Part shown: piece by piece, positions 1-64,000 of the stretch
Numbering within the stretch: the stretch's first letter is position 1
Layout of the letters: each line of letters opens with the position of its first letter
NCBI GenBank assembly: GCA_017434025.1
Contig: JAFRGC010000050.1
Span: 41,797 to 105,796 of the forward strand
Length of the DNA: 64,000 nt
Source of the DNA: Mogibacterium sp.
GTDB lineage: Bacteria; Bacillota; Clostridia; Peptostreptococcales; Anaerovoracaceae
Reading direction: 5' to 3'
Made by a program: the position numbers and the translations under genes
The notes under the pieces: model-generated
Databases searched by the model: none
Told to the model about the DNA's origin: nothing
The model's input: only the letters and a program-made list of their open reading frames with translations

Positions 1-1323
1 TGGGACAGTAAAACGCCTGCACCTGATGGATCTTCCGGAACATATCGGGAGATCACCGCAGATACTGCTGCAAAACAGAATGTGATCAAAGTCATGTATT
101 ACGGAATCAAAAAGAATGCAGCTGATACACCACTCAAAAAATTAAGGGTACACAGAATGATTTGCTATTGGCTGCATGGAGTATCCAGTCTGCGGGATGA
201 AGCAAGAGAACAGCTCCCGAGAGCACAGAGCTATGTGAAGCAGTTCACAGACAAACCTCTGCCTCCAGCATCCGAGAGATTTCAGGTCTTTGAATGGACT
301 CCGCTTGGCAATTACAGCGATAAACAGACTATTGTAGCGTACCGTAAAGCGCCATATGTCAGAACACCGGAGTACAGATCAGAGAAGAAGCCTGACAGAA
401 AGTTTATTCGATATGGAAGTACTGAGAAAATCGGATATACCATCAGGACGGAAGAAATCTATACTGACGCCGGAGCAGGCAGTTTCTGCATCAAGGACGA
501 TTTGGCTAGAGGACTGCTTCATCTGGACGCAGATTCAATTTCCATAGCAGTATCCGGCGGATCATATTCGATAGACAAGAGCGATGATTCGGGCCTTTGG
601 ATCACATTCAGGTCAGAAGCAGCTAACGGCAGCAAACCATATATCAAAGTGAGCTATAAAGCAACTGTGAACTGGGATGCATACACAGGCGGCGATATCC
701 GGAATGCACTGACAGACTATACTCCTGAACCTGTGAGAGTAACAACAGATATATCACTGCAAAAAGAGGTCAGAGGCAACCTGCGTGATACGACCAAGAA
801 ATTCGAATTTACAGTTGAACTGACCGGACTGGATTCAGAACAGATCTATTCTGTAGAAACGAATGGAGGCGGGGAATTATTCCGGGCATCAACAGGAACT
901 CTGGATGGAGCGGGGTTCAAGCCCGATGCAAGCGGAAACGCTGAGGTCATATTCAAGCTCAAAGGCGGACAAGGTGCTGTAATAAAAGATCTGCCGATAG
1001 GCGGCACATATCGGGTTACCGAAACTGAAAATGATCACCGAGCATCTTATATGATAAACGCAGACGGGAATACTCCGATGATAGTAAAGGATCATGATTC
1101 AAATGATATTAATCAAAAGATCCTCTCTACAGAATCAGAAACGATCGATCCCGGTGATGGTATAGCGACGATAGTTTTCACAAATACCAGGGAAATAGCA
1201 CCGACTTCAGGAATAGTGGGTTCTATCGATTGGAGATTTGCTGGAATATGCAGCTTGAGTGTTCTGTCTGCTGCAGCAGCCTTTGTAATAAGGAGGAAGC
1301 TGAGGTGCAGAAATGGTTATTGA
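1..1323 (+). CDS. Surface adhesin, thioester-domain-like, sortase-anchored (5' end outside window)
   Basis: The reading frame is open from base 1, so the N terminus lies upstream. The first about 110 visible residues (a YYG motif, then LPPASERFQVFEW and QTIVAYR) resemble the second half of thioester-forming adhesin domains of Gram-positive pili; the reactive Cys would be upstream, so this is inference. From about base 748 to 1190 there is a beta-rich pilin-type module (KKFEFTVELTGL ... GGTYRVTETEND ... VFTNTRE), the kind that forms Lys-Asn isopeptide bonds. The C terminus has a sorting signal: IAPTSG (1195-1212), a hydrophobic segment and RRKLR. The motif is not LPXTG. The stop overlaps the start of the next gene by 11 bases, so the two are translationally coupled. 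Probably the tip or accessory subunit of a pilus-like fibre. Confidence 0.75.
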   Translation, partial: WDSKTPAPDGSSGTYREITADTAAKQNVIKVMYYGIKKNAADTPLKKLRVHRMICYWLHGVSSLRDEAREQLPRAQSYVKQFTDKPLPPASERFQVFEWTPLGNYSDKQTIVAYRKAPYVRTPEYRSEKKPDRKFIRYGSTEKIGYTIRTEEIYTDAGAGSFCIKDDLARGLLHLDADSISIAVSGGSYSIDKSDDSGLWITFRSEAANGSKPYIKVSYKATVNWDAYTGGDIRNALTDYTPEPVRVTTDISLQKEVRGNLRDTTKKFEFTVELTGLDSEQIYSVETNGGGELFRASTGTLDGAGFKPDASGNAEVIFKLKGGQGAVIKDLPIGGTYRVTETENDHRASYMINADGNTPMIVKDHDSNDINQKILSTESETIDPGDGIATIVFTNTREIAPTSGIVGSIDWRFAGICSLSVLSAAAAFVIRRKLRCRNGY

Positions 1324-3427
1324 ACACAGACGTCTAGTGTCATGCTTGACCGTTGCTTTGATTTCTATAGTTATTATAGCTTCGGGTGCGCAGAATGTTC
1401 TGGCAGCAGGAGTATATGGCGGATATATCAAAGGGAAGACGGATACTTCAACCAACTATTGGCGCGGATATGCTGAATACACCGTCAGTTCCACAGCTAC
1501 TACATATACGGTAACTGTTACCAAAGTCCAGATCAATATCGTGAGTTCCGGCTATAGTATACAGGGAGGTTATGCCAAAGCTTCAGTCAGCGCTACAGGC
1601 AGCCCATCCTCAAGTGGAACCAAGACAGGAGAAAACAGTTCCAAAATCAGTTCAAAGGGAAATCACACACTCATCAGCAGCAGTTCGACATGGACCTGGA
1701 ATAAGACAACTGAAGCAAAAACATATTACATAAATGCTGACGTCAAGGTGATTGGAAATGTAGCCCCAGGTACATCAACAGCCAAAATTACAGTCAATGT
1801 GCCTGCGCTTGCTAAATATACTATGACATATAATATGAATGGAGGTGCAGGCAGCTGTCCGTCACAGACGGCCTACCACGGCAGGACGTACACTATCCCT
1901 GCATCATATGTTCCTGTCAGGGCAGGATACACCTTTACCGGATGGAAAGCCGGAAACGGGAATACATATCAGCCGGGTTCTTCCATTACAGCAACCGGCA
2001 GTATTTCTTTTACTGCTCAATGGGAAAAAGCTGATTATACTGTAGTTTTTCATCCCGGGGCTGATGATGCTGCTGGTGTGATGCCTGATCAGATTCTGAC
2101 CAGAGACACACATCAGACGCTTGAGCCGGGAAATTATGTACGGGCAGGATACAGACTCATAGGCTGGGAGAATGCTTCAGGTGTATTTATAGCTGATGAT
2201 GGCGGCCAGGTGATAAACATAGGAGAGGCAGGCAGTGTCGTTGATTTATACGCGGTATGGGAGGAAATAGGCGCAGCAGATGCGGATATCGTGATAGGCA
2301 AGATGCTCACTACAGGATCAGCAGCTGAAAGTTTTAGTTTCAGACTGGAGGCTGTTGAAGGATGGTCTCATGAAAATGAGTCAACATTCAGATCCGGAAC
2401 GAGATTTACTGCAGAGCAGATGCCGATGCCGGAGGGAACTCAACAGGGTAAGATATATAAGGATGTTGAAATCAACGGATTTGCAGGCAGCTATAATGTC
2501 ATGATCACTAAGAGTGTCGGGCTGATAACATTCGAGAACCCCGGTTGGTACATGTACAGCATCAGGGAGCTGATCCCTGATGATCCGGTGCCTGGCCTGA
2601 AATATGACAGAAGCAGTTATTATGCAGTGATATATGTGGATTACATTGATGATAACAGCAAACAGATCGAAGTCAGAAATATAACAGCATGGCATAACAG
2701 TTCCGGATCCGGCAGAAACAGACCGAACCTTACTGATATAGCAGAGATAAGCGACAACGGAGGGCACGCAGCGAAACAGAATGATTCAGCAGGAATTTAT
2801 GGAAAAGTGGGTATAGGCAAGAATTCTCTGGCCGCATATAGATTCTGGAACTCTCAGGAGACTGGTTCTTTCAAGGTGTCCAAGCAAGTCAAAGGATCAC
2901 TGGGAGACCTGTCCAAAGAGTTCGAATTTACAGCTGTAATAAGAGGTCTTGTGCCTTCTGCGACATATGCGATACATAATGACGGCGCAGTGCCGACAGA
3001 TGGTTTTGATTCCGGCGGGACATCATTTACAACAGACGGAACCGGATGTGCTGTCCTGCAGTTCAGGCTCAGAGATGATGATGGATTTGAATTTGACGGA
3101 CTGCCGGCTGATGCAAGTTTTGAAGTAACTGAGGCAGAAAGTGATCATTATCCGTCCTATTCAGTGAGCAAGACAGGAGAGGAGATAAGGGCAGAAGAAA
3201 AGCACCGACATACATCACTTTCAACAGGCGTTGTAGAAGTGACAGATATCGATGCTTACACAGTTGAGTTTGTTAATGAAAGGGAGCTTGCTCCGGTTAC
3301 AGGTACCGCTGGCAGGAATACTCCTGCTGCCTCAATTATTATACTGCTCCTTATACCATGTATTGTTTTAGCTGTTCTGCGATCCTGTAATATGGCAGAC
3401 CTACTACGTTTTCGTAATCGCCATTGA
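1313..3427 (+). CDS. Pilin-like surface protein (InlB B-type repeat, FctA-like domain, sorting signal)
   Basis: Secreted 704-residue wall protein. A basic N terminus and hydrophobic core ending near NVLAAG form a signal peptide (residues 1-31). Residues about 165-245 contain an InlB/Flg_new-type repeat (Y-N-GG ... GYTFTGWK ... FTAQW). Residues about 325-515 resemble a Spy0128/FctA pilin domain (VIGKML ... FRLEAVEG ... YSIRE ... FWNSQ). Residues about 520-655 repeat the module seen at the end of the preceding protein (KEFEFTAVIRGL ... FEVTEAESDHYPSY ... VEFVNERE). LAPVTG at residues 659-664 plus a transmembrane stretch is the sorting signal, matching the upstream IAPTSG. No sortase is visible here; it may lie left of the window. 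The last about 25 codons run antisense through the 3' end of maf, so the tail after the membrane segment is longer than usual. Confidence 0.8.
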   Translation: MVIEHRRLVSCLTVALISIVIIASGAQNVLAAGVYGGYIKGKTDTSTNYWRGYAEYTVSSTATTYTVTVTKVQINIVSSGYSIQGGYAKASVSATGSPSSSGTKTGENSSKISSKGNHTLISSSSTWTWNKTTEAKTYYINADVKVIGNVAPGTSTAKITVNVPALAKYTMTYNMNGGAGSCPSQTAYHGRTYTIPASYVPVRAGYTFTGWKAGNGNTYQPGSSITATGSISFTAQWEKADYTVVFHPGADDAAGVMPDQILTRDTHQTLEPGNYVRAGYRLIGWENASGVFIADDGGQVINIGEAGSVVDLYAVWEEIGAADADIVIGKMLTTGSAAESFSFRLEAVEGWSHENESTFRSGTRFTAEQMPMPEGTQQGKIYKDVEINGFAGSYNVMITKSVGLITFENPGWYMYSIRELIPDDPVPGLKYDRSSYYAVIYVDYIDDNSKQIEVRNITAWHNSSGSGRNRPNLTDIAEISDNGGHAAKQNDSAGIYGKVGIGKNSLAAYRFWNSQETGSFKVSKQVKGSLGDLSKEFEFTAVIRGLVPSATYAIHNDGAVPTDGFDSGGTSFTTDGTGCAVLQFRLRDDDGFEFDGLPADASFEVTEAESDHYPSYSVSKTGEEIRAEEKHRHTSLSTGVVEVTDIDAYTVEFVNERELAPVTGTAGRNTPAASIIILLLIPCIVLAVLRSCNMADLLRFRNRH

Positions 3428-3929
3428 TGTGATCGATATGACGGCCGAACCAGCCCTGTATCGCATAGGAACCGGCCTTGTCATAAGGCTCCTCCATATC
3501 AAGATATTCGTTGATATCTGCATCTGTATATGCTTTGCAGTACACTTCTGTGATATCATCCAGAATGGTGCATTCTCCGGAATCGACATCGATCAGTGCG
3601 ACACCTGTTACGACATAATGAACGGTCCCGCGGATCTTGTCGAGCATGCGGAATGCATCGGCGCGATCAGCAGGTTTGCCCATGATCTCGTCTTTCCAGA
3701 CGATCGTGTCTGCGCCGATGATGATATGACCAGCATAAGACGGATCGCCGTGGACAGCATCGTAGCAGGCCTCGGCTTTGCGCCTGGCGAGCAGTTCGAC
3801 GGCTTGTTCCATGCCGATCCCGTCAGGCAGAGACTCATCGGTATCCATAGGCATAGTGACAGCGTCAATACCATGCTTATGCAGGATTTCTATTCTTCGC
3901 GGCGACTTGGAAGCCAGTATGATCTTCAT
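3351..3929 (-). CDS. maf: Maf family nucleotide pyrophosphatase
   Basis: 192-residue Maf/YhdE-type dTTP/UTP (or modified nucleotide) pyrophosphatase, a cytosolic house-cleaning enzyme linked to septum formation. Start chosen at 3929 (MKIILASKSPRR), the diagnostic N-terminal motif, preceded by GGAAGGA on the minus strand; the frame is open further upstream but those residues have no Maf similarity. Other family blocks: ESLPDG, GADTIVWKDEIMGKP, MLDKIRGTVHYVVTGV, and EPYDKAGSYAIQGWF. The gene is convergent with the pilin gene and its last 77 bases overlap it. It is one of only two clear minus-strand genes in the window. Confidence 0.93.
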   Translation of the reverse strand: MKIILASKSPRRIEILHKHGIDAVTMPMDTDESLPDGIGMEQAVELLARRKAEACYDAVHGDPSYAGHIIIGADTIVWKDEIMGKPADRADAFRMLDKIRGTVHYVVTGVALIDVDSGECTILDDITEVYCKAYTDADINEYLDMEEPYDKAGSYAIQGWFGRHIDHINGDYENVVGLPYYRIAEQLKQYMV

Positions 3930-4076
3930 AGGGGGATCCTTCCTGATACATAAACACGCATGCTTTGATACTGTGAAAAAACATGCTGAAACGGACATAT
4001 TTATAGCAGAAATGATTGTAACATAATTAAGGCCTGTAAGGCCTGAAAATATAGCAAAAAATTATTACATAACACC

Positions 4077-4105
4077 TTGACTTTACTGCCTGCAGTACAT
4101 ATAAT
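4077..4105 (+). promoter_or_regulatory. SigA-type promoter of infC operon
   Basis: TTGACT (4077-4082), a 17-base spacer and a perfect TATAAT (4100-4105). Transcription would start near 4112, about 150 bases before the infC start codon. Confidence 0.85.
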
Positions 4106-4111
4106 ACATGA

Positions 4112-4261
4112 GGTCAAAGCAGAAGTTATCCGCTTCTCGCCTTGCAGACTAGCGTTGGCAGGGCTCGATATCACAGAGTTTATTCTGATTCGCGGATACT
4201 TGTGTGTCCGCGAATTTTTAATTTTGCGGGCTGTCTTAAGGGATTTTCGGAGGTAAGAACC
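4112..4261 (+). promoter_or_regulatory. infC leader (L20/IF3-type autoregulatory leader)
   Basis: A 150-base untranslated leader with two upstream hairpins (arms AGAAG/CTTCT near 4121-4137, and GCCTTGC/GCAGGGC near 4140-4163) followed by an intrinsic terminator at 4188-4225. The organisation matches leaders of infC-rpmI-rplT operons in Bacillota, where ribosomal protein L20 binding controls read-through. The family is known; that L20 binds here is inference. Confidence 0.6.
4188..4225 (+). terminator. Leader (attenuator) terminator before infC
   Basis: A 9-bp stem, ATTCGCGGA / TCCGCGAAT, with a short loop, followed by a T-rich run (4215-4225). It lies between the promoter and the gene, so it works as an attenuator rather than an operon end. 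Confidence 0.8.
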
Positions 4262-4792
4262 ATTAGTACTAAGGACAACAAACAGACACAGATCAATGAA
4301 GAAATAAGAGCTGAAGAAGTTCGTCTCATTGATGAGAACGGCGAGATGAGGGGGATAGTCAGCATCGACGAGGCACTGCGCCTTGCTGAGCAGGCTGATC
4401 TCGACCTGGTCAATATTTCACCAAATGCTGTTCCGCCAGTATGCAAGATTCTTGATTACGGTAAGTACCGTTATGAACAGCAGAAGAAAGAGAAGACCGC
4501 CAAGAAGAATCAGCATGTCACAGAGATCAAGGAAATCAGACTCAGCGCATCCATCGAGGATCATGACGTAGAAGTCAAGGCTAAGAATGCCATCAAGTTC
4601 CTCCAGGACGGCGACAAGGTCAAAGTTTCTCTGAGATTCCGCGGCAGAGAGCGCGACTATACGCAGCTCGGATTCGACGCAATGGATAAATTTGCTGATA
4701 TGGTATCCGACTACGGTGTAGTCGAGAAGCCGGCTAAGATGGAAGGCAGGAGAATGAATATGTTCCTCGCCCCGAGAAAAGACAAGAAATAG
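4262..4792 (+). CDS. infC: Translation initiation factor IF-3 (AUU start codon)
   Basis: IF-3 binds the 30S subunit, prevents premature 50S joining and checks the start codon-initiator tRNA pair. The start is ATT at 4262, placed 8 bases after GGAGG (4249-4253); no ATG, GTG or TTG fits the family N terminus, which begins about at STKDNKQTQINEEIRAEEVRL. That gives 176 residues, the normal length. The N domain is followed by the basic linker (YRYEQQKKEKTAKKNQ) and the C domain (EIRLSASIEDHDVEVKAKNA ... VSLRFRGRE). A rare AUU start is the known basis of IF-3 autoregulation. An in-frame ATG at 4142 would translate through the leader terminator and is rejected. Followed by rpmI and rplT in one operon. 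Confidence 0.95.
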   Translation: MSTKDNKQTQINEEIRAEEVRLIDENGEMRGIVSIDEALRLAEQADLDLVNISPNAVPPVCKILDYGKYRYEQQKKEKTAKKNQHVTEIKEIRLSASIEDHDVEVKAKNAIKFLQDGDKVKVSLRFRGRERDYTQLGFDAMDKFADMVSDYGVVEKPAKMEGRRMNMFLAPRKDKK

Positions 4793-4816
4793 TTTTACAT
4801 AGGAGGACAACCCAAA

Positions 4817-5017
4817 ATGGCTAAGAACAAGATGAAGTCGCACAGAGGCGCGATGAAGCGTCTGCACGTTACAGGCTCCGGCAAGGTCAAGAGAAACAAG
4901 GCATATAAGAGCCATATCCTTACCAAGAAGACAGCTAAGAGAAAAAGAGGTCTCCGCAAGGCGACTACTCTCAAGAGTGCAGATCTGAAGCGTATGCTGA
5001 GATCAATGGCTAGATAA
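4817..5017 (+). CDS. rpmI: 50S ribosomal protein L35
   Basis: 66-residue very basic protein of the large subunit. It starts [20 protein letters not shown] and contains the family hallmark [21 protein letters not shown] lies 9 bases before the ATG. Second gene of the infC-rpmI-rplT operon, 24 bases after infC and 17 before rplT. Confidence 0.97.
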
Positions 5018-5034
5018 TTCAGGAGGTGTAAGAT

Positions 5035-5388
5035 ATGGCAAGAGTTAAGAAGGGCGTTAATGCTCATAAGAGACATAAGAAAATACTGAAGCAGGCTAAG
5101 GGATTCTATGGCAGAAGAAAGAATACTTTCAGGGCTGCTAACCCTGCAGTTATGAGAAGCCTGAGATCTGCATATGTAGGTCGCAAGAACAAGAAGAGAG
5201 AATACAGAAGACTCTGGATCGCAAGAATCAACGCTGCATCAAGAGCTAACAGTCTCTCCTACAGCAAGCTGATGAACGGCCTCAAGAAGGCAGGCATCGA
5301 GATCAACCGCAAGATGCTCTCCGAGATGGCTATCTATGATGCATCCGGTTTCGCTCAGCTCTGCGAGACAGCTAAGAAGTTCAACTAA
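5035..5388 (+). CDS. rplT: 50S ribosomal protein L20
   Basis: 117-residue large-subunit assembly protein, full length for the family. The N-terminal basic extension ([20 protein letters not shown]) and the globular part ([33 protein letters not shown]-like segment, [21 protein letters not shown]) are intact. L20 is also the known repressor of this operon through its leader. The stop codon TAA supplies the A of the ATG of a small downstream reading frame. Confidence 0.97.
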
Positions 5389-5558
5389 TGGACTACTTTA
5401 TCAGCCACATCGGTGTTATTTTTCTGGCAGCGTGCTTTGTAGCAGTTTGCGCTGTGGGTTGGTGGTATCTCACTGACAAGAATGCCCGTCTCAAGAGAGA
5501 GAGGGCTGAAGCACGCAGAGCTGCTGCCGCTTCGAAGAACAACACTGATAAAGAGTGA
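5388..5558 (+). CDS. Small single-pass membrane protein coupled to rplT
   Basis: A 56-residue reading frame whose ATG overlaps the rplT TAA by one base (TAATG), a classic coupling arrangement. The predicted product starts [16 protein letters not shown], has one hydrophobic helix (residues about 5-28, ending GWWYLTD) and a basic, alanine-rich helical tail (RLKRERAEARRAAAASK). The order helix then positive tail predicts N-out/C-in topology with a tail that could touch RNA or ribosomes. It is followed at once by a strong terminator, so it is the last gene of the operon. I do not recognise a family; function unknown. Confidence 0.6.
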   Translation: MDYFISHIGVIFLAACFVAVCAVGWWYLTDKNARLKRERAEARRAAAASKNNTDKE

Positions 5559-5571
5559 TATCACTGCATAT

Positions 5572-5602
5572 AAAACCGGCAGTTTGCAAACTGCCGGTTT
5601 TT
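5572..5602 (+). terminator. Terminator of the infC operon
   Basis: A near-perfect palindrome, AAAACCGGCAGTTTG / CAAACTGCCGG, running into a T5 stretch. It ends the infC-rpmI-rplT-small ORF unit. Confidence 0.9.
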
Positions 5603-5634
5603 GTGTGCAGTCAATGCGCTTAGTATGCATTTTC

Positions 5635-5663
5635 TTGAAAAACACTATATGTTGTGATAACAT
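5635..5663 (+). promoter_or_regulatory. Promoter of the foldase lipoprotein gene
   Basis: TTGAAA (5635-5640), 17-base spacer, TAACAT (5658-5663) with an upstream TG forming an extended -10. It lies directly after the terminator and about 35 bases before the next start codon. Confidence 0.6.
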
Positions 5664-5697
5664 CATTTTGTAGTATGCCTTACTGGAGGTTAATAAT

Positions 5698-6801
5698 ATG
5701 AATGATGAAGGGGTTTCACGCGAGCACAGGTTCTCTTTGCTGACTGCTTTGCTGGTGATGATGGTGATGCTGGTCACAGGCTGCGGCTCCAAGGCCAATG
5801 TCCCGGACCGCTATGACTACGATGATTTTTCGGAATACATCACGCTTGCAGAGTATAAAGGCATTGAGTACGAAGCTTACAACGCCGAAGTGTCGGATCA
5901 GGAGATCAGGGACTATGTCGATATCGCAGTGGCAGACAGCGGATCGACAATACAGAATACGACCGGTACTGTCGGGGCGGACAGTGTGGTCAATATCAAC
6001 TACCTGGGCAAGCTGAATGGTGTTGAATTTGACGGCGGTGCAGCTGACGATGTAGAGCTCGATATTGCGGACAACAATTACATCGATGGTTTTGCAGAAG
6101 GTATCATCGGACACAAAGCCGGAGAGACTTTTGACATCAATGTGACGTTTCCGGAGAACTATGGCAATGAGGAACTGGCAGGTCAGGACGCAGTTTTCAC
6201 GATCACTGTGAATTACATCGTTGAGGAAGAACTGCCGGAATATAACGACGAGTGGGTCAAGAACAACACAGAGTACTCTTCAGTAAAGGAGTATGAGAAA
6301 TCTGTCAGGGAAGAACTCCTTGCAAGCAGGCAGCAAGATGCCGAGGCTAATGCCAGACAGAGTGTTTTCAGCGAGATCGTCAATAATACAGAGGTAGTCA
6401 AATACCCGGAAGATAATCTGCAGGCAAGGATCGATAAGATCACGAACTCATATCAGGAATATGCCAAAGCCGGCGGATATGAATTCGAAGAATACCTGAA
6501 TGACCAGATGGGGATCTCTTTAGAACAGTTCAACCAGCTTGCGAAACAGGCTTCTGAAGAAACCGTCAAACAGGAACTGATCCTTCATGCTATCGCCAGA
6601 TCAGAAGGCATAGAGATGAAGGCGGATGATTACAACAAATATCTGATCAAGCTCCTCGAGGATGCAGGATATACAGAGGAGACCTACAAGGAAGAGAAGG
6701 GATACACTATTCAGGAATACGCCGAAGACAATGATCTGTTCAATGCATATCTGTATCAGACGGTTATGAATAAAGTAATGGAATACAGTATCGCGAAGTG
6801 A
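5698..6801 (+). CDS. Lipoprotein with trigger-factor-like FKBP and chaperone domains
   Basis: 367 residues. An N-terminal hydrophobic segment ends in the lipobox VTGC (Cys29), so the protein should be lipid-anchored outside the membrane. Residues about 90-170 form an FKBP peptidyl-prolyl isomerase domain (VVNINYLGKLNGVEFDGG ... GFAEGIIGHKAGETFDINVTFPENYG). The rest is helical and matches the C-terminal arms of trigger factor (YNDEWVKNN ... YEKSVREELLASR ... QASEETVKQELILHAIA). The ribosome-binding N domain of true trigger factor is missing. It is therefore an extracytoplasmic foldase, comparable in role to PrsA, and probably assists secreted proteins such as the pilins. GGAGG precedes the ATG. 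Confidence 0.85.
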   Translation: MNDEGVSREHRFSLLTALLVMMVMLVTGCGSKANVPDRYDYDDFSEYITLAEYKGIEYEAYNAEVSDQEIRDYVDIAVADSGSTIQNTTGTVGADSVVNINYLGKLNGVEFDGGAADDVELDIADNNYIDGFAEGIIGHKAGETFDINVTFPENYGNEELAGQDAVFTITVNYIVEEELPEYNDEWVKNNTEYSSVKEYEKSVREELLASRQQDAEANARQSVFSEIVNNTEVVKYPEDNLQARIDKITNSYQEYAKAGGYEFEEYLNDQMGISLEQFNQLAKQASEETVKQELILHAIARSEGIEMKADDYNKYLIKLLEDAGYTEETYKEEKGYTIQEYAEDNDLFNAYLYQTVMNKVMEYSIAK

Positions 6802-6859
6802 TCTAACATATTGTCGATAATTGACGGCTTTCAGCCGGGGTGAAAACGGAGGAGAAGAC

Positions 6860-7306
6860 ATGAAATGCCCGTACTGTAATTATGAGGACACCAAAGTCGT
6901 AGATTCGAGACCTGTCGAGGATGGACTGGCTACCAGGAGGAGAAGGGAATGCGGCAAGTGCCACAAGAGATTCACGACCTTCGAGAAGATTGAGAATTCC
7001 CTGCTTGTAGTAGTCAAGAAAGATGGTACCCGCGAGAGTTTCGACAAGAACAAGATCATCAACGGCATCATGAAGGCCTGCCAGAAGACTAAGGTAACTT
7101 ATGATGATGTTCAGAAGATCGCCGATAACATCGAGAGAGGTCTCAACAATACGATGGAGAAGGAGATCAAATCGACGATCATCGGAAGACTGATCATGGA
7201 CGAACTCAAGAAGATCGATCAGGTCGCTTATGTAAGATTTGCGTCGGTTTACCAGGAGTTCAAGAGCGTCGATACATTTATCGATGAGATCAACAAACTC
7301 AGATAA
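6860..7306 (+). CDS. nrdR: Transcriptional repressor NrdR
   Basis: 148 residues. NrdR senses dATP/ATP and represses ribonucleotide reductase genes. It has a zinc ribbon (CPYC at residues 3-6, CGKCHKRF about 31-38) and an ATP-cone domain (VVKKDGTRESFDKNKIINGIMKAC ... GRLIMDELKKIDQVAYVRFASVY). The start at 6860 follows GGAGGAG and gives the conserved MKCPYC; the open frame from 6821 would add 13 unrelated residues. It lies 14 bases upstream of cmk, so both deoxynucleotide-related genes are cotranscribed. Confidence 0.96.
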   Translation: MKCPYCNYEDTKVVDSRPVEDGLATRRRRECGKCHKRFTTFEKIENSLLVVVKKDGTRESFDKNKIINGIMKACQKTKVTYDDVQKIADNIERGLNNTMEKEIKSTIIGRLIMDELKKIDQVAYVRFASVYQEFKSVDTFIDEINKLR

Positions 7307-7320
7307 GAAGGAGTTACGAT

Positions 7321-7986
7321 ATGCTTAGAGTTGCCATCGACGGTCCGGGAGGGACCGGCAAGAGCACGATCGCTAAAGCAGTAGCTGTCAGATTCGGTCT
7401 TGAATATATCGATACCGGAGCCATGTACAGGGCCATCGCGCTCAAGTCTGTCAGGACAGGAGTTCCTGCAGACGATGTTGAGGCAGTCACCTCAATGCTG
7501 GAGACGACCACAATCGACTTCTCAGACAATCATGTTTATCTCGACGGAGAGGATGTGAGCGGTCTTATCAGGACCAACGAAATATCTATGAGAGCTTCGG
7601 ATATTTCCAAGCTTCCGGTGGTCAGAGCCAAGGTGGATGCTGTCAGCAGACATATCGCGTCTGTCAAGAGTGTTGTTATGGAGGGAAGAGACATCTGCAC
7701 GGAAGTCCTTCCTGATGCTGAGGTCAAGATTTTCATGACAGCTGCTCCGGAGATCCGCGCAAGGAGAAGATACAATCAGCTCCTCGAGGCAGGCAAACCT
7801 GCAGATTACGATCAGATCTTTGACGAGATACAGAAGAGGGATTATCAGGATTCCCACAGAGATTATCACCCGCTGAGACAGGCGGAGGATGCAGAATTTC
7901 TGGATACCTCATATATGACGATAGATGAGAATATCGACGCGATAGCCGCTATCATCAACGAGAAGACCGGAAACACTGCAGTATGA
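7321..7986 (+). CDS. cmk: Cytidylate kinase
   Basis: 221-residue CMP/dCMP kinase of pyrimidine salvage. The P-loop is GPGGTGKST near the N terminus; the NMP-binding part includes YIDTGAMYRAIALK and VVMEGRDICTEVLPDA, and the lid region is RRRYNQL. Length is normal. Start ATG with AAGGAG upstream. Often paired with rpsA or engA (der) in Bacillota; here der is far downstream. Confidence 0.96.
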   Translation: MLRVAIDGPGGTGKSTIAKAVAVRFGLEYIDTGAMYRAIALKSVRTGVPADDVEAVTSMLETTTIDFSDNHVYLDGEDVSGLIRTNEISMRASDISKLPVVRAKVDAVSRHIASVKSVVMEGRDICTEVLPDAEVKIFMTAAPEIRARRRYNQLLEAGKPADYDQIFDEIQKRDYQDSHRDYHPLRQAEDAEFLDTSYMTIDENIDAIAAIINEKTGNTAV

Positions 7987-8044
7987 ACAGATTGAAGGTT
8001 TGCGTGAGACTTCAGAGATACAACAAATAATATTCACACAGGTT

Positions 8045-8074
8045 TCAAGCCTCGCTTATTCCGGCGAGGCTTGA
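8045..8074 (+). terminator. Hairpin between cmk and radC
   Basis: A perfect 11-bp stem TCAAGCCTCGC / GCGAGGCTTGA with an 8-base loop. No run of T follows on either strand, so it is a weak or factor-assisted terminator, or an RNA end-protecting structure after cmk. Confidence 0.45.
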
Positions 8075-8118
8075 TGAATGTTATTATCTGTATGTGTGTT
8101 CCCGGAGAGGGGTCAGAT

Positions 8119-8805
8119 ATGCAGATCAAACAAATGCCTGCGAATGAGAGACCGCAGGAGAAAATGCTGTTCAGCGGAGTTTCTGGACTCAGCAATTCCG
8201 AGCTGCTGGCGCTTGTCATCCGGACAGGTACCAGCGACAGATCCGCGGTACAGCTCGCAGAGGAAGTAATAGCTTACGCTCAGACCAATTCCGGAGATCT
8301 CGGAAGCGTCGATGCCAGAGAACTGATGCAGATCGATGGGATCGGCGCAGCGAAAGCGTGCTCGATCGTTGCCGCTTTCGAACTCAGCAAACGCATGATG
8401 TCATGGAGTGTCCATGACAATCGGTGCAAACTTACATGCGGTGAAGATGTCGCGAGACTCATGACGGAAGAGATGATGTATGAGAAACGTGAGATTTTCA
8501 TGGCACTCTATCTCAACACTCGGATGATCATCGAGTCCAAAATGATCATATCGATCGGCAATCTCGATACTGCACCGGTCCATCCGAGAGAAGTCTTCGG
8601 ACCGGCTGTCAGGAGAGGCGCTGCGGCAGTTCTGGTAGCGCATAATCATCCCAGCGGAGATCCGGAGCCCAGCCCTATGGACATCAGTATCACAGAGAGA
8701 CTGGCGGAATCATCAAGGATACTGGGCATCAAACTGGTGGATCATGTGATCATCGGCAATGGCAGATTCGTCAGCATGAAGAATGAAGGATATATAATCG
8801 ACTGA
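8119..8805 (+). CDS. radC: RadC / JAB-domain protein
   Basis: 228 residues. The N-terminal helix-hairpin-helix part (SNSELLALVIRTGT ... IDGIGAAKACSIVAAFELSKR) is followed by the JAB/MPN metalloprotease-like fold with motif HNHPSGDPEPSPMD (H-x-H ... S ... D). The start ATG at 8119 follows GGAGAGG; the 16 extra codons upstream overlap the cmk-radC hairpin and are not conserved-looking. Despite the name a role in DNA repair is doubtful; the biochemical function is unproven in the family. Confidence 0.92.
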   Translation: MQIKQMPANERPQEKMLFSGVSGLSNSELLALVIRTGTSDRSAVQLAEEVIAYAQTNSGDLGSVDARELMQIDGIGAAKACSIVAAFELSKRMMSWSVHDNRCKLTCGEDVARLMTEEMMYEKREIFMALYLNTRMIIESKMIISIGNLDTAPVHPREVFGPAVRRGAAAVLVAHNHPSGDPEPSPMDISITERLAESSRILGIKLVDHVIIGNGRFVSMKNEGYIID

Positions 8806-8851
8806 ATCGGGATCTTCCGGCGAAGTCAGTGTTTTATGAAAGGATGTCAAT

Positions 8852-10477
8852 ATGGCCAGAGATATCAGAACGATACAGAATTTTACTGATGAACTCGGTC
8901 TTGCGGAGCTGCTCGTTTCAATCAACGGCAATACTCCGTGCAGCGAAGTCATGGGATATATGACTGATCCGCGCAGGGCTGCGATCTATTCCAAGCCGGT
9001 CACGGGTGTCACTTACAATTCCCGTGAAGTGCAGCCGGGATCCCTGTTTGTAGTCAAAGGCGCACATTTCAGGGAGAAATACCTTGAGGATGCTATCGCA
9101 GCAGGCGCTGTGTGCTACGTTCGAGAGGATCCGAGCCGCACGCCATCAACAGCATGTGAGCTGTACGATGTAGAAGCAGCGAGGAAAGAAGAAGTCACAG
9201 ATCCGGGTTGTGTTCCGATCATGGTCAGCGATATCCGCAAGGCTATGCCGGTGATCGCCGAGACCTTCTACGGCAAACTCTCAGATCAGCTGAAAGTTAT
9301 CGGCGTCACGGGGACTAAAGGCAAGTCAACGACAGCGTATTACATGAGATATATCCTCGATGACTACATGGCTGCGACGGGCGGCAACAGGACCGCTATA
9401 TGCTCAGGAATAGACAACTATGACGGAGTTATCGAAGAGGAATCCCACCTGACGACTCCTGAGATCATGGAACTCTATCAGCATATGGACAACGCTCTGA
9501 ACAGCGGGATCACTTACATGACGATGGAAGTATCCAGCCAGGCACTCAAATATGACAGAGTTGAAGGCGTCACATTTGAGGCCGGCGCGTTCCTCAATAT
9601 CGGAAGTGATCATATCAGCGCGATAGAGCATCCGGACTTCAACGATTATCTTGAGGCCAAACTCAGACTGTTCAGCCATTGCAGGAAAGCCTGCTATAAC
9701 CTCGACTGCGAGGAACAGGAGAGGATCAAGGCTGCTTCAGCCGACTGTCCTTACGTAATAACGTTCAGCCAGAAGGATGAGAGCGCCAATGTCTATGGCT
9801 ATGATGTCAAGTCAGAGGCGGGCAAAGTCAGTCTGCGGGTCAGAGTGAGAAATGTGGACGGCTGGGAAGATTTCGACGGCGCCCTGACACTCGGTACATT
9901 CGGTACGATCAATGTCGAGAACGCTCTGGCGGCAGTTTCGATGAGTCTGCTGGCAGGTGTACCGTTCGAATATGTACAGTCCGGCCTGGCCAAAGCGATC
10001 AGCCCGGGCAGAATGGAAGTCTTCTACAGCGAAGACGGCAAGAGGATCGCTATCGTCGATTATGCTCACAACAAGCTCAGCTATGAGAAGTTCTTCGAAA
10101 CGATCGGTGACGAGTTCCCGGGCAAGAAAATGATGATCGTATTCGGGTGTCCTGGCGGCAAGGCATTTGCGCGCCGTGAGGAGCTCGGAACGATCGCAGG
10201 CAGGAACTGTGTATACTCGATCATTACCGAGGAAGACTACGGTGAGGAAGACGTTAATAAGATCTGCCGCGAGATCGGAGAATTTGTCGCTGCTGCAGGT
10301 GGCAAGTTCGAGATCATCACTGACAGAGTCGAGGCGATCAAAAAGGCAATAACACTTATGGATGATGACACGATCCTGTTCCTTCCGGGAAAAGGCCGTG
10401 AAACCCGAGAGAAGAGGGGCATCCTGTACATTGACACACCATCCGACGCGGATGTTGTGATCGAATACATGAAATAA
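8852..10477 (+). CDS. murE: MurE-type UDP-MurNAc-tripeptide ligase (probably not DAP-type)
   Basis: 541-residue Mur ligase adding the third amino acid of the peptidoglycan stem in the cytosol. N domain with TYNSREVQPGSLFV; ATP site GTKGKST at residues 154-160; Mur central motifs (HLTTPEIMELYQHM, EVSSQALK, GAFLNIGSDH) and C-domain DYAHNKLSYEKF. The DNPR signature of meso-DAP-adding MurE is absent; the equivalent stretch reads TEEDYGEED. The GTKGK P-loop and the adjacent FemX gene recall lysine-type enzymes of streptococci. I infer Lys or Orn at position three; the substrate is not proven. It starts 5 bases after AAAGGATG and ends 12 bases before the FemX gene. Confidence 0.85.
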   Translation: MARDIRTIQNFTDELGLAELLVSINGNTPCSEVMGYMTDPRRAAIYSKPVTGVTYNSREVQPGSLFVVKGAHFREKYLEDAIAAGAVCYVREDPSRTPSTACELYDVEAARKEEVTDPGCVPIMVSDIRKAMPVIAETFYGKLSDQLKVIGVTGTKGKSTTAYYMRYILDDYMAATGGNRTAICSGIDNYDGVIEEESHLTTPEIMELYQHMDNALNSGITYMTMEVSSQALKYDRVEGVTFEAGAFLNIGSDHISAIEHPDFNDYLEAKLRLFSHCRKACYNLDCEEQERIKAASADCPYVITFSQKDESANVYGYDVKSEAGKVSLRVRVRNVDGWEDFDGALTLGTFGTINVENALAAVSMSLLAGVPFEYVQSGLAKAISPGRMEVFYSEDGKRIAIVDYAHNKLSYEKFFETIGDEFPGKKMMIVFGCPGGKAFARREELGTIAGRNCVYSIITEEDYGEEDVNKICREIGEFVAAAGGKFEIITDRVEAIKKAITLMDDDTILFLPGKGRETREKRGILYIDTPSDADVVIEYMK

Positions 10478-10489
10478 CAAACACCGGAA

Positions 10490-11770
10490 ATGCGTAGATT
10501 TGAACTGACAGAAGAACTGAATAGAGAAGAATTCAACGGCTTTGCGAGAGACAATGCTGACAGGGTCAAGACCCATTTCCTCGGCTCTTATGAGTGGGGA
10601 GAAGTCTCGAAGATCAGGAACTGGCAGCCGCTCCATGTAGGAGTCAGGGAAGATGGCAAACTGGTCGCGACCGCGCTTGTACTCAAGAAGGCGCTCGTGA
10701 TGGGGTACACATATTTCTATATACCCCGCGGTTTTACTATGGATTGGTCTGATCTGGAACTGCTCGAGTACTTTACCGATGCGATCAAACGCCTTGGCCG
10801 GAAGCACCGCGCACTGTTCTTCAAGATAGACCCGGATATCAAGCTGCATACCGTAGATATCGACGGCAGTGTTGTTGAAGGCGAATCAAATGAAGAGCTG
10901 GTCCGGTATCTCGAGTCACTTGGATACAGGCGTAAGCCTCTCAACTATGCATTCGAGAATGAACAGCCGAGATTCACTTTCCGGATCGATATCTCAGGAA
11001 CGATGGACGAGATCCGTTCCAGGTACAGCAAGACTACTTTGCATGAGATCCGCAAGAGCGCGGAGAGCAGCGTTGAAGTATACAGAGGCACAAGGGAAGA
11101 TATCCCTGAATTTGAGCGCCTGACGAAGATGACAGAGGCCAGACAGGATTACATCTCGCATGATATGAGCTTCTATGGGAAGTTCTATGATATTCTGCAT
11201 CCTTGCGGGATGGCAGACATCTATCTCGGCAAAGTCGATATTCGTGCGTTGACCGAAAGAGCGAAGGCAGAACTGGCTGAGAACGAGGCTCTCCGTGACA
11301 AATATTCCGGGAGTCAGAGCAAGAAATCCCGCAATATGCTGAAGGAGATCGACAACCGTCTTACCGCGCTGAACGCCAAACTCAAAGAACTCGCTGACAA
11401 GCCTCAGGAAGAAGTGATCGTTTCGTCGTATCTGACCGTGAAGTATCTGGATAAGATCTGGACTCTGTACGGTGCTAATGACATGGACTACAGCAGATAT
11501 TACGCTAATTACGCTGTCTATGAGAAGATGATCGAGGACTCCAACGCCGAAGGCCTCAGAGTGTTTGACGGATTCGGTACTGTCGGCAGGCCGGATGCTG
11601 CAGGTAATGCGCGCGGCCTCTATGAGTTCAAGAAGAAATGGGGAGGAGAACTCACAGAATTCATTGGTGAGTTCGACCTGATCCTGAACAGACCGGTATA
11701 CTTTGCATACAGCAAACTGATACCGGTCTATCATGAATTAAGCAACAGGAGACACAGGAACAGACAGTAA
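10490..11770 (+). CDS. FemX/FemAB-family peptidoglycan branching ligase
   Basis: 426 residues. FemAB proteins use aminoacyl-tRNA to add the first residues of the interpeptide bridge to lipid II at the membrane face. Two GNAT-like halves are visible (HFLGSYEWGEVSKIRNW ... GYTYFYIPRGFTMDW; RFRIDISGTMDEIRSRYSKTTLHEIRKS) with the typical helical coiled-coil arm at about residues 255-310 (AKAELAENEALRDKY ... MLKEIDNRLTALNAKLKEL), then YDFNG-like FDGFGTVG and YEFKKKWGGELTEFIGEFDL. It follows murE by 12 bases in the same operon, suggesting branched (non-direct) cross-links. Ends in a strong terminator. Confidence 0.9.
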   Translation: MRRFELTEELNREEFNGFARDNADRVKTHFLGSYEWGEVSKIRNWQPLHVGVREDGKLVATALVLKKALVMGYTYFYIPRGFTMDWSDLELLEYFTDAIKRLGRKHRALFFKIDPDIKLHTVDIDGSVVEGESNEELVRYLESLGYRRKPLNYAFENEQPRFTFRIDISGTMDEIRSRYSKTTLHEIRKSAESSVEVYRGTREDIPEFERLTKMTEARQDYISHDMSFYGKFYDILHPCGMADIYLGKVDIRALTERAKAELAENEALRDKYSGSQSKKSRNMLKEIDNRLTALNAKLKELADKPQEEVIVSSYLTVKYLDKIWTLYGANDMDYSRYYANYAVYEKMIEDSNAEGLRVFDGFGTVGRPDAAGNARGLYEFKKKWGGELTEFIGEFDLILNRPVYFAYSKLIPVYHELSNRRHRNRQ

Positions 11771-11784
11771 CAGTGCCTATGATT

Positions 11785-11811
11785 TAAAAGCGGTCGTGTG
11801 ACCGCTTTTTG
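11785..11811 (+). terminator. Terminator of the murE-femX operon
   Basis: Stem AAAAGCGGTC / GACCGCTTTT with a GTGT loop, ending in T5. Confidence 0.9.
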
Positions 11812-11825
11812 TTTGCTTAAAATAT

Positions 11826-11865
11826 GGTAATGATTACCGCAGTTACTGATCTCGTCTGATATGAT
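11826..11865 (+). promoter_or_regulatory. Putative promoter and palindromic operator of the transglutaminase gene
   Basis: An extended -10 TGA-TATGAT (11857-11865) with no good -35, so it probably needs an activator. About 20 bases upstream is a perfect 6-1-6 inverted repeat GGTAATGATTACC (11826-11838), in the position where a regulator could act. Both calls rest on sequence pattern only. Confidence 0.35.
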
Positions 11866-11912
11866 AAAGTCCAGCAAAATTCCGGACAGACAGAAGAAGG
11901 AATCGGATAGAT

Positions 11913-13985
11913 ATGATCTCCAGGACCGCGAGATTTCATGCATTCATACTGGTACTTGTGATGGCATTCTCAATGATGCCATGCTTGTCGTTTGCTGAAA
12001 GCGGAGAGCAGACCGGAGAAGAATTGCTGAATGAATATCTTGATGCACAGGTCGGAGAGAACTCTGACGGGCAGATCACCGCAACAAGGACAGCGAAGAC
12101 AACCAGAAGGGACCGACTCAGCGATCCGGACAAGGAGATCTATGATTCTCTCAGAACACAGATAGAAGAGGTCACCAATGGAAGCAGATCGAGTGCTGTA
12201 TTCGAAGTACCCCTCACTTCAGCATGGGAGGATTATCTTGAGAGAGATGAAACGCTGTCACAGGGCTGGCTCTGCAGGATAACAGCGGAAAGCCTCGGAG
12301 TAAACAGAATATTTGAGCAGTACACAGCATCGGGTAGCGCCGCTGCAAACTGGGAAATGACAGATTCAGCACAGGCAAGACTTTACAACATGTCTGCTGT
12401 GATCGATGCGCTGATGTTCGATCTTCCATATGATCTTTTCTGGTTTGACAAAACAGCTGCAGGCAGTTATTCCTATAGCCTTAATGCCTGGATCACAGAC
12501 GGAACAGATATGTTCTTTGACGAGGAACCAGCTGTCACTGTTGCGCTTCTCGTATCATCTGACTATCGCAGCGGGGTTTCTTCCTACGAGACCGACGCTG
12601 CTCTGATCAGCAGAGCTTCGGAAGCAGCTGCAGTCATAAGTGATATCATCGACCGCAATTCCGGGCTCTCAGATCTGGATAAGCTGACAGCTTACCGGGA
12701 TATTATCTGCGATCTGGCTGATTATGATAAACAGGCCGGGCAAAACGGTACATATGGTGATCCGTGGCAGCTCATAAATGTTTTCGACAACGATCCTTCA
12801 ACGAATGTAGTATGTGAGGGTTATGCCAAAGCATTCCAGTATCTGTGCGATCTCAGCACCTTCGATGATCCGTCAATCGAATGCCGCTCAGTCGTGGGTA
12901 CAATGACAGGCGGCACCGGTGCAGGATCTCATATGTGGAATATCCTGCATATGGACGACGGACTGAACTATCTGGTCGATATAACGAACAGTGACGCAGG
13001 AACGATCGGTTTTCCTGATCAGCTGTTCCTGACCGGCTATGATTCCGGCGATGTCTACGACAGCTATACATATCACATTTCAGACGGCAGAACGGTAACT
13101 TACCGATACGATGATGCGTGTTTTGGGCAGTATGATGTCTCCGAACTCACTTTGGCAGGCAGCGACTATACCGGATGCATCCACGAATGGGGTGAGTGGA
13201 CGGTTACATCACCTGCAACATGCAGCAGACGCGGAATCGAGACACGAGTATGCGGACTCGATCCATCGCACATACAGACGCGTGAGACCGGCGATATTGA
13301 TCCTGCAATCCACACTTTGAAACAGGTATCTTATGTTGCCCCGACGGTCGATACGCTGGGAAGGAATGTGTATTACAGATGCACAGAGTGCGGCAGATGC
13401 TTCAGGGATACAGAAGGCACTGTTGAGACCACTCCTGAGGCTGAATCGATACCTGAACTGATCGATATCAGCAAATGCTCATTCACACCTGCATCTGCGA
13501 CCTATACCGGAAAAGCGCTTACGACAACGGTCACAGCAAGGTATGGGAGCAGGAAACTCACCGCAGGCAAGGATTTCACTGTCACATATTACGGAAATAA
13601 GAACATTGGCAGGGCGAAGATCACTGTCAGAGGGAAAGACAGATATACCGGAATCAGGACACTTTATTTCAATGTCAATCCGAAAGGAACATCAGTGTCT
13701 AAGGTGTCCAAGGCAAAGAAAGCCTTTACAGTCAAATGGAAGAAGCAGACCTCTAAAATGCCGTCGTCCAGGATCACCGGTTACCAGATCCAATACAGCA
13801 CAGACAGCAGTTTCCGTACGAATGTGAAAACGGTGACTGTCAAAGGCTATAAGAAGACATCCAGAAAGGTCAGTAAACTGCAGGCGAAAACGACATATTA
13901 CGTACGCGTGCGCACATACATGAAGACCGGCGGTGCAACATACTATTCCGGCTGGAGCGCTGCGAAGCAGATCAGGACAAAGTGA
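11913..13985 (+). CDS. Secreted transglutaminase-like protein with C-terminal Fn3 module
   Basis: 690 residues with a signal peptide (ends LSFAES near residue 29). A transglutaminase/protease-like core carries the triad Cys about 301 (VVCEGYAKAF), His about 340 (GSHMWNIL) and Asp about 355 (LVDITNSD). Next is a Cys-containing module (HEWGEWTVTSPATCSRRG ... CTECGRCF) common in secreted Clostridia proteins, then a beta-rich repeat (YTGKALTTTVTARYGSRKL) and a fibronectin type III domain at about 590-690 (ITGYQIQYSTDSSF ... TYYVRVRTY ... YYSGWS). No wall-anchor signal, so it is released or held non-covalently. Role may be cross-linking or peptide cleavage at the surface; substrate unknown. It is monocistronic, with its own terminator. 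Confidence 0.82.
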   Translation: MISRTARFHAFILVLVMAFSMMPCLSFAESGEQTGEELLNEYLDAQVGENSDGQITATRTAKTTRRDRLSDPDKEIYDSLRTQIEEVTNGSRSSAVFEVPLTSAWEDYLERDETLSQGWLCRITAESLGVNRIFEQYTASGSAAANWEMTDSAQARLYNMSAVIDALMFDLPYDLFWFDKTAAGSYSYSLNAWITDGTDMFFDEEPAVTVALLVSSDYRSGVSSYETDAALISRASEAAAVISDIIDRNSGLSDLDKLTAYRDIICDLADYDKQAGQNGTYGDPWQLINVFDNDPSTNVVCEGYAKAFQYLCDLSTFDDPSIECRSVVGTMTGGTGAGSHMWNILHMDDGLNYLVDITNSDAGTIGFPDQLFLTGYDSGDVYDSYTYHISDGRTVTYRYDDACFGQYDVSELTLAGSDYTGCIHEWGEWTVTSPATCSRRGIETRVCGLDPSHIQTRETGDIDPAIHTLKQVSYVAPTVDTLGRNVYYRCTECGRCFRDTEGTVETTPEAESIPELIDISKCSFTPASATYTGKALTTTVTARYGSRKLTAGKDFTVTYYGNKNIGRAKITVRGKDRYTGIRTLYFNVNPKGTSVSKVSKAKKAFTVKWKKQTSKMPSSRITGYQIQYSTDSSFRTNVKTVTVKGYKKTSRKVSKLQAKTTYYVRVRTYMKTGGATYYSGWSAAKQIRTK

Positions 13986-14014
13986 ACAATTAACTGAAGA
14001 TACATAATGGTAGG

Positions 14015-14038
14015 GGACGGCCGTCAGACCGTCCTTTT
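14015..14038 (+). terminator. Terminator after the transglutaminase gene
   Basis: Stem GGACGG / CCGTCC followed by TTTTGC. Just downstream is the rny promoter. Confidence 0.75.
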
Positions 14039-14041
14039 GCA

Positions 14042-14070
14042 TTGACTTGCACAGCTTGAATCTGTATAAT
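14042..14070 (+). promoter_or_regulatory. SigA-type promoter of rny
   Basis: TTGACT (14042-14047), 17-base spacer, perfect TATAAT (14065-14070). The about 90-base leader contains a 7-bp hairpin ACATCTT / AAGATGT (14101-14131). Confidence 0.85.
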
Positions 14071-14166
14071 ATTTAGGTAAATTTATGCAATCCGACCGCA
14101 ACATCTTGTAGGTGAAGCGGCTTGAAGATGTATATATTACAAATTTAATAACATAAGGAGGTGCTT

Positions 14167-15705
14167 ATGACACCATTAGGTATTGCAGTCAGCATCGTCC
14201 TCCTTATTGTCGGTATACTGATTGGTTATATCATTCGCAAGAACGTAGGAGAGAAAGCAATCGGAAGCGCAGAACAGCAGGCACAGAACATTATCCTGGA
14301 TGCGCAGAATACTGTAGAGAACCTCAAGAAGGAAAAGATTCTGGAGGCAAAGGAGGAAATTCACAAACTCAGAGAGGACTATGAGAAAGAGTTCAAGATA
14401 AGAAGGAACGAAGTCCAGAAGTCCGAGAGAAGGATTCTTCAGAAAGAAGAGAACATCGACCGCAAGCTCGAGAGCATCGAGAAACGTGAAACGGGTCTCG
14501 CCAGAAGAGAGCAGTCGATGAATGACAAGCACAGAGAGATCGATGCTTACATCGCAAAGCAGGTCGCCGAACTCGAGAAGATCTCCGGTTATACCAGAGA
14601 TGAAGCGCGCGAGATCCTGCTCAAGGAAGTCGAAGGAGACATCCGCAAAGATGCAAGCGAGATGATCGTACGTATTGAGAACGAGGCTAAGGAAGAGGGC
14701 GATAAGAGAGCCCGTGAGATCATCACTACCGCGATCCAGAGATATGCGGCAGATCAGGTCACAGAGAGCACAGTATCGGTCGTCAGTCTGCCGAATGACG
14801 ATATGAAGGGCAGGATCATAGGAAGAGAAGGCCGCAACATCAGAGCCATCGAGACTCTGACAGGCGTAGACCTTATCATCGATGATACACCGGAAGCGGT
14901 TATCCTTTCCGGTTTCGACCCTGTAAGAAGAGAGATCGCAAGGATCGCTCTTGAGAAACTCATCGTAGACGGACGTATCCATCCGGCAAGGATCGAAGAA
15001 ATGGTCCAGAAGGCTGCGAAGGAAGTCAACACGATCATCAAGGAAGAAGGAGAGCGTGCCTGCTTTGAGACAGGCGTACACAATCTGCATCCGGAACTGG
15101 TCAAGCTCCTCGGAAGGCTCAAGTACAGAACATCTTACGGACAGAATGTACTGCAGCACTCGATCGAGGTCGCTACGCTGGCAGGTATGATGGCAGATGA
15201 GCTCGGACTCGATTCCAAGCTCGCAAGAAGAGGCGGACTCCTGCACGATATCGGCAAATCTATCGACCATGAGGTCGAAGGTACTCACGTCGAGATCGGT
15301 GTGAACATCTGTAAGAAGTACAAAGAATCCTGGAAGGTCATCAATGCTGTTGAGGCTCATCACGGAGATGTCGAGCCGTCAACACTCGAATCAATGCTCG
15401 TAGCAGCGTCTGACGCGCTTTCAGCGGCCAGACCTGGCGCCAGGAGAGAGACTCTCGAGTCCTACATCAAGAGACTTGAGAACCTTGAACAGATCGCGAA
15501 TTCGACCAAGGGCGTTGATAAATCCTACGCTATCCAGGCCGGCCGTGAGATCCGCGTAGCAGTCAAACCTAATATGGTCAAGGATGATGAAGTACCGATG
15601 CTCGCAAGAGAGATCGCCAAGAAGATCGAGGCTGAACTCGAATATCCTGGACAGATCAAGGTCAACGTTATCAGAGAGACCAAAGCAACAGATTTCGCTA
15701 AGTAA
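14167..15705 (+). CDS. rny: Ribonuclease Y
   Basis: 512 residues; membrane-anchored endoribonuclease that initiates mRNA decay. One N-terminal membrane helix ([20 protein letters not shown]), a long charged coiled coil (about 30-190), a KH RNA-binding domain ([21 protein letters not shown]) and an HD catalytic domain ([10 protein letters not shown] ... [13 protein letters not shown]). AAGGAGG (14155-14161) is 5 bases before the ATG at 14167; the GTG two codons earlier overlaps that site and is rejected. Own promoter and terminator, so it is monocistronic. Confidence 0.96.
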
Positions 15706-15712
15706 TTTAAAT

Positions 15713-15743
15713 AAGGCTCCCCGCTCATCCGGGGAGCCTTCTT
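15713..15743 (+). terminator. Terminator of rny
   Basis: An 11-bp perfect stem AAGGCTCCCCG / CGGGGAGCCTT followed by CTT. The next start codon is only 11 bases away, so the desulfurase gene may depend on read-through or on an unseen promoter within rny. Confidence 0.8.
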
Positions 15744-15753
15744 AAGGAAAACC

Positions 15754-16938
15754 ATGATATATCTGGATAATAGTGCTACTACAAGACAATACGATGAAGT
15801 GACTGAACTGATGTACAGGATGGCCCGGGAGAACTACGGCAATCCGTCGTCTCTTCATGCACTCGGTTTTGACGCAGGCAATATTCTCTTCGATGCCAGG
15901 AAAGAGATCGAAGATCTGATGCATCCGGGCGGTGTTGTGATCTTCACATCCGGAGGCACAGAGAGCGACAATATGGCGCTGATATCGACTGCACGCAAAC
16001 TCAGGAGAAGAGGCAAACGTATCATCACGACCAGAGTTGAGCATCCGGCGGTACTCGAAACATGCCGCAGACTCGCTGATGACGGTTTTGAAGTCGAATA
16101 CCTCAATGTCGATAGCGATGGATATGTTGAGCCTGAGACGGTACGTGAAGCCCTGACTGATGACACCATCCTGGTATCTGTGATGACTGTCAATAATGAA
16201 GTCGGTACGATCGGCCCGGTGCTCCAGGTCAGCAGGATGATCCGGGATTATAACAAACAGCACGGCAGCCAGATCGTATTCCACACGGATGCAGTTCAGG
16301 CATTCGGCAAGATCCCTATGGATGATGTGAATTGCGACCTGATATCGGTCAGCGGACACAAATTTCACGGGCCTAAGGGCGTAGGATTCCTCTATATGAA
16401 CAAAGATCTCAAGCTTCCGGCATTCATCATAGGAGGTGGACAGGAAAACGGTTATCGTTCATCAACGGAAAATACACCGGGAATCGCCGGACTCGGACTA
16501 GCTGCCAGGATGTCACATGATGATATCTACGACAAGATGGTCAGAATGGGTGAAGTGAACGAATATCTGCGCCGGGGTCTTATGGAAGAGCTTGAGGATG
16601 TCCATCTGAATGGTCCTCTGGAACTGGGATATTCTCTGCATGACAGCGGCAAACGCTGCCCTACAGTTCTCAACCTGACTTTCGCTAAGACGAGAGGAGA
16701 AGTGCTGCTGCATACGCTCGAACAGGAACGCATCTATGTATCGACCGGATCCGCCTGTTCCTCGCACAAGACCGGAGACAGCCATGTCCTTCTGGCAATG
16801 GGACTTGATCATAAGCAGATCGAAGGCGCGATCAGATTCAGCTTTTCTGAATTCAACACTATAGAGGAAATGGACGAAGTGATCGACCGCACCAAGGCGG
16901 CGGTTACACGTTTCAGAAGGCTGGGCAGCTTCAGGTAG
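15754..16938 (+). CDS. Cysteine desulfurase (NifS/IscS type)
   Basis: 394-residue PLP enzyme converting cysteine to alanine and an enzyme-bound persulfide. Landmarks: SATTRQYDEV at the N terminus, TSGGTESDN, EHPAVLE, HTDAVQAFGK, the PLP lysine in SVSGHKFHGPKG, GGGQENGYRSSTEN and the active-site Cys in STGSACSSHK. Directly upstream of thiI (48 bases to its start), so its persulfide probably feeds 4-thiouridine formation, as for the NifZ/ThiI pair of Bacillus. It could also serve Fe-S assembly, but no iscU/sufU is near. Confidence 0.93.
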   Translation: MIYLDNSATTRQYDEVTELMYRMARENYGNPSSLHALGFDAGNILFDARKEIEDLMHPGGVVIFTSGGTESDNMALISTARKLRRRGKRIITTRVEHPAVLETCRRLADDGFEVEYLNVDSDGYVEPETVREALTDDTILVSVMTVNNEVGTIGPVLQVSRMIRDYNKQHGSQIVFHTDAVQAFGKIPMDDVNCDLISVSGHKFHGPKGVGFLYMNKDLKLPAFIIGGGQENGYRSSTENTPGIAGLGLAARMSHDDIYDKMVRMGEVNEYLRRGLMEELEDVHLNGPLELGYSLHDSGKRCPTVLNLTFAKTRGEVLLHTLEQERIYVSTGSACSSHKTGDSHVLLAMGLDHKQIEGAIRFSFSEFNTIEEMDEVIDRTKAAVTRFRRLGSFR

Positions 16939-16986
16939 ATCACAGAACATAGTAATTTGATAATAACAGCATATAAGGAGCTAGAT

Positions 16987-18165
16987 TTGGATAGAAAACT
17001 ATATATCGTAAGATGCGGTGAGGTCGCACTCAAAGGCATGAACAAACCTTACTTCGAGAGGATCCTTCTCGAGAGGGTGCGCAAGGCGATCGAGTGCTTT
17101 GACGGCGCCGATGCAAAATGGGTGGATGGACTGATGTTCGTAAGAGTCCCGGACACTGTTCCTGAGGACGAGGTCATAGCGAAGTGCGTAAGAGTTTTCG
17201 GCGTTGCTTCCGTCAGTCCTGCAGTAGAGGCACCTAAGGATATTGACGAGATCGGCAGGGTCGCTGCAGACTTCATGATGAAGATCATTGAAGAAGAAGG
17301 AGTCCGTACGTTCAAAGTCAAAGGCAAGAGAGCAGATAAGTCATTTGCCGTCGAATCTCCGGAGATCGGCAGGATCGTCGGTGCGATCATACTCAAGAAA
17401 TGTAAGGTCCTGAGCGTTAATGTCCATGAGCCTGATGTCCTCCTCACGGTCGATGTCAGGAGGGAAGGTGCATATATCTTCCGCGATAAGATCAAGGGGT
17501 TCGGCGGACTCCCGCTGGGAACTAACGGCAAAGGCCTGATTCTCATGTCAGGAGGTATCGACAGCCCAGTTGCCGCGTTTATGATGGCCAAGAGAGGCAT
17601 GACGATCGAAGCGGTACACTATCATTCCTATCCTTATACCAGCCAGAGAGCCCAGAAGAAGGTCGAACAGCTCGTAAAAGTGCTGGCAGGATATATGGGA
17701 ACGATCCGCATGCATGTCATCAATCTGCTTCCGATCCAGGAGCAGATCGTCCAGAACTGCCCTGAGGATGAGACGACGATTCTCGTGAGAAGATTCATGA
17801 TGCGCATCGCCGAACAGATCGCCATCAAGAACAATGATATGATGCTCATTACCGGTGAAGATCTCGGACAGGTAGCGAGCCAGACAGCAGAAGCATTGGT
17901 CGTAACTGATGCAGTCGTCAGGATGCCTGTTATGAGACCGCTGATCGCTATGGACAAAGTCGATATCATGGACAAAGCCCGCGAGATCGGCACATATGAT
18001 ATCTCGATCCAGCCATATGAAGACTGCTGCACGGTATTCCTGCCAAAACACCCTGTCACTAAGCCTAAGCTCGCGAGGATCGAACAATCCGAATCTGCGC
18101 TCGATGTTGAAGGGTTGGTCAAGGCGGCTGTGGAATCAGAGGAAATCGTAGAGATAAGGCCGTAA
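16987..18165 (+). CDS. thiI: tRNA 4-thiouridine synthetase ThiI
   Basis: 392 residues, TTG start at 16987, 6 bases after AAGGAG (16975-16980); an earlier TTG at 16957 lies before that site. ThiI adenylates U8 of tRNA and transfers sulfur. It has the N-terminal ferredoxin-like and THUMP domains (RCGEVALKGMNKPYFE ... TFKVKGKRADKSF) and a PP-loop ATP pyrophosphatase domain (LMSGGIDSPVAAFMMAKRG). The rhodanese domain of enterobacterial ThiI is absent, as usual in Bacillota. Paired with the upstream cysteine desulfurase. Confidence 0.95.
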   Translation: MDRKLYIVRCGEVALKGMNKPYFERILLERVRKAIECFDGADAKWVDGLMFVRVPDTVPEDEVIAKCVRVFGVASVSPAVEAPKDIDEIGRVAADFMMKIIEEEGVRTFKVKGKRADKSFAVESPEIGRIVGAIILKKCKVLSVNVHEPDVLLTVDVRREGAYIFRDKIKGFGGLPLGTNGKGLILMSGGIDSPVAAFMMAKRGMTIEAVHYHSYPYTSQRAQKKVEQLVKVLAGYMGTIRMHVINLLPIQEQIVQNCPEDETTILVRRFMMRIAEQIAIKNNDMMLITGEDLGQVASQTAEALVVTDAVVRMPVMRPLIAMDKVDIMDKAREIGTYDISIQPYEDCCTVFLPKHPVTKPKLARIEQSESALDVEGLVKAAVESEEIVEIRP

Positions 18166-18222
18166 ATATGTTATATTAATCTCTGGAGCGGAAAAGTTTA
18201 GCATTTTAAGGAGATATATCTT

Positions 18223-18927
18223 ATGGGTATCAAATACAAGAGAGTCCTGATCAAGATTAGCGGTGAGGCGCTTGCAGGTGAAGATAGATTTGGCGTCAAT
18301 GCAGACAAGCTTGCGGAAGTTGCCAGACAGATCAAGGAGATCAGAGATGCAGGTGTTGAGGTCGCTGTAGTATGCGGAGGCGGCAATTTCTTCCGCGGCA
18401 GAACAGGTGAGAATATCGACAGACCGACTGCTGACTATATGGGAATGCTGGCGACAGTTATGAATGGCCTTGCTGTTCAGGATGCACTTCTTTCCCTGGG
18501 ATGTCCTGCCAAGCTCATGACCGCGATTGAGATCCGGGATATGGCAGAAGGCTATGCCCGCCGCAAGGCACTTGACTATCTCGAAGAAGGCAAAGTCGTC
18601 GTATTTGGCGGAGGCACCGGCAGTCCGTTTTTCACAACAGATACTACCGCAGCATTAAGAGCAGCAGAGATCGGAGCGGATGTACTGCTGCTTGCCAAGA
18701 ATATAGATGCTGTTTACTCTGCAGATCCTAAGAAGGATCCTGATGCAGAGAGATATACGGAACTGACATACATGGATATCATTGACAAAGATCTCAAGGT
18801 CATGGATCTTACTGCAGCTACACTTTGCAAAGATACCGGCACGAAGATATATGTCTTTGCTCTCGCAACTGAGGGCAATCTGATGAAAGTAATAAATGGC
18901 GAGAATGTAGGAACACTCATCCAGTAG
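18223..18927 (+). CDS. pyrH: UMP kinase
   Basis: 234-residue hexameric UMP kinase of the amino-acid-kinase fold. Motifs: LIKISGEALAG, GGGNFFRG, TADYMGMLATVMN, FGGGTGSPFFTTDTTAALRA, and VYSADPKKDPDA. AAGGAG lies 10 bases before the ATG. First gene of the pyrH-frr pair, a nearly universal arrangement. Confidence 0.97.
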   Translation: MGIKYKRVLIKISGEALAGEDRFGVNADKLAEVARQIKEIRDAGVEVAVVCGGGNFFRGRTGENIDRPTADYMGMLATVMNGLAVQDALLSLGCPAKLMTAIEIRDMAEGYARRKALDYLEEGKVVVFGGGTGSPFFTTDTTAALRAAEIGADVLLLAKNIDAVYSADPKKDPDAERYTELTYMDIIDKDLKVMDLTAATLCKDTGTKIYVFALATEGNLMKVINGENVGTLIQ

Positions 18928-18937
18928 GAGGCACACA

Positions 18938-19486
18938 ATGGCTAAGAAATCACTTGAAGAAAGAATCGAAAGCACCAAGAGTTACCTTAAGGAAGAACTC
19001 AACACTGTAAGAGCCGGCAGAGCGAATCCTGCACTTCTCGACAGGATCCAGGTCAACTATTACGGAATGCCGACACCACTCAAGTCACTGGCAAACATTT
19101 CGGTACCTGATCCTCGCCAGCTGCTGATATCCCCATTCGATCCTAAGTCAGTCGGAGATATCGAGAGAGCTATTCTTGAGGCGAATATCGGAATCAATCC
19201 GAGCAATGACGGCAAAGTCATCAGACTGATCATACCGCAGCTCACCGAGGAGAGACGTAAAGAACTCACCAAGGTAGTCAAGAATTACGGCGAAGATGCC
19301 AAAGTTGCTGTCAGGAACCTCAGAAGAGAAGAGAATGATGATCTCAAGAAGATGCAGAAAGACGGAGATCTGACAGAGGATGACCTCAAACTCGAGCTCG
19401 AAGAAGTCCAGAAGAAAGTCGAGAAGGCGATCAAGGACATTGATGCTATCATCGCTGAGAAGGACAAGGAGCTCATGGAAGTCTAG
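18938..19486 (+). CDS. frr: Ribosome recycling factor
   Basis: 182 residues. RRF splits post-termination ribosomes with EF-G. Family blocks: LKEELNTVRAGRANPALLDR, YYGMPTPLKSLANISVPDPR, IGINPSNDGKVIRLIIPQLTEERR. Ten bases after pyrH with AGGAGG before the ATG. Confidence 0.97.
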   Translation: MAKKSLEERIESTKSYLKEELNTVRAGRANPALLDRIQVNYYGMPTPLKSLANISVPDPRQLLISPFDPKSVGDIERAILEANIGINPSNDGKVIRLIIPQLTEERRKELTKVVKNYGEDAKVAVRNLRREENDDLKKMQKDGDLTEDDLKLELEEVQKKVEKAIKDIDAIIAEKDKELMEV

Positions 19487-19519
19487 TGCTCAGCTACTTG
19501 TACAGAAGATAATTCTAGT

Positions 19520-19597
19520 GATTCGCGTCATGCAATGACGTTTCGCGTGGACCTGCTGGCGGCAGTCCGCCTGCAGCGTTATGGCATGACGCGAGTC
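19520..19597 (+). repeat. Long imperfect palindrome between frr and uppS
   Basis: The 137-base frr-uppS gap holds a nested stem-loop: an 11-bp perfect outer stem TCGCGTCATGC / GCATGACGCGA (19523-19533 with 19584-19594, extendable by G-U pairs), then ATGACG / CGTTAT, GTGGAC / GTCCGC and CTGC / GCAG. It has no T-run, so it is not a simple terminator. It could be a processing site, a structured 5' leader of uppS, or a REP/MITE-like palindrome. Confidence 0.6.
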
Positions 19598-19623
19598 GCA
19601 TTATTAAGAGCATATTAAGAGTT

Positions 19624-20358
19624 ATGGAAAAGAGACCAATACCTGCTCATGTAGGAATCATCATGGACGGCAACGGCAGGTGGGCCAAAGCCCACGGAGT
19701 CCCTCGTGTTATGGGACACAATGCCGGTATGCAGTCGATGAAGAAGATCGTTATCGCATGTTCCAATATGGGCATCAAATATCTTACAGTATACGCATTC
19801 TCGACAGAGAACTGGAAGCGCAGCACTGAGGAAGTCAGCGGTATTTTCAACCTGATCGTCAAGTACGTCAATTCGGAACTTGAAGAGCTCGATCAGAACA
19901 ATGTACATATCAACATCTTCGGGCAATATGATATGCTGCCGCAGGCTTCGATAGATGCTATCAACAAGATGGTAGGCCGACTTGAGAATAATGACGGCCT
20001 CGTCTTCAATATCGCGCTCAACTACGGAGGCAGGGATGAGATCCTCAGGAGCGTCAAAGCTCTCTGTGCCGAGTGTATCAGTCAGGGCAGAGATCCTGCT
20101 GAACTGACCGAGGATGATATCTCAAGATATCTGTGGTCCGGCAGCGAGCACTTCAGTGTGCCTGATCCGGATCTGATCATACGGACCAGCGGTGAAGAGA
20201 GGATGTCAAACTTCCTCACATGGCAGGCAGCTTACAGTGAGCTGATGTTCACGGATACGCTTTGGCCGGACTTCACGCCGGAAGAATTTGCATCGATGAT
20301 CGATGCGTATGCGAACAGAGACAGGCGTTTTGGCGGCCGCAAGGAGACAGACAAATGA
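19624..20358 (+). CDS. uppS: Undecaprenyl diphosphate synthase
   Basis: 244-residue cis-prenyltransferase making the C55 lipid carrier for cell-wall synthesis. Signature VGIIMDGNGRWAKAHG, then GHNAGMQSMKK, TVYAFSTENWKR, ALNYGGRDEI, DPDLIIRTSGEERMSNFLTWQAAYSE and W-P-D-F. Its TGA overlaps the cdsA ATG (ATGA), so the two are coupled. Confidence 0.97.
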   Translation: MEKRPIPAHVGIIMDGNGRWAKAHGVPRVMGHNAGMQSMKKIVIACSNMGIKYLTVYAFSTENWKRSTEEVSGIFNLIVKYVNSELEELDQNNVHINIFGQYDMLPQASIDAINKMVGRLENNDGLVFNIALNYGGRDEILRSVKALCAECISQGRDPAELTEDDISRYLWSGSEHFSVPDPDLIIRTSGEERMSNFLTWQAAYSELMFTDTLWPDFTPEEFASMIDAYANRDRRFGGRKETDK

Positions 20359-21173
20359 AGACCAGAATAATATCCGGACTTGTAATGGCACCTCTGCTCG
20401 TAGTCCTCTATCTTGGCGGATGGTGGCTGTGGGCAGCAGCATTCCTTATAGCCGTAATGGGTGTCCATGAATTCTGCAACGGATGGAACAGCATCGATGT
20501 CCATCCGTCCAAACCGATCTGCTATGCAATGACAGCGCTGCTGTTCCTTACATACCTGCTGATCTCATTATCGATCCTTCCGGAGGTAACAGCCAACATG
20601 CTCTTGATATGCGTATGGGTGTTCATTGCTGTCGCAGCGGGACTTCTGTATGGCTGGAAGATCAATGAGAGAGGGCCTTATGATGCAGTAGCAACGGTCA
20701 CATCGCTGGTATACATACCGTTCTTCACTTATCACATCGTATTGATAGACCTGACGGAATACAGATTGTTTGTATGGATCGTTATTATTGCGGCATTCGG
20801 GTCAGACATTTTTGCGTACTTCACAGGCTATTTCCTCGGGAAGCATAAGATGGCGCCGAACCTCAGCCCTAAGAAGACGATAGAAGGTGCGGTCGGCGGT
20901 CTCGTTGGCAGCAGTGTTCTGGCATGGGTATTCGGTATGGTGTTCATGAAGGATATGGCGCTTGTATGCCTTGTTCTCGGCCTTGTCGGCGGAGCAGCCG
21001 GAATGGCCGGAGACCTGACAGCATCTGCATTCAAACGCAAGATGGGGATCAAGGATTATGGTAATCTCATCCCGGGACACGGCGGAATAATGGACAGATT
21101 TGACAGCGTTATATTTGTTGCGCCTGTAGTGTTCTATGCAGTATGCATAATGACGGATGCAATTGGATTCTAA
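20355..21173 (+). CDS. cdsA: Phosphatidate cytidylyltransferase
   Basis: 272-residue polytopic membrane enzyme forming CDP-diacylglycerol. Start at 20355 (MKTRIISGLVMAPLL), overlapping the uppS stop; a longer frame from 20262 runs inside uppS and is rejected. Several hydrophobic helices, and the CDP-alcohol signature SPKKTIEGAVGG ... GDLTASAFKRKMGIKDYGNLIPGHGGIMDRFDS near the C terminus. Confidence 0.96.
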   Translation: MKTRIISGLVMAPLLVVLYLGGWWLWAAAFLIAVMGVHEFCNGWNSIDVHPSKPICYAMTALLFLTYLLISLSILPEVTANMLLICVWVFIAVAAGLLYGWKINERGPYDAVATVTSLVYIPFFTYHIVLIDLTEYRLFVWIVIIAAFGSDIFAYFTGYFLGKHKMAPNLSPKKTIEGAVGGLVGSSVLAWVFGMVFMKDMALVCLVLGLVGGAAGMAGDLTASAFKRKMGIKDYGNLIPGHGGIMDRFDSVIFVAPVVFYAVCIMTDAIGF

Positions 21174-21188
21174 ATAGACTGGACCACT

Positions 21189-22451
21189 ATGAAGAGAATA
21201 TTGATAATGGGGAGCACCGGTTCTATAGGGACCCAGGCTCTCGAAATAATCAGGAATAATACAGACAAGTTCACTGCTGTCGGACTGACCTGCAGGAGCA
21301 GGGTGGACAGCCTCATCGAACAGATAAGAGAATTCAGCCCTGAGGCGGTATCCGTAGGCAATTCTGAGGATGCAGCCAGAGTCCAGGCAGAATTCCCGGA
21401 TCTGGAAGTTTATTACGGCGATGAAGGTCTGGTTGAGATCGCAGGAATGGAATGCGATATCGTCCTCAACTCTCTGATGGGGATCAGCGGACTGGCACCG
21501 ACCTATAAGGCAATCAGCTGCGGCCGTGATATCGCGCTGGCCAACAAGGAGACTCTGGTGGCCGGCGGAGCTCTGGTTACAGAGCTGTGCAGGGAGAAAG
21601 GCGTTAAACTCCTGCCGGTAGACAGCGAGCACAGCGCTATATTCCAGTGTCTCGAGGGAAATGGCGGCAGCGCCTGCGGAAGAGCTTACAGAGAACCTGA
21701 GCAGACTCTCAATATCAACAGGGAGGGAGCTCACTTCAATCTGGATCTCAAGATCAACCTCAAGGGTGGCAGGCAGCTGTACAGGCCGGTACGCAGAATA
21801 CTCCTCACCGCGTCCGGAGGTCCGTTCAGAGGCAGGACGATCGAAGAGATGCGTAATGTTACGATCCAGCAGGCGCTCAATCATCCGAAGTGGAGTATGG
21901 GGTCCAAAATCACGATCGATTCTGCGACAATGATGAACAAAGGCCTCGAAGTCATAGAAGCGAGATGGCTGTTCGATGTACCTGCAGACAGAATAGATAT
22001 CCACGTACATCCGGAGAGCATCGTTCATTCCATGGTGGAATTCTGCGACGGATCCGTGATAGCGCAGATGGGCCTTCCTGACATGAAGATCCCGATCAGT
22101 CTTGCATTGAATTATCCTGATCGGCTCGATCTTCCGGGCGACAGTCTTGATTTCTTCACGACAGGATCTGCTCTGACATTCGAGAAGCCAGACCGCAAGG
22201 TCTTCAGATGCATCGATCTGGCGTATGCGGCACTGGAACAGGGAGGCAGCGCGCCTGTAGTCATGAATGGCGCCAATGAGGAACTGGTAGCGATGTTCCT
22301 TGCCGGCAAGATCGGATTCCTTGATATCCCTGAGACTATCGAGAAAGTGATGGACAGAATGGAACTGACATCTCCGAAGACGGTCGATGAAATACTAGAA
22401 ATAGACAGAGAAGCACGCAGAAGAGCTGCCGTAATGGTTTCAGACAGATAG
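21189..22451 (+). CDS. dxr: 1-deoxy-D-xylulose 5-phosphate reductoisomerase
   Basis: 420-residue MEP-pathway enzyme (NADPH). N-terminal GSTGSIGTQALEI nucleotide site, LANKETLVAGG, the metal and substrate motif LPVDSEHSAIFQ, then TASGGPFRG, NHPKWSMGSKITIDSATMMNKGLEVIEA. Between CLEGN (about residue 158) and RRILLTASGG (about 202) there is a roughly 35-residue insert, including EPEQTLNINREG and HFNLDLKINLKGG, compared with short bacillar Dxr. The frame and flanking motifs are intact, so the enzyme should work. It sits with ispG, uppS and cdsA in the isoprenoid/lipid operon. Confidence 0.95.
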   Translation: MKRILIMGSTGSIGTQALEIIRNNTDKFTAVGLTCRSRVDSLIEQIREFSPEAVSVGNSEDAARVQAEFPDLEVYYGDEGLVEIAGMECDIVLNSLMGISGLAPTYKAISCGRDIALANKETLVAGGALVTELCREKGVKLLPVDSEHSAIFQCLEGNGGSACGRAYREPEQTLNINREGAHFNLDLKINLKGGRQLYRPVRRILLTASGGPFRGRTIEEMRNVTIQQALNHPKWSMGSKITIDSATMMNKGLEVIEARWLFDVPADRIDIHVHPESIVHSMVEFCDGSVIAQMGLPDMKIPISLALNYPDRLDLPGDSLDFFTTGSALTFEKPDRKVFRCIDLAYAALEQGGSAPVVMNGANEELVAMFLAGKIGFLDIPETIEKVMDRMELTSPKTVDEILEIDREARRRAAVMVSDR

Positions 22452-22475
22452 CGGCGTGCTGTAAGGAGAATACTA

Positions 22476-23483
22476 TTGAAAACCGCGATACTTTTCGTAA
22501 TAATGCTGCTCGTGCTTGTCATCCCTCATGAGTGGGGACACCTGATCGTGGCCAAACTCTGCGGAGTCAAAGTCAATGAGTTCTCGGTCGGCATGGGGCC
22601 GCTTCTGTTCAAACGCCAGAAAGGTGAGACACAGTATTCGGTCCGTCTGCTGCCACTGGGGGGTTATTGCGCGATGGAGGGAGAAGAAGAATCCAGCGAT
22701 GATCCACGGGCATACAGCAACAAGAGCAACTTGCAGAAGGTTGCGATCCTTCTGGCAGGAGTTACTATGAATGTGATCATAGCGATCCTGGCAGTAACGA
22801 TCGCTTATACGATCGGCGGCGTTCCGTCTAACACTTTGGGCGGAGTAGACGCAGGATCGCCTGCTGCAGCAGGCGGCCTGCAGGCCGGAGATAAGATCAT
22901 TGAGATCGATGGCAACGCCGTCAACAGCTGGAATGACATATTGATCGATATTGACGCGTATCACGAAGGTGACCGGCTTGAGATCGTCTATAAGCGTGAC
23001 GGAGATGCCAAAACGGCTTTCGTTACACCTGAATACAACAGTGAGACCGAGCGATATATGATAGGTATCTCTGCAGGAGTCACAAGGGATCCTCTGACTT
23101 GCATTACATACGGAGCGCGAGCTACATGGGATCTTGGCAAGATGATGATCGAAGCGTTCCAGTCCATGTTCAAAAGAGGGATCTCCAGAGATGATGTAGC
23201 CGGACCTGTCGGACTTGTACGGGTAGTCGGTCAGGCATCCTCTTACGGGATCGAGTCCTATCTCATGCTGCTGGCACTGGTAAGCCTCAATCTCGCACTG
23301 TTCAACATCATTCCGATCCCGGGGCTGGATGGAGGTAAGATATTCTTCATCATCCTCAAGGTGATCAGTGGAGGCAGGATCAATGACGATATGGAGTATA
23401 AGGCTACTGTCGTCGGCATGGTACTGCTGATCACACTGTTCATATTGGTCACTTATAACGACATAATGAATATATTCAAATAG
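22476..23483 (+). CDS. rseP: RseP/RasP site-2 intramembrane protease
   Basis: 335 residues; TTG start at 22476 with AAGGAG 9 bases upstream. Zinc motif HEWGH at residues 18-22 in the first helix, a PDZ domain at about 110-190 (GGLQAGDKIIEIDGNAVNSW), and the second-ligand motif NIIPIPGLDGG at about 276-286. It cleaves anti-sigma factors and leftover signal peptides in the membrane. dxr-rseP-ispG is the standard order in Bacillota. Confidence 0.95.
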   Translation: MKTAILFVIMLLVLVIPHEWGHLIVAKLCGVKVNEFSVGMGPLLFKRQKGETQYSVRLLPLGGYCAMEGEEESSDDPRAYSNKSNLQKVAILLAGVTMNVIIAILAVTIAYTIGGVPSNTLGGVDAGSPAAAGGLQAGDKIIEIDGNAVNSWNDILIDIDAYHEGDRLEIVYKRDGDAKTAFVTPEYNSETERYMIGISAGVTRDPLTCITYGARATWDLGKMMIEAFQSMFKRGISRDDVAGPVGLVRVVGQASSYGIESYLMLLALVSLNLALFNIIPIPGLDGGKIFFIILKVISGGRINDDMEYKATVVGMVLLITLFILVTYNDIMNIFK

Positions 23484-23512
23484 ATCTGCGGACAGGCAGA
23501 TAAGGAGTTAAC

Positions 23513-24580
23513 ATGACAAGGCAAGTCAATTGCGGAGATGTGATAATTGGAGGCGGCGCGCCGGTATCGATCCAGTCCATGACAAATGTGGATACCAGAG
23601 ATACTGACGCTCTCGTAAGACAGATCGATGAACTCGCTGATGCGGGATGTGAGATCGTGCGTTGCGCTATTCCGGACATGGAAGCAGCGGAATCATTTGG
23701 AAGAGCGAAGAAACTCGTCAAAGTCCCGCTTGTCGCGGATATCCATTTTGACTACAGGCTTGCGATCGCATCGATACAGAACGGCGCTGACAAGATCAGG
23801 ATCAACCCCGGCAATATTGGAAGCCTGGACAGAGTACAGGCTGTAGTGAATGCTGCGCGTGAGAGGGAGATCCCTATTCGTGTGGGTGTCAATTCCGGGT
23901 CGCTGGAGAAGGATCTCATAGCGAAATATGGAGGCGTTACTGCTGAAGCTCTTGCAGTCAGTGGAGCCAATATGGTCAGGCTGATCGAAGACATGGGCTA
24001 TGACAAGCTGGTAGTTTCCATCAAATCTTCCAATGTGAAGATGAACTACGATGCTCACATGAAGCTGAGAGAGCTCGTTGACTGTCCGATACATATAGGA
24101 ATTACTGAGTCAGGAACCCCTAGGAACGGCAAGCTCAAATCAGCCGTTGGCATCGGTTCGCTGTTACTTGCCGGTATCGGTGATACTATGAGAGTGTCAC
24201 TGACCGATGATCCGGTAGAAGAAGTTTACTTTGCAAGACGCATCCTGGAGACGGTAGGTATGCGTGATAAGGCGATCGAAACAGTTTCATGCCCGACATG
24301 CGGCAGAACAGAGATTGATCTTATCGGACTTGCAAATGAAGCAGAAGAGAGACTTGCGCCGATCGCTCAGAGGAGATCTGCTGCGGGATTGAGACCGCTC
24401 AAGATCGCTGTAATGGGATGCGCAGTCAATGGTCCCGGTGAGAGCAGAGAGGCTGACTACGGCATCGCAGGAGGTAAGGGTGAAGGCCTTGTATTCTCTC
24501 ATGGCACAATAATAGAGAAAGTTCCGGAAGACAGACTTATCGACAGACTGATCGAGATAGTCGAGGCGGATAATGATTAA
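23513..24580 (+). CDS. ispG: 4-hydroxy-3-methylbut-2-en-1-yl diphosphate synthase
   Basis: 355-residue 4Fe-4S enzyme of the MEP pathway. N-terminal TIM barrel (SIQSMTNVDTRD ... VADIHFDYRLAI ... KIRINPGNIG ... RVGVNSGSLE ... ITESGT) and the C-terminal cluster domain with CPTCGRTEIDL and GCAVNGPGESREADYGIAGG. Its last 8 bases overlap the start of polC, implying coupled translation. Confidence 0.97.
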   Translation: MTRQVNCGDVIIGGGAPVSIQSMTNVDTRDTDALVRQIDELADAGCEIVRCAIPDMEAAESFGRAKKLVKVPLVADIHFDYRLAIASIQNGADKIRINPGNIGSLDRVQAVVNAAREREIPIRVGVNSGSLEKDLIAKYGGVTAEALAVSGANMVRLIEDMGYDKLVVSIKSSNVKMNYDAHMKLRELVDCPIHIGITESGTPRNGKLKSAVGIGSLLLAGIGDTMRVSLTDDPVEEVYFARRILETVGMRDKAIETVSCPTCGRTEIDLIGLANEAEERLAPIAQRRSAAGLRPLKIAVMGCAVNGPGESREADYGIAGGKGEGLVFSHGTIIEKVPEDRLIDRLIEIVEADND

Positions 24581-27500
24581 GATACCTGAAGAAATACTGT
24601 CAGCTTCAGAACTCACAGAAGCGATCGGCAGGAAGGAAAAGGATATTGAGATTGAGATCACTGGGATCTCAATAGAGAGAGCGGGCCTGGTGCTGGTAAT
24701 AGACACCAAGCTCAATTTCGTGATGCCGAGAAATCTCGAAAGTATCATGAAGGAACGCATCATGTCCAAGATCGGCTCTGTCAACAGGGTCAGAGTCAAT
24801 TATATGTATACCGGCATCCAGCAGGCGCAGACTGCGCATGAGAATAGCAGTAATGGCGCATCCGGCGGATGGAACGGGAACGGAGGCAATGGCGGTCAGT
24901 ACAGAGGCAAACGCGCACAGGACGAACCTGTCCATGAGAATGCTGCCGGCGAACTGATCATCATGGGCAAGGATTTCAACGGCACTCCTGTAGACTATGA
25001 GAATCTGGAAGCGCTGGTGGGAACCAATGAGAAGCCTGTCATCGAGGGTGAAGTATTCAGTATAGGATCGATGCCGATCCGCAGTGACAGGACTCTTGTA
25101 ACGATTCTGGTTGCGGCCAAAGTGCGGACGTTCTGCATCAAACAGTTCGTAACGAATGCCAAATTCGCTGAGATCAGCGAGAACCTCAGCGAAGGAGATA
25201 TGATCAGAGCCAGAGGTCCTGTCGAATACGATACTTTCGAACATGAGAACATTCTCAAGGCTCAGGCGATCAAGAAGGTGTCGAAAACGGTCAAAGAAGA
25301 TACCTATCCGAACGGCCGCAGAGTTGAACTGCACTGCCACTCCAAGATGAGCGACAATGACGGTTTCAACGAAGTTGAAGATATCGTGAATACTGCCGCT
25401 TATTGGGGGCAGCCTGCAGTCGCGATCACGGATCACGGCGTAGTTCAAGGGTTCCCGGATGCTGCCAAGGCAGCAGGCAAACTTGCTAAGAAAGGCAAGA
25501 ATATCAAGATCATCTACGGTGTCGAGGGTTATCTGTATCCGGATGAAGATGCTTTTCTGGATGACGGCAGTATTGATATTAAGAAGAACAGGACATATCA
25601 CATCATCCTGCTGGCAGCGAATCAGACAGGACTCAAGAATATCTACAAGCTCGTCAGCCTGTCACACATCGACTACTTCTATAAGCGTCCGAGACTGCCG
25701 CGTTCAGTCCTTGAAGCCCACAGAGAAGGCCTGATCATCGGCAGCGCATGCGAGGCAGGAGAGCTCTATCAGGCGATCCTGCGTGGAGCATCAGACGAGG
25801 AGCTGTTGAAGATCGCTTCCTACTACGATTACCTTGAAATACAACCGCTTGGCAATAACCGTTTTATGGTTGATGAAGGGATCGTACAGAGCAAAGACGA
25901 CATCATAGCCATGAACAAGAAGGTGATCGAGATCGGTGACCGTCTCGGCAAACTCACTGTGGCTACGACAGACTCGCATTATCCTACACCGGAGGCGTCT
26001 ATATACAGAAATATCATCATGCAGGGCATAGGATTCAGGGATACCATGTCGGATTCCCTGTATCTGCGCACGACAGATGAGATGATGGAGGAATTTGCGT
26101 ATCTCGGTGACAGGGCGGAAGAGATCGTTATAACGAATACCAACAAAATCGCCGACATGGTAGGCGATGTACTGCCGGTCCCTAAGGGCAAATTCCCTCC
26201 GAAGATCGACGGTGCAGAAGAACAGCTCAGGAACAGTTGCTATGAGAAAGCGAAATCGATCTACGGAGACCCACTCCCTGAAGATATTGCAAGCAGACTG
26301 GAGACAGAGCTCAGCTCTATCATAGGCAACGGATATGCGGTCATGTATATAGCAGCTCAGATGCTGGTCAAGAAGTCCAACTCGGACGGATATCTGGTCG
26401 GTTCGAGAGGATCTGTCGGTTCATCTTTCGCTGCTACGATGGCGGGTATCACAGAGGTAAATCCGCTGCCGCCGCACTATATATGTCCGGAATGCAAACA
26501 CTACGAAGTCTCACAGGAACTCGACAAGTACGATACCGGATACGATATGCCGGACAAGACATGTCCTCGCTGCGGAGCGAGGATGAAGAAGGAAGGCCTG
26601 AATATACCGTTCGCGACTTTCCTGGGGTTCAAGGGCGACAAAGAGCCTGATATCGACTTGAATTTCGCCGGTGAGTATCAGCCTGTGGCGCACAGATATG
26701 TAGGAGAGATCTTCGGCGAGAAGAACGTGTTCAAAGCCGGCACTGTAGCTACGATCGCTGACAAGACAGCATACGGCTACGTCAAACACTACGTAGAAGA
26801 CAACAATATCAAGGTCAACAAGTACGATATAGACTATCTTGTCAAGGGATGTACGGGCGTCAAGCGTACGACAGGTCAGCATCCGGGAGGCATCATAGTC
26901 GTACCGGATGATCATGAGATATATGAGTTCTGTCCTATACAGAAACCTGCAAACAAGAGAGATACAGATGTCATCACTACTCACTTCGATTATCACAAGA
27001 TCGATGAGAACCTGCTCAAACTGGACATTCTCGGACACGATGTGCCGCAGCTGATCAGGCATCTGCAGGTCATGACGGGTGTTGACCCGATGACGATCCC
27101 GCTGGATGACCCGAAGACCATCAGTATATTCACATCACTGGACGAACTGCACATCACCAATGAGAATTACAAATTCACACACGGAACTTACGCGATACCG
27201 GAATTCGGCACGAATTTCACGCGAGGGATGCTTGACGATATCCATCCGAGGACTGTTTCGGCGCTGATCAAGATGTCCGGCTTCTCACATGGTACCGATG
27301 TATGGACCAATAATGCGCAGGATCTGCTCAGGAACGGTACCGCGACAATTGATGAGGTCATATCTTGCCGTGATGATATCATGAACTTCCTGATCAGCAA
27401 GGGACTGCCTAACGGTGATGCTTTCAAGATCATGGAGATCGTCCGTAAGAACAGGGTGCTGAGCCAGGAACAGCTTGATATGATGAAGGATCATGGAGTT

Positions 27501-28073
27501 CCTGACTGGTATATATGGTCCTGTGAGACGCTGAAATACATGTTCCCGCGCGCTCATGCGGCAGCGTACGTAATGATGTCGATCCGTATGGCATGGTTCA
27601 AAGTGAACTATCCGGCGGCATTCTACGCAGCGTGGTTCTCGTCCAAAGTCGATAATTTTGATGCTGAGATAATCGGAAGAGGCATTACCGAAGTCGAGCG
27701 TAAGATGGATGAGATCGATAAATTGGGCAATACCGCAACTGCAAAACAGAAAGAGCAGCTGACCGTATATGAAGTCATGTACGAAATGTTCTCAAGAGGA
27801 TATGAATTCAGCGAACCGGTACTCGGGATCGCAGAAGCATGCAGGTTCTCGGTAGTGGACGGGAAAGTAATGCTGCCGTTCAATGCTGTGAGCGGGATAG
27901 GGGATACCGCTGCAGAATCGCTTGTCGCTGCATATAAGGACAGAGCCTTCACAACGATCGATGATGTAAGATCAAGGACGAGGCTTTCCGGAACGAATAT
28001 CGATGATCTGAAGAGACACGGACTATTCGCCGGACTGCCGGAATCTGCTCAGATGAGCATCTTCGACCTGTAG
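24573..28073 (+). CDS. polC: DNA polymerase III PolC-type alpha subunit, no exonuclease domain
   Basis: 1166 residues, against about 1430 for Bacillus PolC. The replicative polymerase of low-GC Gram-positives. N-terminal region with a Gly/Asn-rich linker (about 85-115), OB domain (about 150-240), PHP part 1 (VELHCHSKMSDNDG ... AITDHGVVQGFPDA ... IIYGVEGYL), then directly PHP part 2 (RTYHIILLAANQTGLKN). The DnaQ-like exonuclease normally inserted between these (after YGVE...) is entirely missing; only about 20 residues (25530-25592) link them. The polymerase core is intact: SRGSVGSS, zinc site CPECKH/CPRCGA, catalytic DIDLNFAGEYQP, GVKRTTGQHPGGI, FPRAHAAAYV. No stop or frame break is seen, so this looks like a clean domain absence. 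Confidence 0.94.
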   Translation: MIKIPEEILSASELTEAIGRKEKDIEIEITGISIERAGLVLVIDTKLNFVMPRNLESIMKERIMSKIGSVNRVRVNYMYTGIQQAQTAHENSSNGASGGWNGNGGNGGQYRGKRAQDEPVHENAAGELIIMGKDFNGTPVDYENLEALVGTNEKPVIEGEVFSIGSMPIRSDRTLVTILVAAKVRTFCIKQFVTNAKFAEISENLSEGDMIRARGPVEYDTFEHENILKAQAIKKVSKTVKEDTYPNGRRVELHCHSKMSDNDGFNEVEDIVNTAAYWGQPAVAITDHGVVQGFPDAAKAAGKLAKKGKNIKIIYGVEGYLYPDEDAFLDDGSIDIKKNRTYHIILLAANQTGLKNIYKLVSLSHIDYFYKRPRLPRSVLEAHREGLIIGSACEAGELYQAILRGASDEELLKIASYYDYLEIQPLGNNRFMVDEGIVQSKDDIIAMNKKVIEIGDRLGKLTVATTDSHYPTPEASIYRNIIMQGIGFRDTMSDSLYLRTTDEMMEEFAYLGDRAEEIVITNTNKIADMVGDVLPVPKGKFPPKIDGAEEQLRNSCYEKAKSIYGDPLPEDIASRLETELSSIIGNGYAVMYIAAQMLVKKSNSDGYLVGSRGSVGSSFAATMAGITEVNPLPPHYICPECKHYEVSQELDKYDTGYDMPDKTCPRCGARMKKEGLNIPFATFLGFKGDKEPDIDLNFAGEYQPVAHRYVGEIFGEKNVFKAGTVATIADKTAYGYVKHYVEDNNIKVNKYDIDYLVKGCTGVKRTTGQHPGGIIVVPDDHEIYEFCPIQKPANKRDTDVITTHFDYHKIDENLLKLDILGHDVPQLIRHLQVMTGVDPMTIPLDDPKTISIFTSLDELHITNENYKFTHGTYAIPEFGTNFTRGMLDDIHPRTVSALIKMSGFSHGTDVWTNNAQDLLRNGTATIDEVISCRDDIMNFLISKGLPNGDAFKIMEIVRKNRVLSQEQLDMMKDHGVPDWYIWSCETLKYMFPRAHAAAYVMMSIRMAWFKVNYPAAFYAAWFSSKVDNFDAEIIGRGITEVERKMDEIDKLGNTATAKQKEQLTVYEVMYEMFSRGYEFSEPVLGIAEACRFSVVDGKVMLPFNAVSGIGDTAAESLVAAYKDRAFTTIDDVRSRTRLSGTNIDDLKRHGLFAGLPESAQMSIFDL

Positions 28074-28110
28074 AAATGAGCCGCTGATCTGCCGCGGATC
28101 CGGAGACAGA

Positions 28111-28365
28111 CTAACTGGCCTCCAGTTCCCAGCGGCATTCGCGGTAATAATAAAAGAGCTTGTATTCGATGCGCCGGCCTTCACTGACGGTAAAACAGTC
28201 ATACTCGATGCGGGTCGATCCGCCGGCTCCCATCCATTCAATATTGCGAATATCAGTCACTCGAACAGTGGTCTTGATACCGTGTTCAAGGACCTTAAAT
28301 CGTATCGGCCGGGGCGACATGGCGCCTATATCGAATACAGCAAGCACATCGACTGCCTGTCTCAT
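28111..28365 (-). CDS. Small conserved-looking hypothetical protein
   Basis: 84 residues on the minus strand, convergent with polC and divergent from the aldo/keto reductase gene. The sequence (GAMSPRPIRFKVLEHG, VRVTDIRNIEWMG, YDCFTVSEGRRIEYKLFYYY, RECRWELEA) alternates polar and hydrophobic residues as in a small beta-barrel, and has none of the low-complexity look of antisense frames. A stop precedes the ATG two codons upstream, fixing the start unless an internal GTG is used; the nearest AAAGGA is 15 bases away, which is far. No signal peptide or motif. Function unknown. Confidence 0.6.
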   Translation of the reverse strand: MRQAVDVLAVFDIGAMSPRPIRFKVLEHGIKTTVRVTDIRNIEWMGAGGSTRIEYDCFTVSEGRRIEYKLFYYYRECRWELEAS

Positions 28366-28451
28366 GGCAAGTTACAGTTATCCTTTCTCCCGGCAATAAT
28401 ATGATATCAGAACATATGTTCGGATTCAATATGATGCATGAAATACATACA

Positions 28452-28481
28452 TTGACAATAGAGCAGAAGTTATCGTTTACA
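28452..28481 (+). promoter_or_regulatory. Weak candidate promoter of the aldo/keto reductase gene
   Basis: A perfect -35 TTGACA (28452-28457) is followed 17-18 bases later by a poor -10 (GTTTAC/TTTACA). It lies 25 bases before the start codon, in the intergenic region divergent from the small minus-strand gene. Confidence 0.3.
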
Positions 28482-28505
28482 ACCAGAACAGAGAGGGACT
28501 TTATT

Positions 28506-29657
28506 ATGGAGAACAGAGCATTTCCGGAAATCAGGAAGCATCTAGGATTTGGCATGATGCGTCTGCCTATGAACGGCGGCAGCATTGACAATGAGCAGGT
28601 GTGCAGGATGGTGGACTGCTTTCTTGAAAGAGGATTCAACTATTTTGACACTGCTCACGGTTATCATGACGGCAAGAGCGAGATCGCAGTCAGAGAGTGT
28701 CTCACTTCACGTCACGACAGGAGTGAATACATTCTGACCGATAAACTCACAGATGAGTATTTCAAATCAGAAGAAGATATCAGACCGCTGATCGACAGCC
28801 AGCTCGAGGCATGCGGTGTGGAATATTTCGATTTCCTTCTGATGCACGCACAGAACGCTGAGAACTTCGAATTCTTCAAGAAGTGCCGCGCGTATGAAAC
28901 AGCATTCGAACTTAAGAAAGAAGGAAAGGTCAGACATGTAGGACTGTCATTCCATGATAAGGCCGAAGTACTCGACAGGATCCTGACGGAGTATCCGGCA
29001 GTTGAGATCGTCCAGATTCAGTTCAACTACCTGGACTATGAAAGCCTCACTGTCGAGAGCCGCAAGGTATATGAAGTGTGCCGCAAGCACAACAAGCCGG
29101 TACTGGTTATGGAGCCAGTCAAAGGCGGCAATCTGGTGAACCTTCCTGATGAAGCGCAGAAGGTATTCGATGATCTCCGTGCTTCGACAGGCAGCAGCTG
29201 CAGCAACGCAGGCTACGCACTGAGATTTGCGGCAGGTTTTGACGGAATGGAAATCATACTGTCAGGTATGAGCAGCCTGGAACAGATGGAAGACAATCTG
29301 GATATTTTCAGCGAGAACGATGGAAATTTCCGGCCGCTTGATGACAAAGAACTCGAGGCGATCCGCAAAGTCTCAGATGTATACGGAGCTATGGGCGCGA
29401 TCCCGTGCACGTCCTGCAGATACTGCATTGAAGAGAACCACTGCCCGATGGAGATCAAGATCCCGTCACTGTTCTCGACATACAACAATATTGTCCTGTT
29501 CGGCAAAGTCGTACCTTGGATGACTTACGACAAGCTGACTGCAGAAGGGAACGGCAAAGCGAGTGACTGCATCGAGTGCGGTATGTGTGAGCAGGTGTGC
29601 CCGCAGCACCTCGAGATAAGAGAATTACTCAAGAAAGTTGCGGAACGCTTCGAATAA
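28506..29657 (+). CDS. Aldo/keto reductase with C-terminal 4Fe-4S ferredoxin domain
   Basis: 383 residues; start at 28506 (MENRAFPEIRKHLGFGMMRLP) after GAGAGGGA. The AKR barrel shows FNYFDTAHGYHDGKSE (Asp/Tyr active-site region), DFLLMHAQNAE, VRHVGLSFHD and VMEPVKGGNL. The C terminus carries cysteine clusters CTSCRYC ... C and CIECGMCEQVCP, typical of ferredoxin-like AKR proteins of anaerobes. It may use ferredoxin or flavin electrons instead of, or with, NADPH; substrate unknown. Transcribed alone, ending in a terminator. Confidence 0.9.
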   Translation: MENRAFPEIRKHLGFGMMRLPMNGGSIDNEQVCRMVDCFLERGFNYFDTAHGYHDGKSEIAVRECLTSRHDRSEYILTDKLTDEYFKSEEDIRPLIDSQLEACGVEYFDFLLMHAQNAENFEFFKKCRAYETAFELKKEGKVRHVGLSFHDKAEVLDRILTEYPAVEIVQIQFNYLDYESLTVESRKVYEVCRKHNKPVLVMEPVKGGNLVNLPDEAQKVFDDLRASTGSSCSNAGYALRFAAGFDGMEIILSGMSSLEQMEDNLDIFSENDGNFRPLDDKELEAIRKVSDVYGAMGAIPCTSCRYCIEENHCPMEIKIPSLFSTYNNIVLFGKVVPWMTYDKLTAEGNGKASDCIECGMCEQVCPQHLEIRELLKKVAERFE

Positions 29658-29694
29658 GGCAGGATGCAACAGGTGTACAGGATGCACAACAGAC

Positions 29695-29723
29695 TTCCGG
29701 GCGGAGACGTCCGGAATTTTTTT
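29695..29723 (+). terminator. Terminator after the aldo/keto reductase gene
   Basis: Stem TTCCGG / CCGGAA with a T7 tail. Confidence 0.85.
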
Positions 29724-29734
29724 GAATTAAGAGG

Positions 29735-29788
29735 TTGACATATAGTGAACATATGATAATATATTCATATGAACAATCATTCATCATT
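29735..29788 (+). promoter_or_regulatory. Promoter and ArsR/SmtB-type operator of the metal-efflux operon
   Basis: TTGACA (29735-29740), 16-base spacer, TAATAT (29757-29762). Overlapping and just downstream are TGAA/TTCA half-sites, the clearest being ATGAA-CAATCA-TTCAT in ATATGAACAATCATTCAT (from about 29767), close to the 12-2-12 operators of SmtB/CzrA repressors. Autorepression by the next gene is the likely mode. Confidence 0.65.
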
Positions 29789-29815
29789 CGACAGAACTGT
29801 ATGTGAGGTGTAAAT

Positions 29816-30130
29816 ATGCCGAAAAAGGATGAATATAAGCTCAGAGGAATGACAGAAGACGATCTGCTGGGACTGGCTGATCTGTTCAAGATGTTTGCTG
29901 ATTCGACGCGCATCAAGATACTGTACGATCTCTTTGACGGGGAGAAGAACGTATCGGAGATCTGTGAGGATATCGAGATGAATCAGTCGGCGGTATCTCA
30001 CCAGCTCAAGGCGCTCAAGACGGCCAAACTGGTCAGGAGCAGGCGAGAGGGCAAATCTATCGTCTATGCGCTTGACGACGATCATGTCAAGACGATCATT
30101 GCGATGGGCAAAGAACATATCGAAGAATAA
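29816..30130 (+). CDS. ArsR/SmtB-family metal-sensing repressor
   Basis: 104-residue winged-helix repressor (LADLFKMFADSTRIKILYDL ... NVSEICEDIEMNQSAVSHQLKALKTAKLVRSRREGKSIVYAL). It lacks the Cys-x-Cys alpha-3 site of ArsR/CadC. In the last helix the spacing D-x-H-(10)-H-xx-E (from DDDHVKTIIAMGKEHIEE) matches the alpha-5 zinc site of SmtB/CzrA. I therefore infer a Zn(II)- or Co(II)-responsive repressor that releases the operator when metal is high. First gene of the operon with an HMA chaperone and a P-type ATPase. Confidence 0.9.
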   Translation: MPKKDEYKLRGMTEDDLLGLADLFKMFADSTRIKILYDLFDGEKNVSEICEDIEMNQSAVSHQLKALKTAKLVRSRREGKSIVYALDDDHVKTIIAMGKEHIEE

Positions 30131-30155
30131 ACTTTATGACACCGGGAGGAAGACC

Positions 30156-30377
30156 ATGAAAAAGAAATACAAACTGATCGATCTGGATTGCGCAAACTGT
30201 GCTGCTAAGATGGAAGATGCTATCAAGAAGATTGACGGAGTAACAGATGCTTCGGTCAGTTTCCTTACACAGAAGATGATGATCGAGGCTGATGATGCTA
30301 TCTTCGATCAGGTCGTTCAGGAAGCTGTTAAGTGTATCGCTAAGGTAGAGCCAGACTGTCAGGTCGTTTTGAAGTAA
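30156..30377 (+). CDS. Free-standing heavy-metal-associated (HMA) domain protein
   Basis: 73 residues; start at 30156 after GGGAGGA. One ferredoxin-like HMA domain with the motif LDCANCAAKME; DCANC is usual for zinc/cadmium ATPases, unlike the MxCxxC of copper chaperones. The ATPase encoded 8 bases downstream lacks its own N-terminal HMA domain, so this looks like the detached metal-binding domain acting as a chaperone or regulator. Confidence 0.88.
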   Translation: MKKKYKLIDLDCANCAAKMEDAIKKIDGVTDASVSFLTQKMMIEADDAIFDQVVQEAVKCIAKVEPDCQVVLK

Positions 30378-30385
30378 TAAGAACG

Positions 30386-32299
30386 ATGTCAAGTTTAACG
30401 AAGAAACAGAGAAAAGACCTGATACGCATAATTATAGCGCTGGTCATGTTCGCCGTTCTGATGATCTGTGAGCATGCGCATGTCATACCGGAACACCTGC
30501 ACGGGTCTGTGGCAATGATACCGGTATATCTGATACCGTATTTTATCGTTGGATATGATGTTGTCAGGAAGTGCTTCCTCGGGATCGCACACGGGCAGAT
30601 GTTCGATGAGAGTTTTCTGATGACACTCGCAACTGTCGGAGCGTTCGGCTGCGGTGAATTCGAAGAAGCAGTTGCGGTAATGCTTTTCTATCAGGTCGGA
30701 GAATTCTTCCAGAGCTATGCTGTAGGCAAATCCCGTGGAGCGATAAGTGAGCTGATGAGCATCGCCCCTGATTACGCAAACAGAGAAGCAGAGGACGGAT
30801 CCATAGAAGTGATCGATCCGGACGATATCGAGGTCGGTGATATCCTCATCATCAAGCCGGGAGAGAAGATCCCGACTGATGGTACTGTCATAGAAGGCGA
30901 AGGCCTGATCAACACCTCAGCGCTTACAGGTGAATCACTCCCTAGGCCGGTAGGAACGGGAGAGCAGGTAATATCCGGGTGCATCAACGGTGAGAATCTG
31001 CTGCGGGTACGCGCTGAGAAAGCTTATGACGATTCTACAGTCGCGCAGATCCTGGAGATGGTCGAAAGTGCAGCGTCACGCAAGTCAAAGACGGAAAACT
31101 TCATCACGAGATTTGCGCGCTGGTATACACCGACGGTCGTCATCGGTGCACTGATCCTTGCATTCCTTCCGCCGATCATTTCAGGTAATTTTGCCGCTGA
31201 GTTCAGTGAATGGGTGCTCAGGGCATGTACATTCCTCGTAATATCGTGTCCTTGCGCGCTTGTCATTTCAGTTCCGCTTGCGTTCTTCGGCGGGATTGGC
31301 GCCGCATCCAGAGAAGGTGTTCTGGTCAAAGGCTCCAATTACCTTGAAATGATGGCTGATCTCGATACGATCGTTTCTGACAAAACGGGGACACTTACAG
31401 AGGGCAAATTCAAAGTAGCGAAGATCGAAGCTGCTCCGGGATATCGGGAAGAAGATGTGCTTCGTGTGGCAGCTGCAGTTGAATCCGGATCGACACATCC
31501 GATTGGAATGGCCATCGTAGAAGCCTGCGATTCTCAGATCCCTCAGAATCTGATCACAGACGTAGAGAATCATGCCGGCAGGGGTATCAGCGCACGCGTT
31601 GGGAATGGCGTTGTCTGTGTAGGAAACCAGAGCTTCTTTGTCGAGAATGGCATCAGTCTGCCTGATGACAGGACTGAGGCAGACGGTACACACTGTTTTG
31701 TTTCTGCAGACGGCAAGTATATCGGAACGATAGTCGTAGCTGATATGCCTAAGGCGAAAGCCAAACAGGCGATCATCGATATCCTCGCTGAGAAGGTCAG
31801 AAGGATCGTTATGCTGACAGGGGATTCAGCAAGTGCCGCCAAAGCAGTTGCTGATGAACTCGGCATCACTGATTTCAGAGCAGAACTGCTCCCGCAGGAC
31901 AAAGTCAGAGTAGTTGAAGAATTGCTCGATGAGCTCAGTAAGTCTTCCAACAGCAAAGCCAGACTGGCATTCATCGGAGACGGGATCAATGATGCGCCGG
32001 TGCTGTCGAGAGCTGATGTAGGTATCGCTATGGGATCGCTCGGATCAGATGCAGCGATAGAAGCTTCCGACATCGTCATCATGGATGATGACCTGGCGAG
32101 GATCCCTGCGGTCATCAGGATCGCACGCAAGACGATCGGCATCTCTAAGGCAAATATAGCTTTCGCACTGCTTGTCAAATTTGCGTGTCTTGTACTCGGT
32201 GCGCTTGGCATTGCTAACATGTGGGCGGCTGTGTTCGCTGACGTCGGAGTAGCTGTCATATGTATCCTGAATTCCATGAGAATGCTGGCAAAGCGATAA
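30386..32299 (+). CDS. cadA: P1B-type heavy-metal (Zn/Cd) transporting ATPase
   Basis: 637-residue membrane pump exporting divalent metal. Landmarks: TGES at 181-184 (actuator), transmembrane metal site CPC at 288-290 within SCPCALVIS, phosphorylation motif DKTGTLTEG at 332-340, HP-locus STHPIG, MLTGDSASAA and GDGINDAPVL, and membrane helices at both ends. The extra N-terminal HMA domain of CadA/ZntA is missing and is encoded by the preceding gene. The neighbouring SmtB-like repressor supports Zn/Cd/Pb rather than copper. Exact metal specificity is inferred. Confidence 0.92.
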   Translation: MSSLTKKQRKDLIRIIIALVMFAVLMICEHAHVIPEHLHGSVAMIPVYLIPYFIVGYDVVRKCFLGIAHGQMFDESFLMTLATVGAFGCGEFEEAVAVMLFYQVGEFFQSYAVGKSRGAISELMSIAPDYANREAEDGSIEVIDPDDIEVGDILIIKPGEKIPTDGTVIEGEGLINTSALTGESLPRPVGTGEQVISGCINGENLLRVRAEKAYDDSTVAQILEMVESAASRKSKTENFITRFARWYTPTVVIGALILAFLPPIISGNFAAEFSEWVLRACTFLVISCPCALVISVPLAFFGGIGAASREGVLVKGSNYLEMMADLDTIVSDKTGTLTEGKFKVAKIEAAPGYREEDVLRVAAAVESGSTHPIGMAIVEACDSQIPQNLITDVENHAGRGISARVGNGVVCVGNQSFFVENGISLPDDRTEADGTHCFVSADGKYIGTIVVADMPKAKAKQAIIDILAEKVRRIVMLTGDSASAAKAVADELGITDFRAELLPQDKVRVVEELLDELSKSSNSKARLAFIGDGINDAPVLSRADVGIAMGSLGSDAAIEASDIVIMDDDLARIPAVIRIARKTIGISKANIAFALLVKFACLVLGALGIANMWAAVFADVGVAVICILNSMRMLAKR

Positions 32300-32348
32300 A
32301 ATACAATCACTTGTTATAGATTAATGTGATTCTTTCCATATATTGTGG

Positions 32349-32354
32349 TATAAT
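32349..32354 (+). promoter_or_regulatory. Extended -10 promoter of the PBP gene, inside the efflux-operon terminator
   Basis: TGG-TATAAT (32346-32354) is a strong extended -10; the -35 region (GTGATT) is poor. The last bases of the -10 are the first bases of the terminator stem that follows. Confidence 0.6.
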
Positions 32355-32386
32355 AATGTCAGAGTTATGCTCTGGCATTATTTTTG
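32352..32386 (+). terminator. Terminator of the metal-efflux operon
   Basis: A 13-bp stem AATAATGTCAGAG / CTCTGGCATTATT (one G-U pair) with T5. Transcripts from the overlapping promoter would start inside the stem and so escape it. Confidence 0.8.
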
Positions 32387-32402
32387 ATTACAGGAGATAG
32401 AA

Positions 32403-35400
32403 TTGTCCAACAAAGATAATACAAATAATAATAATAAAGACCACAGCAGTCAGCGTGTAGTCAGGTCTGACGGACGGAATTCTTCAGGTGCAAGAGGCAG
32501 CACACGTAAGCGCAATACTCTTGATCTGGATTTTGAATTTGACTTCATGAAGAAGGAGCAGGAGAAGTTTAAGACTTACGGCCTGTTTCCTGAATTCAGT
32601 CCGATGAACGATCATACGACTGCCGAAGCTGCTGTTCCGGCCAAGGCTGACAGAGATACGCAAGTGAAGAAAGCTGCTGATAAGGCGGATAACAGGAAGA
32701 CAGTTGTCAACAAGGACAACACAAGAGTCATCCGCAAGGATGCCGGTGATGTGAGTGTCAAGGCAGCACCGGTGAAGTCAGAACGCTTCGTCAACAAACA
32801 GACTATAACGAAGCCTGTTGAAGAAGACATCAGGATCGCTCCGGATAAACAGAACAGCAAAGACAGCAGGAAGACGATCACCAGAACAGATGAAGAAGTC
32901 AGCAGGAAGACGATCACTAAGGCTGAGGCAGCTGACAATATAAAACCATCCGAGAAGAAGGTCAAGGCTGCTGTCAAGGGTCCTGAGAAGAAGGATAAGG
33001 CTGCCGTCAAGAGTCCTGAGAAGAAGGAAAAGGCTGCCGCTAAGAGTCCTGAGAAGAAAGCTGCAGCTGCCGTCAAGAGCCCTGAGAAGAAGGAAAAGGC
33101 TGTCACCAAGAACACGGAGAAGAAAGATGCGGCTGCTGCCAAGAGTGCAGAGGCGGCCAGCAAGAAAACACAGACGGGACAGAAGAAACAGAATTCCGGC
33201 GCCAACAACACAAACAAGAACAAGAAAACAAACAAGAACAAGAACACAAACAAGAACACGAAGAAAGGCGCTTCCAAGACTGTCAAATCAGCGACCCGCA
33301 AGAAGACCGGTGCCGGCGCAGCATCAGGAGCCAAGCAGGATACTGCTAAGAAGAGTACCGCGAAGAAGCCTGTCAAAGCACCGGATCAGAAACCTGCAGC
33401 CAAGAAGCCTTCCGGCACTGATACACCGCAGAACAAGAAGCCCGTCAAGAAGAAACGCAAACCTCGGAACAAGTTCCTGTGGTTCTTCCGCTGTCTCATC
33501 ATAACACTGATCAGCTTTGCGATACTCGGCGGTATTGCCGCCGGCGCGTATACAGCATATATAGTAAGCCATGCTGAGCCGATCCATCCTGAGAAGATAT
33601 ACGATACGCTGCCTGTTACATCACACATTTATGATGACAAGGGCAAACTGATCGATGATATCTATTACAGCGAGAACAGAGAGATCACGACGTACGATGA
33701 ACTGCCGGATAATCTGAAAAATGCATTTATCGCTATTGAAGATAAGACGTTCTGGACGCACAAGGGATTCAACTTCCGGCGTATCATCGGCGCGATACTT
33801 GAGAGATTTCAGGGCAGCAGCAGTATCAGCGGCACCAGTACTATAACGCAGCAGCTGGCCCGAAACGTATTCCTGCCGGAAGAGAAAAGCGTACGGTCTA
33901 TAAAGCGTAAAATCACAGAGATGTATTACGCGTATGAGATAGAAGAGGTGCTCAGCAAAGAAGAGATACTGACTGCATATCTCAATACGATCTATCTGGG
34001 ATACGGATGTTACGGAGTCGATACTGCCGCCAAGATCTATTTCGCCAGCGATATCCAGGACCTTTCACTTGAACAGTGTGCGGCTCTGGCAGCACTTCCT
34101 CAGGCACCTGGAATGTACGCACTGCTTGTCAGTGAACCGGGCGACTATACTACAGAGATCAAAAACGGCATGTATGCCAATGATGTCTCAGAATCCAGAC
34201 GTAATCTTGTCCTGCAGCTGATGCAGGAGCAGGGTTATATCACAGCTGAACAGCGTGAGGCTGCGACAAAACCTCTGGCTGATTTTATCAAACCGGGATC
34301 GACTGCCGGCATCACTTCGACCTCTGCGTTCAAGGATTATCTGATCGAGACTGTCAAACATGATCTGATGGCACAGTACGGTATGACAGAAGATCAGGCT
34401 GTCGATGTGATCTACACCAAGGGCTTGAATATCTACTCTACACTGGACAGTCAGGCGCAGAGCGTGATAACCAAACAATTCAAGGATAATGATAACTTCC
34501 CGAAGACCGCCAAGAAAGGCGTGAAGCCTGAAGCGGCGATGGTAATCACGGAGGTCGGCACAGGCAAGATCAAAGCGATGGTCGGTTCCAGAAATGCTGA
34601 TGGACAGATGCTGTTCAACAGAGCGACCAATCCTCGTCAGCCTGGATCATCCATCAAGCCGCTGACGGTTTACGCTGCAGCCCTGCAGAAGAGCTATGAA
34701 TTCAATAAGAAGGGTAAGACGTTCAAGTTTACCAAGACCGGATATGACAAACAGGGCACCAATGGATGGGGCGATTACATAACAGTTTCTTCATTGGTCG
34801 TCGATGAGAAGATGACGGTCAAGGGCAAAACATGGCCGCTCAATGTTACAAGAACGTACTCCGGAGCCAACACATTCCGAACTGCGATCCAGAAATCCAT
34901 CAACACATGTGCGGTCAAGATCCTCGCTCAGGTCGGTATCGATTATTCAATGAATATGCTGCAGAAGTTCGGAATCACTACTGCTGTAGATGACACATCG
35001 CAGTCGATCAATGACCTCAATCTGGCTGCACTGGGACTCGGAGCGATGTCGGAAGGAATATCACCGCTTGAGATGGCGCTTGCATACGCTGCGTTCCCTA
35101 ACGGAGGCGTGCGCAATACGGGCATTTGTTACACCAGAGTAGAAGACAGTGACGGCAAAGTCATCCTCGAAGGCAAATCCGATACCGTCAAAGTCATGAA
35201 CGAAGGTGTTGCATGGATCATGACCAATGTACTGCAGAGCGTTGTTACGAACGGCATCGGATCACCTGCTGCAGTCAGCGGAGAGAGAGTCGGAGGCAAG
35301 ACCGGAACCACAGACAGCAGATACGATATCTGGTTTGCCGGATTCACGCCGAAGTATTCTGCGGCATTGTGGATCGGTACAGATGAGAATGTAGAGATGG

Positions 35401-35693
35401 ATTCTTACTCTGAGAAAGCTGCGGCTCTGTGGGGCAAGATCATGTCCAAGGTCAAGAGAGGCAAGGGCGGAGAATACCGCAATATGCCTAAGAATGTATT
35501 CAGAGCCTGGGACGGAGAATTCTACACGAACGGTACTGCACCGCCTGAACCACCACCGGAACCTGAAGAAGAGGAAGAAGGCGAAGAAGGTGCAGATAAG
35601 GATAAGTCCAAAGAAGGTGCTGCAAACAGCAAGCCTGCGGACAAGTCCAAGGAGAGTTCTTCTGACAGCAAGAAGCCTGACAAGAAAGACTAA
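32403..35693 (+). CDS. Class A penicillin-binding protein with long basic cytoplasmic tail
   Basis: 1096 residues, TTG start after AGGAG. A bifunctional peptidoglycan synthase. Residues 1-357 are cytoplasmic, disordered and lysine/alanine-rich, including six 11-residue units around KSPEKK (bases about 32968-33160) and KNKNTNKN tracts. One membrane helix spans about 358-390. The GT51 glycosyltransferase has AFIAIEDKTFWTHKGFN (about 440) and TITQQLARNVFL; the transpeptidase has S-x-x-K in PGSSIKPL (about 748), S-x-N in KSINTC, and KTGTT (about 966). The C terminus is an acidic-then-basic tail (PPEPPPEPEEEEEGEE). A PBP1a/PonA-like core, but about 350 residues longer than usual at the N end. Confidence 0.92.
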   Translation: MSNKDNTNNNNKDHSSQRVVRSDGRNSSGARGSTRKRNTLDLDFEFDFMKKEQEKFKTYGLFPEFSPMNDHTTAEAAVPAKADRDTQVKKAADKADNRKTVVNKDNTRVIRKDAGDVSVKAAPVKSERFVNKQTITKPVEEDIRIAPDKQNSKDSRKTITRTDEEVSRKTITKAEAADNIKPSEKKVKAAVKGPEKKDKAAVKSPEKKEKAAAKSPEKKAAAAVKSPEKKEKAVTKNTEKKDAAAAKSAEAASKKTQTGQKKQNSGANNTNKNKKTNKNKNTNKNTKKGASKTVKSATRKKTGAGAASGAKQDTAKKSTAKKPVKAPDQKPAAKKPSGTDTPQNKKPVKKKRKPRNKFLWFFRCLIITLISFAILGGIAAGAYTAYIVSHAEPIHPEKIYDTLPVTSHIYDDKGKLIDDIYYSENREITTYDELPDNLKNAFIAIEDKTFWTHKGFNFRRIIGAILERFQGSSSISGTSTITQQLARNVFLPEEKSVRSIKRKITEMYYAYEIEEVLSKEEILTAYLNTIYLGYGCYGVDTAAKIYFASDIQDLSLEQCAALAALPQAPGMYALLVSEPGDYTTEIKNGMYANDVSESRRNLVLQLMQEQGYITAEQREAATKPLADFIKPGSTAGITSTSAFKDYLIETVKHDLMAQYGMTEDQAVDVIYTKGLNIYSTLDSQAQSVITKQFKDNDNFPKTAKKGVKPEAAMVITEVGTGKIKAMVGSRNADGQMLFNRATNPRQPGSSIKPLTVYAAALQKSYEFNKKGKTFKFTKTGYDKQGTNGWGDYITVSSLVVDEKMTVKGKTWPLNVTRTYSGANTFRTAIQKSINTCAVKILAQVGIDYSMNMLQKFGITTAVDDTSQSINDLNLAALGLGAMSEGISPLEMALAYAAFPNGGVRNTGICYTRVEDSDGKVILEGKSDTVKVMNEGVAWIMTNVLQSVVTNGIGSPAAVSGERVGGKTGTTDSRYDIWFAGFTPKYSAALWIGTDENVEMDSYSEKAAALWGKIMSKVKRGKGGEYRNMPKNVFRAWDGEFYTNGTAPPEPPPEPEEEEEGEEGADKDKSKEGAANSKPADKSKESSSDSKKPDKKD

Positions 35694-35707
35694 TCATCAA
35701 AAAAACC

Positions 35708-35736
35708 TTGCAATCAGTACGTTTTAGTGGTATAAG
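35708..35736 (+). promoter_or_regulatory. Promoter of the rimP-nusA-infB operon
   Basis: TTGCAA (35708-35713), 17-base spacer, TATAAG (35731-35736). Confidence 0.65.
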
Positions 35737-35758
35737 AGTACAGTAAGTTGTTTTTCGG

Positions 35759-35784
35759 AAGAGTGGGGCTACCCACTCTTTCAC
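35759..35784 (+). terminator. Hairpin in the rimP leader
   Basis: A 9-bp stem AAGAGTGGG / CCCACTCTT with loop GCTA and a T-containing tail, downstream of the operon promoter and 40 bases before rimP. It may end transcripts from the PBP gene, or attenuate this operon, which encodes the termination factor NusA. Confidence 0.55.
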
Positions 35785-35823
35785 TTATGTTTGGATTTTT
35801 ATGACCTTGCGGAGGCAGAGATA

Positions 35824-36300
35824 ATGGCCAGAGAAGATATCCCGGGCAAGATCGGGGAGATCCTTGCAGATTTCCTTGCAGACAAGGAACTGGACATCTA
35901 CAGGATCGTATATAAGAAAGAAGGACCTGGTTGGGTACTCAGAGTTTTCCTCGACAAGACAATGGATGCTGAGAACGAATATGTCAGCATCGATGAATGC
36001 GAGGCGGTGACAGGCTATCTCAGCGACAAACTGGACGAGCTCGATCTGATCGACAGGAGTTACAATCTCGAAGTCAGCTCACCGGGGCTCGACAGAGAAC
36101 TGATCAGAGAATCTGATTATGTCCGGTTTGCAGGCAGACAGGTCGAAGTCAAGACTTATGAACAGATAAACGGCAAGAAGAATTTTGATGGTATCCTGGT
36201 AGGCAAAGAAGGCGATATCGTCACGATAGACGTCGGAGGAGAAAGGCTGGAGATACCGTCAGGTAAGATTTCCAAGATAAATCTAGCAGTAGTATTCTAA
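35824..36300 (+). CDS. rimP: Ribosome maturation factor RimP
   Basis: 158 residues; start at 35824, 8 bases after GGAGG (a TTG at 35791 precedes that site). RimP helps 30S assembly around S12. Blocks: LDIYRIVYKKEGPGWVLRVFLDK, SIDECEAVTGYLSDKLDE, YNLEVSSPGLDRELI, and the C-terminal Sm-like barrel (GILVGKEGDIVTIDV). First gene of the classical rimP-nusA-rnpM-infB-rbfA operon. Confidence 0.95.
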   Translation: MAREDIPGKIGEILADFLADKELDIYRIVYKKEGPGWVLRVFLDKTMDAENEYVSIDECEAVTGYLSDKLDELDLIDRSYNLEVSSPGLDRELIRESDYVRFAGRQVEVKTYEQINGKKNFDGILVGKEGDIVTIDVGGERLEIPSGKISKINLAVVF

Positions 36301-36311
36301 GGGAGGACACG

Positions 36312-37415
36312 ATGAACAAAGAATTTCTGGATGCATTTGCAGATCTTAAGAAAGAGAAGAATCTCTCCGAAGAAGAGATCATCGGAGCTATCAAAGATTC
36401 GATAGAGAATGCATACAAGAAGAATTACGGCGCATCCAATGTCAGAGTCGAAGTCGATATGGAGACCGGTGATGTGACCGTTCTGATGGGAATGGAAGTC
36501 GTAGAAGAGGTCGAGGATGAGCTCACACAGATCTCACTCGAAGAAGCAAGAGAGATCTACGAGGAATATGAGGTCGGCGATGTAGTCGAATATCAGATCG
36601 ATCCAAGGGATTTCAACAGGATCGCAGCGCAGGGAGCTAAGCAGGTATTCGTACAGAAGAACAGAGAGGCAGAGAGGATCAACTCCTACAACGAGTTCAT
36701 CAGCAAGAAAGGCCAGATCGTTACCGGTAAGGTCGAGAGGATCAATAACGGAACGATGCTCGTGTCTCTCGGAAGGACAGAAGGAAGAGTACCTGGCTCC
36801 GAGCAGGTCAGGACAGAGTCTTTCAAGCCTGGCGACAGGATCAAGGTCTATGTCATGGATGTCAAGAAAGACAACAAGGGACCGCAGGTCCTGCTTTCAA
36901 GATCGCACCCGGGACTTGTCAGAGGGCTGTTTGAGCTCGAGATCCCTGAGATCGCAGATGGTACTGTTGAGATCAAGGGCATCGCAAGAGAAGCCGGATC
37001 CCGCACTAAGATCGCTGTTTACTCCAAGGACGAGAACGTTGACCCTGTCGGCGCATGCGTAGGTAACCGCGGCTCCAGAGTACAGAACATTACAGATGAG
37101 CTCTTCGGCGAGAAGATCGACATTATCGTCTGGGATGAGGACCCTGCTGTTCTGATCAGCAATGTTCTCAGACCGGCTATTGTTGAAGGCGTATATATCA
37201 ATGAGGAAGAGAGATCCGCTACCGCTGTAGTACCTGAACAGCAGCTCTCGCTGGCTATCGGAAGAGAAGGCCAGAACGTAAGACTTGCTGCCAGAGTCAG
37301 CAACTGGAAGATCGATATCAAGAGCAATGAACAGCTCAGAGAGATGGGCTTCGCATTTGATGAATATGAAGATGCTGACGGAACGAAAGCGGAACATGCA
37401 GGTACAGATAATTGA
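36312..37415 (+). CDS. nusA: Transcription termination/antitermination factor NusA
   Basis: 367 residues. An N-terminal RNA-polymerase-binding domain, an S1 domain (GQIVTGKVERINNGTMLVSLGRTEGRVPGSEQV) and two KH domains (SRTKIAVYSKDENVDPVGACVGNRGSRVQNI; SLAIGREGQNVRLAARVSNWKIDI). It lacks the C-terminal acidic repeats of proteobacterial NusA, as usual in Bacillota. Its stop overlaps the TTG start of rnpM. Confidence 0.97.
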   Translation: MNKEFLDAFADLKKEKNLSEEEIIGAIKDSIENAYKKNYGASNVRVEVDMETGDVTVLMGMEVVEEVEDELTQISLEEAREIYEEYEVGDVVEYQIDPRDFNRIAAQGAKQVFVQKNREAERINSYNEFISKKGQIVTGKVERINNGTMLVSLGRTEGRVPGSEQVRTESFKPGDRIKVYVMDVKKDNKGPQVLLSRSHPGLVRGLFELEIPEIADGTVEIKGIAREAGSRTKIAVYSKDENVDPVGACVGNRGSRVQNITDELFGEKIDIIVWDEDPAVLISNVLRPAIVEGVYINEEERSATAVVPEQQLSLAIGREGQNVRLAARVSNWKIDIKSNEQLREMGFAFDEYEDADGTKAEHAGTDN

Positions 37416-37684
37416 GAAGACATCAGACAACAGAGCCGATGCGCAGATGCATAGGCTGCATGCAGTCAAAACCTCAGAGCGAAATGATGAGGTTTACTGT
37501 CTGTGACAGCCGGATCGTTGCAGATGAGGCGCGCAGGAACGAAGGCAGAGGCCATTACCTCTGCAGGGATGATGAGTGCATTCGCAAATCATTCAAACGT
37601 AAAGCCTGGAACCGCATCCTGAAGACCGGTGCAGATACAGAGGAAATCATGAGAGCCATAGACAAGGCTCTCAATGCCAACTAA
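37412..37684 (+). CDS. rnpM: RNase P modulator RnpM (YlxR)
   Basis: 90 residues with the YlxR fold: MRRCIGCMQSKPQSEMMRFTV, GRGHYLCRDDECIRKSFKRK. TTG start at 37412 overlapping the nusA stop by 3 bases; an internal ATG (MRRCIGC) is an alternative start nine codons later. The family binds RNase P RNA in Bacillus. Usually followed by ylxQ, an L7Ae-type gene, which is absent here; infB follows after 11 bases. Confidence 0.92.
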   Translation: MRRHQTTEPMRRCIGCMQSKPQSEMMRFTVCDSRIVADEARRNEGRGHYLCRDDECIRKSFKRKAWNRILKTGADTEEIMRAIDKALNAN

Positions 37685-37695
37685 GGAGGGTATGA

Positions 37696-40671
37696 ATGTC
37701 AAAGAAAGTTAGCGAACTTACCAAAGAACTTGACATCACATTACAGGAACTCAAGGACTATGCGTCCAAGATGGGCATCACTATCAGCAATGCCAACAGC
37801 AAAGTTGAAGATGTAGATGCACAGAGAATAACCAGTACTATCAATCTATTGAAAGGAAATGCGTCCGGTACCAAAACGGGAAGCGGCAAGCCTAAGATCA
37901 AGGCTGTTCCGGTGATCAACAGAGATGCGTCGAAGGCCAGGCCGCCGATGGGCAAGCCTGTCATTCCTAAGAAGCCTGCAGCTCCGCCTGCCAAGCCGGT
38001 CAAGGAAAAACCACTGGAGGATGAGCCTGCTGCAGAAGCTGTGAAGAATGAACCGGTTGATATCCCGGCTGCAGAGCCTGTACCGGCTCCGGTATCTGTT
38101 CCGGAAGAACCAGCAGCAGAACCAGTTCCGGAGAAGACTGTTCCTGAGATCGAAGTACAAGCTGCAGAAGTCAAGCCAGAGGTAGCTGAACCTGCAGCAG
38201 CTGATATTCCTGTGCCTGAGAAACCGTCTGCAGAGCCAGCTCCACAGACTGAGGAGCCGTCAGAACCTGTCGAACCGGCACCTGCACCAGCTGCTGTACA
38301 GGAGAAGAAGCCTGAACCGGCACCTGCACCAGCACCAGCTCCGGCGCCAGAAGCAAGTACAGAAGAATACGTCAATGCTCCTAACAAGCCGATGAGATTC
38401 AAGAAGATCTCTGATGCTGCGACTGAGAAGAAGAAAGACGAAGAACTCAGGAAACGTCAGCAGGAGAGAAGATCCAAATCTCAGAATGAGGGCAAAGGCA
38501 AGGAGTCGAAAGGCGGAAGAGATTCTTCCAGAGACAATAGAGACAACAAGGATAACAAGGAGAACAAGGACCGCAGATCCGGCAAAGGCAAGGATGACCG
38601 CAGAGACAGAGATCACAAGGGGCCGAAGCAGGGAGATGACAGCAGAAAGCAGGGTCAGTCAAGACCTTCACGTGATAACGCTCCGGCTGCTGCACCTGCA
38701 GGAAATGCCAAGCCGGCTAAGGGCAAGAGCAAGAAGTTCTTCGATAATAAAGATAAGGACAAACAGTCCAGATTCGACAGACGCGAGGACGGTCCTGGCG
38801 GACGCAGAGGAACTGCCAATACGATTTATGATGAGAGAGCTCTTGAGAAGCAGGAACGTCATAAGAAGAAATATAAGACCAAGACTGTTGATGAACCGAC
38901 AGTAGAGGAACTCCTCCCTGAGGGCACCATCGCTGTAACGGCACCTATCACAGTAGCCGGTCTCAGTGAGCAGGCGGAAGTCAGTGTCAGCAAGATCATC
39001 ATGTCGATGATGCAGATGGGCGTGATGGCGACTATCAATCAGTCACTCGACAAAGACGCCATTGAGATGCTCGCAGAAGATCTTGGCCTCGATATCGTAG
39101 TTACAGAAGAAGAACCGGATATCGAAGAACCTGGCATCGATACTCACGAAGATTCCGAGAGTGATCTGCAGCCGCGTCCTCCTATCATTACTGTAATGGG
39201 ACACGTTGACCATGGTAAAACATCTCTGCTCGACGCGATCCGCAACACCAACGTTACAGCAGGTGAGTCAGGCGGTATCACACAGCACATCGGAGCTTCC
39301 GAGGTAGAGATCAACGGCAAGAAGATCGTATTCCTCGACACTCCGGGACATGAAGCTTTTACCACAATGCGTGCGAGAGGAGCTCAGGTAACAGATATCG
39401 CTGTACTCGTAGTAGCTGCAGATGACGGTGTAATGCCGCAGACCGTTGAGTCCATCAGCCATGCGAAGGCTGCCGGAGTACCGATCATCGTAGCGATCAA
39501 TAAGATGGATAAGCCGGGAGCAAATCCTGACAGAGTCAAGCAGGAACTTACTGAGCACGGTATCCTGGTCGAAGACTGGGGCGGCGATGTCATCTCCGTA
39601 CCTGTTTCCGCTAAGAAGGGCGAAGGCATCACAGACCTGCTCGAGATGATTCTTCTGCAGGCAGAAGTCCTTGAACTCAAGGCAAATCCTGACAGACTGG
39701 CTATGGGTACTGTTATCGAGGCGAGACTTGACAAGGCCAAAGGTCCTGTCGCAACACTGCTCGTCAGCAACGGAACCCTTAAGACAGGTCAGAGCGTAGT
39801 TGCAGGAACGACTTCCGGTAAGATCAGAGTCATGACAGACTTCAAAGGCAAGCCGATCCGCAAAGCAGGCCCGGCTACAGCCGTAGAGATCCTCGGTCTC
39901 TCTGATGTACCGGCCGCGGGCGACGCGTTCAACGTTGTCAGAGATGATAAGACTGCAAGGGAGATCGCTGCTAACCGTAAGGAGAAGATGAGAGAAGAAG
40001 TTCTTGCCAAGAATGCAAGCATGACTCTCGACAAACTCTTCTCACAGATCCAGGAAGGCGAGGCGAAGGAACTCAACCTCATCGTCAAAGCAGACGTTCA
40101 GGGATCCGTCGGAGCGATCATCACATCTCTGGAGAAGCTCGAAACTCCTGAGGTCAAGATCAATGTCGTACATTCCGGCGTAGGTACTATCAACGAATCT
40201 GACGTAATGCTGGCTGAGACATCGAATGCTATCATCATCGGATTCAACGTCAGGCCTACTACGGCAGTCACCAATCAGGCTGCTGACGCGGATGTCGAGA
40301 TCAGACTGTACAGGGTGATCTATGACATCATCGACGAGATCCAGGATGCTATGAAGGGCATGCTCGATCCGGAATTCAAAGAAGAAGTACTCGGCAAGGC
40401 AGAGGTCAGAGATACATTCAAGGTACCGAACCTCGGTATCGTTGCCGGCTGTTATGTAACAGAAGGCATGGTCAAGAGAAATGCTCAGATCAGGCTCGTC
40501 AGAGACGGTATCGTTATCCATGAGGGCGTGATCTCCTCACTCAAGAGATTCAAGGACGATGCGAGAGAAGTCGCTCAGGGATATGAGTGCGGACTTGGTA
40601 TAGAGAAGTACAATGACATCAAGCCTGGTGACATCATTGAGTGCTTCAACATGGTAGAGGTCAAAAGGTAA
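37696..40671 (+). CDS. infB: Translation initiation factor IF-2
   Basis: 991 residues. GTPase that brings fMet-tRNA to the 30S subunit. N-terminal IF2N helix bundle ([23 protein letters not shown]), then about 350 disordered residues: first Pro/Ala/Glu-rich, then Lys/Arg/Asp-rich. A second IF2N-like segment (about 400-470) precedes the G domain with GHVDHGKTS (about 501), DTPGHEAF and NKMDKP, followed by domains II-IV ending in the fMet-tRNA-binding C2 domain. Length is at the high end because of the linker. AAGGAGG precedes the ATG. Confidence 0.97.
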
Positions 40672-40676
40672 GATCA

Positions 40677-41054
40677 ATGGCTAAACACAGACAGGGCAGG
40701 CTCAGCGAAGAGATCAAGAAGAGCATCAGCGCTTTCCTCATCAACGGAGCCAAAGACCCGAGGCTGACATCCAGAATAATAAGCATTACAGGTGTAGACG
40801 TAACGAGAGACGGAAGTTATGCGACTGTATATGTATCACCGGTCTGTCTGTCTGATGAGGACAAGGCATCCGTTTACGGGGAAGTCCTGGAAGGCTTCAA
40901 CAGAGCCAAAGGGGCTATCAGGACGCAGGTATCCAGGGATATCAAGCTCAGATATACACCGGAGCTGATCTTCAAACTGGATTCATCTATGGACTACGGC
41001 AGACATATAGATTCGATACTGGAAACGCTCGATCTGGGCGGAGAAGAGGAATAG
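40677..41054 (+). CDS. rbfA: 30S ribosome-binding factor A
   Basis: 125 residues, start at 40677 (MAKHRQGRLSEEIKKSISAFL), 5 bases after infB. KH-fold maturation factor for the 16S rRNA 5' region. Family motifs: DPRLTSRIISITGVDVTRDGSYATVYVS, then IRTQVSRDIKLRYTPELIF and FKLDSSMDYGRHIDSIL. The frame opening at 40641 inside infB is not used. Confidence 0.95.
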   Translation: MAKHRQGRLSEEIKKSISAFLINGAKDPRLTSRIISITGVDVTRDGSYATVYVSPVCLSDEDKASVYGEVLEGFNRAKGAIRTQVSRDIKLRYTPELIFKLDSSMDYGRHIDSILETLDLGGEEE

Positions 41055-41057
41055 GAT

Positions 41058-42032
41058 TTGAACGATACGATCAGAAGCATAGCAACTATAATGAGTGATC
41101 TGGACGGGATACTGCTGTTTCCCCACATCAATATGGATGGGGACGCGCTGGGATCCTGTTCAGCGCTTTGTCTTGCTCTGAGAAGTCTCGGCAAGAAAGC
41201 CTATGTCATGATCAACGAGCCTGTACCGAAGAATCTCGATTTCCTGGAATGCGGCTGCTGCACTACTGACGACAGCGTGCTTGAGGACGTTCAGCTGTCA
41301 CTGATGCTCGACTGCAACGGTATCAAGAGGATACCGGGCAGAGAAGCAGCCTGGGAGAGAGGCCGTCTGAAAGGATGCATCGATCATCACGCGACTGCTT
41401 CCAAAGACATCAGGTATGATTTTACCAGGATAGAGCCAAAATCCGCTGCGACCGGCGAGATCATCTACCGCCTGATCAAAGACCTCGGAGCAGAGATCAC
41501 TCTTGACATCGCGAATTGCCTTTTTGCTGCGATAACTACAGATACGGGCAATTTCCAGCATACGAACACTACGAGCCGGTCACATGAGATAGCAGGACAT
41601 CTGTATAAAGTCGAAGGATTCAATTCCAAGGTGATCAGCGCTCTCATATATGACAGGCGTTCCAAGGAGGCTCTCAGGCTGGAGAGCGCGGTTCTCGGGG
41701 ATCTTGATTTCTATGCGGACGGCAAACTTGCTGTCGGAAAAGTGACTCAGGATCTGCTCAGCCAGTATGGATGCACAATGGATGAAGCAGAAGGCATCAT
41801 CCAGCGCATAATGAGCATTGACGGAGTAGAAGCCGGGTGCCTGTTCAAAGAATCCTCTCAAGATAATGTAAGAGCCAGCCTCAGAGGCAGGACTTATGCC
41901 AATATGGAGAGAGTTGCAAGCAGATTCGGAGGAGGAGGTCATGTCCTGGCGTCCGGATGCACATTCCATACAACTGTAGCTGAGGCAGAGAAACAGCTTG
42001 TTCCGTGTCTTATTGAAGCTGTGAACGTGTAA
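41058..42032 (+). CDS. nrnA: DHH/DHHA1 phosphoesterase (NrnA-type oligoribonuclease)
   Basis: 324 residues, TTG start right after rbfA. DHH domain with [21 protein letters not shown], the signature IDHHAT and [14 protein letters not shown]; the C-terminal DHHA1 part has [31 protein letters not shown]. NrnA degrades nano-RNA and pAp; in this position (rbfA-nrnA-truB) it is conserved in Bacillota. Confidence 0.93.
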
Positions 42033-42042
42033 CGAGGTACAG

Positions 42043-42966
42043 ATGGCTATAACAGACGGTGTTATCAACATCAATAAGCCTGAAGGCTGGACATCACAGG
42101 ATGTCTGTGCCAAGCTGAGACACAGGCTGCATATCAGGAGAATAGGACATACAGGAACGCTCGACCCTATGGCTACGGGCGTTTTGCCTGTCTGCATAGG
42201 GAAAGCGACACGCATCATTGAATACTATGACAGTGATATCAAGTCCTATCATGCTGAGATGCAGCTTGGCATCGTGACAGATACTCTTGACAGGACCGGA
42301 GAAGTCCTGGAAGAGCAAAGCTTTGTAAGCGTGACCGAGGAGATGGTCCGAGCTGCATTCCGGGCTTATACAGGTCGGATACAGCAGATCCCGCCGAAGT
42401 ATTCAGCGCTGAAGATCAACGGCAGGAGGGCTTATGATCTGGCAAGAAGCGGAGAATCATTCGACATCAAACCGCGGCAGATCACGATCTATTCAAATGA
42501 TATCGCAGTGATGGATCTTGATGCGGGCAGGATCGAGTTCGATGTCAGATGCTCGAAAGGGACCTATATCAGGACGATCTGCGATGATATAGGCAGAGAA
42601 CTGGGATGTGGTGCCGTAATGACCGCACTGGAACGCACCGGATCAGGGTATTTCGGGATCGGACAGTCGGTCGGGATCAATGAAATCGTAGAAATGACAG
42701 ACGAAGAGATCGCCGGGCTTGTGATCCCGATGGACGAGACGCTTGTAAATCTCGGGAAGGTTGTACTTAACGATAATAGAATTATCGCATTTTCAAACGG
42801 AAATCCCTCTGATGTCGGTTATAAGATCACACAGGAGTCACGTTTCTGTTCTGAAGAAGATGGCAACACCCGGATCTACCGCGTTTACGGCCATGACAGG
42901 TTCCTGGGCGTCGGAAGTATAAGCCGGGGAACGCTGGTCCCGGAAAAGGTTATTACTGGAAATTAG
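42043..42966 (+). CDS. truB: tRNA pseudouridine-55 synthase
   Basis: 307 residues. N-terminal [16 protein letters not shown], catalytic Asp in [56 protein letters not shown] and [21 protein letters not shown]. Forms pseudouridine in the T loop of tRNA and acts as an RNA chaperone. Ten bases after nrnA. Confidence 0.96.
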
Positions 42967-42974
42967 AACGTATA

Positions 42975-43943
42975 ATGGAAATATATACTAGTCTTCAACA
43001 AATCAATCTGACAGAGAGAACCGCAGTTGCTCTCGGCAACTTTGACGGACTGCATATCGGCCACAGAGCTATCATGCAGGACGCTATCGACGCGGCAAAA
43101 GAGAGGGGACTGAAGTCACTTTGCTTCACTTTCTCCAATCATCCTTTCAATTTCATCCTGCAGAGATCGGATGACGACCCGGATGCCGTCAAACTGATAT
43201 GTACTGAGTATGAGAAGATAGATCTTGTCAGAGGCATGGGATTCGATATCCTCGTCAATATACCTTTCGATGAAACGATCATGAAGATGAGAGCGAACGA
43301 TTTCTTCGAAGGGATCATCAAAGGCAGACTCAACGCCGGATTTGTTTCTGTCGGTTTCAATTATACTTATGGCGCCAGAGCGGAAGGCAAACCTGAAATG
43401 CTCATCAGACAGTGCATGCAGAATGACATCGGCATCAGTGTACATGATCCGGTGACTGCTGACGGTATCGTCGTAAGCTCCACGCTGATCAGAGAAATGA
43501 TCAGTACAGGCAATATGGAGAAGACTGCCATGTATCTCGGCAGACCGTATATGTTCTCCGGCACAGTAAGCCACGGCAAGCACATCGGCAGCAAGAACGG
43601 ATTTCCGACGATCAACATTCCGGCTCCGTCGAGGCAGATGCTGCCGCCGAACGGTGTCTATTTCAGCCGGATAGAGATCGGAGGCAAAGTTTATAACAGC
43701 ATCTCCAATATTGGGGTCAATCCGACCGTCAGCGCCGGCAACGCCAAAACGATCGAAACGTATATTTTCGATTTTGACGACGTTGTTTATGGAAGTAATG
43801 TAGCAGTCTACTTTGACCATTTCTCCCGCGGAGAACGCAAATTCCGCACGAGAGAAGACCTTTTCGCGCAGATCTCACATGACTGCGAAAGAGCCAGAGA
43901 ATATCATCAAAAAAGAGTAGACAATGCAATAGTTTCGTGTTAA
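42975..43943 (+). CDS. ribF: Bifunctional riboflavin kinase / FAD synthetase
   Basis: 322 residues. N-terminal FAD synthetase domain (ALGNFDGLHIGHRAIMQDA ... FNYTYGARAEG ... VSSTLIREMI) and C-terminal riboflavin kinase domain (SGTVSHGKHIGSKNGFPTINI, NGVYFSRIEIGG, NIGVNPTV, FDFDDVVYGSNVAVYF). Makes FMN and FAD from riboflavin. It lies between truB and rpsO as in many Bacillota; its 3' end overlaps the rpsO promoter. Confidence 0.96.
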   Translation: MEIYTSLQQINLTERTAVALGNFDGLHIGHRAIMQDAIDAAKERGLKSLCFTFSNHPFNFILQRSDDDPDAVKLICTEYEKIDLVRGMGFDILVNIPFDETIMKMRANDFFEGIIKGRLNAGFVSVGFNYTYGARAEGKPEMLIRQCMQNDIGISVHDPVTADGIVVSSTLIREMISTGNMEKTAMYLGRPYMFSGTVSHGKHIGSKNGFPTINIPAPSRQMLPPNGVYFSRIEIGGKVYNSISNIGVNPTVSAGNAKTIETYIFDFDDVVYGSNVAVYFDHFSRGERKFRTREDLFAQISHDCERAREYHQKRVDNAIVSC

Positions 43944-43946
43944 GAT
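43918..43946 (+). promoter_or_regulatory. Promoter of rpsO
   Basis: TAGACA (43918-43923), 17-base spacer, TAAGAT (43941-43946) with an upstream TG. The -35 lies within the last codons of ribF. Confidence 0.55.
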
Positions 43947-43952
43947 ACTCAC

Positions 43953-44058
43953 GTTGCTGTGCAGAGCGCAGCAGTGAATAAATAATACCCGCGCCGCAGT
44001 GGTGCGCATCTCCGGCGGTCACGCAGAGCGGGCGAACTACAGAAAAGGAGAAAGAACA
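43953..44058 (+). promoter_or_regulatory. rpsO leader with two hairpins (S15-type autoregulation candidate)
   Basis: About 100 untranslated bases. Hairpin 1: TGCTGTGC / GCGCAGCA (43955-43973). Element 2: outer stem CCCGC / GCGGG (43988-43992 with 44028-44032) enclosing GCCGC / GCGGT and internal loops. Ribosomal protein S15 represses its own mRNA through structured leaders in several phyla; S15 binding here is inferred from position and structure, not shown. Confidence 0.5.
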
Positions 44059-44325
44059 ATGCTTACTAAGGAAAAGAAACAGGAAATCATCAAAGAGTAC
44101 GCTATCACTGAAGGTGATACTGGTTCCCCAGAGGTTCAGGTCGCGATCCTCACTTACAGGATCAATGATCTCAATGAGCACCTCAAAGAACATCACAAGG
44201 ACTTCCATTCAAGAAGAGGTCTGCTCAAGATGGTAGGTCAGAGAAGAAGCCTTCTCAAGTACCTCAGAGAGACAGACATCGAGAGATACAGAAGCCTGAT
44301 CGCTCGTCTCGGACTGAGAAAGTAA
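44059..44325 (+). CDS. rpsO: 30S ribosomal protein S15
   Basis: 88 residues, start at 44059 ([15 protein letters not shown]) after AAAAGGAG; the frame upstream runs through the leader. Contains [43 protein letters not shown] and LLKYL. Binds the central domain of 16S rRNA early in assembly. Followed by a terminator and pnp, the standard order. Confidence 0.97.
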
Positions 44326-44336
44326 TTATGACAATG

Positions 44337-44367
44337 AAGCGGGAGCGTCACAACACTCCCGCTTTGA
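44337..44367 (+). terminator. Terminator between rpsO and pnp
   Basis: A 9-bp stem AAGCGGGAG / CTCCCGCTT, then TTGATT. The T-run is short, so partial read-through into pnp is likely. Confidence 0.75.
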
Positions 44368-44432
44368 TTGTATATAAAAGAGAAGTACAACCCATAGCAG
44401 GAGAAAGAATTAACAGGAGGTAGTTGTTAATA

Positions 44433-46550
44433 ATGGGTAGATTCACAGATTACAGAACATTCAGAACAGCACTTGGCGGAAGACTGCTTGAGGTCGAGAT
44501 CGGCAAGTTCGCTGAACAGGCTAACGGCCAGGCAACAGTGAAATACGGAGACACAGTTGTCAGCTGCACAGTCTGCGCTAGCAAAGAGCCTAAGCAGGAC
44601 GTAGATTTCTTCCCGCTTACATGCAACTTCGAAGAGAAGATGTATGCTGTCGGCAAGATCCCTGGGGGCTACATCAAGAGAGAGGGACGTCCGAGCGATA
44701 AGGCAACTCTGATCTCAAGACTGATCGACAGACCGCTCAGACCGCTTTTCCCTAAGGGATACAGAAATGACGTAGTCGTATCGGCTACAGCACTTTCGGT
44801 CGACTATGACTGCCAGCCTGAGGTTGCATCCCTGATCGGTACATCGATCGCTATCGCGATCTCCGACATTCCATGGGATGGCCCTACAGCAGGAGTCGTT
44901 GTCGGACTGATCGACGGTGAATTCATCGTCAACCCGACATTTGAGCAGAGACAGGTCTCCGACATCAACCTCACAGTATGCGGTACAGAAGAGGCTATCA
45001 TGATGGTCGAAGCAGGAGCGAAAGAAGTACCTGAAGACCAGATGCTCGAGGCAATTCTCTTCGGACATGAAGAGATCAAGAATATCTGCAGATTCATCAA
45101 AGAGATCGTATCTGAGGTAGGCAAAGAGAAACAGACTTATAAGGTATTCAAGGCTGGTGAGGATGTAGACGCAGCAGTAAGAGAGTATGCTACTCAGAAG
45201 ATGGTAGATGCTATCTATACAGTCGACAAACTGGAAAGACTCGCCAACATGGACGCTGTAGCGGAAGAGACCAGAGAGCATTTTGCTGAAGAATTCGAAG
45301 GCAGAATGGCTGAGGTCGATGAAGTCCTCTACAATGTCAAGAAAGAAGAAGTAAGATCCAGGATCCTCGAAGAGGGCGTACGTCCTGACAACAGAGGACT
45401 CACAGAGATCAGACCGCTCTGGAGTGAGACAGGTCTCCTCCCGAGAACTCACGGATCCGGACTCTTCAAGAGAGGACAGACTCAGGTCCTGTCCGTATGC
45501 ACGATCGCACCACTCAGCGAGGCTCAGTATCTCGATGGTATCGATGCTGATGTTACCCGCAAGAGATATATGCATCAGTACAACTTCCCTGGATACTGCA
45601 CAGGCGAGGCTAAGCCGAGCAGATCTCCGGGAAGAAGAGAGATCGGTCACGGAGCTCTTGCTGAGAGAGCACTTCTGCCGGTACTCCCGACTGAGGAAGA
45701 GTTCCCATATGCGATCAGAGTCGTATCTGAGGTACTTTCATCCAACGGTTCATCCTCAATGGCATCGACATGCGGTTCATGTCTTGCACTGATGGATGCC
45801 GGCGTTCCTATCAAGAAGCCTGTAAGCGGTATCGCTATGGGACTGATCGAGGGATTCAATGAGGACGGATCCAGCAAATTCGCTATCCTGTCTGACATTC
45901 AGGGAATGGAAGACTTCCTCGGCGATATGGACTTCAAAGTAACCGGAACACCTGACGGCGTTACAGCACTGCAGATGGATATCAAGGTCCACGGACTGTC
46001 CAGAGAGATCCTCAAGCAGGCGCTTGATCAGGCTAAAGTCGGAAGAGCGCACATTCTTGAGAGCATGCTCGAAGAGATCGCTGAACCGCGTCCGGAACTC
46101 AGCCCATACGCTCCGAGATTCATCAGCATGAGAGTTGACCCTGATAAGATCAGACTGGTCATCGGACCGGGAGGCAAGACTGTCAACAGAATCGTTGATG
46201 AGACCGGTGCCAAGATCGATATCTCTGACGAGGATGTCGGATTCATCGCTATCTATGCAGTTGATCAGGCAAGCGCTGATGCTGCTAAGAGAGAGATCGA
46301 GCTGATCACAAGAGACGTTGTAGTCGGTGATGTTTATGAAGGCGAAGTCAAGAGAATCATGAACTTCGGCGCATTCATCGAGATCCTCCCTGGCAAGGAA
46401 GGCCTGCTGCACATCTCCAAGATGGCAAACCACAGAGTCGAGAAGGTCGAAGACTGCATGAACATCGGCGACAAGGTCCAGGTCAAGGTCACAGAGATCG
46501 ACAACCAGAACAGGATCAACCTGTCGAGGAAAGAGCTCGTCAAAGACTGA
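44433..46550 (+). CDS. pnp: Polynucleotide phosphorylase
   Basis: 705 residues. 3'-5' phosphorolytic exoribonuclease. Start at ATG 44433 (MGRFTDYRTFRTALGGR), 12 bases after GGAGG; a TTG at 44424 is closer but adds only three residues. Two RNase PH domains (FEEKMYAVGKIPGGYIKREGRPSD ... RPLRPLFPKGYRND; RTHGSGLFKRGQTQVLSVC ... SSNGSSSMASTCGSCLALMDAG), KH domain (IRLVIGPGGKTVNRIVDETGAKIDI) and S1 domain (GDVYEGEVKRIMNFGAFIEILPGKEGLLHIS). Full length. Confidence 0.97.
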   Translation: MGRFTDYRTFRTALGGRLLEVEIGKFAEQANGQATVKYGDTVVSCTVCASKEPKQDVDFFPLTCNFEEKMYAVGKIPGGYIKREGRPSDKATLISRLIDRPLRPLFPKGYRNDVVVSATALSVDYDCQPEVASLIGTSIAIAISDIPWDGPTAGVVVGLIDGEFIVNPTFEQRQVSDINLTVCGTEEAIMMVEAGAKEVPEDQMLEAILFGHEEIKNICRFIKEIVSEVGKEKQTYKVFKAGEDVDAAVREYATQKMVDAIYTVDKLERLANMDAVAEETREHFAEEFEGRMAEVDEVLYNVKKEEVRSRILEEGVRPDNRGLTEIRPLWSETGLLPRTHGSGLFKRGQTQVLSVCTIAPLSEAQYLDGIDADVTRKRYMHQYNFPGYCTGEAKPSRSPGRREIGHGALAERALLPVLPTEEEFPYAIRVVSEVLSSNGSSSMASTCGSCLALMDAGVPIKKPVSGIAMGLIEGFNEDGSSKFAILSDIQGMEDFLGDMDFKVTGTPDGVTALQMDIKVHGLSREILKQALDQAKVGRAHILESMLEEIAEPRPELSPYAPRFISMRVDPDKIRLVIGPGGKTVNRIVDETGAKIDISDEDVGFIAIYAVDQASADAAKREIELITRDVVVGDVYEGEVKRIMNFGAFIEILPGKEGLLHISKMANHRVEKVEDCMNIGDKVQVKVTEIDNQNRINLSRKELVKD

Positions 46551-46578
46551 TAGGATTCCATATTCCAAGGTGTAATGA

Positions 46579-46611
46579 ACGGCATATACACATCCTGTAT
46601 ATGCCGTTTTG
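46579..46611 (+). terminator. Terminator of pnp
   Basis: A 12-bp perfect stem ACGGCATATACA / TGTATATGCCGT followed by TTTG. Confidence 0.85.
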
Positions 46612-46636
46612 CATGCCGGGAAAGGTGTGCTATAAT
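46609..46636 (+). promoter_or_regulatory. Promoter of rsuA
   Basis: TTGCAT (46609-46614), 16-base spacer, perfect TATAAT (46631-46636). The -35 begins in the pnp terminator T-run. Confidence 0.65.
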
Positions 46637-46689
46637 GGATTCTCCAGATAATACGGCTTTGCTGTAATGAAGAAACGTGAGGCACTTGG

Positions 46690-47409
46690 ATGCGGCTTGA
46701 CAAATTCCTCTCAGATATGGGTGTGGGCACCCGCAATGAACTTAAGAAGGATATCAAGGCTGGGCTCGTGACAGTAGACGGATCAGTCGTCAGAGATCCC
46801 GGCGCTAAGGTGTCCGGTGACTCGGAAGTGAGGTTTCGCGGGCTGCCTGTCGCTTATGAAGAGTTTGTCTACTATATGCTCAACAAGCCTGCCGGAGTCA
46901 TAAGTGCCAGTGATGATCCCAGGGAGTCTACTGTTGTCGATCTGATAACCGGATACAGGCGCAAGGATCTGTTCCCGGTCGGCCGCCTTGACAGGGATAC
47001 CGAGGGGCTGCTGCTGATCACCAATAACGGACAGATGGCACACAGACTGCTGTCACCCAAACATCACGTTGATAAGATATACTATGCCTGCGTAAGCGGC
47101 GCAGTAACACCGGATGATGTCATTGCTTTCAGTGAAGGCCTGGTATTGGAGGACGGACTTGAATGTCTGCCTGCTGAGCTGAATGTCCTGAATATCAATT
47201 CCGATAACGGAGAATCTGTATCGGAGACTGAAGTTACGATACGTGAGGGGAAATTCCATCAGATCAAGCGTATGTTCCATGCGCTTGGACATGAAGTACT
47301 GTATCTCAGGCGTCTGTCAATGGGACCGCTCGAACTGGACGGATCTCTTGAGCCGGGAGAGTTCAGGAGACTTACAGATGAGGAGATCAAGTCACTTGAA
47401 GAACTGTAG
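46690..47409 (+). CDS. rsuA: 16S rRNA pseudouridine synthase (RsuA family)
   Basis: 239 residues. N-terminal S4 RNA-binding domain (MRLDKFLSDMGVGTRNELKKDIKAGLVTVDG), then the synthase domain with YYMLNKPAGVISASDDP, the catalytic Asp in VGRLDRDTEGLLLITNNG, and the family end REGKFHQIKRMFHALGHEVLYLRR. The STVVDL block fits RsuA (Psi516) rather than RluB/RluE, but the exact target is inferred. Own promoter. Confidence 0.9.
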   Translation: MRLDKFLSDMGVGTRNELKKDIKAGLVTVDGSVVRDPGAKVSGDSEVRFRGLPVAYEEFVYYMLNKPAGVISASDDPRESTVVDLITGYRRKDLFPVGRLDRDTEGLLLITNNGQMAHRLLSPKHHVDKIYYACVSGAVTPDDVIAFSEGLVLEDGLECLPAELNVLNINSDNGESVSETEVTIREGKFHQIKRMFHALGHEVLYLRRLSMGPLELDGSLEPGEFRRLTDEEIKSLEEL

Positions 47410-47445
47410 ATGTTTTAACTGCAGTGATCACTAAGGGGGAGAAGA

Positions 47446-47862
47446 ATGCCGCTGATCATATTGGGAATACTGGTCCTGCTGTGCATACTGGCATATGCCA
47501 TAGTCAAATACCTTGGGAGCGAAGAAGTCGACACCAGACCTGTACGCGAGAGATATCCCCAGGCTTTTTCGCCGCGCGGCAGCAACAATGGAAATAATGA
47601 TGCAGCTGATGAGGACGATGAGACCATATACGCGAAAGGCTTTGTCGATACTGATGATCTGAGAGGTGACATCGAGCATATCGTCAATAATCTCAAAGAC
47701 AATGCCAAATCAGTGGCTTCCAGGATGGGGATCGATCTGGATGATTTCAGACGCTCGGATGATAAGAAGGGGAAATCGCCTGACGATGAAGATGATGACA
47801 AGACGATCATCTTTCCGTCAGATAATGTCGAAGAAGAGAAGCATAAGAGAAATATCCATTAA
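47446..47862 (+). CDS. Membrane-anchored hypothetical protein with acidic tail
   Basis: 138 residues. One N-terminal hydrophobic helix (MPLIILGILVLLCILAYAIVKYL), then a hydrophilic, Asp/Glu-rich, probably disordered region with one short helical segment (LRGDIEHIVNNLKDNAKSVASRMGI). The tail ends DDEDDDKTIIFPSDNVEEE. The helix-first layout with a following KYLG suggests the tail is cytoplasmic. GGGGGAGAAG precedes the ATG. It lies 36 bases after rsuA and is probably cotranscribed; a strong terminator follows. Not recognised. Confidence 0.75.
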   Translation: MPLIILGILVLLCILAYAIVKYLGSEEVDTRPVRERYPQAFSPRGSNNGNNDAADEDDETIYAKGFVDTDDLRGDIEHIVNNLKDNAKSVASRMGIDLDDFRRSDDKKGKSPDDEDDDKTIIFPSDNVEEEKHKRNIH

Positions 47863-47912
47863 CTGTGGATCATAACTGATGCGATCTGCGGATCAGTTTA
47901 CGACGACATATA

Positions 47913-47965
47913 GGGGTGCCACTTCCTGCAGCCGGCCATTCTGCAGGTGTGCGGCACCCTTTTTG
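47913..47965 (+). terminator. Strong terminator after the hypothetical gene
   Basis: Outer stem GGGTGCC / GGCACCC (47914-47920 with 47953-47959), inner stem CCTGCAG / CTGCAGG (47925-47931 with 47941-47947), and T5 at 47960-47964. The 3' arm plus T-run GCACCCTTTT is also perfectly complementary to AAAAGGGTGC at 47989-47998. Confidence 0.85.
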
Positions 47966-48013
47966 GACGTCCTGAAATGCAAGGCACAAAAGGGTGCAAA
48001 ACACTTGAAAATA

Positions 48014-48022
48014 TGGTACAAT
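48014..48022 (+). promoter_or_regulatory. Extended -10 promoter of ileS
   Basis: TGG-TACAAT (48014-48022); no clear -35. It places the start of transcription near 48029, leaving a leader of about 170 bases before ileS. Confidence 0.5.
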
Positions 48023-48050
48023 TCATTGTTATGAAATAATGGTTTATTAT

Positions 48051-48131
48051 GTGCCAGTATGCCCACTTGTGTTCAGAACACCCGGAGCGATCCTCTCCGG
48101 ATGCTGCCTGAAGACAGGTGAACTGCGGCAC
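48051..48131 (+). promoter_or_regulatory. Cloverleaf-like structured leader of ileS
   Basis: A closing stem GTGCC-AGT / ACT-GC-GGCAC (48051-48058 with 48122-48131, GC bulged) encloses three hairpins in a row: GTGTT-CAG-AACAC (48069-48081), CCGGAG-loop-CTCCGG (48082-48100) directly abutting it, and CCTG-AAGA-CAGG (48107-48118). This is a compact four-way junction of about 81 bases. It lacks the T-box antiterminator sequence, tRNA consensus bases and the SRP RNA apical motif. I cannot assign it to a known family; a riboswitch-like, tRNA-mimic or protein-binding role is possible. Confidence 0.5.
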
Positions 48132-48197
48132 TGATAGGCCGTTTAAGAGTTTATATCAACGATCAGAATCAATATAAGCAACAGGAGAACAATCAGT

Positions 48198-51100
48198 ATG
48201 TATGAAAATCTTTCTGACAAGCCGGTAGCAGAGTATCAGGCTGAACAAATCAAACACTGGAGCGACATCAACATGCTCGATCTCTGCGTCAAAGAGAGAG
48301 AGGGTGCACCTTCATTCGTATTCTTCGAAGGACCTCCGACAGCTAATGGCAAGCCGGGTATCCATCACATGATGGCAAGGACCCTCAAGGACTCGATCAA
48401 TAGATACAAGACCATGCAGGGATTCCAGGTCAAGAGAAAAGGCGGCTGGGATACTCACGGCCTTCCGGTAGAGATCGAAGTCGAGAAGCAGCTGGGATTC
48501 AGCGGCAAGCAGAACATCGAGAAGTACGGCATCAAGGAATTCAACGAGAAGTGCCGCGAATCAGTATTCACATATACACAGATGTGGACTGATATGTCTG
48601 ACAAGATGGCTTATCTTGCGGATATGGATGATCCTTATATCACATACAAGAACGATTACATCGAGACGGGCTGGTGGATCATCAAGAACGCGTTCGACAA
48701 GGGACTTATCTATGAAGGATACAAGATCCTTCCGTATTGCCCGCGATGCGGAACAGGCCTCGCTTCACATGAGGTAGCACAGGGCTATAAGGACATCAAA
48801 GTCAACACGCTTACCTGTAAATTCAGACGTACAGGTGTCGACCATGATAACGAGTACTTCCTCGCATGGACAACTACACCGTGGACACTCGCTTCCAATA
48901 TCGCACTGACAGTAGGCCCTGACGTAGATTACGTCAAGTGCCTCATGAAGTCCGGCGATAACGAAGGTAATTATCTGTGGGTAGCAGAAGCTCTTGCAGG
49001 CGTTACTTTCGGCAAGGACGAGTACGAGGTAGTTGAGAAGGTCAAAGGCTCTGATATGGAGTACTGGACATACGAACAGCTTGAACCATTCTGCGTCCCT
49101 GAGAAAGGCAAGAATGCGTTCATCGTTACCTGCATGGATTACGTCAGCACATCTGACGGTACCGGTATCGTACATACTGCGCCGGCATTTGGTGAAGACG
49201 ACTATAACTGCGGACGCAAGTACAACCTCGCTGTCATGCAGCCTGTTGACGAAAGAGGCTGCTATACAGAGACTCCATGGGCTGGCAGATTCGTTATGGA
49301 GGACGGTCTTGATGTAGATATCATCAAGTACCTCGCTCAGGACGATAAGATCTATGCAAAGCAGAGACTCGAGCATGCATATCCACACTGCTGGAGATGC
49401 GGAACTCCACTCGTATACTATGCTAATAAGTCCTGGTATATCGAGATGACCAAGCTCAGAGATGAGCTCGTTGCAAACAATAATACCGTCAGCTGGTATC
49501 CGTCATATGTAGGAGAGAAGAGATTCGGCAACTGGCTTGAAGAGGTCAAAGACTGGGCTATTTCCAGATCAAGATACTGGGGAACACCGATCCCTATCTG
49601 GAAGTGCGAATGCGGACATCTTCACTGCGTAGGATCCAGAGAGCAGCTCATCAACGACGTTGAGCAGGATATTGATGAGACGATCGAACTTCACAGACCG
49701 TATGTAGATGAGATCACGATCAAATGTCCTGAATGCGGCAAGAGCATGCACAGGATCCCGGAGGTCATGGACTGCTGGTTCGACTCAGGAGCTATGCCAT
49801 TTGCTCAGTGGCATTATCCGTTCGAGAACGCTGACAGATTTGAGGAGCTGTTCCCTGCAGACTTCATCTGCGAAGGAATCGACCAGACCAGAGGCTGGTT
49901 CTATTCTCTGATGGCGATCTCCACGATCGTCAAGGGCTGCGCTCCTTATAAGAACGTTCTCGTTAACGACCTGATCCTTGACAAGAACGGCAAGAAGATG
50001 TCCAAGCACGTCGGCAACACCGTCAATCCGTTCGAGATGATGGACAAGTACGGTGCTGACGCTGTCAGATGGTATCTTGTCTATGGATCACCTGCATGGA
50101 CACCGACCAAGTTCGATGAGGACGGCATCAAGGACGTCTTCAGCAAAGTGTTCAGCACAATGCGCAACACATACAATTTCTTCTGACTCTTCGCGAATAT
50201 CGATAATGTAGAAGCAGGCAAGCTCAGCGTACCGTATGAAGAGAGACCGGAACTCGACAGATGGATCATCTCCAAGTACAACAAGCTGATCAAGAGTACG
50301 ACGGAATCGATGGATGAGTATGATCACATGAAGACCGTGAGATCCATCGGTGACTTCATCAGTGAAGATCTCTCCAACTGGTATATCAGGAGAGCAAGAA
50401 GAAGATTCTTTGCTGAGGGCATGGATCTCGACAAGCAGGCTGCATATGCAACGACTTATGAGGTACTTATCGGTCTTGCCAAAATGATGGCTCCGGTCGC
50501 TCCGTTCATTTCGGATGAGATCTACACCAAACTGACAGGTGAGAAGACAGTACACATCGCTATGTATCCGACTTCGAGAGAAGATCTTATCGATGAGAAG
50601 GTCGAAGAGCGTATGGATCTGATCAAGACGCTTGTAAACCTCGGCAGAAGCACCAGAGAGCAGGAGAAACTCAAAGTAAGACAGCCGCTCAGCAAGGTCA
50701 TCGTAGATGGAAGATACAAGGATATCATCAGCGATCTGACCAACCTGATCACAGAGGAGCTCAACGTTAAGGAAGTCCAGTTCGAGGACGACCTTGATAA
50801 ATATATGAACTTCCAGGTAAAGCCTAATTTCAGAGCAGCCGGCCCGGTACTCGGCAAGAACGTCAAGGCATTCGGTGCAGCTCTTGCACAGGCTGATGCC
50901 AAGGAGCTTTCGTCCAGACTTGCTACCGGCCCAGTAGAGATGGAGCTCGGCGGTCAGAAGTATGAGATCACAGAAGACCTCGTAGACGTGAGGATCTCTT
51001 CCAAAGAAGGTTTTGTCGTCGGCATGGACAACAATGTATTCACGATCCTCGATACAACTCTTACACCGGAACTGATCGAGCAGGGATACGTTCGTGAAGT

Positions 51101-51320
51101 CATCTCCAAGATCCAGCAGCTGCGTAAGCAGGCTGACTTCGAGATGATGGACGAGATCCGCATCTACATGCACGCTGACGATGAGATCCGCGCAGCTGTA
51201 GAGAAAGCAAGCGATTTCATCAAGGATGAGACGATCGCTGTATCGATCGAAGACAGAGAAGACCTTCCTGTATTCGATATCAACGGACATAAGACCGGTA
51301 TCGCAGTAGAGAGGATCTAA
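48198..51320 (+). CDS. ileS: Isoleucyl-tRNA synthetase, IleRS2-like, interrupted by an in-frame TGA
   Basis: 1040 codons plus stop, in one frame but with TGA at codon 663 (50184-50186). Before it: the catalytic domain with the class I first signature as G-I-H-H (residues 54-57, in NGKPGIHHMMA) instead of H-x-G-H, the editing domain (AWTTTPWTLASN, GTGIVHTAPAFGEDD), the Trp-rich Ile site (RSRYWGTPIPIW) and KMSKH. The TGA lies in the linker at YNFF-stop-LFANID. After it the anticodon-binding and C-terminal domains continue normally (RPELDRWIISKYNKL ... TSREDLIDEKVEERMDLIKTLVNLGR ...). The zinc ribbon of type 1 IleRS is absent, so I call type 2. Homology on both sides of TGA and an unchanged frame argue for recoding, a point mutation or a sequence error, not two genes. 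Confidence 0.9.
50184..50186 (+). other. In-frame TGA codon within ileS
   Basis: TTC-TTC-TGA-CTC-TTC. The next base is C, the context in which UGA is read through most easily. Other genes here (radC, uppS, rnc, ftsY, der) end with TGA, so TGA is a normal stop in this organism. No convincing SECIS-type stem-loop follows. Confidence 0.9.
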
Positions 51321-51367
51321 CGATCTGACATATCAGAATTCTTGAGCAGAAAGGAAAGGGCTGGATC

Positions 51368-52396
51368 ATGGACAACGACAGAAATCTGCTCAGCCTTTCT
51401 GCGCAGGAACTCGCTGAGCTGGTCACAAGGCTGGGGGATAAGAAATTCAGGGCAGATCAGATATTCGGATGGCTTGGCAAAGGCGCTGCTTCTCTGGATG
51501 AGATGACGAATGTGCCGCTTGCCCTCCGGAATGCGCTGACAGATGCCGGATATTATATCGGCCAGCCGGATGTCATTACTGAGCAGATCTCGAAGACAGA
51601 CGGAACGCGCAAGTGCCTGTATGGATTCAGAGACGGCGCCAGAGTCGAGTCTGTATTCATGAAATACAGCTACGGCAATTCCATTTGCATCTCTTCACAG
51701 GTAGGATGCAGGATGGGATGTACATTCTGCGCTTCGACTATTGGCGGCAAGGAACGCGACCTGACCTCCGGAGAGATGCTCGGCGAGGTCCTCCGTATGA
51801 GGAGACATACCGGGGAAGACATCAATCACGTTGTGATCATGGGAATGGGTGAACCATTCGATAATTATGAAGAAGTAGCAGGATTCCTCAGACTCATCAA
51901 TTCCCCTAAGGGTGTGAATCTGAGCCTGAGGAACGTTACTGTATCGACTTGCGGGATCATACCTATGATCAGGAGATTTGGCGAAGAATTCCCGCAGGTA
52001 AATCTCGCAGTTTCGCTGCATGCACCGAATGATGAGATCAGGCGCAGGACAATGCCTGTTGCGAAGAAATATCCATTCAGCGATCTTATAAGGGCATGCA
52101 GAGAGTACACAGACAGAACACACAGGCGTATCACTTTCGAATACGCGCTTATCAGAGATGTCAATGACTCGAAGGAGAATGCCAGGGAACTCGCTGAGAA
52201 TCTCAGAGGATGGCTGACACACGTCAATCTCATCCCGCTCAACGAGGTAAGGGGCAGAGAGTACAGAACATCAGAAGGAACCAGCGTTCTGCAGTTCAGG
52301 AAAGAACTTGAAGACAGAGGGATCGCAGTTACAGTCAGAAGAACTTTGGGGAGCGACATCGACGCGGCATGCGGACAACTCCGCGCTGGAAGATAG
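51368..52396 (+). CDS. rlmN: 23S rRNA/tRNA (adenine-C2) methyltransferase RlmN
   Basis: 342-residue radical SAM enzyme methylating A2503 of 23S rRNA and A37 of tRNAs. N-terminal helical domain (KFRADQIFGWLGKGA), cluster motif C-x3-C-x2-C in GCRMGCTFCAST, GMGEPFDNYEEV, VSTCGIIPMIRRF, VSLHAPNDEIRRR, EYALIRDVNDSKENA and the second methylation Cys in AACGQL near the C terminus. Starts 48 bases after ileS. Confidence 0.96.
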   Translation: MDNDRNLLSLSAQELAELVTRLGDKKFRADQIFGWLGKGAASLDEMTNVPLALRNALTDAGYYIGQPDVITEQISKTDGTRKCLYGFRDGARVESVFMKYSYGNSICISSQVGCRMGCTFCASTIGGKERDLTSGEMLGEVLRMRRHTGEDINHVVIMGMGEPFDNYEEVAGFLRLINSPKGVNLSLRNVTVSTCGIIPMIRRFGEEFPQVNLAVSLHAPNDEIRRRTMPVAKKYPFSDLIRACREYTDRTHRRITFEYALIRDVNDSKENARELAENLRGWLTHVNLIPLNEVRGREYRTSEGTSVLQFRKELEDRGIAVTVRRTLGSDIDAACGQLRAGR

Positions 52397-52411
52397 AAGG
52401 AGATTTGGATC

Positions 52412-53440
52412 ATGAGAATCATTGTAGACGGCATGGGAGGCGATAACGCGCCGGAAGCTATTGTTAAGGGAGCGGTATTAGCTGCAGCTGAGATCGAAGA
52501 AACAGTAGCGATCATCGGACCGGAGAAACGACTCAACGAGTTGCTGACTGCCAACAACTGGCATGGCAGCAATATCGAAGTTATCGATGCTACAGAGGTC
52601 ATTTCCAACCATGAAGCACCGGCAATGGCGGTACGTAAGAAGAAAGACTCGACAGTCGTCAAAGCACTTAATATGCTCAAGAACGGGGAAGCAGATGCTT
52701 TCATTTCCGGAGGCAGCACAGGAGCGCTTCTTGCAGGAGGTCTTGTTACACTCGGCAGGATCAAAGGTATCAGAAGACCGGCTATTGCAGCGTGGTTCCC
52801 TAAACTCAACGGCAAAGGCACGACACTGCTGCTGGACTGCGGCGCAAATGTAGAAGCCAAACCTGAATATATATTCCAGAACGGGATCATGGGAGCGATG
52901 TATGTCCGCGGAGTCAAAGGTGTCGATGATCCGGAAGTGAAACTCCTCAATATCGGAGCGGAAGAGAGCAAAGGTGATGAGCTTCACAAGGAGGCCTACA
53001 AGCTGCTCTCCTCTGGAGGAATCAACTTCGGAGGCAATATCGAAGGCAGGGATGTTGCTGTGACTGACTGTGATGTAGTGATCACAGATGGTTTCTCCGG
53101 CAATATCTTCCTCAAGAGCAGTGAAGGCGCTGTTCTTGCTCTGATGGAACAGCTCAAGAAGAAGCTCTCAGAAAGCCTTCTGGCCAAAGCCGGAGCAGCT
53201 CTTGCTTATGGCAAGCTCAAGGAACTGAAGAAGCTTTTCGATTATTCAGATGTCGGCGGAGCTCCGATCCTCGGACTGCGTGGCGCTGTTATCAAGATCC
53301 ACGGCAATTCAGAAGCTATCGAGGTATACTATGCGATCCTCAAAGCGATTCCTTTTGTCAGGAATGATGTAACGGGAATGATCTATGAAGCCGTAACTAA
53401 GAACGCTGATATGTTCAAAAATGAGAAGGAAGACGAATAA
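52412..53440 (+). CDS. plsX: Phosphate acyltransferase PlsX
   Basis: 342 residues. Converts acyl-ACP to acyl-phosphate, the substrate of PlsY encoded further down as a PlsY-GpsA fusion. Family blocks: IIVDGMGGDNAPEAIVKGA, EVISNHEAPAMAVRKKKDSTVVKA, AFISGGSTGALLAGG, LLDCGANVEAKPEYIFQNG, NIGAEESKGDELHKEAYKLL, TDGFSGNIFLKSSEG and GGAPILGLRGAVIKIHG. Peripheral membrane enzyme. The gene for ACP, often between plsX and rnc, is absent. Confidence 0.96.
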   Translation: MRIIVDGMGGDNAPEAIVKGAVLAAAEIEETVAIIGPEKRLNELLTANNWHGSNIEVIDATEVISNHEAPAMAVRKKKDSTVVKALNMLKNGEADAFISGGSTGALLAGGLVTLGRIKGIRRPAIAAWFPKLNGKGTTLLLDCGANVEAKPEYIFQNGIMGAMYVRGVKGVDDPEVKLLNIGAEESKGDELHKEAYKLLSSGGINFGGNIEGRDVAVTDCDVVITDGFSGNIFLKSSEGAVLALMEQLKKKLSESLLAKAGAALAYGKLKELKKLFDYSDVGGAPILGLRGAVIKIHGNSEAIEVYYAILKAIPFVRNDVTGMIYEAVTKNADMFKNEKEDE

Positions 53441-53464
53441 TTAATTATTGTTGAGGAGGACCTG

Positions 53465-54157
53465 ATGAGAGAAGTAACCGAACTTCAGGGAAGGATCGGA
53501 TATGAATTCAGGAATGAAACGCTGCTCAGGAACGCGCTGACACACAGTTCATACTCTGCTGAACACAGACTCGACTATTCATCAAACAATGAAAGGCTTG
53601 AATTTATTGGAGATGCATATGTCGATGCTGTGATCGGCGCGGAGCTGTTCGGCATCATGAAGGATGCTCCTGAAGGCGTGCTGTCTAAGAACAGGGCGGA
53701 TGTAGTCCGCGAGGAATCTCTGGCCGATGTGGCAAGGAGTATCAACCTCGGAGATTATATCTACATGGGTAAGGGAGAAGAAGCTACCGGCGGACGCCGC
53801 AAGGATTCGATACTCGCGGATTCTTTTGAGGCACTCATCGGGGCCGTTATTCTTGACGGCGGATATGAAGCCGGCAGGAGAGTCGTTCTCGATCTTCTGC
53901 ATGAAAAGATTGAAATGGCGGTTGCAGGTAAACTGCGCCAAGATTATAAGACTATGCTTCAGGAGAAGCTCCAGGAGAAGGAACATAATTTCAAGATGAA
54001 ATACAACATCGTTTCTGAAAGCGGTCCTGATCACAACAAGACCTTCACGATCGAAGTAATAGTCAACAGTGTCGTTCTGGGGACAGGAAGCGGCAAGAGC
54101 AAAGCCAAAGCAGAGCAGGCCGCTGCCAAAGACGCACTTTCGAAGGGAGTTATCTGA
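53465..54157 (+). CDS. rnc: Ribonuclease III
   Basis: 230 residues. N-terminal RNase III domain (NALTHSSY, signature NERLEFIGDAYVDAVIG, DSFEALIGAVILDGG) and C-terminal double-stranded RNA-binding domain (DYKTMLQEKLQEKEHNFKMKY ... GTGSGKSKAKAEQAAAKDAL). Catalytic acidic residues are present. AGGAGG before the ATG. Its stop is one base away from the TTG of smc. Confidence 0.96.
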   Translation: MREVTELQGRIGYEFRNETLLRNALTHSSYSAEHRLDYSSNNERLEFIGDAYVDAVIGAELFGIMKDAPEGVLSKNRADVVREESLADVARSINLGDYIYMGKGEEATGGRRKDSILADSFEALIGAVILDGGYEAGRRVVLDLLHEKIEMAVAGKLRQDYKTMLQEKLQEKEHNFKMKYNIVSESGPDHNKTFTIEVIVNSVVLGTGSGKSKAKAEQAAAKDALSKGVI

Positions 54158-54158
54158 T

Positions 54159-57100
54159 TTGTATTTTAAACGTATAGAGATGCAGGGGTTCAAGTCATTT
54201 GCTGACCCTGTTACGATCGAACTCAATGAAGGCATCACCTGCATCATAGGGCCGAACGGAAGCGGAAAGAGCAACATCAGCGATGCGCTCAGATGGGTGC
54301 TCGGAGAGCAGAGCTCGCGCCAGCTGAGAGGCAGCAAGATGCAGGATGTTATTTTTGCGGGCACGGCTACGAGGAAACCTCGCGGCATGGCTGAGGTAAC
54401 TCTTGTAATTGATAATTCTACAGGGATCCTGCCGCTCGAGTACAGAGAAGTAGCTGTCACCAGGAGAATGTACAGATCCGGCGAGAGTGAATATCTGATC
54501 AATGGCAATCAGTGCAGACTGAGAGATATCAGGGAACTCTTCATGGATACTGGTATCGGTGTCGAAGGCTATTCCATCATCGGCCAGGGCAAGATCGCAG
54601 ATATCGTAAGCACTAAGCCGGAAAACCGCAGACAGATCTTCGAAGAAGCTGCCGGAGTAGTCCTGTACAAGACAAGGAAGACCGAAGCGGAGAACAAGCT
54701 CAAATCAGCAACTTCAGATCTCGAACGTGTCAGAGATATCATCGCTGAGATCGAAGGGCGTATAGACGGTCTGAAGGAAGATTCTGAGAAAGCTACAGAG
54801 TATCTGGCTCTCAGAGAGCGTTATAAGACTCTGGGAATCAATATCATACTGCATAATCTCGACAATCTGCAGGCAAGCGTAGAAGCTGGCCGCAGTGAAC
54901 TCGAAGAACTCAGTGCTAAACTCACAGCTTCTGATGCGAGAGTCAGCGAAATTGACGATCTGCTCGAGCAGGCTCGCCTCAAGGACGCATCTCTTAGCGA
55001 AGAGTTCGGTCAGGCCAATTCTGACATGCTGAGTGTTGTTGAGGAACTCAATACCATCCTGAGCGGCGGAGAGCTCAACAAAGAGAAACTCGCAGGCATA
55101 GAGCGTGAACTTGCAAGACTGGCCGGCGAGATTTCCGCAGCAGAAGAGAAATATGCTGTTGAGAAGAATTCTCTCGAAGAGCTCGAAGCTGAGGATCAGG
55201 AACTGAATGCAGGTATGGAAGCCGTTCGCCGTGAACTCGCTGACGCTGTCATGGTGTTCAATGACCATACCAGACAGTCCTCATCTGTATCTATGGAGAT
55301 CGAGAATCTCAAAGATAAGATGATCACGCTCAACAATCAGAACGTCACGAGAAATGCTGAGATCAATACTCTCAGCAATTATAAGAAGACGCTTTCTGAC
55401 AGACGTGAACAGCTCCAGGCGGATTTCGAAGGCAAGGATAAGTCCGATGCAGACAACAGGGCTAATCTGGAGAGACTTGAGCAGGAGATCGATTCCAAGA
55501 GAACCGAACTCGAAGCTGAGCGCGCTAAGATCGGTGAGATCACTGAGCACATTGAGATGACAAGAGCGCACATGTCATCAATTTCCAAGGAAATCGATGA
55601 GATCACTGTCAAATCCAACCGCGCGATCGCAAGACGCAGTACCATCGAAGAGATGGAGGCGAATTACGAAGGGTATAACAATGCCGTAAGAAGCCTGATG
55701 CAGCGCCATGCTGACGGAGTGATCGGAACAGTGTCGGATATCATTAATGTTCCTGCAGGATATGAGACCGCAGTCGAGACTGCGCTCGGAGGCGCACTCC
55801 AGCACATCGTCTGCAAGACAGACAGAGACGCAAAATCCGCGATAAGCTGGCTCAAATCAGCACGCGCCGGCCGTGCGACTTTCCTGCCTGTCGAATCCGT
55901 AAGGGCAGACCGTGTAAGACTCAGCAGAGAAGTGACGGGATCCGAAGGATTCCTCGGCCTTGCTTCTGAGATGGTCAGCACGGAAGACATTTACAGAGAG
56001 ATCGTTGATTATCTGCTCTGCAGAGTCATTATCGCTGATAATATGGATAACGCTGTAGCGATGTCCAAGATCATCAGCAACGGTTTCAGGATCGTAACTG
56101 TCGACGGAGAAGTCATCAATGCATTTGGCGCTATAACAGGCGGAAGATATGCCAACAAAACCGCAAATCTTCTGGACAGAAAGAAAGAAATATCTACTCT
56201 TACCGAGATGATCTGGGGATATGTAGCTAAGACGAAAGACCTGGAAGCCCGCAAAGGCGCAGAGGCCTCCAGAGAAGCTGAGCTCAAGATCCAGCGCGAT
56301 GAACAGAGACGCAAAGTCACTGATCTTGAGATCGCGTACAACGTTCTCAAGACTGACAGAGACCATGCTGAAGAGCTTGTCAGAGTTGACGCCGGAGCAG
56401 CAGAGAGATTCCGCAAAGAGATCGATACGATCGGTCAGGATATCGAACGCGCAGACGATATGATCGCGAAATACAAAGTAGCGATCCTGGAAGCCAAGGA
56501 TGAATATGACGCATCAGAGCACAGAGCAGATGAGCTGATGAAAGAACTCGATGATCTCAGACCGATGATCGAAGATGATAATGAGAAAATCGTTTCTCTC
56601 AAGGTCAGGATCGGTGAGGGCGAATCCAAAGTCCTCGCGCGTAATGAGATGATCGAAAGAGTCAGAGATACAGTGACTGAACTTGAATCCAGTCTCGAGG
56701 ATTACAGAGATTCTGTTACGGAACTGGAGACAACTCGTGAACTGCTGACAAGCAGCAGTGAGAAGTCAGAAGGCAGAGAAACAGAACTCAAACAGAAGAA
56801 AGAAGAACTGGAGTCCTCGATCAGCCAGCTCTCGCATGAACTGGAATCCAACAGAGAACTCAGCGAGAAGCTCCATACGGAGCAGAAGTCTGCAAGAGAA
56901 GCTGCTGAAAGCCTGAGAGATGACAAATACAAGATGGAAGTGAAGACTGCGAGAAACGAAACGCTTCTCGATACCCAGAAAGACAAACTCTGGGACGAAT
57001 TCGAAGTCTCGTACGCCGAGGCTCTCGAAATGAGAGCCCCTGACTTCGCGATCACATCAGGGAACAAGGAATCCCGCGAAGTCAGGCTCCGCCTTGCGGA

Positions 57101-57719
57101 GCTCGGCGACGTCAACGTCGGCGCCATCGAAGAATACAGAGCAGTCAGCAAGCGTTATGAGTTCATGTCCGCTCAGGAGAAGGATATCTCAAGAGCGATG
57201 AGCGAGCTCGAAGAGATCATTTCAAGCATGGACAAGACGATCAGGATGAGATTCAAGGAGAATTTCGATCAGGTCGTAGTGAACTTCGAAGAAGCATTCA
57301 AGGAACTGTTTGGCGGAGGATATGCTGAACTCAGACTCGAGGATGAGAACAGACCGCTGGAATCCGGCATCGAGATCACAGCTCAGCCGCCGGGTAAGAA
57401 GCTCAAGAACATCAACCTGCTCTCAGGCGGAGAGAAGACACTGACAGCGATCGCACTGATGTTCGCTGTACTCAAGGCCAAGCCGACACCGTTTGTCATT
57501 CTTGACGAGGTCGAAGCTGCACTTGATGAAGTCAATATTGAACACTTCTCAGACTATCTCAAGAAGTTTGAGAATATCCAGTTCGCATTGATCACACACC
57601 AGAAAGCTACAATGGAGCACGCAGACGTTCTGTACGGCGTCACTATGCCGGAGCAGGGAATTTCACGTATGCTTTCACTCAAGCTCGGCGATGAGTTCGA
57701 TGTCGAAGGATTAGAATAA
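54159..57719 (+). CDS. smc: Chromosome segregation ATPase SMC
   Basis: 1186 residues. TTG start at 54159, giving the canonical L/M-YFKRIEMQGFKSFA; a longer frame from 54069 runs inside rnc. Walker A IIGPNGSGKSN, R-loop and QGKIADIVSTKPENRRQIFEEAAG block, two long coiled-coil arms, hinge at about 510-690 (VIGTVSDIINVPAGYETAVETALGGALQ ... GGRYANKTANL region), and a C-terminal ATPase half with LLSGGEKTLTAIALMFA signature and Walker B FVILDEVEAALDE. The conserved rnc-smc-ftsY order is kept. Confidence 0.97.
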   Translation: MYFKRIEMQGFKSFADPVTIELNEGITCIIGPNGSGKSNISDALRWVLGEQSSRQLRGSKMQDVIFAGTATRKPRGMAEVTLVIDNSTGILPLEYREVAVTRRMYRSGESEYLINGNQCRLRDIRELFMDTGIGVEGYSIIGQGKIADIVSTKPENRRQIFEEAAGVVLYKTRKTEAENKLKSATSDLERVRDIIAEIEGRIDGLKEDSEKATEYLALRERYKTLGINIILHNLDNLQASVEAGRSELEELSAKLTASDARVSEIDDLLEQARLKDASLSEEFGQANSDMLSVVEELNTILSGGELNKEKLAGIERELARLAGEISAAEEKYAVEKNSLEELEAEDQELNAGMEAVRRELADAVMVFNDHTRQSSSVSMEIENLKDKMITLNNQNVTRNAEINTLSNYKKTLSDRREQLQADFEGKDKSDADNRANLERLEQEIDSKRTELEAERAKIGEITEHIEMTRAHMSSISKEIDEITVKSNRAIARRSTIEEMEANYEGYNNAVRSLMQRHADGVIGTVSDIINVPAGYETAVETALGGALQHIVCKTDRDAKSAISWLKSARAGRATFLPVESVRADRVRLSREVTGSEGFLGLASEMVSTEDIYREIVDYLLCRVIIADNMDNAVAMSKIISNGFRIVTVDGEVINAFGAITGGRYANKTANLLDRKKEISTLTEMIWGYVAKTKDLEARKGAEASREAELKIQRDEQRRKVTDLEIAYNVLKTDRDHAEELVRVDAGAAERFRKEIDTIGQDIERADDMIAKYKVAILEAKDEYDASEHRADELMKELDDLRPMIEDDNEKIVSLKVRIGEGESKVLARNEMIERVRDTVTELESSLEDYRDSVTELETTRELLTSSSEKSEGRETELKQKKEELESSISQLSHELESNRELSEKLHTEQKSAREAAESLRDDKYKMEVKTARNETLLDTQKDKLWDEFEVSYAEALEMRAPDFAITSGNKESREVRLRLAELGDVNVGAIEEYRAVSKRYEFMSAQEKDISRAMSELEEIISSMDKTIRMRFKENFDQVVVNFEEAFKELFGGGYAELRLEDENRPLESGIEITAQPPGKKLKNINLLSGGEKTLTAIALMFAVLKAKPTPFVILDEVEAALDEVNIEHFSDYLKKFENIQFALITHQKATMEHADVLYGVTMPEQGISRMLSLKLGDEFDVEGLE

Positions 57720-57732
57720 TAAGGAGAACACG

Positions 57733-58629
57733 ATGGGGCTTTTTGACAAGAAATCAACCTTCAGGAAATTCATTGACAGTATCACCAATGCCATATACGA
57801 CAACCCTGACCTCGGCCCTGAGTTCATGGAAGAACTCGAGGAAGGTCTTGTCATGTCAGATATCGGTATAGATACTTCGGATGCAATCATGAAAGAGCTC
57901 GATACTGCGATCAACGAGAGATACATCATCAAAGAGAAGCAGATCAAGAAGGAACTTTCAGGCATCATTGAAGGACTGATGGACAAGGGCGAACGCAATA
58001 AGATGTCCACCGATTACCCGCTGATCATCCTCATGATCGGTATCAACGGAGGCGGCAAGACAACTACTATCGCCAAGCTCGCACATATGTATAAGAAGAA
58101 GGGCAAGACTGTTATGCTTGCAGCTGCAGATACTTTCCGTGCTGCTGCTGCAGAACAGCTCCAGACATGGGGAGACAGAGTCGGCGTCAGAGTGATCAGG
58201 CATGAGGAAGGTACTGATCCTACCGCCGTCATCTATGATGCCATACAGTCTGCCAAGTCTAACAATATAGACGTTCTGATCTGCGATACTGCCGGGAGAC
58301 TTCAGAACAAGGTCAATCTGATGAAAGAGCTTGAGAAGATGAGCAAAGTCATCTCGAGAGAGTATCCGGAAGCATCCAGAGAGAACCTGCTGGTCCTCGA
58401 TGCTACGACCGGCAAGAACGCTGTCAGCCAGGCTGAAGAATTTTCAGCGATCTCTGACATCACAGGTATCGTTCTTACCAAGATGGATGGAACTGCAAGA
58501 GGCGGTATTTCCATAACCATCGCAGATCAGTTCGATATGCCGATCAAATTCATCGGCATGGGAGAAGGTCTTGACGATCTGATCCCGTTCAACGCGCACG
58601 ACTTCGCCGAGAGTATTTTCGACGAATGA
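57733..58629 (+). CDS. ftsY: Signal recognition particle receptor FtsY
   Basis: 298 residues: the NG GTPase domain only, without the long acidic A domain of E. coli. N domain helices, P-loop GINGGGKTTTIAKLA, DTFRAAAAEQLQTW, DTAGRLQNK, TKMDGTARGG and FIGMGEGLDDLIPFNA. Docks SRP-ribosome complexes at the membrane. The ffh gene, often next, is not here; der follows after 15 bases. Confidence 0.96.
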   Translation: MGLFDKKSTFRKFIDSITNAIYDNPDLGPEFMEELEEGLVMSDIGIDTSDAIMKELDTAINERYIIKEKQIKKELSGIIEGLMDKGERNKMSTDYPLIILMIGINGGGKTTTIAKLAHMYKKKGKTVMLAAADTFRAAAAEQLQTWGDRVGVRVIRHEEGTDPTAVIYDAIQSAKSNNIDVLICDTAGRLQNKVNLMKELEKMSKVISREYPEASRENLLVLDATTGKNAVSQAEEFSAISDITGIVLTKMDGTARGGISITIADQFDMPIKFIGMGEGLDDLIPFNAHDFAESIFDE

Positions 58630-58644
58630 TCAGGAGGTCAATCA

Positions 58645-59970
58645 ATGGGTAAACCTATCCTTGCCATAGTCGGCAGACCGAATGTAGGCAAGTCAACATT
58701 TTTCAACAGAATAATAGGTGAGAGACGCGCTATCGTTGAGGACACACCGGGTGTCACCAGAGACAGGATCTATTCCGAAGCTGAATGGAACGGCAAGGAA
58801 TTCGGCGTCATCGATACAGGCGGTATCGAGGTCAAGACAGATGATACGATCCTCGCACAGATGAGAGATCAGGCTGTTATCGCTATGGATATGGCCGATG
58901 TTATCGTGTTCATGGTCGACGGTAAGGAAGGCCTGACAACAGCTGACCGTGAAGTCGCAGACATGCTCAGACGCACCGGCAAGGAGATCATCCTTGTCGT
59001 TAACAAAGTAGATGCACCGTCCAAGGCATATGAGTCACTTTACGAGTTCTATGAACTGGGATTCGATGACCCGATTGCGATCAGTGCCGCTAATATGACC
59101 AACATGGGAGATCTGCTCGACAGGATCGTCGACGGATTCCCTTCAGATGAGTATGATCGCAGAGAAGATTCCGTCAATATCGCGATCATCGGCAAACCTA
59201 ACGTAGGCAAATCTTCTCTCGTAAATGCCCTGACGAAGCAGAACCGCGTTATCGTTTCACCGATAGCGGGAACAACACGCGATACGATAGATACGCCTTT
59301 TACTTACAAAGACAGAGAGTACACGCTGATCGACACAGCTGGTCTCCGTAAGAAGAGCAAAGTCAACGATACGATCGAAAAATACAGTGTGATCAGAGCG
59401 ATCGCCGCGATCGAGAGGTGCGACATCTGTATCCTGATGATCGATGCAGAGACCGGACTGACAGAGCAGGACAAAAAGATCGCGGGCTATGCCCACGAAG
59501 CCGGCAAAGGCCTGATGATCGTAGTGAACAAATGGGATCTCATCGAGAAAGAAACAAATACGATGAGAGACTATGAGCGCAAGATCAAAGCCGAGCTGCT
59601 GTTCGCGTCCTATGCTCCGGTCCTGTTTGTCAGCGTACTGAACAAACTCAGGATATACGATATCATCGACCGTGCCAGCCGCATCGCAGATGCCAGAAGC
59701 ATGAGGATCACTACCGGCAAGCTCAACAGTATCATCGAAGACGCAGTCATGATGAGACAGCCGCCTTCAGATAAGGGCAGGAGACTCAAGATCTACTACG
59801 GCACGCAGATCGGTACCAAGCCTCCGCTGTTCTCATTCAGCATCAATGACAGAGAGCTGATGCATTTCTCATATGCACGATATATCGAGAACAAGATAAG
59901 AGAAGCATATGATTTCGAAGGCACTTCAATCAAGTTCGTATGGAATGAGAGGAGAGGTGAGAGCAGATGA
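58645..59970 (+). CDS. der: Ribosome biogenesis GTPase Der (EngA)
   Basis: 441 residues with two tandem G domains: GRPNVGKSTFFNRI ... DTGGIE ... NKVD and GKPNVGKSSLVNAL ... DTAGLRKKSKVND ... NKWD, then the KH-like C domain (LKIYYGTQIGTKPPLFSFSIND). Needed for 50S maturation. Its stop overlaps the start of the plsY-gpsA fusion by 4 bases (ATGA). der-plsY-gpsA is a common order. Confidence 0.97.
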   Translation: MGKPILAIVGRPNVGKSTFFNRIIGERRAIVEDTPGVTRDRIYSEAEWNGKEFGVIDTGGIEVKTDDTILAQMRDQAVIAMDMADVIVFMVDGKEGLTTADREVADMLRRTGKEIILVVNKVDAPSKAYESLYEFYELGFDDPIAISAANMTNMGDLLDRIVDGFPSDEYDRREDSVNIAIIGKPNVGKSSLVNALTKQNRVIVSPIAGTTRDTIDTPFTYKDREYTLIDTAGLRKKSKVNDTIEKYSVIRAIAAIERCDICILMIDAETGLTEQDKKIAGYAHEAGKGLMIVVNKWDLIEKETNTMRDYERKIKAELLFASYAPVLFVSVLNKLRIYDIIDRASRIADARSMRITTGKLNSIIEDAVMMRQPPSDKGRRLKIYYGTQIGTKPPLFSFSINDRELMHFSYARYIENKIREAYDFEGTSIKFVWNERRGESR

Positions 59971-61880
59971 GTGATTTGTTGACTAACATTCCGAGAGAAT
60001 TGATTATCGTAGGCGTGATCGCGTATGCGCTTGGCAATATCAATCCATCCATCATTATAGGCAAGCTCTATCACGTAAATATCCGCAAAGAAGGCAGCGG
60101 CAATCCCGGCATGACAAACACGATCAGAGTCATCGGACTCAAAGCCGGTATCGCTGTATTGATAGTGGATGTTCTCAAGGCTTTTGCAGCTGTCAAGATC
60201 GGAATACATATGGCCGGCCTCCTCGGAGGAATGGTTGCATTCGCATGTGTCGTCATAGGGCACTGTTTTCCGGTCGTACTCGGTTTCAAAGGGGGCAAAG
60301 GAGTTGCTGCGTCCCTCGGTGCTGCCCTGGCTCTGAACTGGGAGAGCGCATTGATCGCACTTCTCGTTGCCGCAGCGCTGTTTATCCTGACACGCAGAGT
60401 CTCAGTCTGCTCAATGGGAGCAGCCATCACATATCCTTGTGTCATCTGGCTTTTCGAGCCGGACTGCCTGTATTTTGCGATTGGCGCTGCTGCCTTCCTT
60501 ATACTCATGCATGCAGCTAATATCGGCCGCATCGCCAGAGGCGAGGAGAAAGAACTCACGGTCGGACACAGGGACCGCAAGGGGAACACTGATGATGACG
60601 AGGAACCGGTCGAAGAGGATACTGAGGAAGAGGAAGAAGCCGAATCTGCCGCAGAACCGGAACCTGTATCTGTTACAGATGATCCGCTGACGGAAGAAGA
60701 GCTGGATACGCTGAGTGAAGATCAGCAGGAGATTCAGGATATCGAGAGCGGTGAATCTCATATTACTGCAGCTGCAACAAGAGATCCGGGTCTCGTTCAG
60801 GCACAGACACAGGAAGCTGTGAGACCGGAGCCGGAACCGATGGATTATTATGCGGGATGTGAGATCCCTGATATCGGTCCTGCCAAACGCAGCATTGCTG
60901 TGATCGGTAATGGTTCGTTCGGTACTGCGATGGCGAATCTCCTCGTATATAACGGGCACGATGTTACCCTATACGGACGCAACAAGGAAGCGATCGATCT
61001 CATGCGCAGAACTCGCATGAATGACCACTATCTGCCATATGTGATATTAAGTGACAGGATCAACTATACCAGTGATCTCAAACAGGCGGTCAAAGGCAAG
61101 AGTATCGTTGTATTTGCTGTCCCTGCACAGAAATTCAGAGAAGTATCATCTTCATGCGCCCGCTGGCTGGATGATGGTGCCATAGCTGTTAACCTGGCTA
61201 AGGGTATCGAACAGAAGACTCTGAAGACGCTCTCTGAGGTCGCTGCGGAAACGATCCCGAATGCCGCATATGTGGCATTATCCGGTCCTTCACATGCTGA
61301 AGAGATCGTCAGGAACTTCCCTGCAGGAGTAGTGGTAGCATCCAGGAATAAAGCTGCTGCTGAGATGATCCAGGATGTATTCATGTCAGAACAGTTCAGG
61401 ATCTATACACAGGATGATATGGTCGGAGTAGAGATCGCCGGAGCGGTCAAGAATGTTATTGCGATCATCACCGGTATTTCTGACGGTATGAAACTCGGTT
61501 CCAACGCCAGAGCGGCGCTTATGACACGTGCGATCCATGAGATCACGAGACTTGGCGTGGCGATGGGAGCAAACAGAGAAACTTTTGCAGGTCTGTCGGG
61601 TATCGGTGACCTGATCGTTACATGCTCGACCAACCTCTCAAGGAACAGACGCTGCGGAATGCTTATAGGACTGGGGCTGGAGCCGGAAGATGCCGTAAGC
61701 AGAGTCGGTTCCGTTGTAGAAGGTTACTATACAGCAGAGGCAGTCTGCGAACTCGCAGAGAAGTACAATGTAGACATGCCGATCTGCAATTTGACGAAGA
61801 AACTCCTGCATAGCGAGATCGCCCCTGAGAAAGCGCTCAAAATGCTTATGTCCAGGAGCAAGAAAGACGAACTTCAATAA
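59967..61880 (+). CDS. plsY-gpsA: Fused glycerol-3-phosphate acyltransferase PlsY and glycerol-3-phosphate dehydrogenase GpsA
   Basis: 637 residues encoding two consecutive lipid enzymes. Residues 1-195 are PlsY: multi-helix membrane protein with REGSGNPGMTN-type motif (KEGSGNPGMTNTIRVIG) and GHCFPVVLGFKGGKGVAAS. Residues about 195-303 are an acidic, disordered linker (EEPVEEDTEEEEEAE). Residues about 304-637 are GpsA: KRSIAVIGNGSFGTAMAN (NAD(P) site), NLAKGIE, ALSGPSHAEEI, GAVKNVIAI (catalytic Lys) and NARAALMTRAIHEITRLG. GpsA makes sn-glycerol-3-phosphate and PlsY acylates it with acyl-phosphate from PlsX, so the fusion may channel substrate at the membrane. An in-frame ATG at 60840 (residue 292), 9 bases after GGAG, could also yield free GpsA. 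Confidence 0.93.
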   Translation: MSDLLTNIPRELIIVGVIAYALGNINPSIIIGKLYHVNIRKEGSGNPGMTNTIRVIGLKAGIAVLIVDVLKAFAAVKIGIHMAGLLGGMVAFACVVIGHCFPVVLGFKGGKGVAASLGAALALNWESALIALLVAAALFILTRRVSVCSMGAAITYPCVIWLFEPDCLYFAIGAAAFLILMHAANIGRIARGEEKELTVGHRDRKGNTDDDEEPVEEDTEEEEEAESAAEPEPVSVTDDPLTEEELDTLSEDQQEIQDIESGESHITAAATRDPGLVQAQTQEAVRPEPEPMDYYAGCEIPDIGPAKRSIAVIGNGSFGTAMANLLVYNGHDVTLYGRNKEAIDLMRRTRMNDHYLPYVILSDRINYTSDLKQAVKGKSIVVFAVPAQKFREVSSSCARWLDDGAIAVNLAKGIEQKTLKTLSEVAAETIPNAAYVALSGPSHAEEIVRNFPAGVVVASRNKAAAEMIQDVFMSEQFRIYTQDDMVGVEIAGAVKNVIAIITGISDGMKLGSNARAALMTRAIHEITRLGVAMGANRETFAGLSGIGDLIVTCSTNLSRNRRCGMLIGLGLEPEDAVSRVGSVVEGYYTAEAVCELAEKYNVDMPICNLTKKLLHSEIAPEKALKMLMSRSKKDELQ

Positions 61881-63211
61881 TGAACAAATATCATATCATC
61901 ACATACGGATGTCAGATGAATGAGCACGACTCGGAGAACATCGCCGGGCTGCTGGAAGCAATGGGTTATGTCTATGAAGAAGACCCATACGATTCTGATG
62001 TCGTAGTCATTAATACATGCAGTGTCAGGGAGAACGCGGACAAGAGATTCTTCGGAGTTCTCGGTCAGTTCAAGAAGAAACGCAGGAATGATCCTGATTT
62101 CATCCTCTGTGTTTGCGGATGTATGCCGCAGCAGCCGAGGATCGTCGAGAAGATCAACAAACAGTTCTCCTGGGTCGACATTGTATTCGGAACTCAGAAT
62201 ATCGCGAAATTCCCTGAGCTGTTGGAGAAACGCATCAGGACTGGACGCAGACAGCGTGAGATCATCGACAACAATCCTGTGATAGATGAGCAGGAGATGA
62301 AACCTAAGAGGATGTTCAGGCATAAGGCTCTTGTGAACATCACGTATGGCTGCAACAATTTCTGCACATACTGTATCGTCCCTTATACCAGAGGGCGCGA
62401 GAAGAGCAGGATGCTGCAGGACATCGTCAGAGAGATCAGCTGTCTGGCTGCAGATGGAGTCAGGGAAGTGATGCTGCTCGGGCAGAATGTCGATTCCTAC
62501 AGAGATGCGGTCGGACATGATTTTGCAGATCTCCTCCACGCTGTCAACGATATCGACGGGATCATCAGGATCAGATTCATGACATCACATCCTAAAGATA
62601 TTTCTGACAGAATGATCGACTGTTTCAGGACTTGTGACAAGCTCTGCCACAACATACATCTGCCGGTACAGGCCGGAAGCGATCGTGTGCTCAAGAGAAT
62701 GAACCGCCACTATGACACTGCCAGATATCTGGAAATCGTGGACAAACTGAGAGCTGCTGCGCCTGATATCACGATGTCTACTGACATTATCGTAGGATTC
62801 CCGGGGGAGACAGAAGAAGATTTCGAAGCGACCCTCGACATCGCTCGCAAGGTCAGATATGATTCGGCATTCACATTTATCTATTCTCCTAGAGAAGGCA
62901 CTCCGGCTGCACGGTTCACTGATCAGATACCGGATGAAGTATGCCATGACAGATTCGACAGACTTGTTGATGTTATGAACAGCATTAGCCTTGAGAAGAA
63001 CCTCGAATACAAGGGCAGAACCTATGAAGTGCTGGTCGAAGGTGTCAGCAAGACCGAAGATAACGCGTACGCCGGAAGAACTGACGGATTCAAACTCGTC
63101 AATTTCACATCTGACAAAACACCTGACGAGATCATCGGAACGCTGGTCAATGTTCAGATAACCGAGAGCAAGACTTTCAGTCTGGAAGGTGTTGAAGTCG
63201 AAAGGAACTAA
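61880..63211 (+). CDS. miaB: tRNA-2-methylthio-N6-dimethylallyladenosine synthase MiaB
   Basis: 443-residue radical SAM methylthiotransferase acting on i6A37 of tRNA. N-terminal UPF0004 domain with three cluster cysteines (TYGCQMNEHDSENI, INTCSVRENADKR, CVCGCMPQ), radical SAM motif GCNNFCTYCIVPYTRG, SYRD, HLPVQAGSDRVLKRMNRHYD, and a C-terminal TRAM domain (GRTYEVLVEGVSKTEDNAYAGRT). The ATG shares one base with the stop of the preceding fusion gene. Confidence 0.97.
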   Translation: MNKYHIITYGCQMNEHDSENIAGLLEAMGYVYEEDPYDSDVVVINTCSVRENADKRFFGVLGQFKKKRRNDPDFILCVCGCMPQQPRIVEKINKQFSWVDIVFGTQNIAKFPELLEKRIRTGRRQREIIDNNPVIDEQEMKPKRMFRHKALVNITYGCNNFCTYCIVPYTRGREKSRMLQDIVREISCLAADGVREVMLLGQNVDSYRDAVGHDFADLLHAVNDIDGIIRIRFMTSHPKDISDRMIDCFRTCDKLCHNIHLPVQAGSDRVLKRMNRHYDTARYLEIVDKLRAAAPDITMSTDIIVGFPGETEEDFEATLDIARKVRYDSAFTFIYSPREGTPAARFTDQIPDEVCHDRFDRLVDVMNSISLEKNLEYKGRTYEVLVEGVSKTEDNAYAGRTDGFKLVNFTSDKTPDEIIGTLVNVQITESKTFSLEGVEVERN

Positions 63212-63215
63212 TCGG

Positions 63216-63842
63216 ATGAATACTCAAATGATACTTTCCAAGATCCTGATGCTCCCGGGTATAATACTTGGGCTCAGTCTGCATGAGTTCGCTCATGCAT
63301 GGATGTCAAATAAACTGGGAGATCCTACACCGAAGAGGCAGGGGAGACTTACGATCAATCCGCTCGCGCATATCGACTGGGTCGGTTTCACTGCGCTGCT
63401 CCTGGTAGGTTTTGGCTGGGGAAAGCCCGTACAGATCGATCCGAGATTCTACAAGAAGCCAAGGAGGGACGAATTCCTCGTTGCTATCGCCGGCGTCACG
63501 ATGAATCTCATAATCGCAATACTGCTTTCGTTCCCGACCAAAGCACTTGCAAAGGCTTATTATGCTGTAGGAGGATCTGTACTGATCGAAAACATATATC
63601 TCATATTCTTCTATGCAGTTTCGATCAATGTAGTCCTGATGATCTTCAACCTCATACCGGTACCGCCGCTTGACGGATGGGGGATCGTGACACAGATCTT
63701 CAGACTTGACCGTTATGATTGGTGGTATAAGGTGTATCAGTACGGAACCTGGATCCTTCTTGCACTGATCGTGCTCAATGTTACGGATCTGATACTGACA
63801 CCGCTTGTAAGAATCGTACTGACATTATTAGGCGTTTACTGA
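63216..63842 (+). CDS. M50-family site-2 protease (YwhC-like)
   Basis: 208 residues; start at 63216 (MNTQMILSKILMLPGIILGLSLHEFAHAW), 9 bases after AAAGGA. Polytopic membrane protein with the zinc motif HEFAH and the second ligand motif in NLIPVPPLDGW. No PDZ domain, unlike RseP. Family members may process membrane substrates, but no role is established here. Coupled to miaB in the same operon. Confidence 0.88.
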   Translation: MNTQMILSKILMLPGIILGLSLHEFAHAWMSNKLGDPTPKRQGRLTINPLAHIDWVGFTALLLVGFGWGKPVQIDPRFYKKPRRDEFLVAIAGVTMNLIIAILLSFPTKALAKAYYAVGGSVLIENIYLIFFYAVSINVVLMIFNLIPVPPLDGWGIVTQIFRLDRYDWWYKVYQYGTWILLALIVLNVTDLILTPLVRIVLTLLGVY

Positions 63843-63868
63843 CGTGCAGTTACCGAGACCAAATCATA

Positions 63869-63998
63869 ACCACCAGTTAAACTGGTGGTATGCACTAGCC
63901 CTAAAAGGGCATCGTACTTGCAAGCGTCTTAAGACGCGCCGAATAGACTGCCAACCGCATCTCTATTCTCAGGCGGCGCCTAAAGGCGCTTTTCTTTT
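63869..63998 (+). mobile_element. Hairpin series resembling an IS200/IS605-type element end
   Basis: Three hairpins in 70 bases: ACCACCAGTT / AACTGGTGGT (63869-63889), GCCC-TAAAA-type loop-GGGC (63898-63910), GCGTCTT / AAGACGC (63924-63937), then a terminator GCGCC-TAAA-GGCGC plus T-rich tail (63976-63998). From memory, the first two hairpins resemble the palindromic ends of IS200/IS605-family elements or their transposase-less derivatives in Clostridia. No transposase is visible; it would lie to the right of the window, or the element is non-autonomous. Confidence 0.4.
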
Positions 63999-64000
63999 GC

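Follow-up and report, generated by a model that had tools for sequence, protein, structure and literature searches.

The window analysed here, a stretch of 64,000 nucleotides from a Mogibacterium sp. genome, carries on its forward strand an isoleucyl-tRNA synthetase (IleRS) gene, ileS, at 48198-51320 that is otherwise intact around a single in-frame TGA. The reading frame starts at ATG 48198 and its first part (48198..50183; codons 1-662, including the KMSKH motif) runs into TGA at codon 663 (50184..50186; next base C) in the context YNFF*LFANID, as placed by translation and by congener alignment. Past the TGA the frame is open for 377 codons (codons 664-1040; 50187..51320) to a TAA at 51318-51320, and the first in-frame ATG, GTG or TTG beyond the stop is the ATG at 50310. 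The TIGR00392 profile, which models ileS, spans the stop with a score of 955.7 bits and one TGA inside the match. We take the first part to hold the catalytic and editing domains and the second part the anticodon-binding and C-terminal region, which would place the stop at the junction with the catalytic part, where the anticodon-binding region begins. The TGA is thus present in the assembly and in frame in ileS, and since the homology before and after it is in a single frame, it is more than a chance occurrence. Exact frame and coordinates, continuous IleRS homology across the stop and an intact downstream frame to the TAA had all been proposed in the initial annotation, and each was reproduced by translation and profile search.

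The draft source genome comprises 89 contigs totalling 2,221,953 bases and is 83.76% complete, so that about 16% is missing. The contig with the stop is 105.8 kb long, and its nearer end is approximately 13.8 kb away from the stop. Approximately 475 kb of this genome was compared with 395 kb of the congener G018, where 115 open reading frames (ORFs) satisfied the homology test and the comparison yielded six stops. Only the ileS stop fell inside a real gene; of the other five, two were in antisense frames of a conserved gene, and the remaining three shortly preceded the probable start of a real gene, in one case a YceG-like gene. Scanning these 475 kb without recourse to homology gave 123 candidate stops, mostly in shadow frames, and these were assessed visually on coding scores and start codons close by; the only two that were translated proved to be the selenocysteine (Sec) codon of SelD and an ordinary stop between two genes. 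The sampled assembly is otherwise clean, and both this and the position of the site well inside its contig count against a sequence error or strain variant at codon 663.

Lone stops do occur in other draft ileS genes. In the ileS of congener G030, a Lys codon is replaced by TAG 75 bases, or 25 codons, from the contig start (L128:76-78). As a TAG this stop cannot be read as selenocysteine, and so demonstrates that such stops arise in draft sequences independently of Sec. Together with the source genome, 2 of the 45 genus genomes with an ileS row carry a lone stop in this gene. PMC7918605 names sequencing error as one of the main origins of prokaryotic in-frame stops and retains only those stops that are common to at least two genomes.

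The comparison with close relatives that had been suggested for codon 663 returned a sense codon in every readable case. Forty-six congeners were searched for ileS and the aligned codon could be read in 44, with Cys in 39, Thr in five and a stop in none. The closest relatives (best 80 of 448) were mostly metagenome-assembled genomes from rumen or gut, assigned to Mogibacterium sp. or uncultured Clostridiales. A wider alignment of 127 rows, in which some species appear twice, left 124 IleRS rows after setting aside the window itself and two non-ileS entries (L002, L003); these have Cys in 72, Val in 42, Thr in eight and Ile in two. With 52 of the 124 rows carrying Val, Thr or Ile, Cys at this codon looks like a habit of the genus, replaced mostly by Val outside it, and no widely conserved residue. 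Family- and order-wide, no ileS stop was found among the matches listed, which are higher-scoring genes than the window ileS and others like it.

Selection on the two halves of the gene was estimated from pairwise Nei-Gojobori dN/dS values between the window ileS and eight relatives, which are rough as dS is near saturation. Values involving the window ileS ranged from 0.025 to 0.035 before the stop and from 0.052 to 0.099 after it, within the span of the relative-to-relative comparisons (0.014-0.049 before; 0.048-0.135 after). Purifying selection thus looks normal on both sides of the stop, with no sign of a long decay. An old pseudogene was rejected on this ground, as there is neither relaxed selection nor, within the incomplete genome, a replacement copy.

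The profile search with TIGR00392 detected no second ileS over the cut-off in the 83.76%-complete assembly; other matches were weaker, sub-threshold stretches that presumably belong to other class I synthetases. Additionally, 28 genus members including the source genome each gave one ileS match at E <= 1e-200. These results weaken the earlier proposal that a nonsense mutation is tolerated through a second ileS. A recent inactivation covered by a copy in the unassembled 16% would agree with the incompleteness of the draft and with the existence of bacteria that have two IleRS types (PMC10485003), but we consider it very doubtful, as no genus member searched has a second IleRS row over the cut-off and selection is not relaxed. 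Among solved structures the window IleRS matched 8c8w best (1014.8 bits), followed by 1ile (783.7 bits) and the Staphylococcus aureus enzyme 1ffy (382.2 bits); with 8c8w and 1ile, and not 1ffy, assumed by us to be type-2 enzymes, the window IleRS is by sequence similarity type-2-like (eukaryote-like), its likeness to type-2 enzymes exceeding that to type-1 enzymes. A search of the 64-kb window for a leader RNA, for instance a T-box, gave no Rfam match at the gathering threshold.

Decoding of UGA in this genome is more complex than at first supposed. TGA had been described as an ordinary stop elsewhere in the window, and it does terminate 13 of the 45 main window ORFs picked; this description was incomplete, as TGA is also the selenocysteine codon of the genome. 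selA and selB are present, selD carries its own in-frame TGA, and a search separate from ARAGORN found two tRNA-Sec genes with UCA anticodons (C45:13411-13503 and C61:316-409). Across the genus, TGA is found in 41 of 43 over-threshold selD rows and, among the matches listed, in 16 of 24 GrdA sequences. By its gene complement, the source organism evidently decodes UGA as selenocysteine in other genes, and a Sec-containing IleRS therefore needed to be tested. One of the tRNA-Sec genes adjoins selA-selB and the other adjoins genes that resemble grdC/grdD, trxA and trxB (named by eye from their translations), and several congeners likewise carry two tRNA-Sec genes. A short SelB-like gene of approximately 385-425 codons, covering only the first 323-338 of the 581 selB model positions, was also observed in seven congeners; G018, G009, G024, G016 and G012 also encode a longer SelB at another locus, and in G002 and G015 the short gene is the best selB match found.

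ARAGORN called 53 of 55 tRNA hits as genes (one of the remaining two was sub-threshold and one partial at a contig end), none of them with a UCA anticodon, with CCA for Trp and GCA for Cys. Release factor RF2 is intact. The earlier view that a whole-genome code change is unlikely therefore holds: with RF2 present, UCA confined to the two tRNA-Sec genes and 13 of 45 ORFs ending in TGA, genome-wide UGA reassignment is not supported in this incomplete genome, and the code, as far as the genome shows, appears to be the standard one plus Sec. As a separate observation, contig C68 holds 16 tRNA genes at 23083-26296 and five at 6540-7090, several scoring low in the tRNA search, and these runs contain the only tRNA-Trp(CCA) and tRNA-Ile(GAT) found in the genome. 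Five of six ORFs scanned nearby have PHROGs matches, including an ATPase and an HNH endonuclease, which is too little for a phage call.

Reading of the ileS UGA by SelB and tRNA-Sec would give a Sec-containing IleRS, and both the Sec machinery described above and the Cys that 39 of 44 readable congeners have opposite the TGA are in agreement with this. The downstream RNA was compared with a loose bacterial SECIS (bSECIS) model, its rules and numbers taken from PMC13188914 and applied permissively. The ileS site fitted the model when at least 60 nt were folded, with the apical loop AGGCAA 29 nt past the UGA and a folding energy of -10.1 kcal/mol; folds of 40 to 57 bases gave -3.2 to -4.5 kcal/mol, and below 60 bases the model was not satisfied. 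Of the known Sec sites in the genus, 44 of 46 fitted the same model, but it was likewise satisfied in 25 of 39 distinct relatives with a Cys codon at this position. The compact hairpin at the ileS site reached only -2.8 kcal/mol, compared with -5.5 to -16.0 at 30 SelD sites, -7.5 to -11.4 at three GrdB sites and 0 to -5.5 at 13 GrdA sites. A level of -7.5 was missed by the ileS site, by all 13 GrdA and by 11 of the 30 SelD sites, and among ordinary Cys codons of the window 42 of 179 reached it. With GrdA sites equally weak and so many ordinary Cys codons attaining the same level, the power of this test is low.

The 45 nt downstream of the stop were less structured than their dinucleotide shuffles (z = +2.3), and all 38 aligned relatives, 35 of them with Cys, had lower values; z was +0.65 at 60 bases (31 of 38 relatives lower) and +2.1 at 75 bases (38 of 38 lower). 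At 48 nt the value of +2.4 for the ileS site exceeded those of all 46 known Sec sites, the highest of which was +1.7. Folds across both sides of the stop gave z = +1.6 with 60 bases per side, above all 38 relatives, and +0.25 with 75 bases per side, above 29 of the 38.

The residue itself adds little in favour of selenocysteine. The replacement of Cys by Val, Thr or Ile in the 52 non-Cys IleRS rows indicates a position that is probably not redox-active. Furthermore, 21 of the 103 one-step routes to TGA in ileS begin at Cys by chance alone, so the pairing with Cys is worth little. With hairpin tests that do not set the site apart, an unconserved Cys and no second species with TGA among the readable congeners, we regard a Sec-containing IleRS as improbable. 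A narrower version, where a structural Cys of IleRS became a Sec-UGA with a weak lineage-specific SECIS and neighbouring helix residues adjusting, is more improbable still. Among the papers listed in a literature search, none dealt with an IleRS containing selenocysteine, as judged by titles or the opening of abstracts. If such an enzyme did exist, it would tie the supply of charged tRNA-Ile to selenium. Programmed read-through in general, another option raised in the initial annotation, loses ground for the same absence of the stop from all 44 readable congeners and for lack of a distinctive structural signal.

The sequence around the stop is unusual in one further respect. The window IleRS has 17 residues, not counting the stop, that are unique in comparison to 38 distinct other IleRS sequences, and four of these are no more than 15 codons away from the stop (648 Phe, 655 Met, 665 Phe and 677 Ser), in a stretch (50139..50230) that is otherwise near-invariant across the genus. 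Three are hydrophobic replacements (Ile/Val648Phe, Leu655Met and Tyr665Phe). Pooled over 34 relatives, four divergent or partial ones being left out, only 7 of 249 unique residues fall in the same ±15-codon span (binomial p ~0.001). This cluster was sought post hoc and its significance depends on the span, with p of 0.066 at ±5, 0.045 at ±10, 0.004 at ±20 and 0.025 at ±40 codons; the value of 4e-5 obtained for hand-picked codons 645-666 is unreliable. Such a cluster could reflect compensatory changes near an altered residue, a local relaxation of constraint or several errors in one patch.

One interpretation of this cluster is that the TGA is real and fixed, and that ileS survives on leaky decoding of UGA by a near-cognate tRNA, probably tRNA-Trp, with helix residues adjusted accordingly. 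UGA followed by C is a weak stop context. The hydrophobic replacements, ordinary purifying selection past the stop and a site deep in a long contig are all consistent with this interpretation. Precedents of UGA read-through are given in PMC7918605, including 6% read-through at one UGA mutation in prfB+ Bacillus subtilis and insertion of Trp at UGA in Escherichia coli and Salmonella. A yield of a few percent would nevertheless be a heavy cost for an essential synthetase, RF2 is intact, the only tRNA-Trp found has the normal CCA anticodon and none of the readable congeners retains the stop, and we rank leaky decoding second among the readings and consider it rather unlikely. Alternatively, the cluster could mark relaxed constraint around a break in a split IleRS made as two polypeptides by termination and re-initiation, the break falling where the catalytic and anticodon-binding parts adjoin. 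This is extremely improbable, as no ATG, GTG or TTG occurs until 50310, 123 bases on and at a loss of 41 codons, and both frame and conservation are unbroken through that gap.

Overall, the best single reading, to which we assign an even chance, is that a single base in the consensus of a metagenome-assembled genome was called wrongly or was taken from a variant strain. The nonsense base would then lie in an ileS that is otherwise normal, under selection, present in single copy and type-2-like, and living cells would mostly have a sense codon at 663 and make an ordinary full-length IleRS; we infer that the base is not fixed in cells. This reading is favoured because a truncated form of this essential enzyme would presumably lack its anticodon-binding part, with no second copy in the assembly; because no restart codon lies near the stop; because none of the 44 readable congeners has the stop; because dN/dS reveals no long decay; and because stops appear in other draft ileS genes, as with the TAG of G030. 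The naming of sequencing error as a major source of stops in PMC7918605 further argues for it. Assembly error is accordingly the likeliest of the three options offered by the initial annotation, although a single random error does not predict the cluster of unique residues. If the error reading is correct, a single base of a draft genome can mimic recoding, and even among selenoprotein makers a TGA aligned with Cys says little, given that one-fifth of the one-step TGA routes in ileS start at Cys. A real TGA would, surprisingly, make an essential synthetase reliant on UGA decoding that is either leaky or selenium-dependent.

In comparison to known systems, the ileS TGA resembles the lone prokaryotic in-frame stops of PMC7918605 in that a stop stands opposite a sense codon in an otherwise intact gene with low dN/dS; it differs in being present in one genome only and would not pass the two-or-more-genomes filter applied there. 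With bacterial selenoproteins that have Sec/Cys pairs, as described in PMC1794560 and PMC13188914, it shares a Sec-decoding organism and a TGA opposite Cys in relatives; unlike in these proteins, the Cys is unconserved outside the genus, no readable congener has the TGA, no distinctive SECIS accompanies the site and IleRS is not an oxidoreductase. The closest likeness among solved structures is to the type-2 enzymes 8c8w and 1ile, which gave the best sequence matches, far above 1ffy. In contrast to these type-2 IleRS, the window gene carries an in-frame stop at what we take to be the start of the anticodon-binding region.
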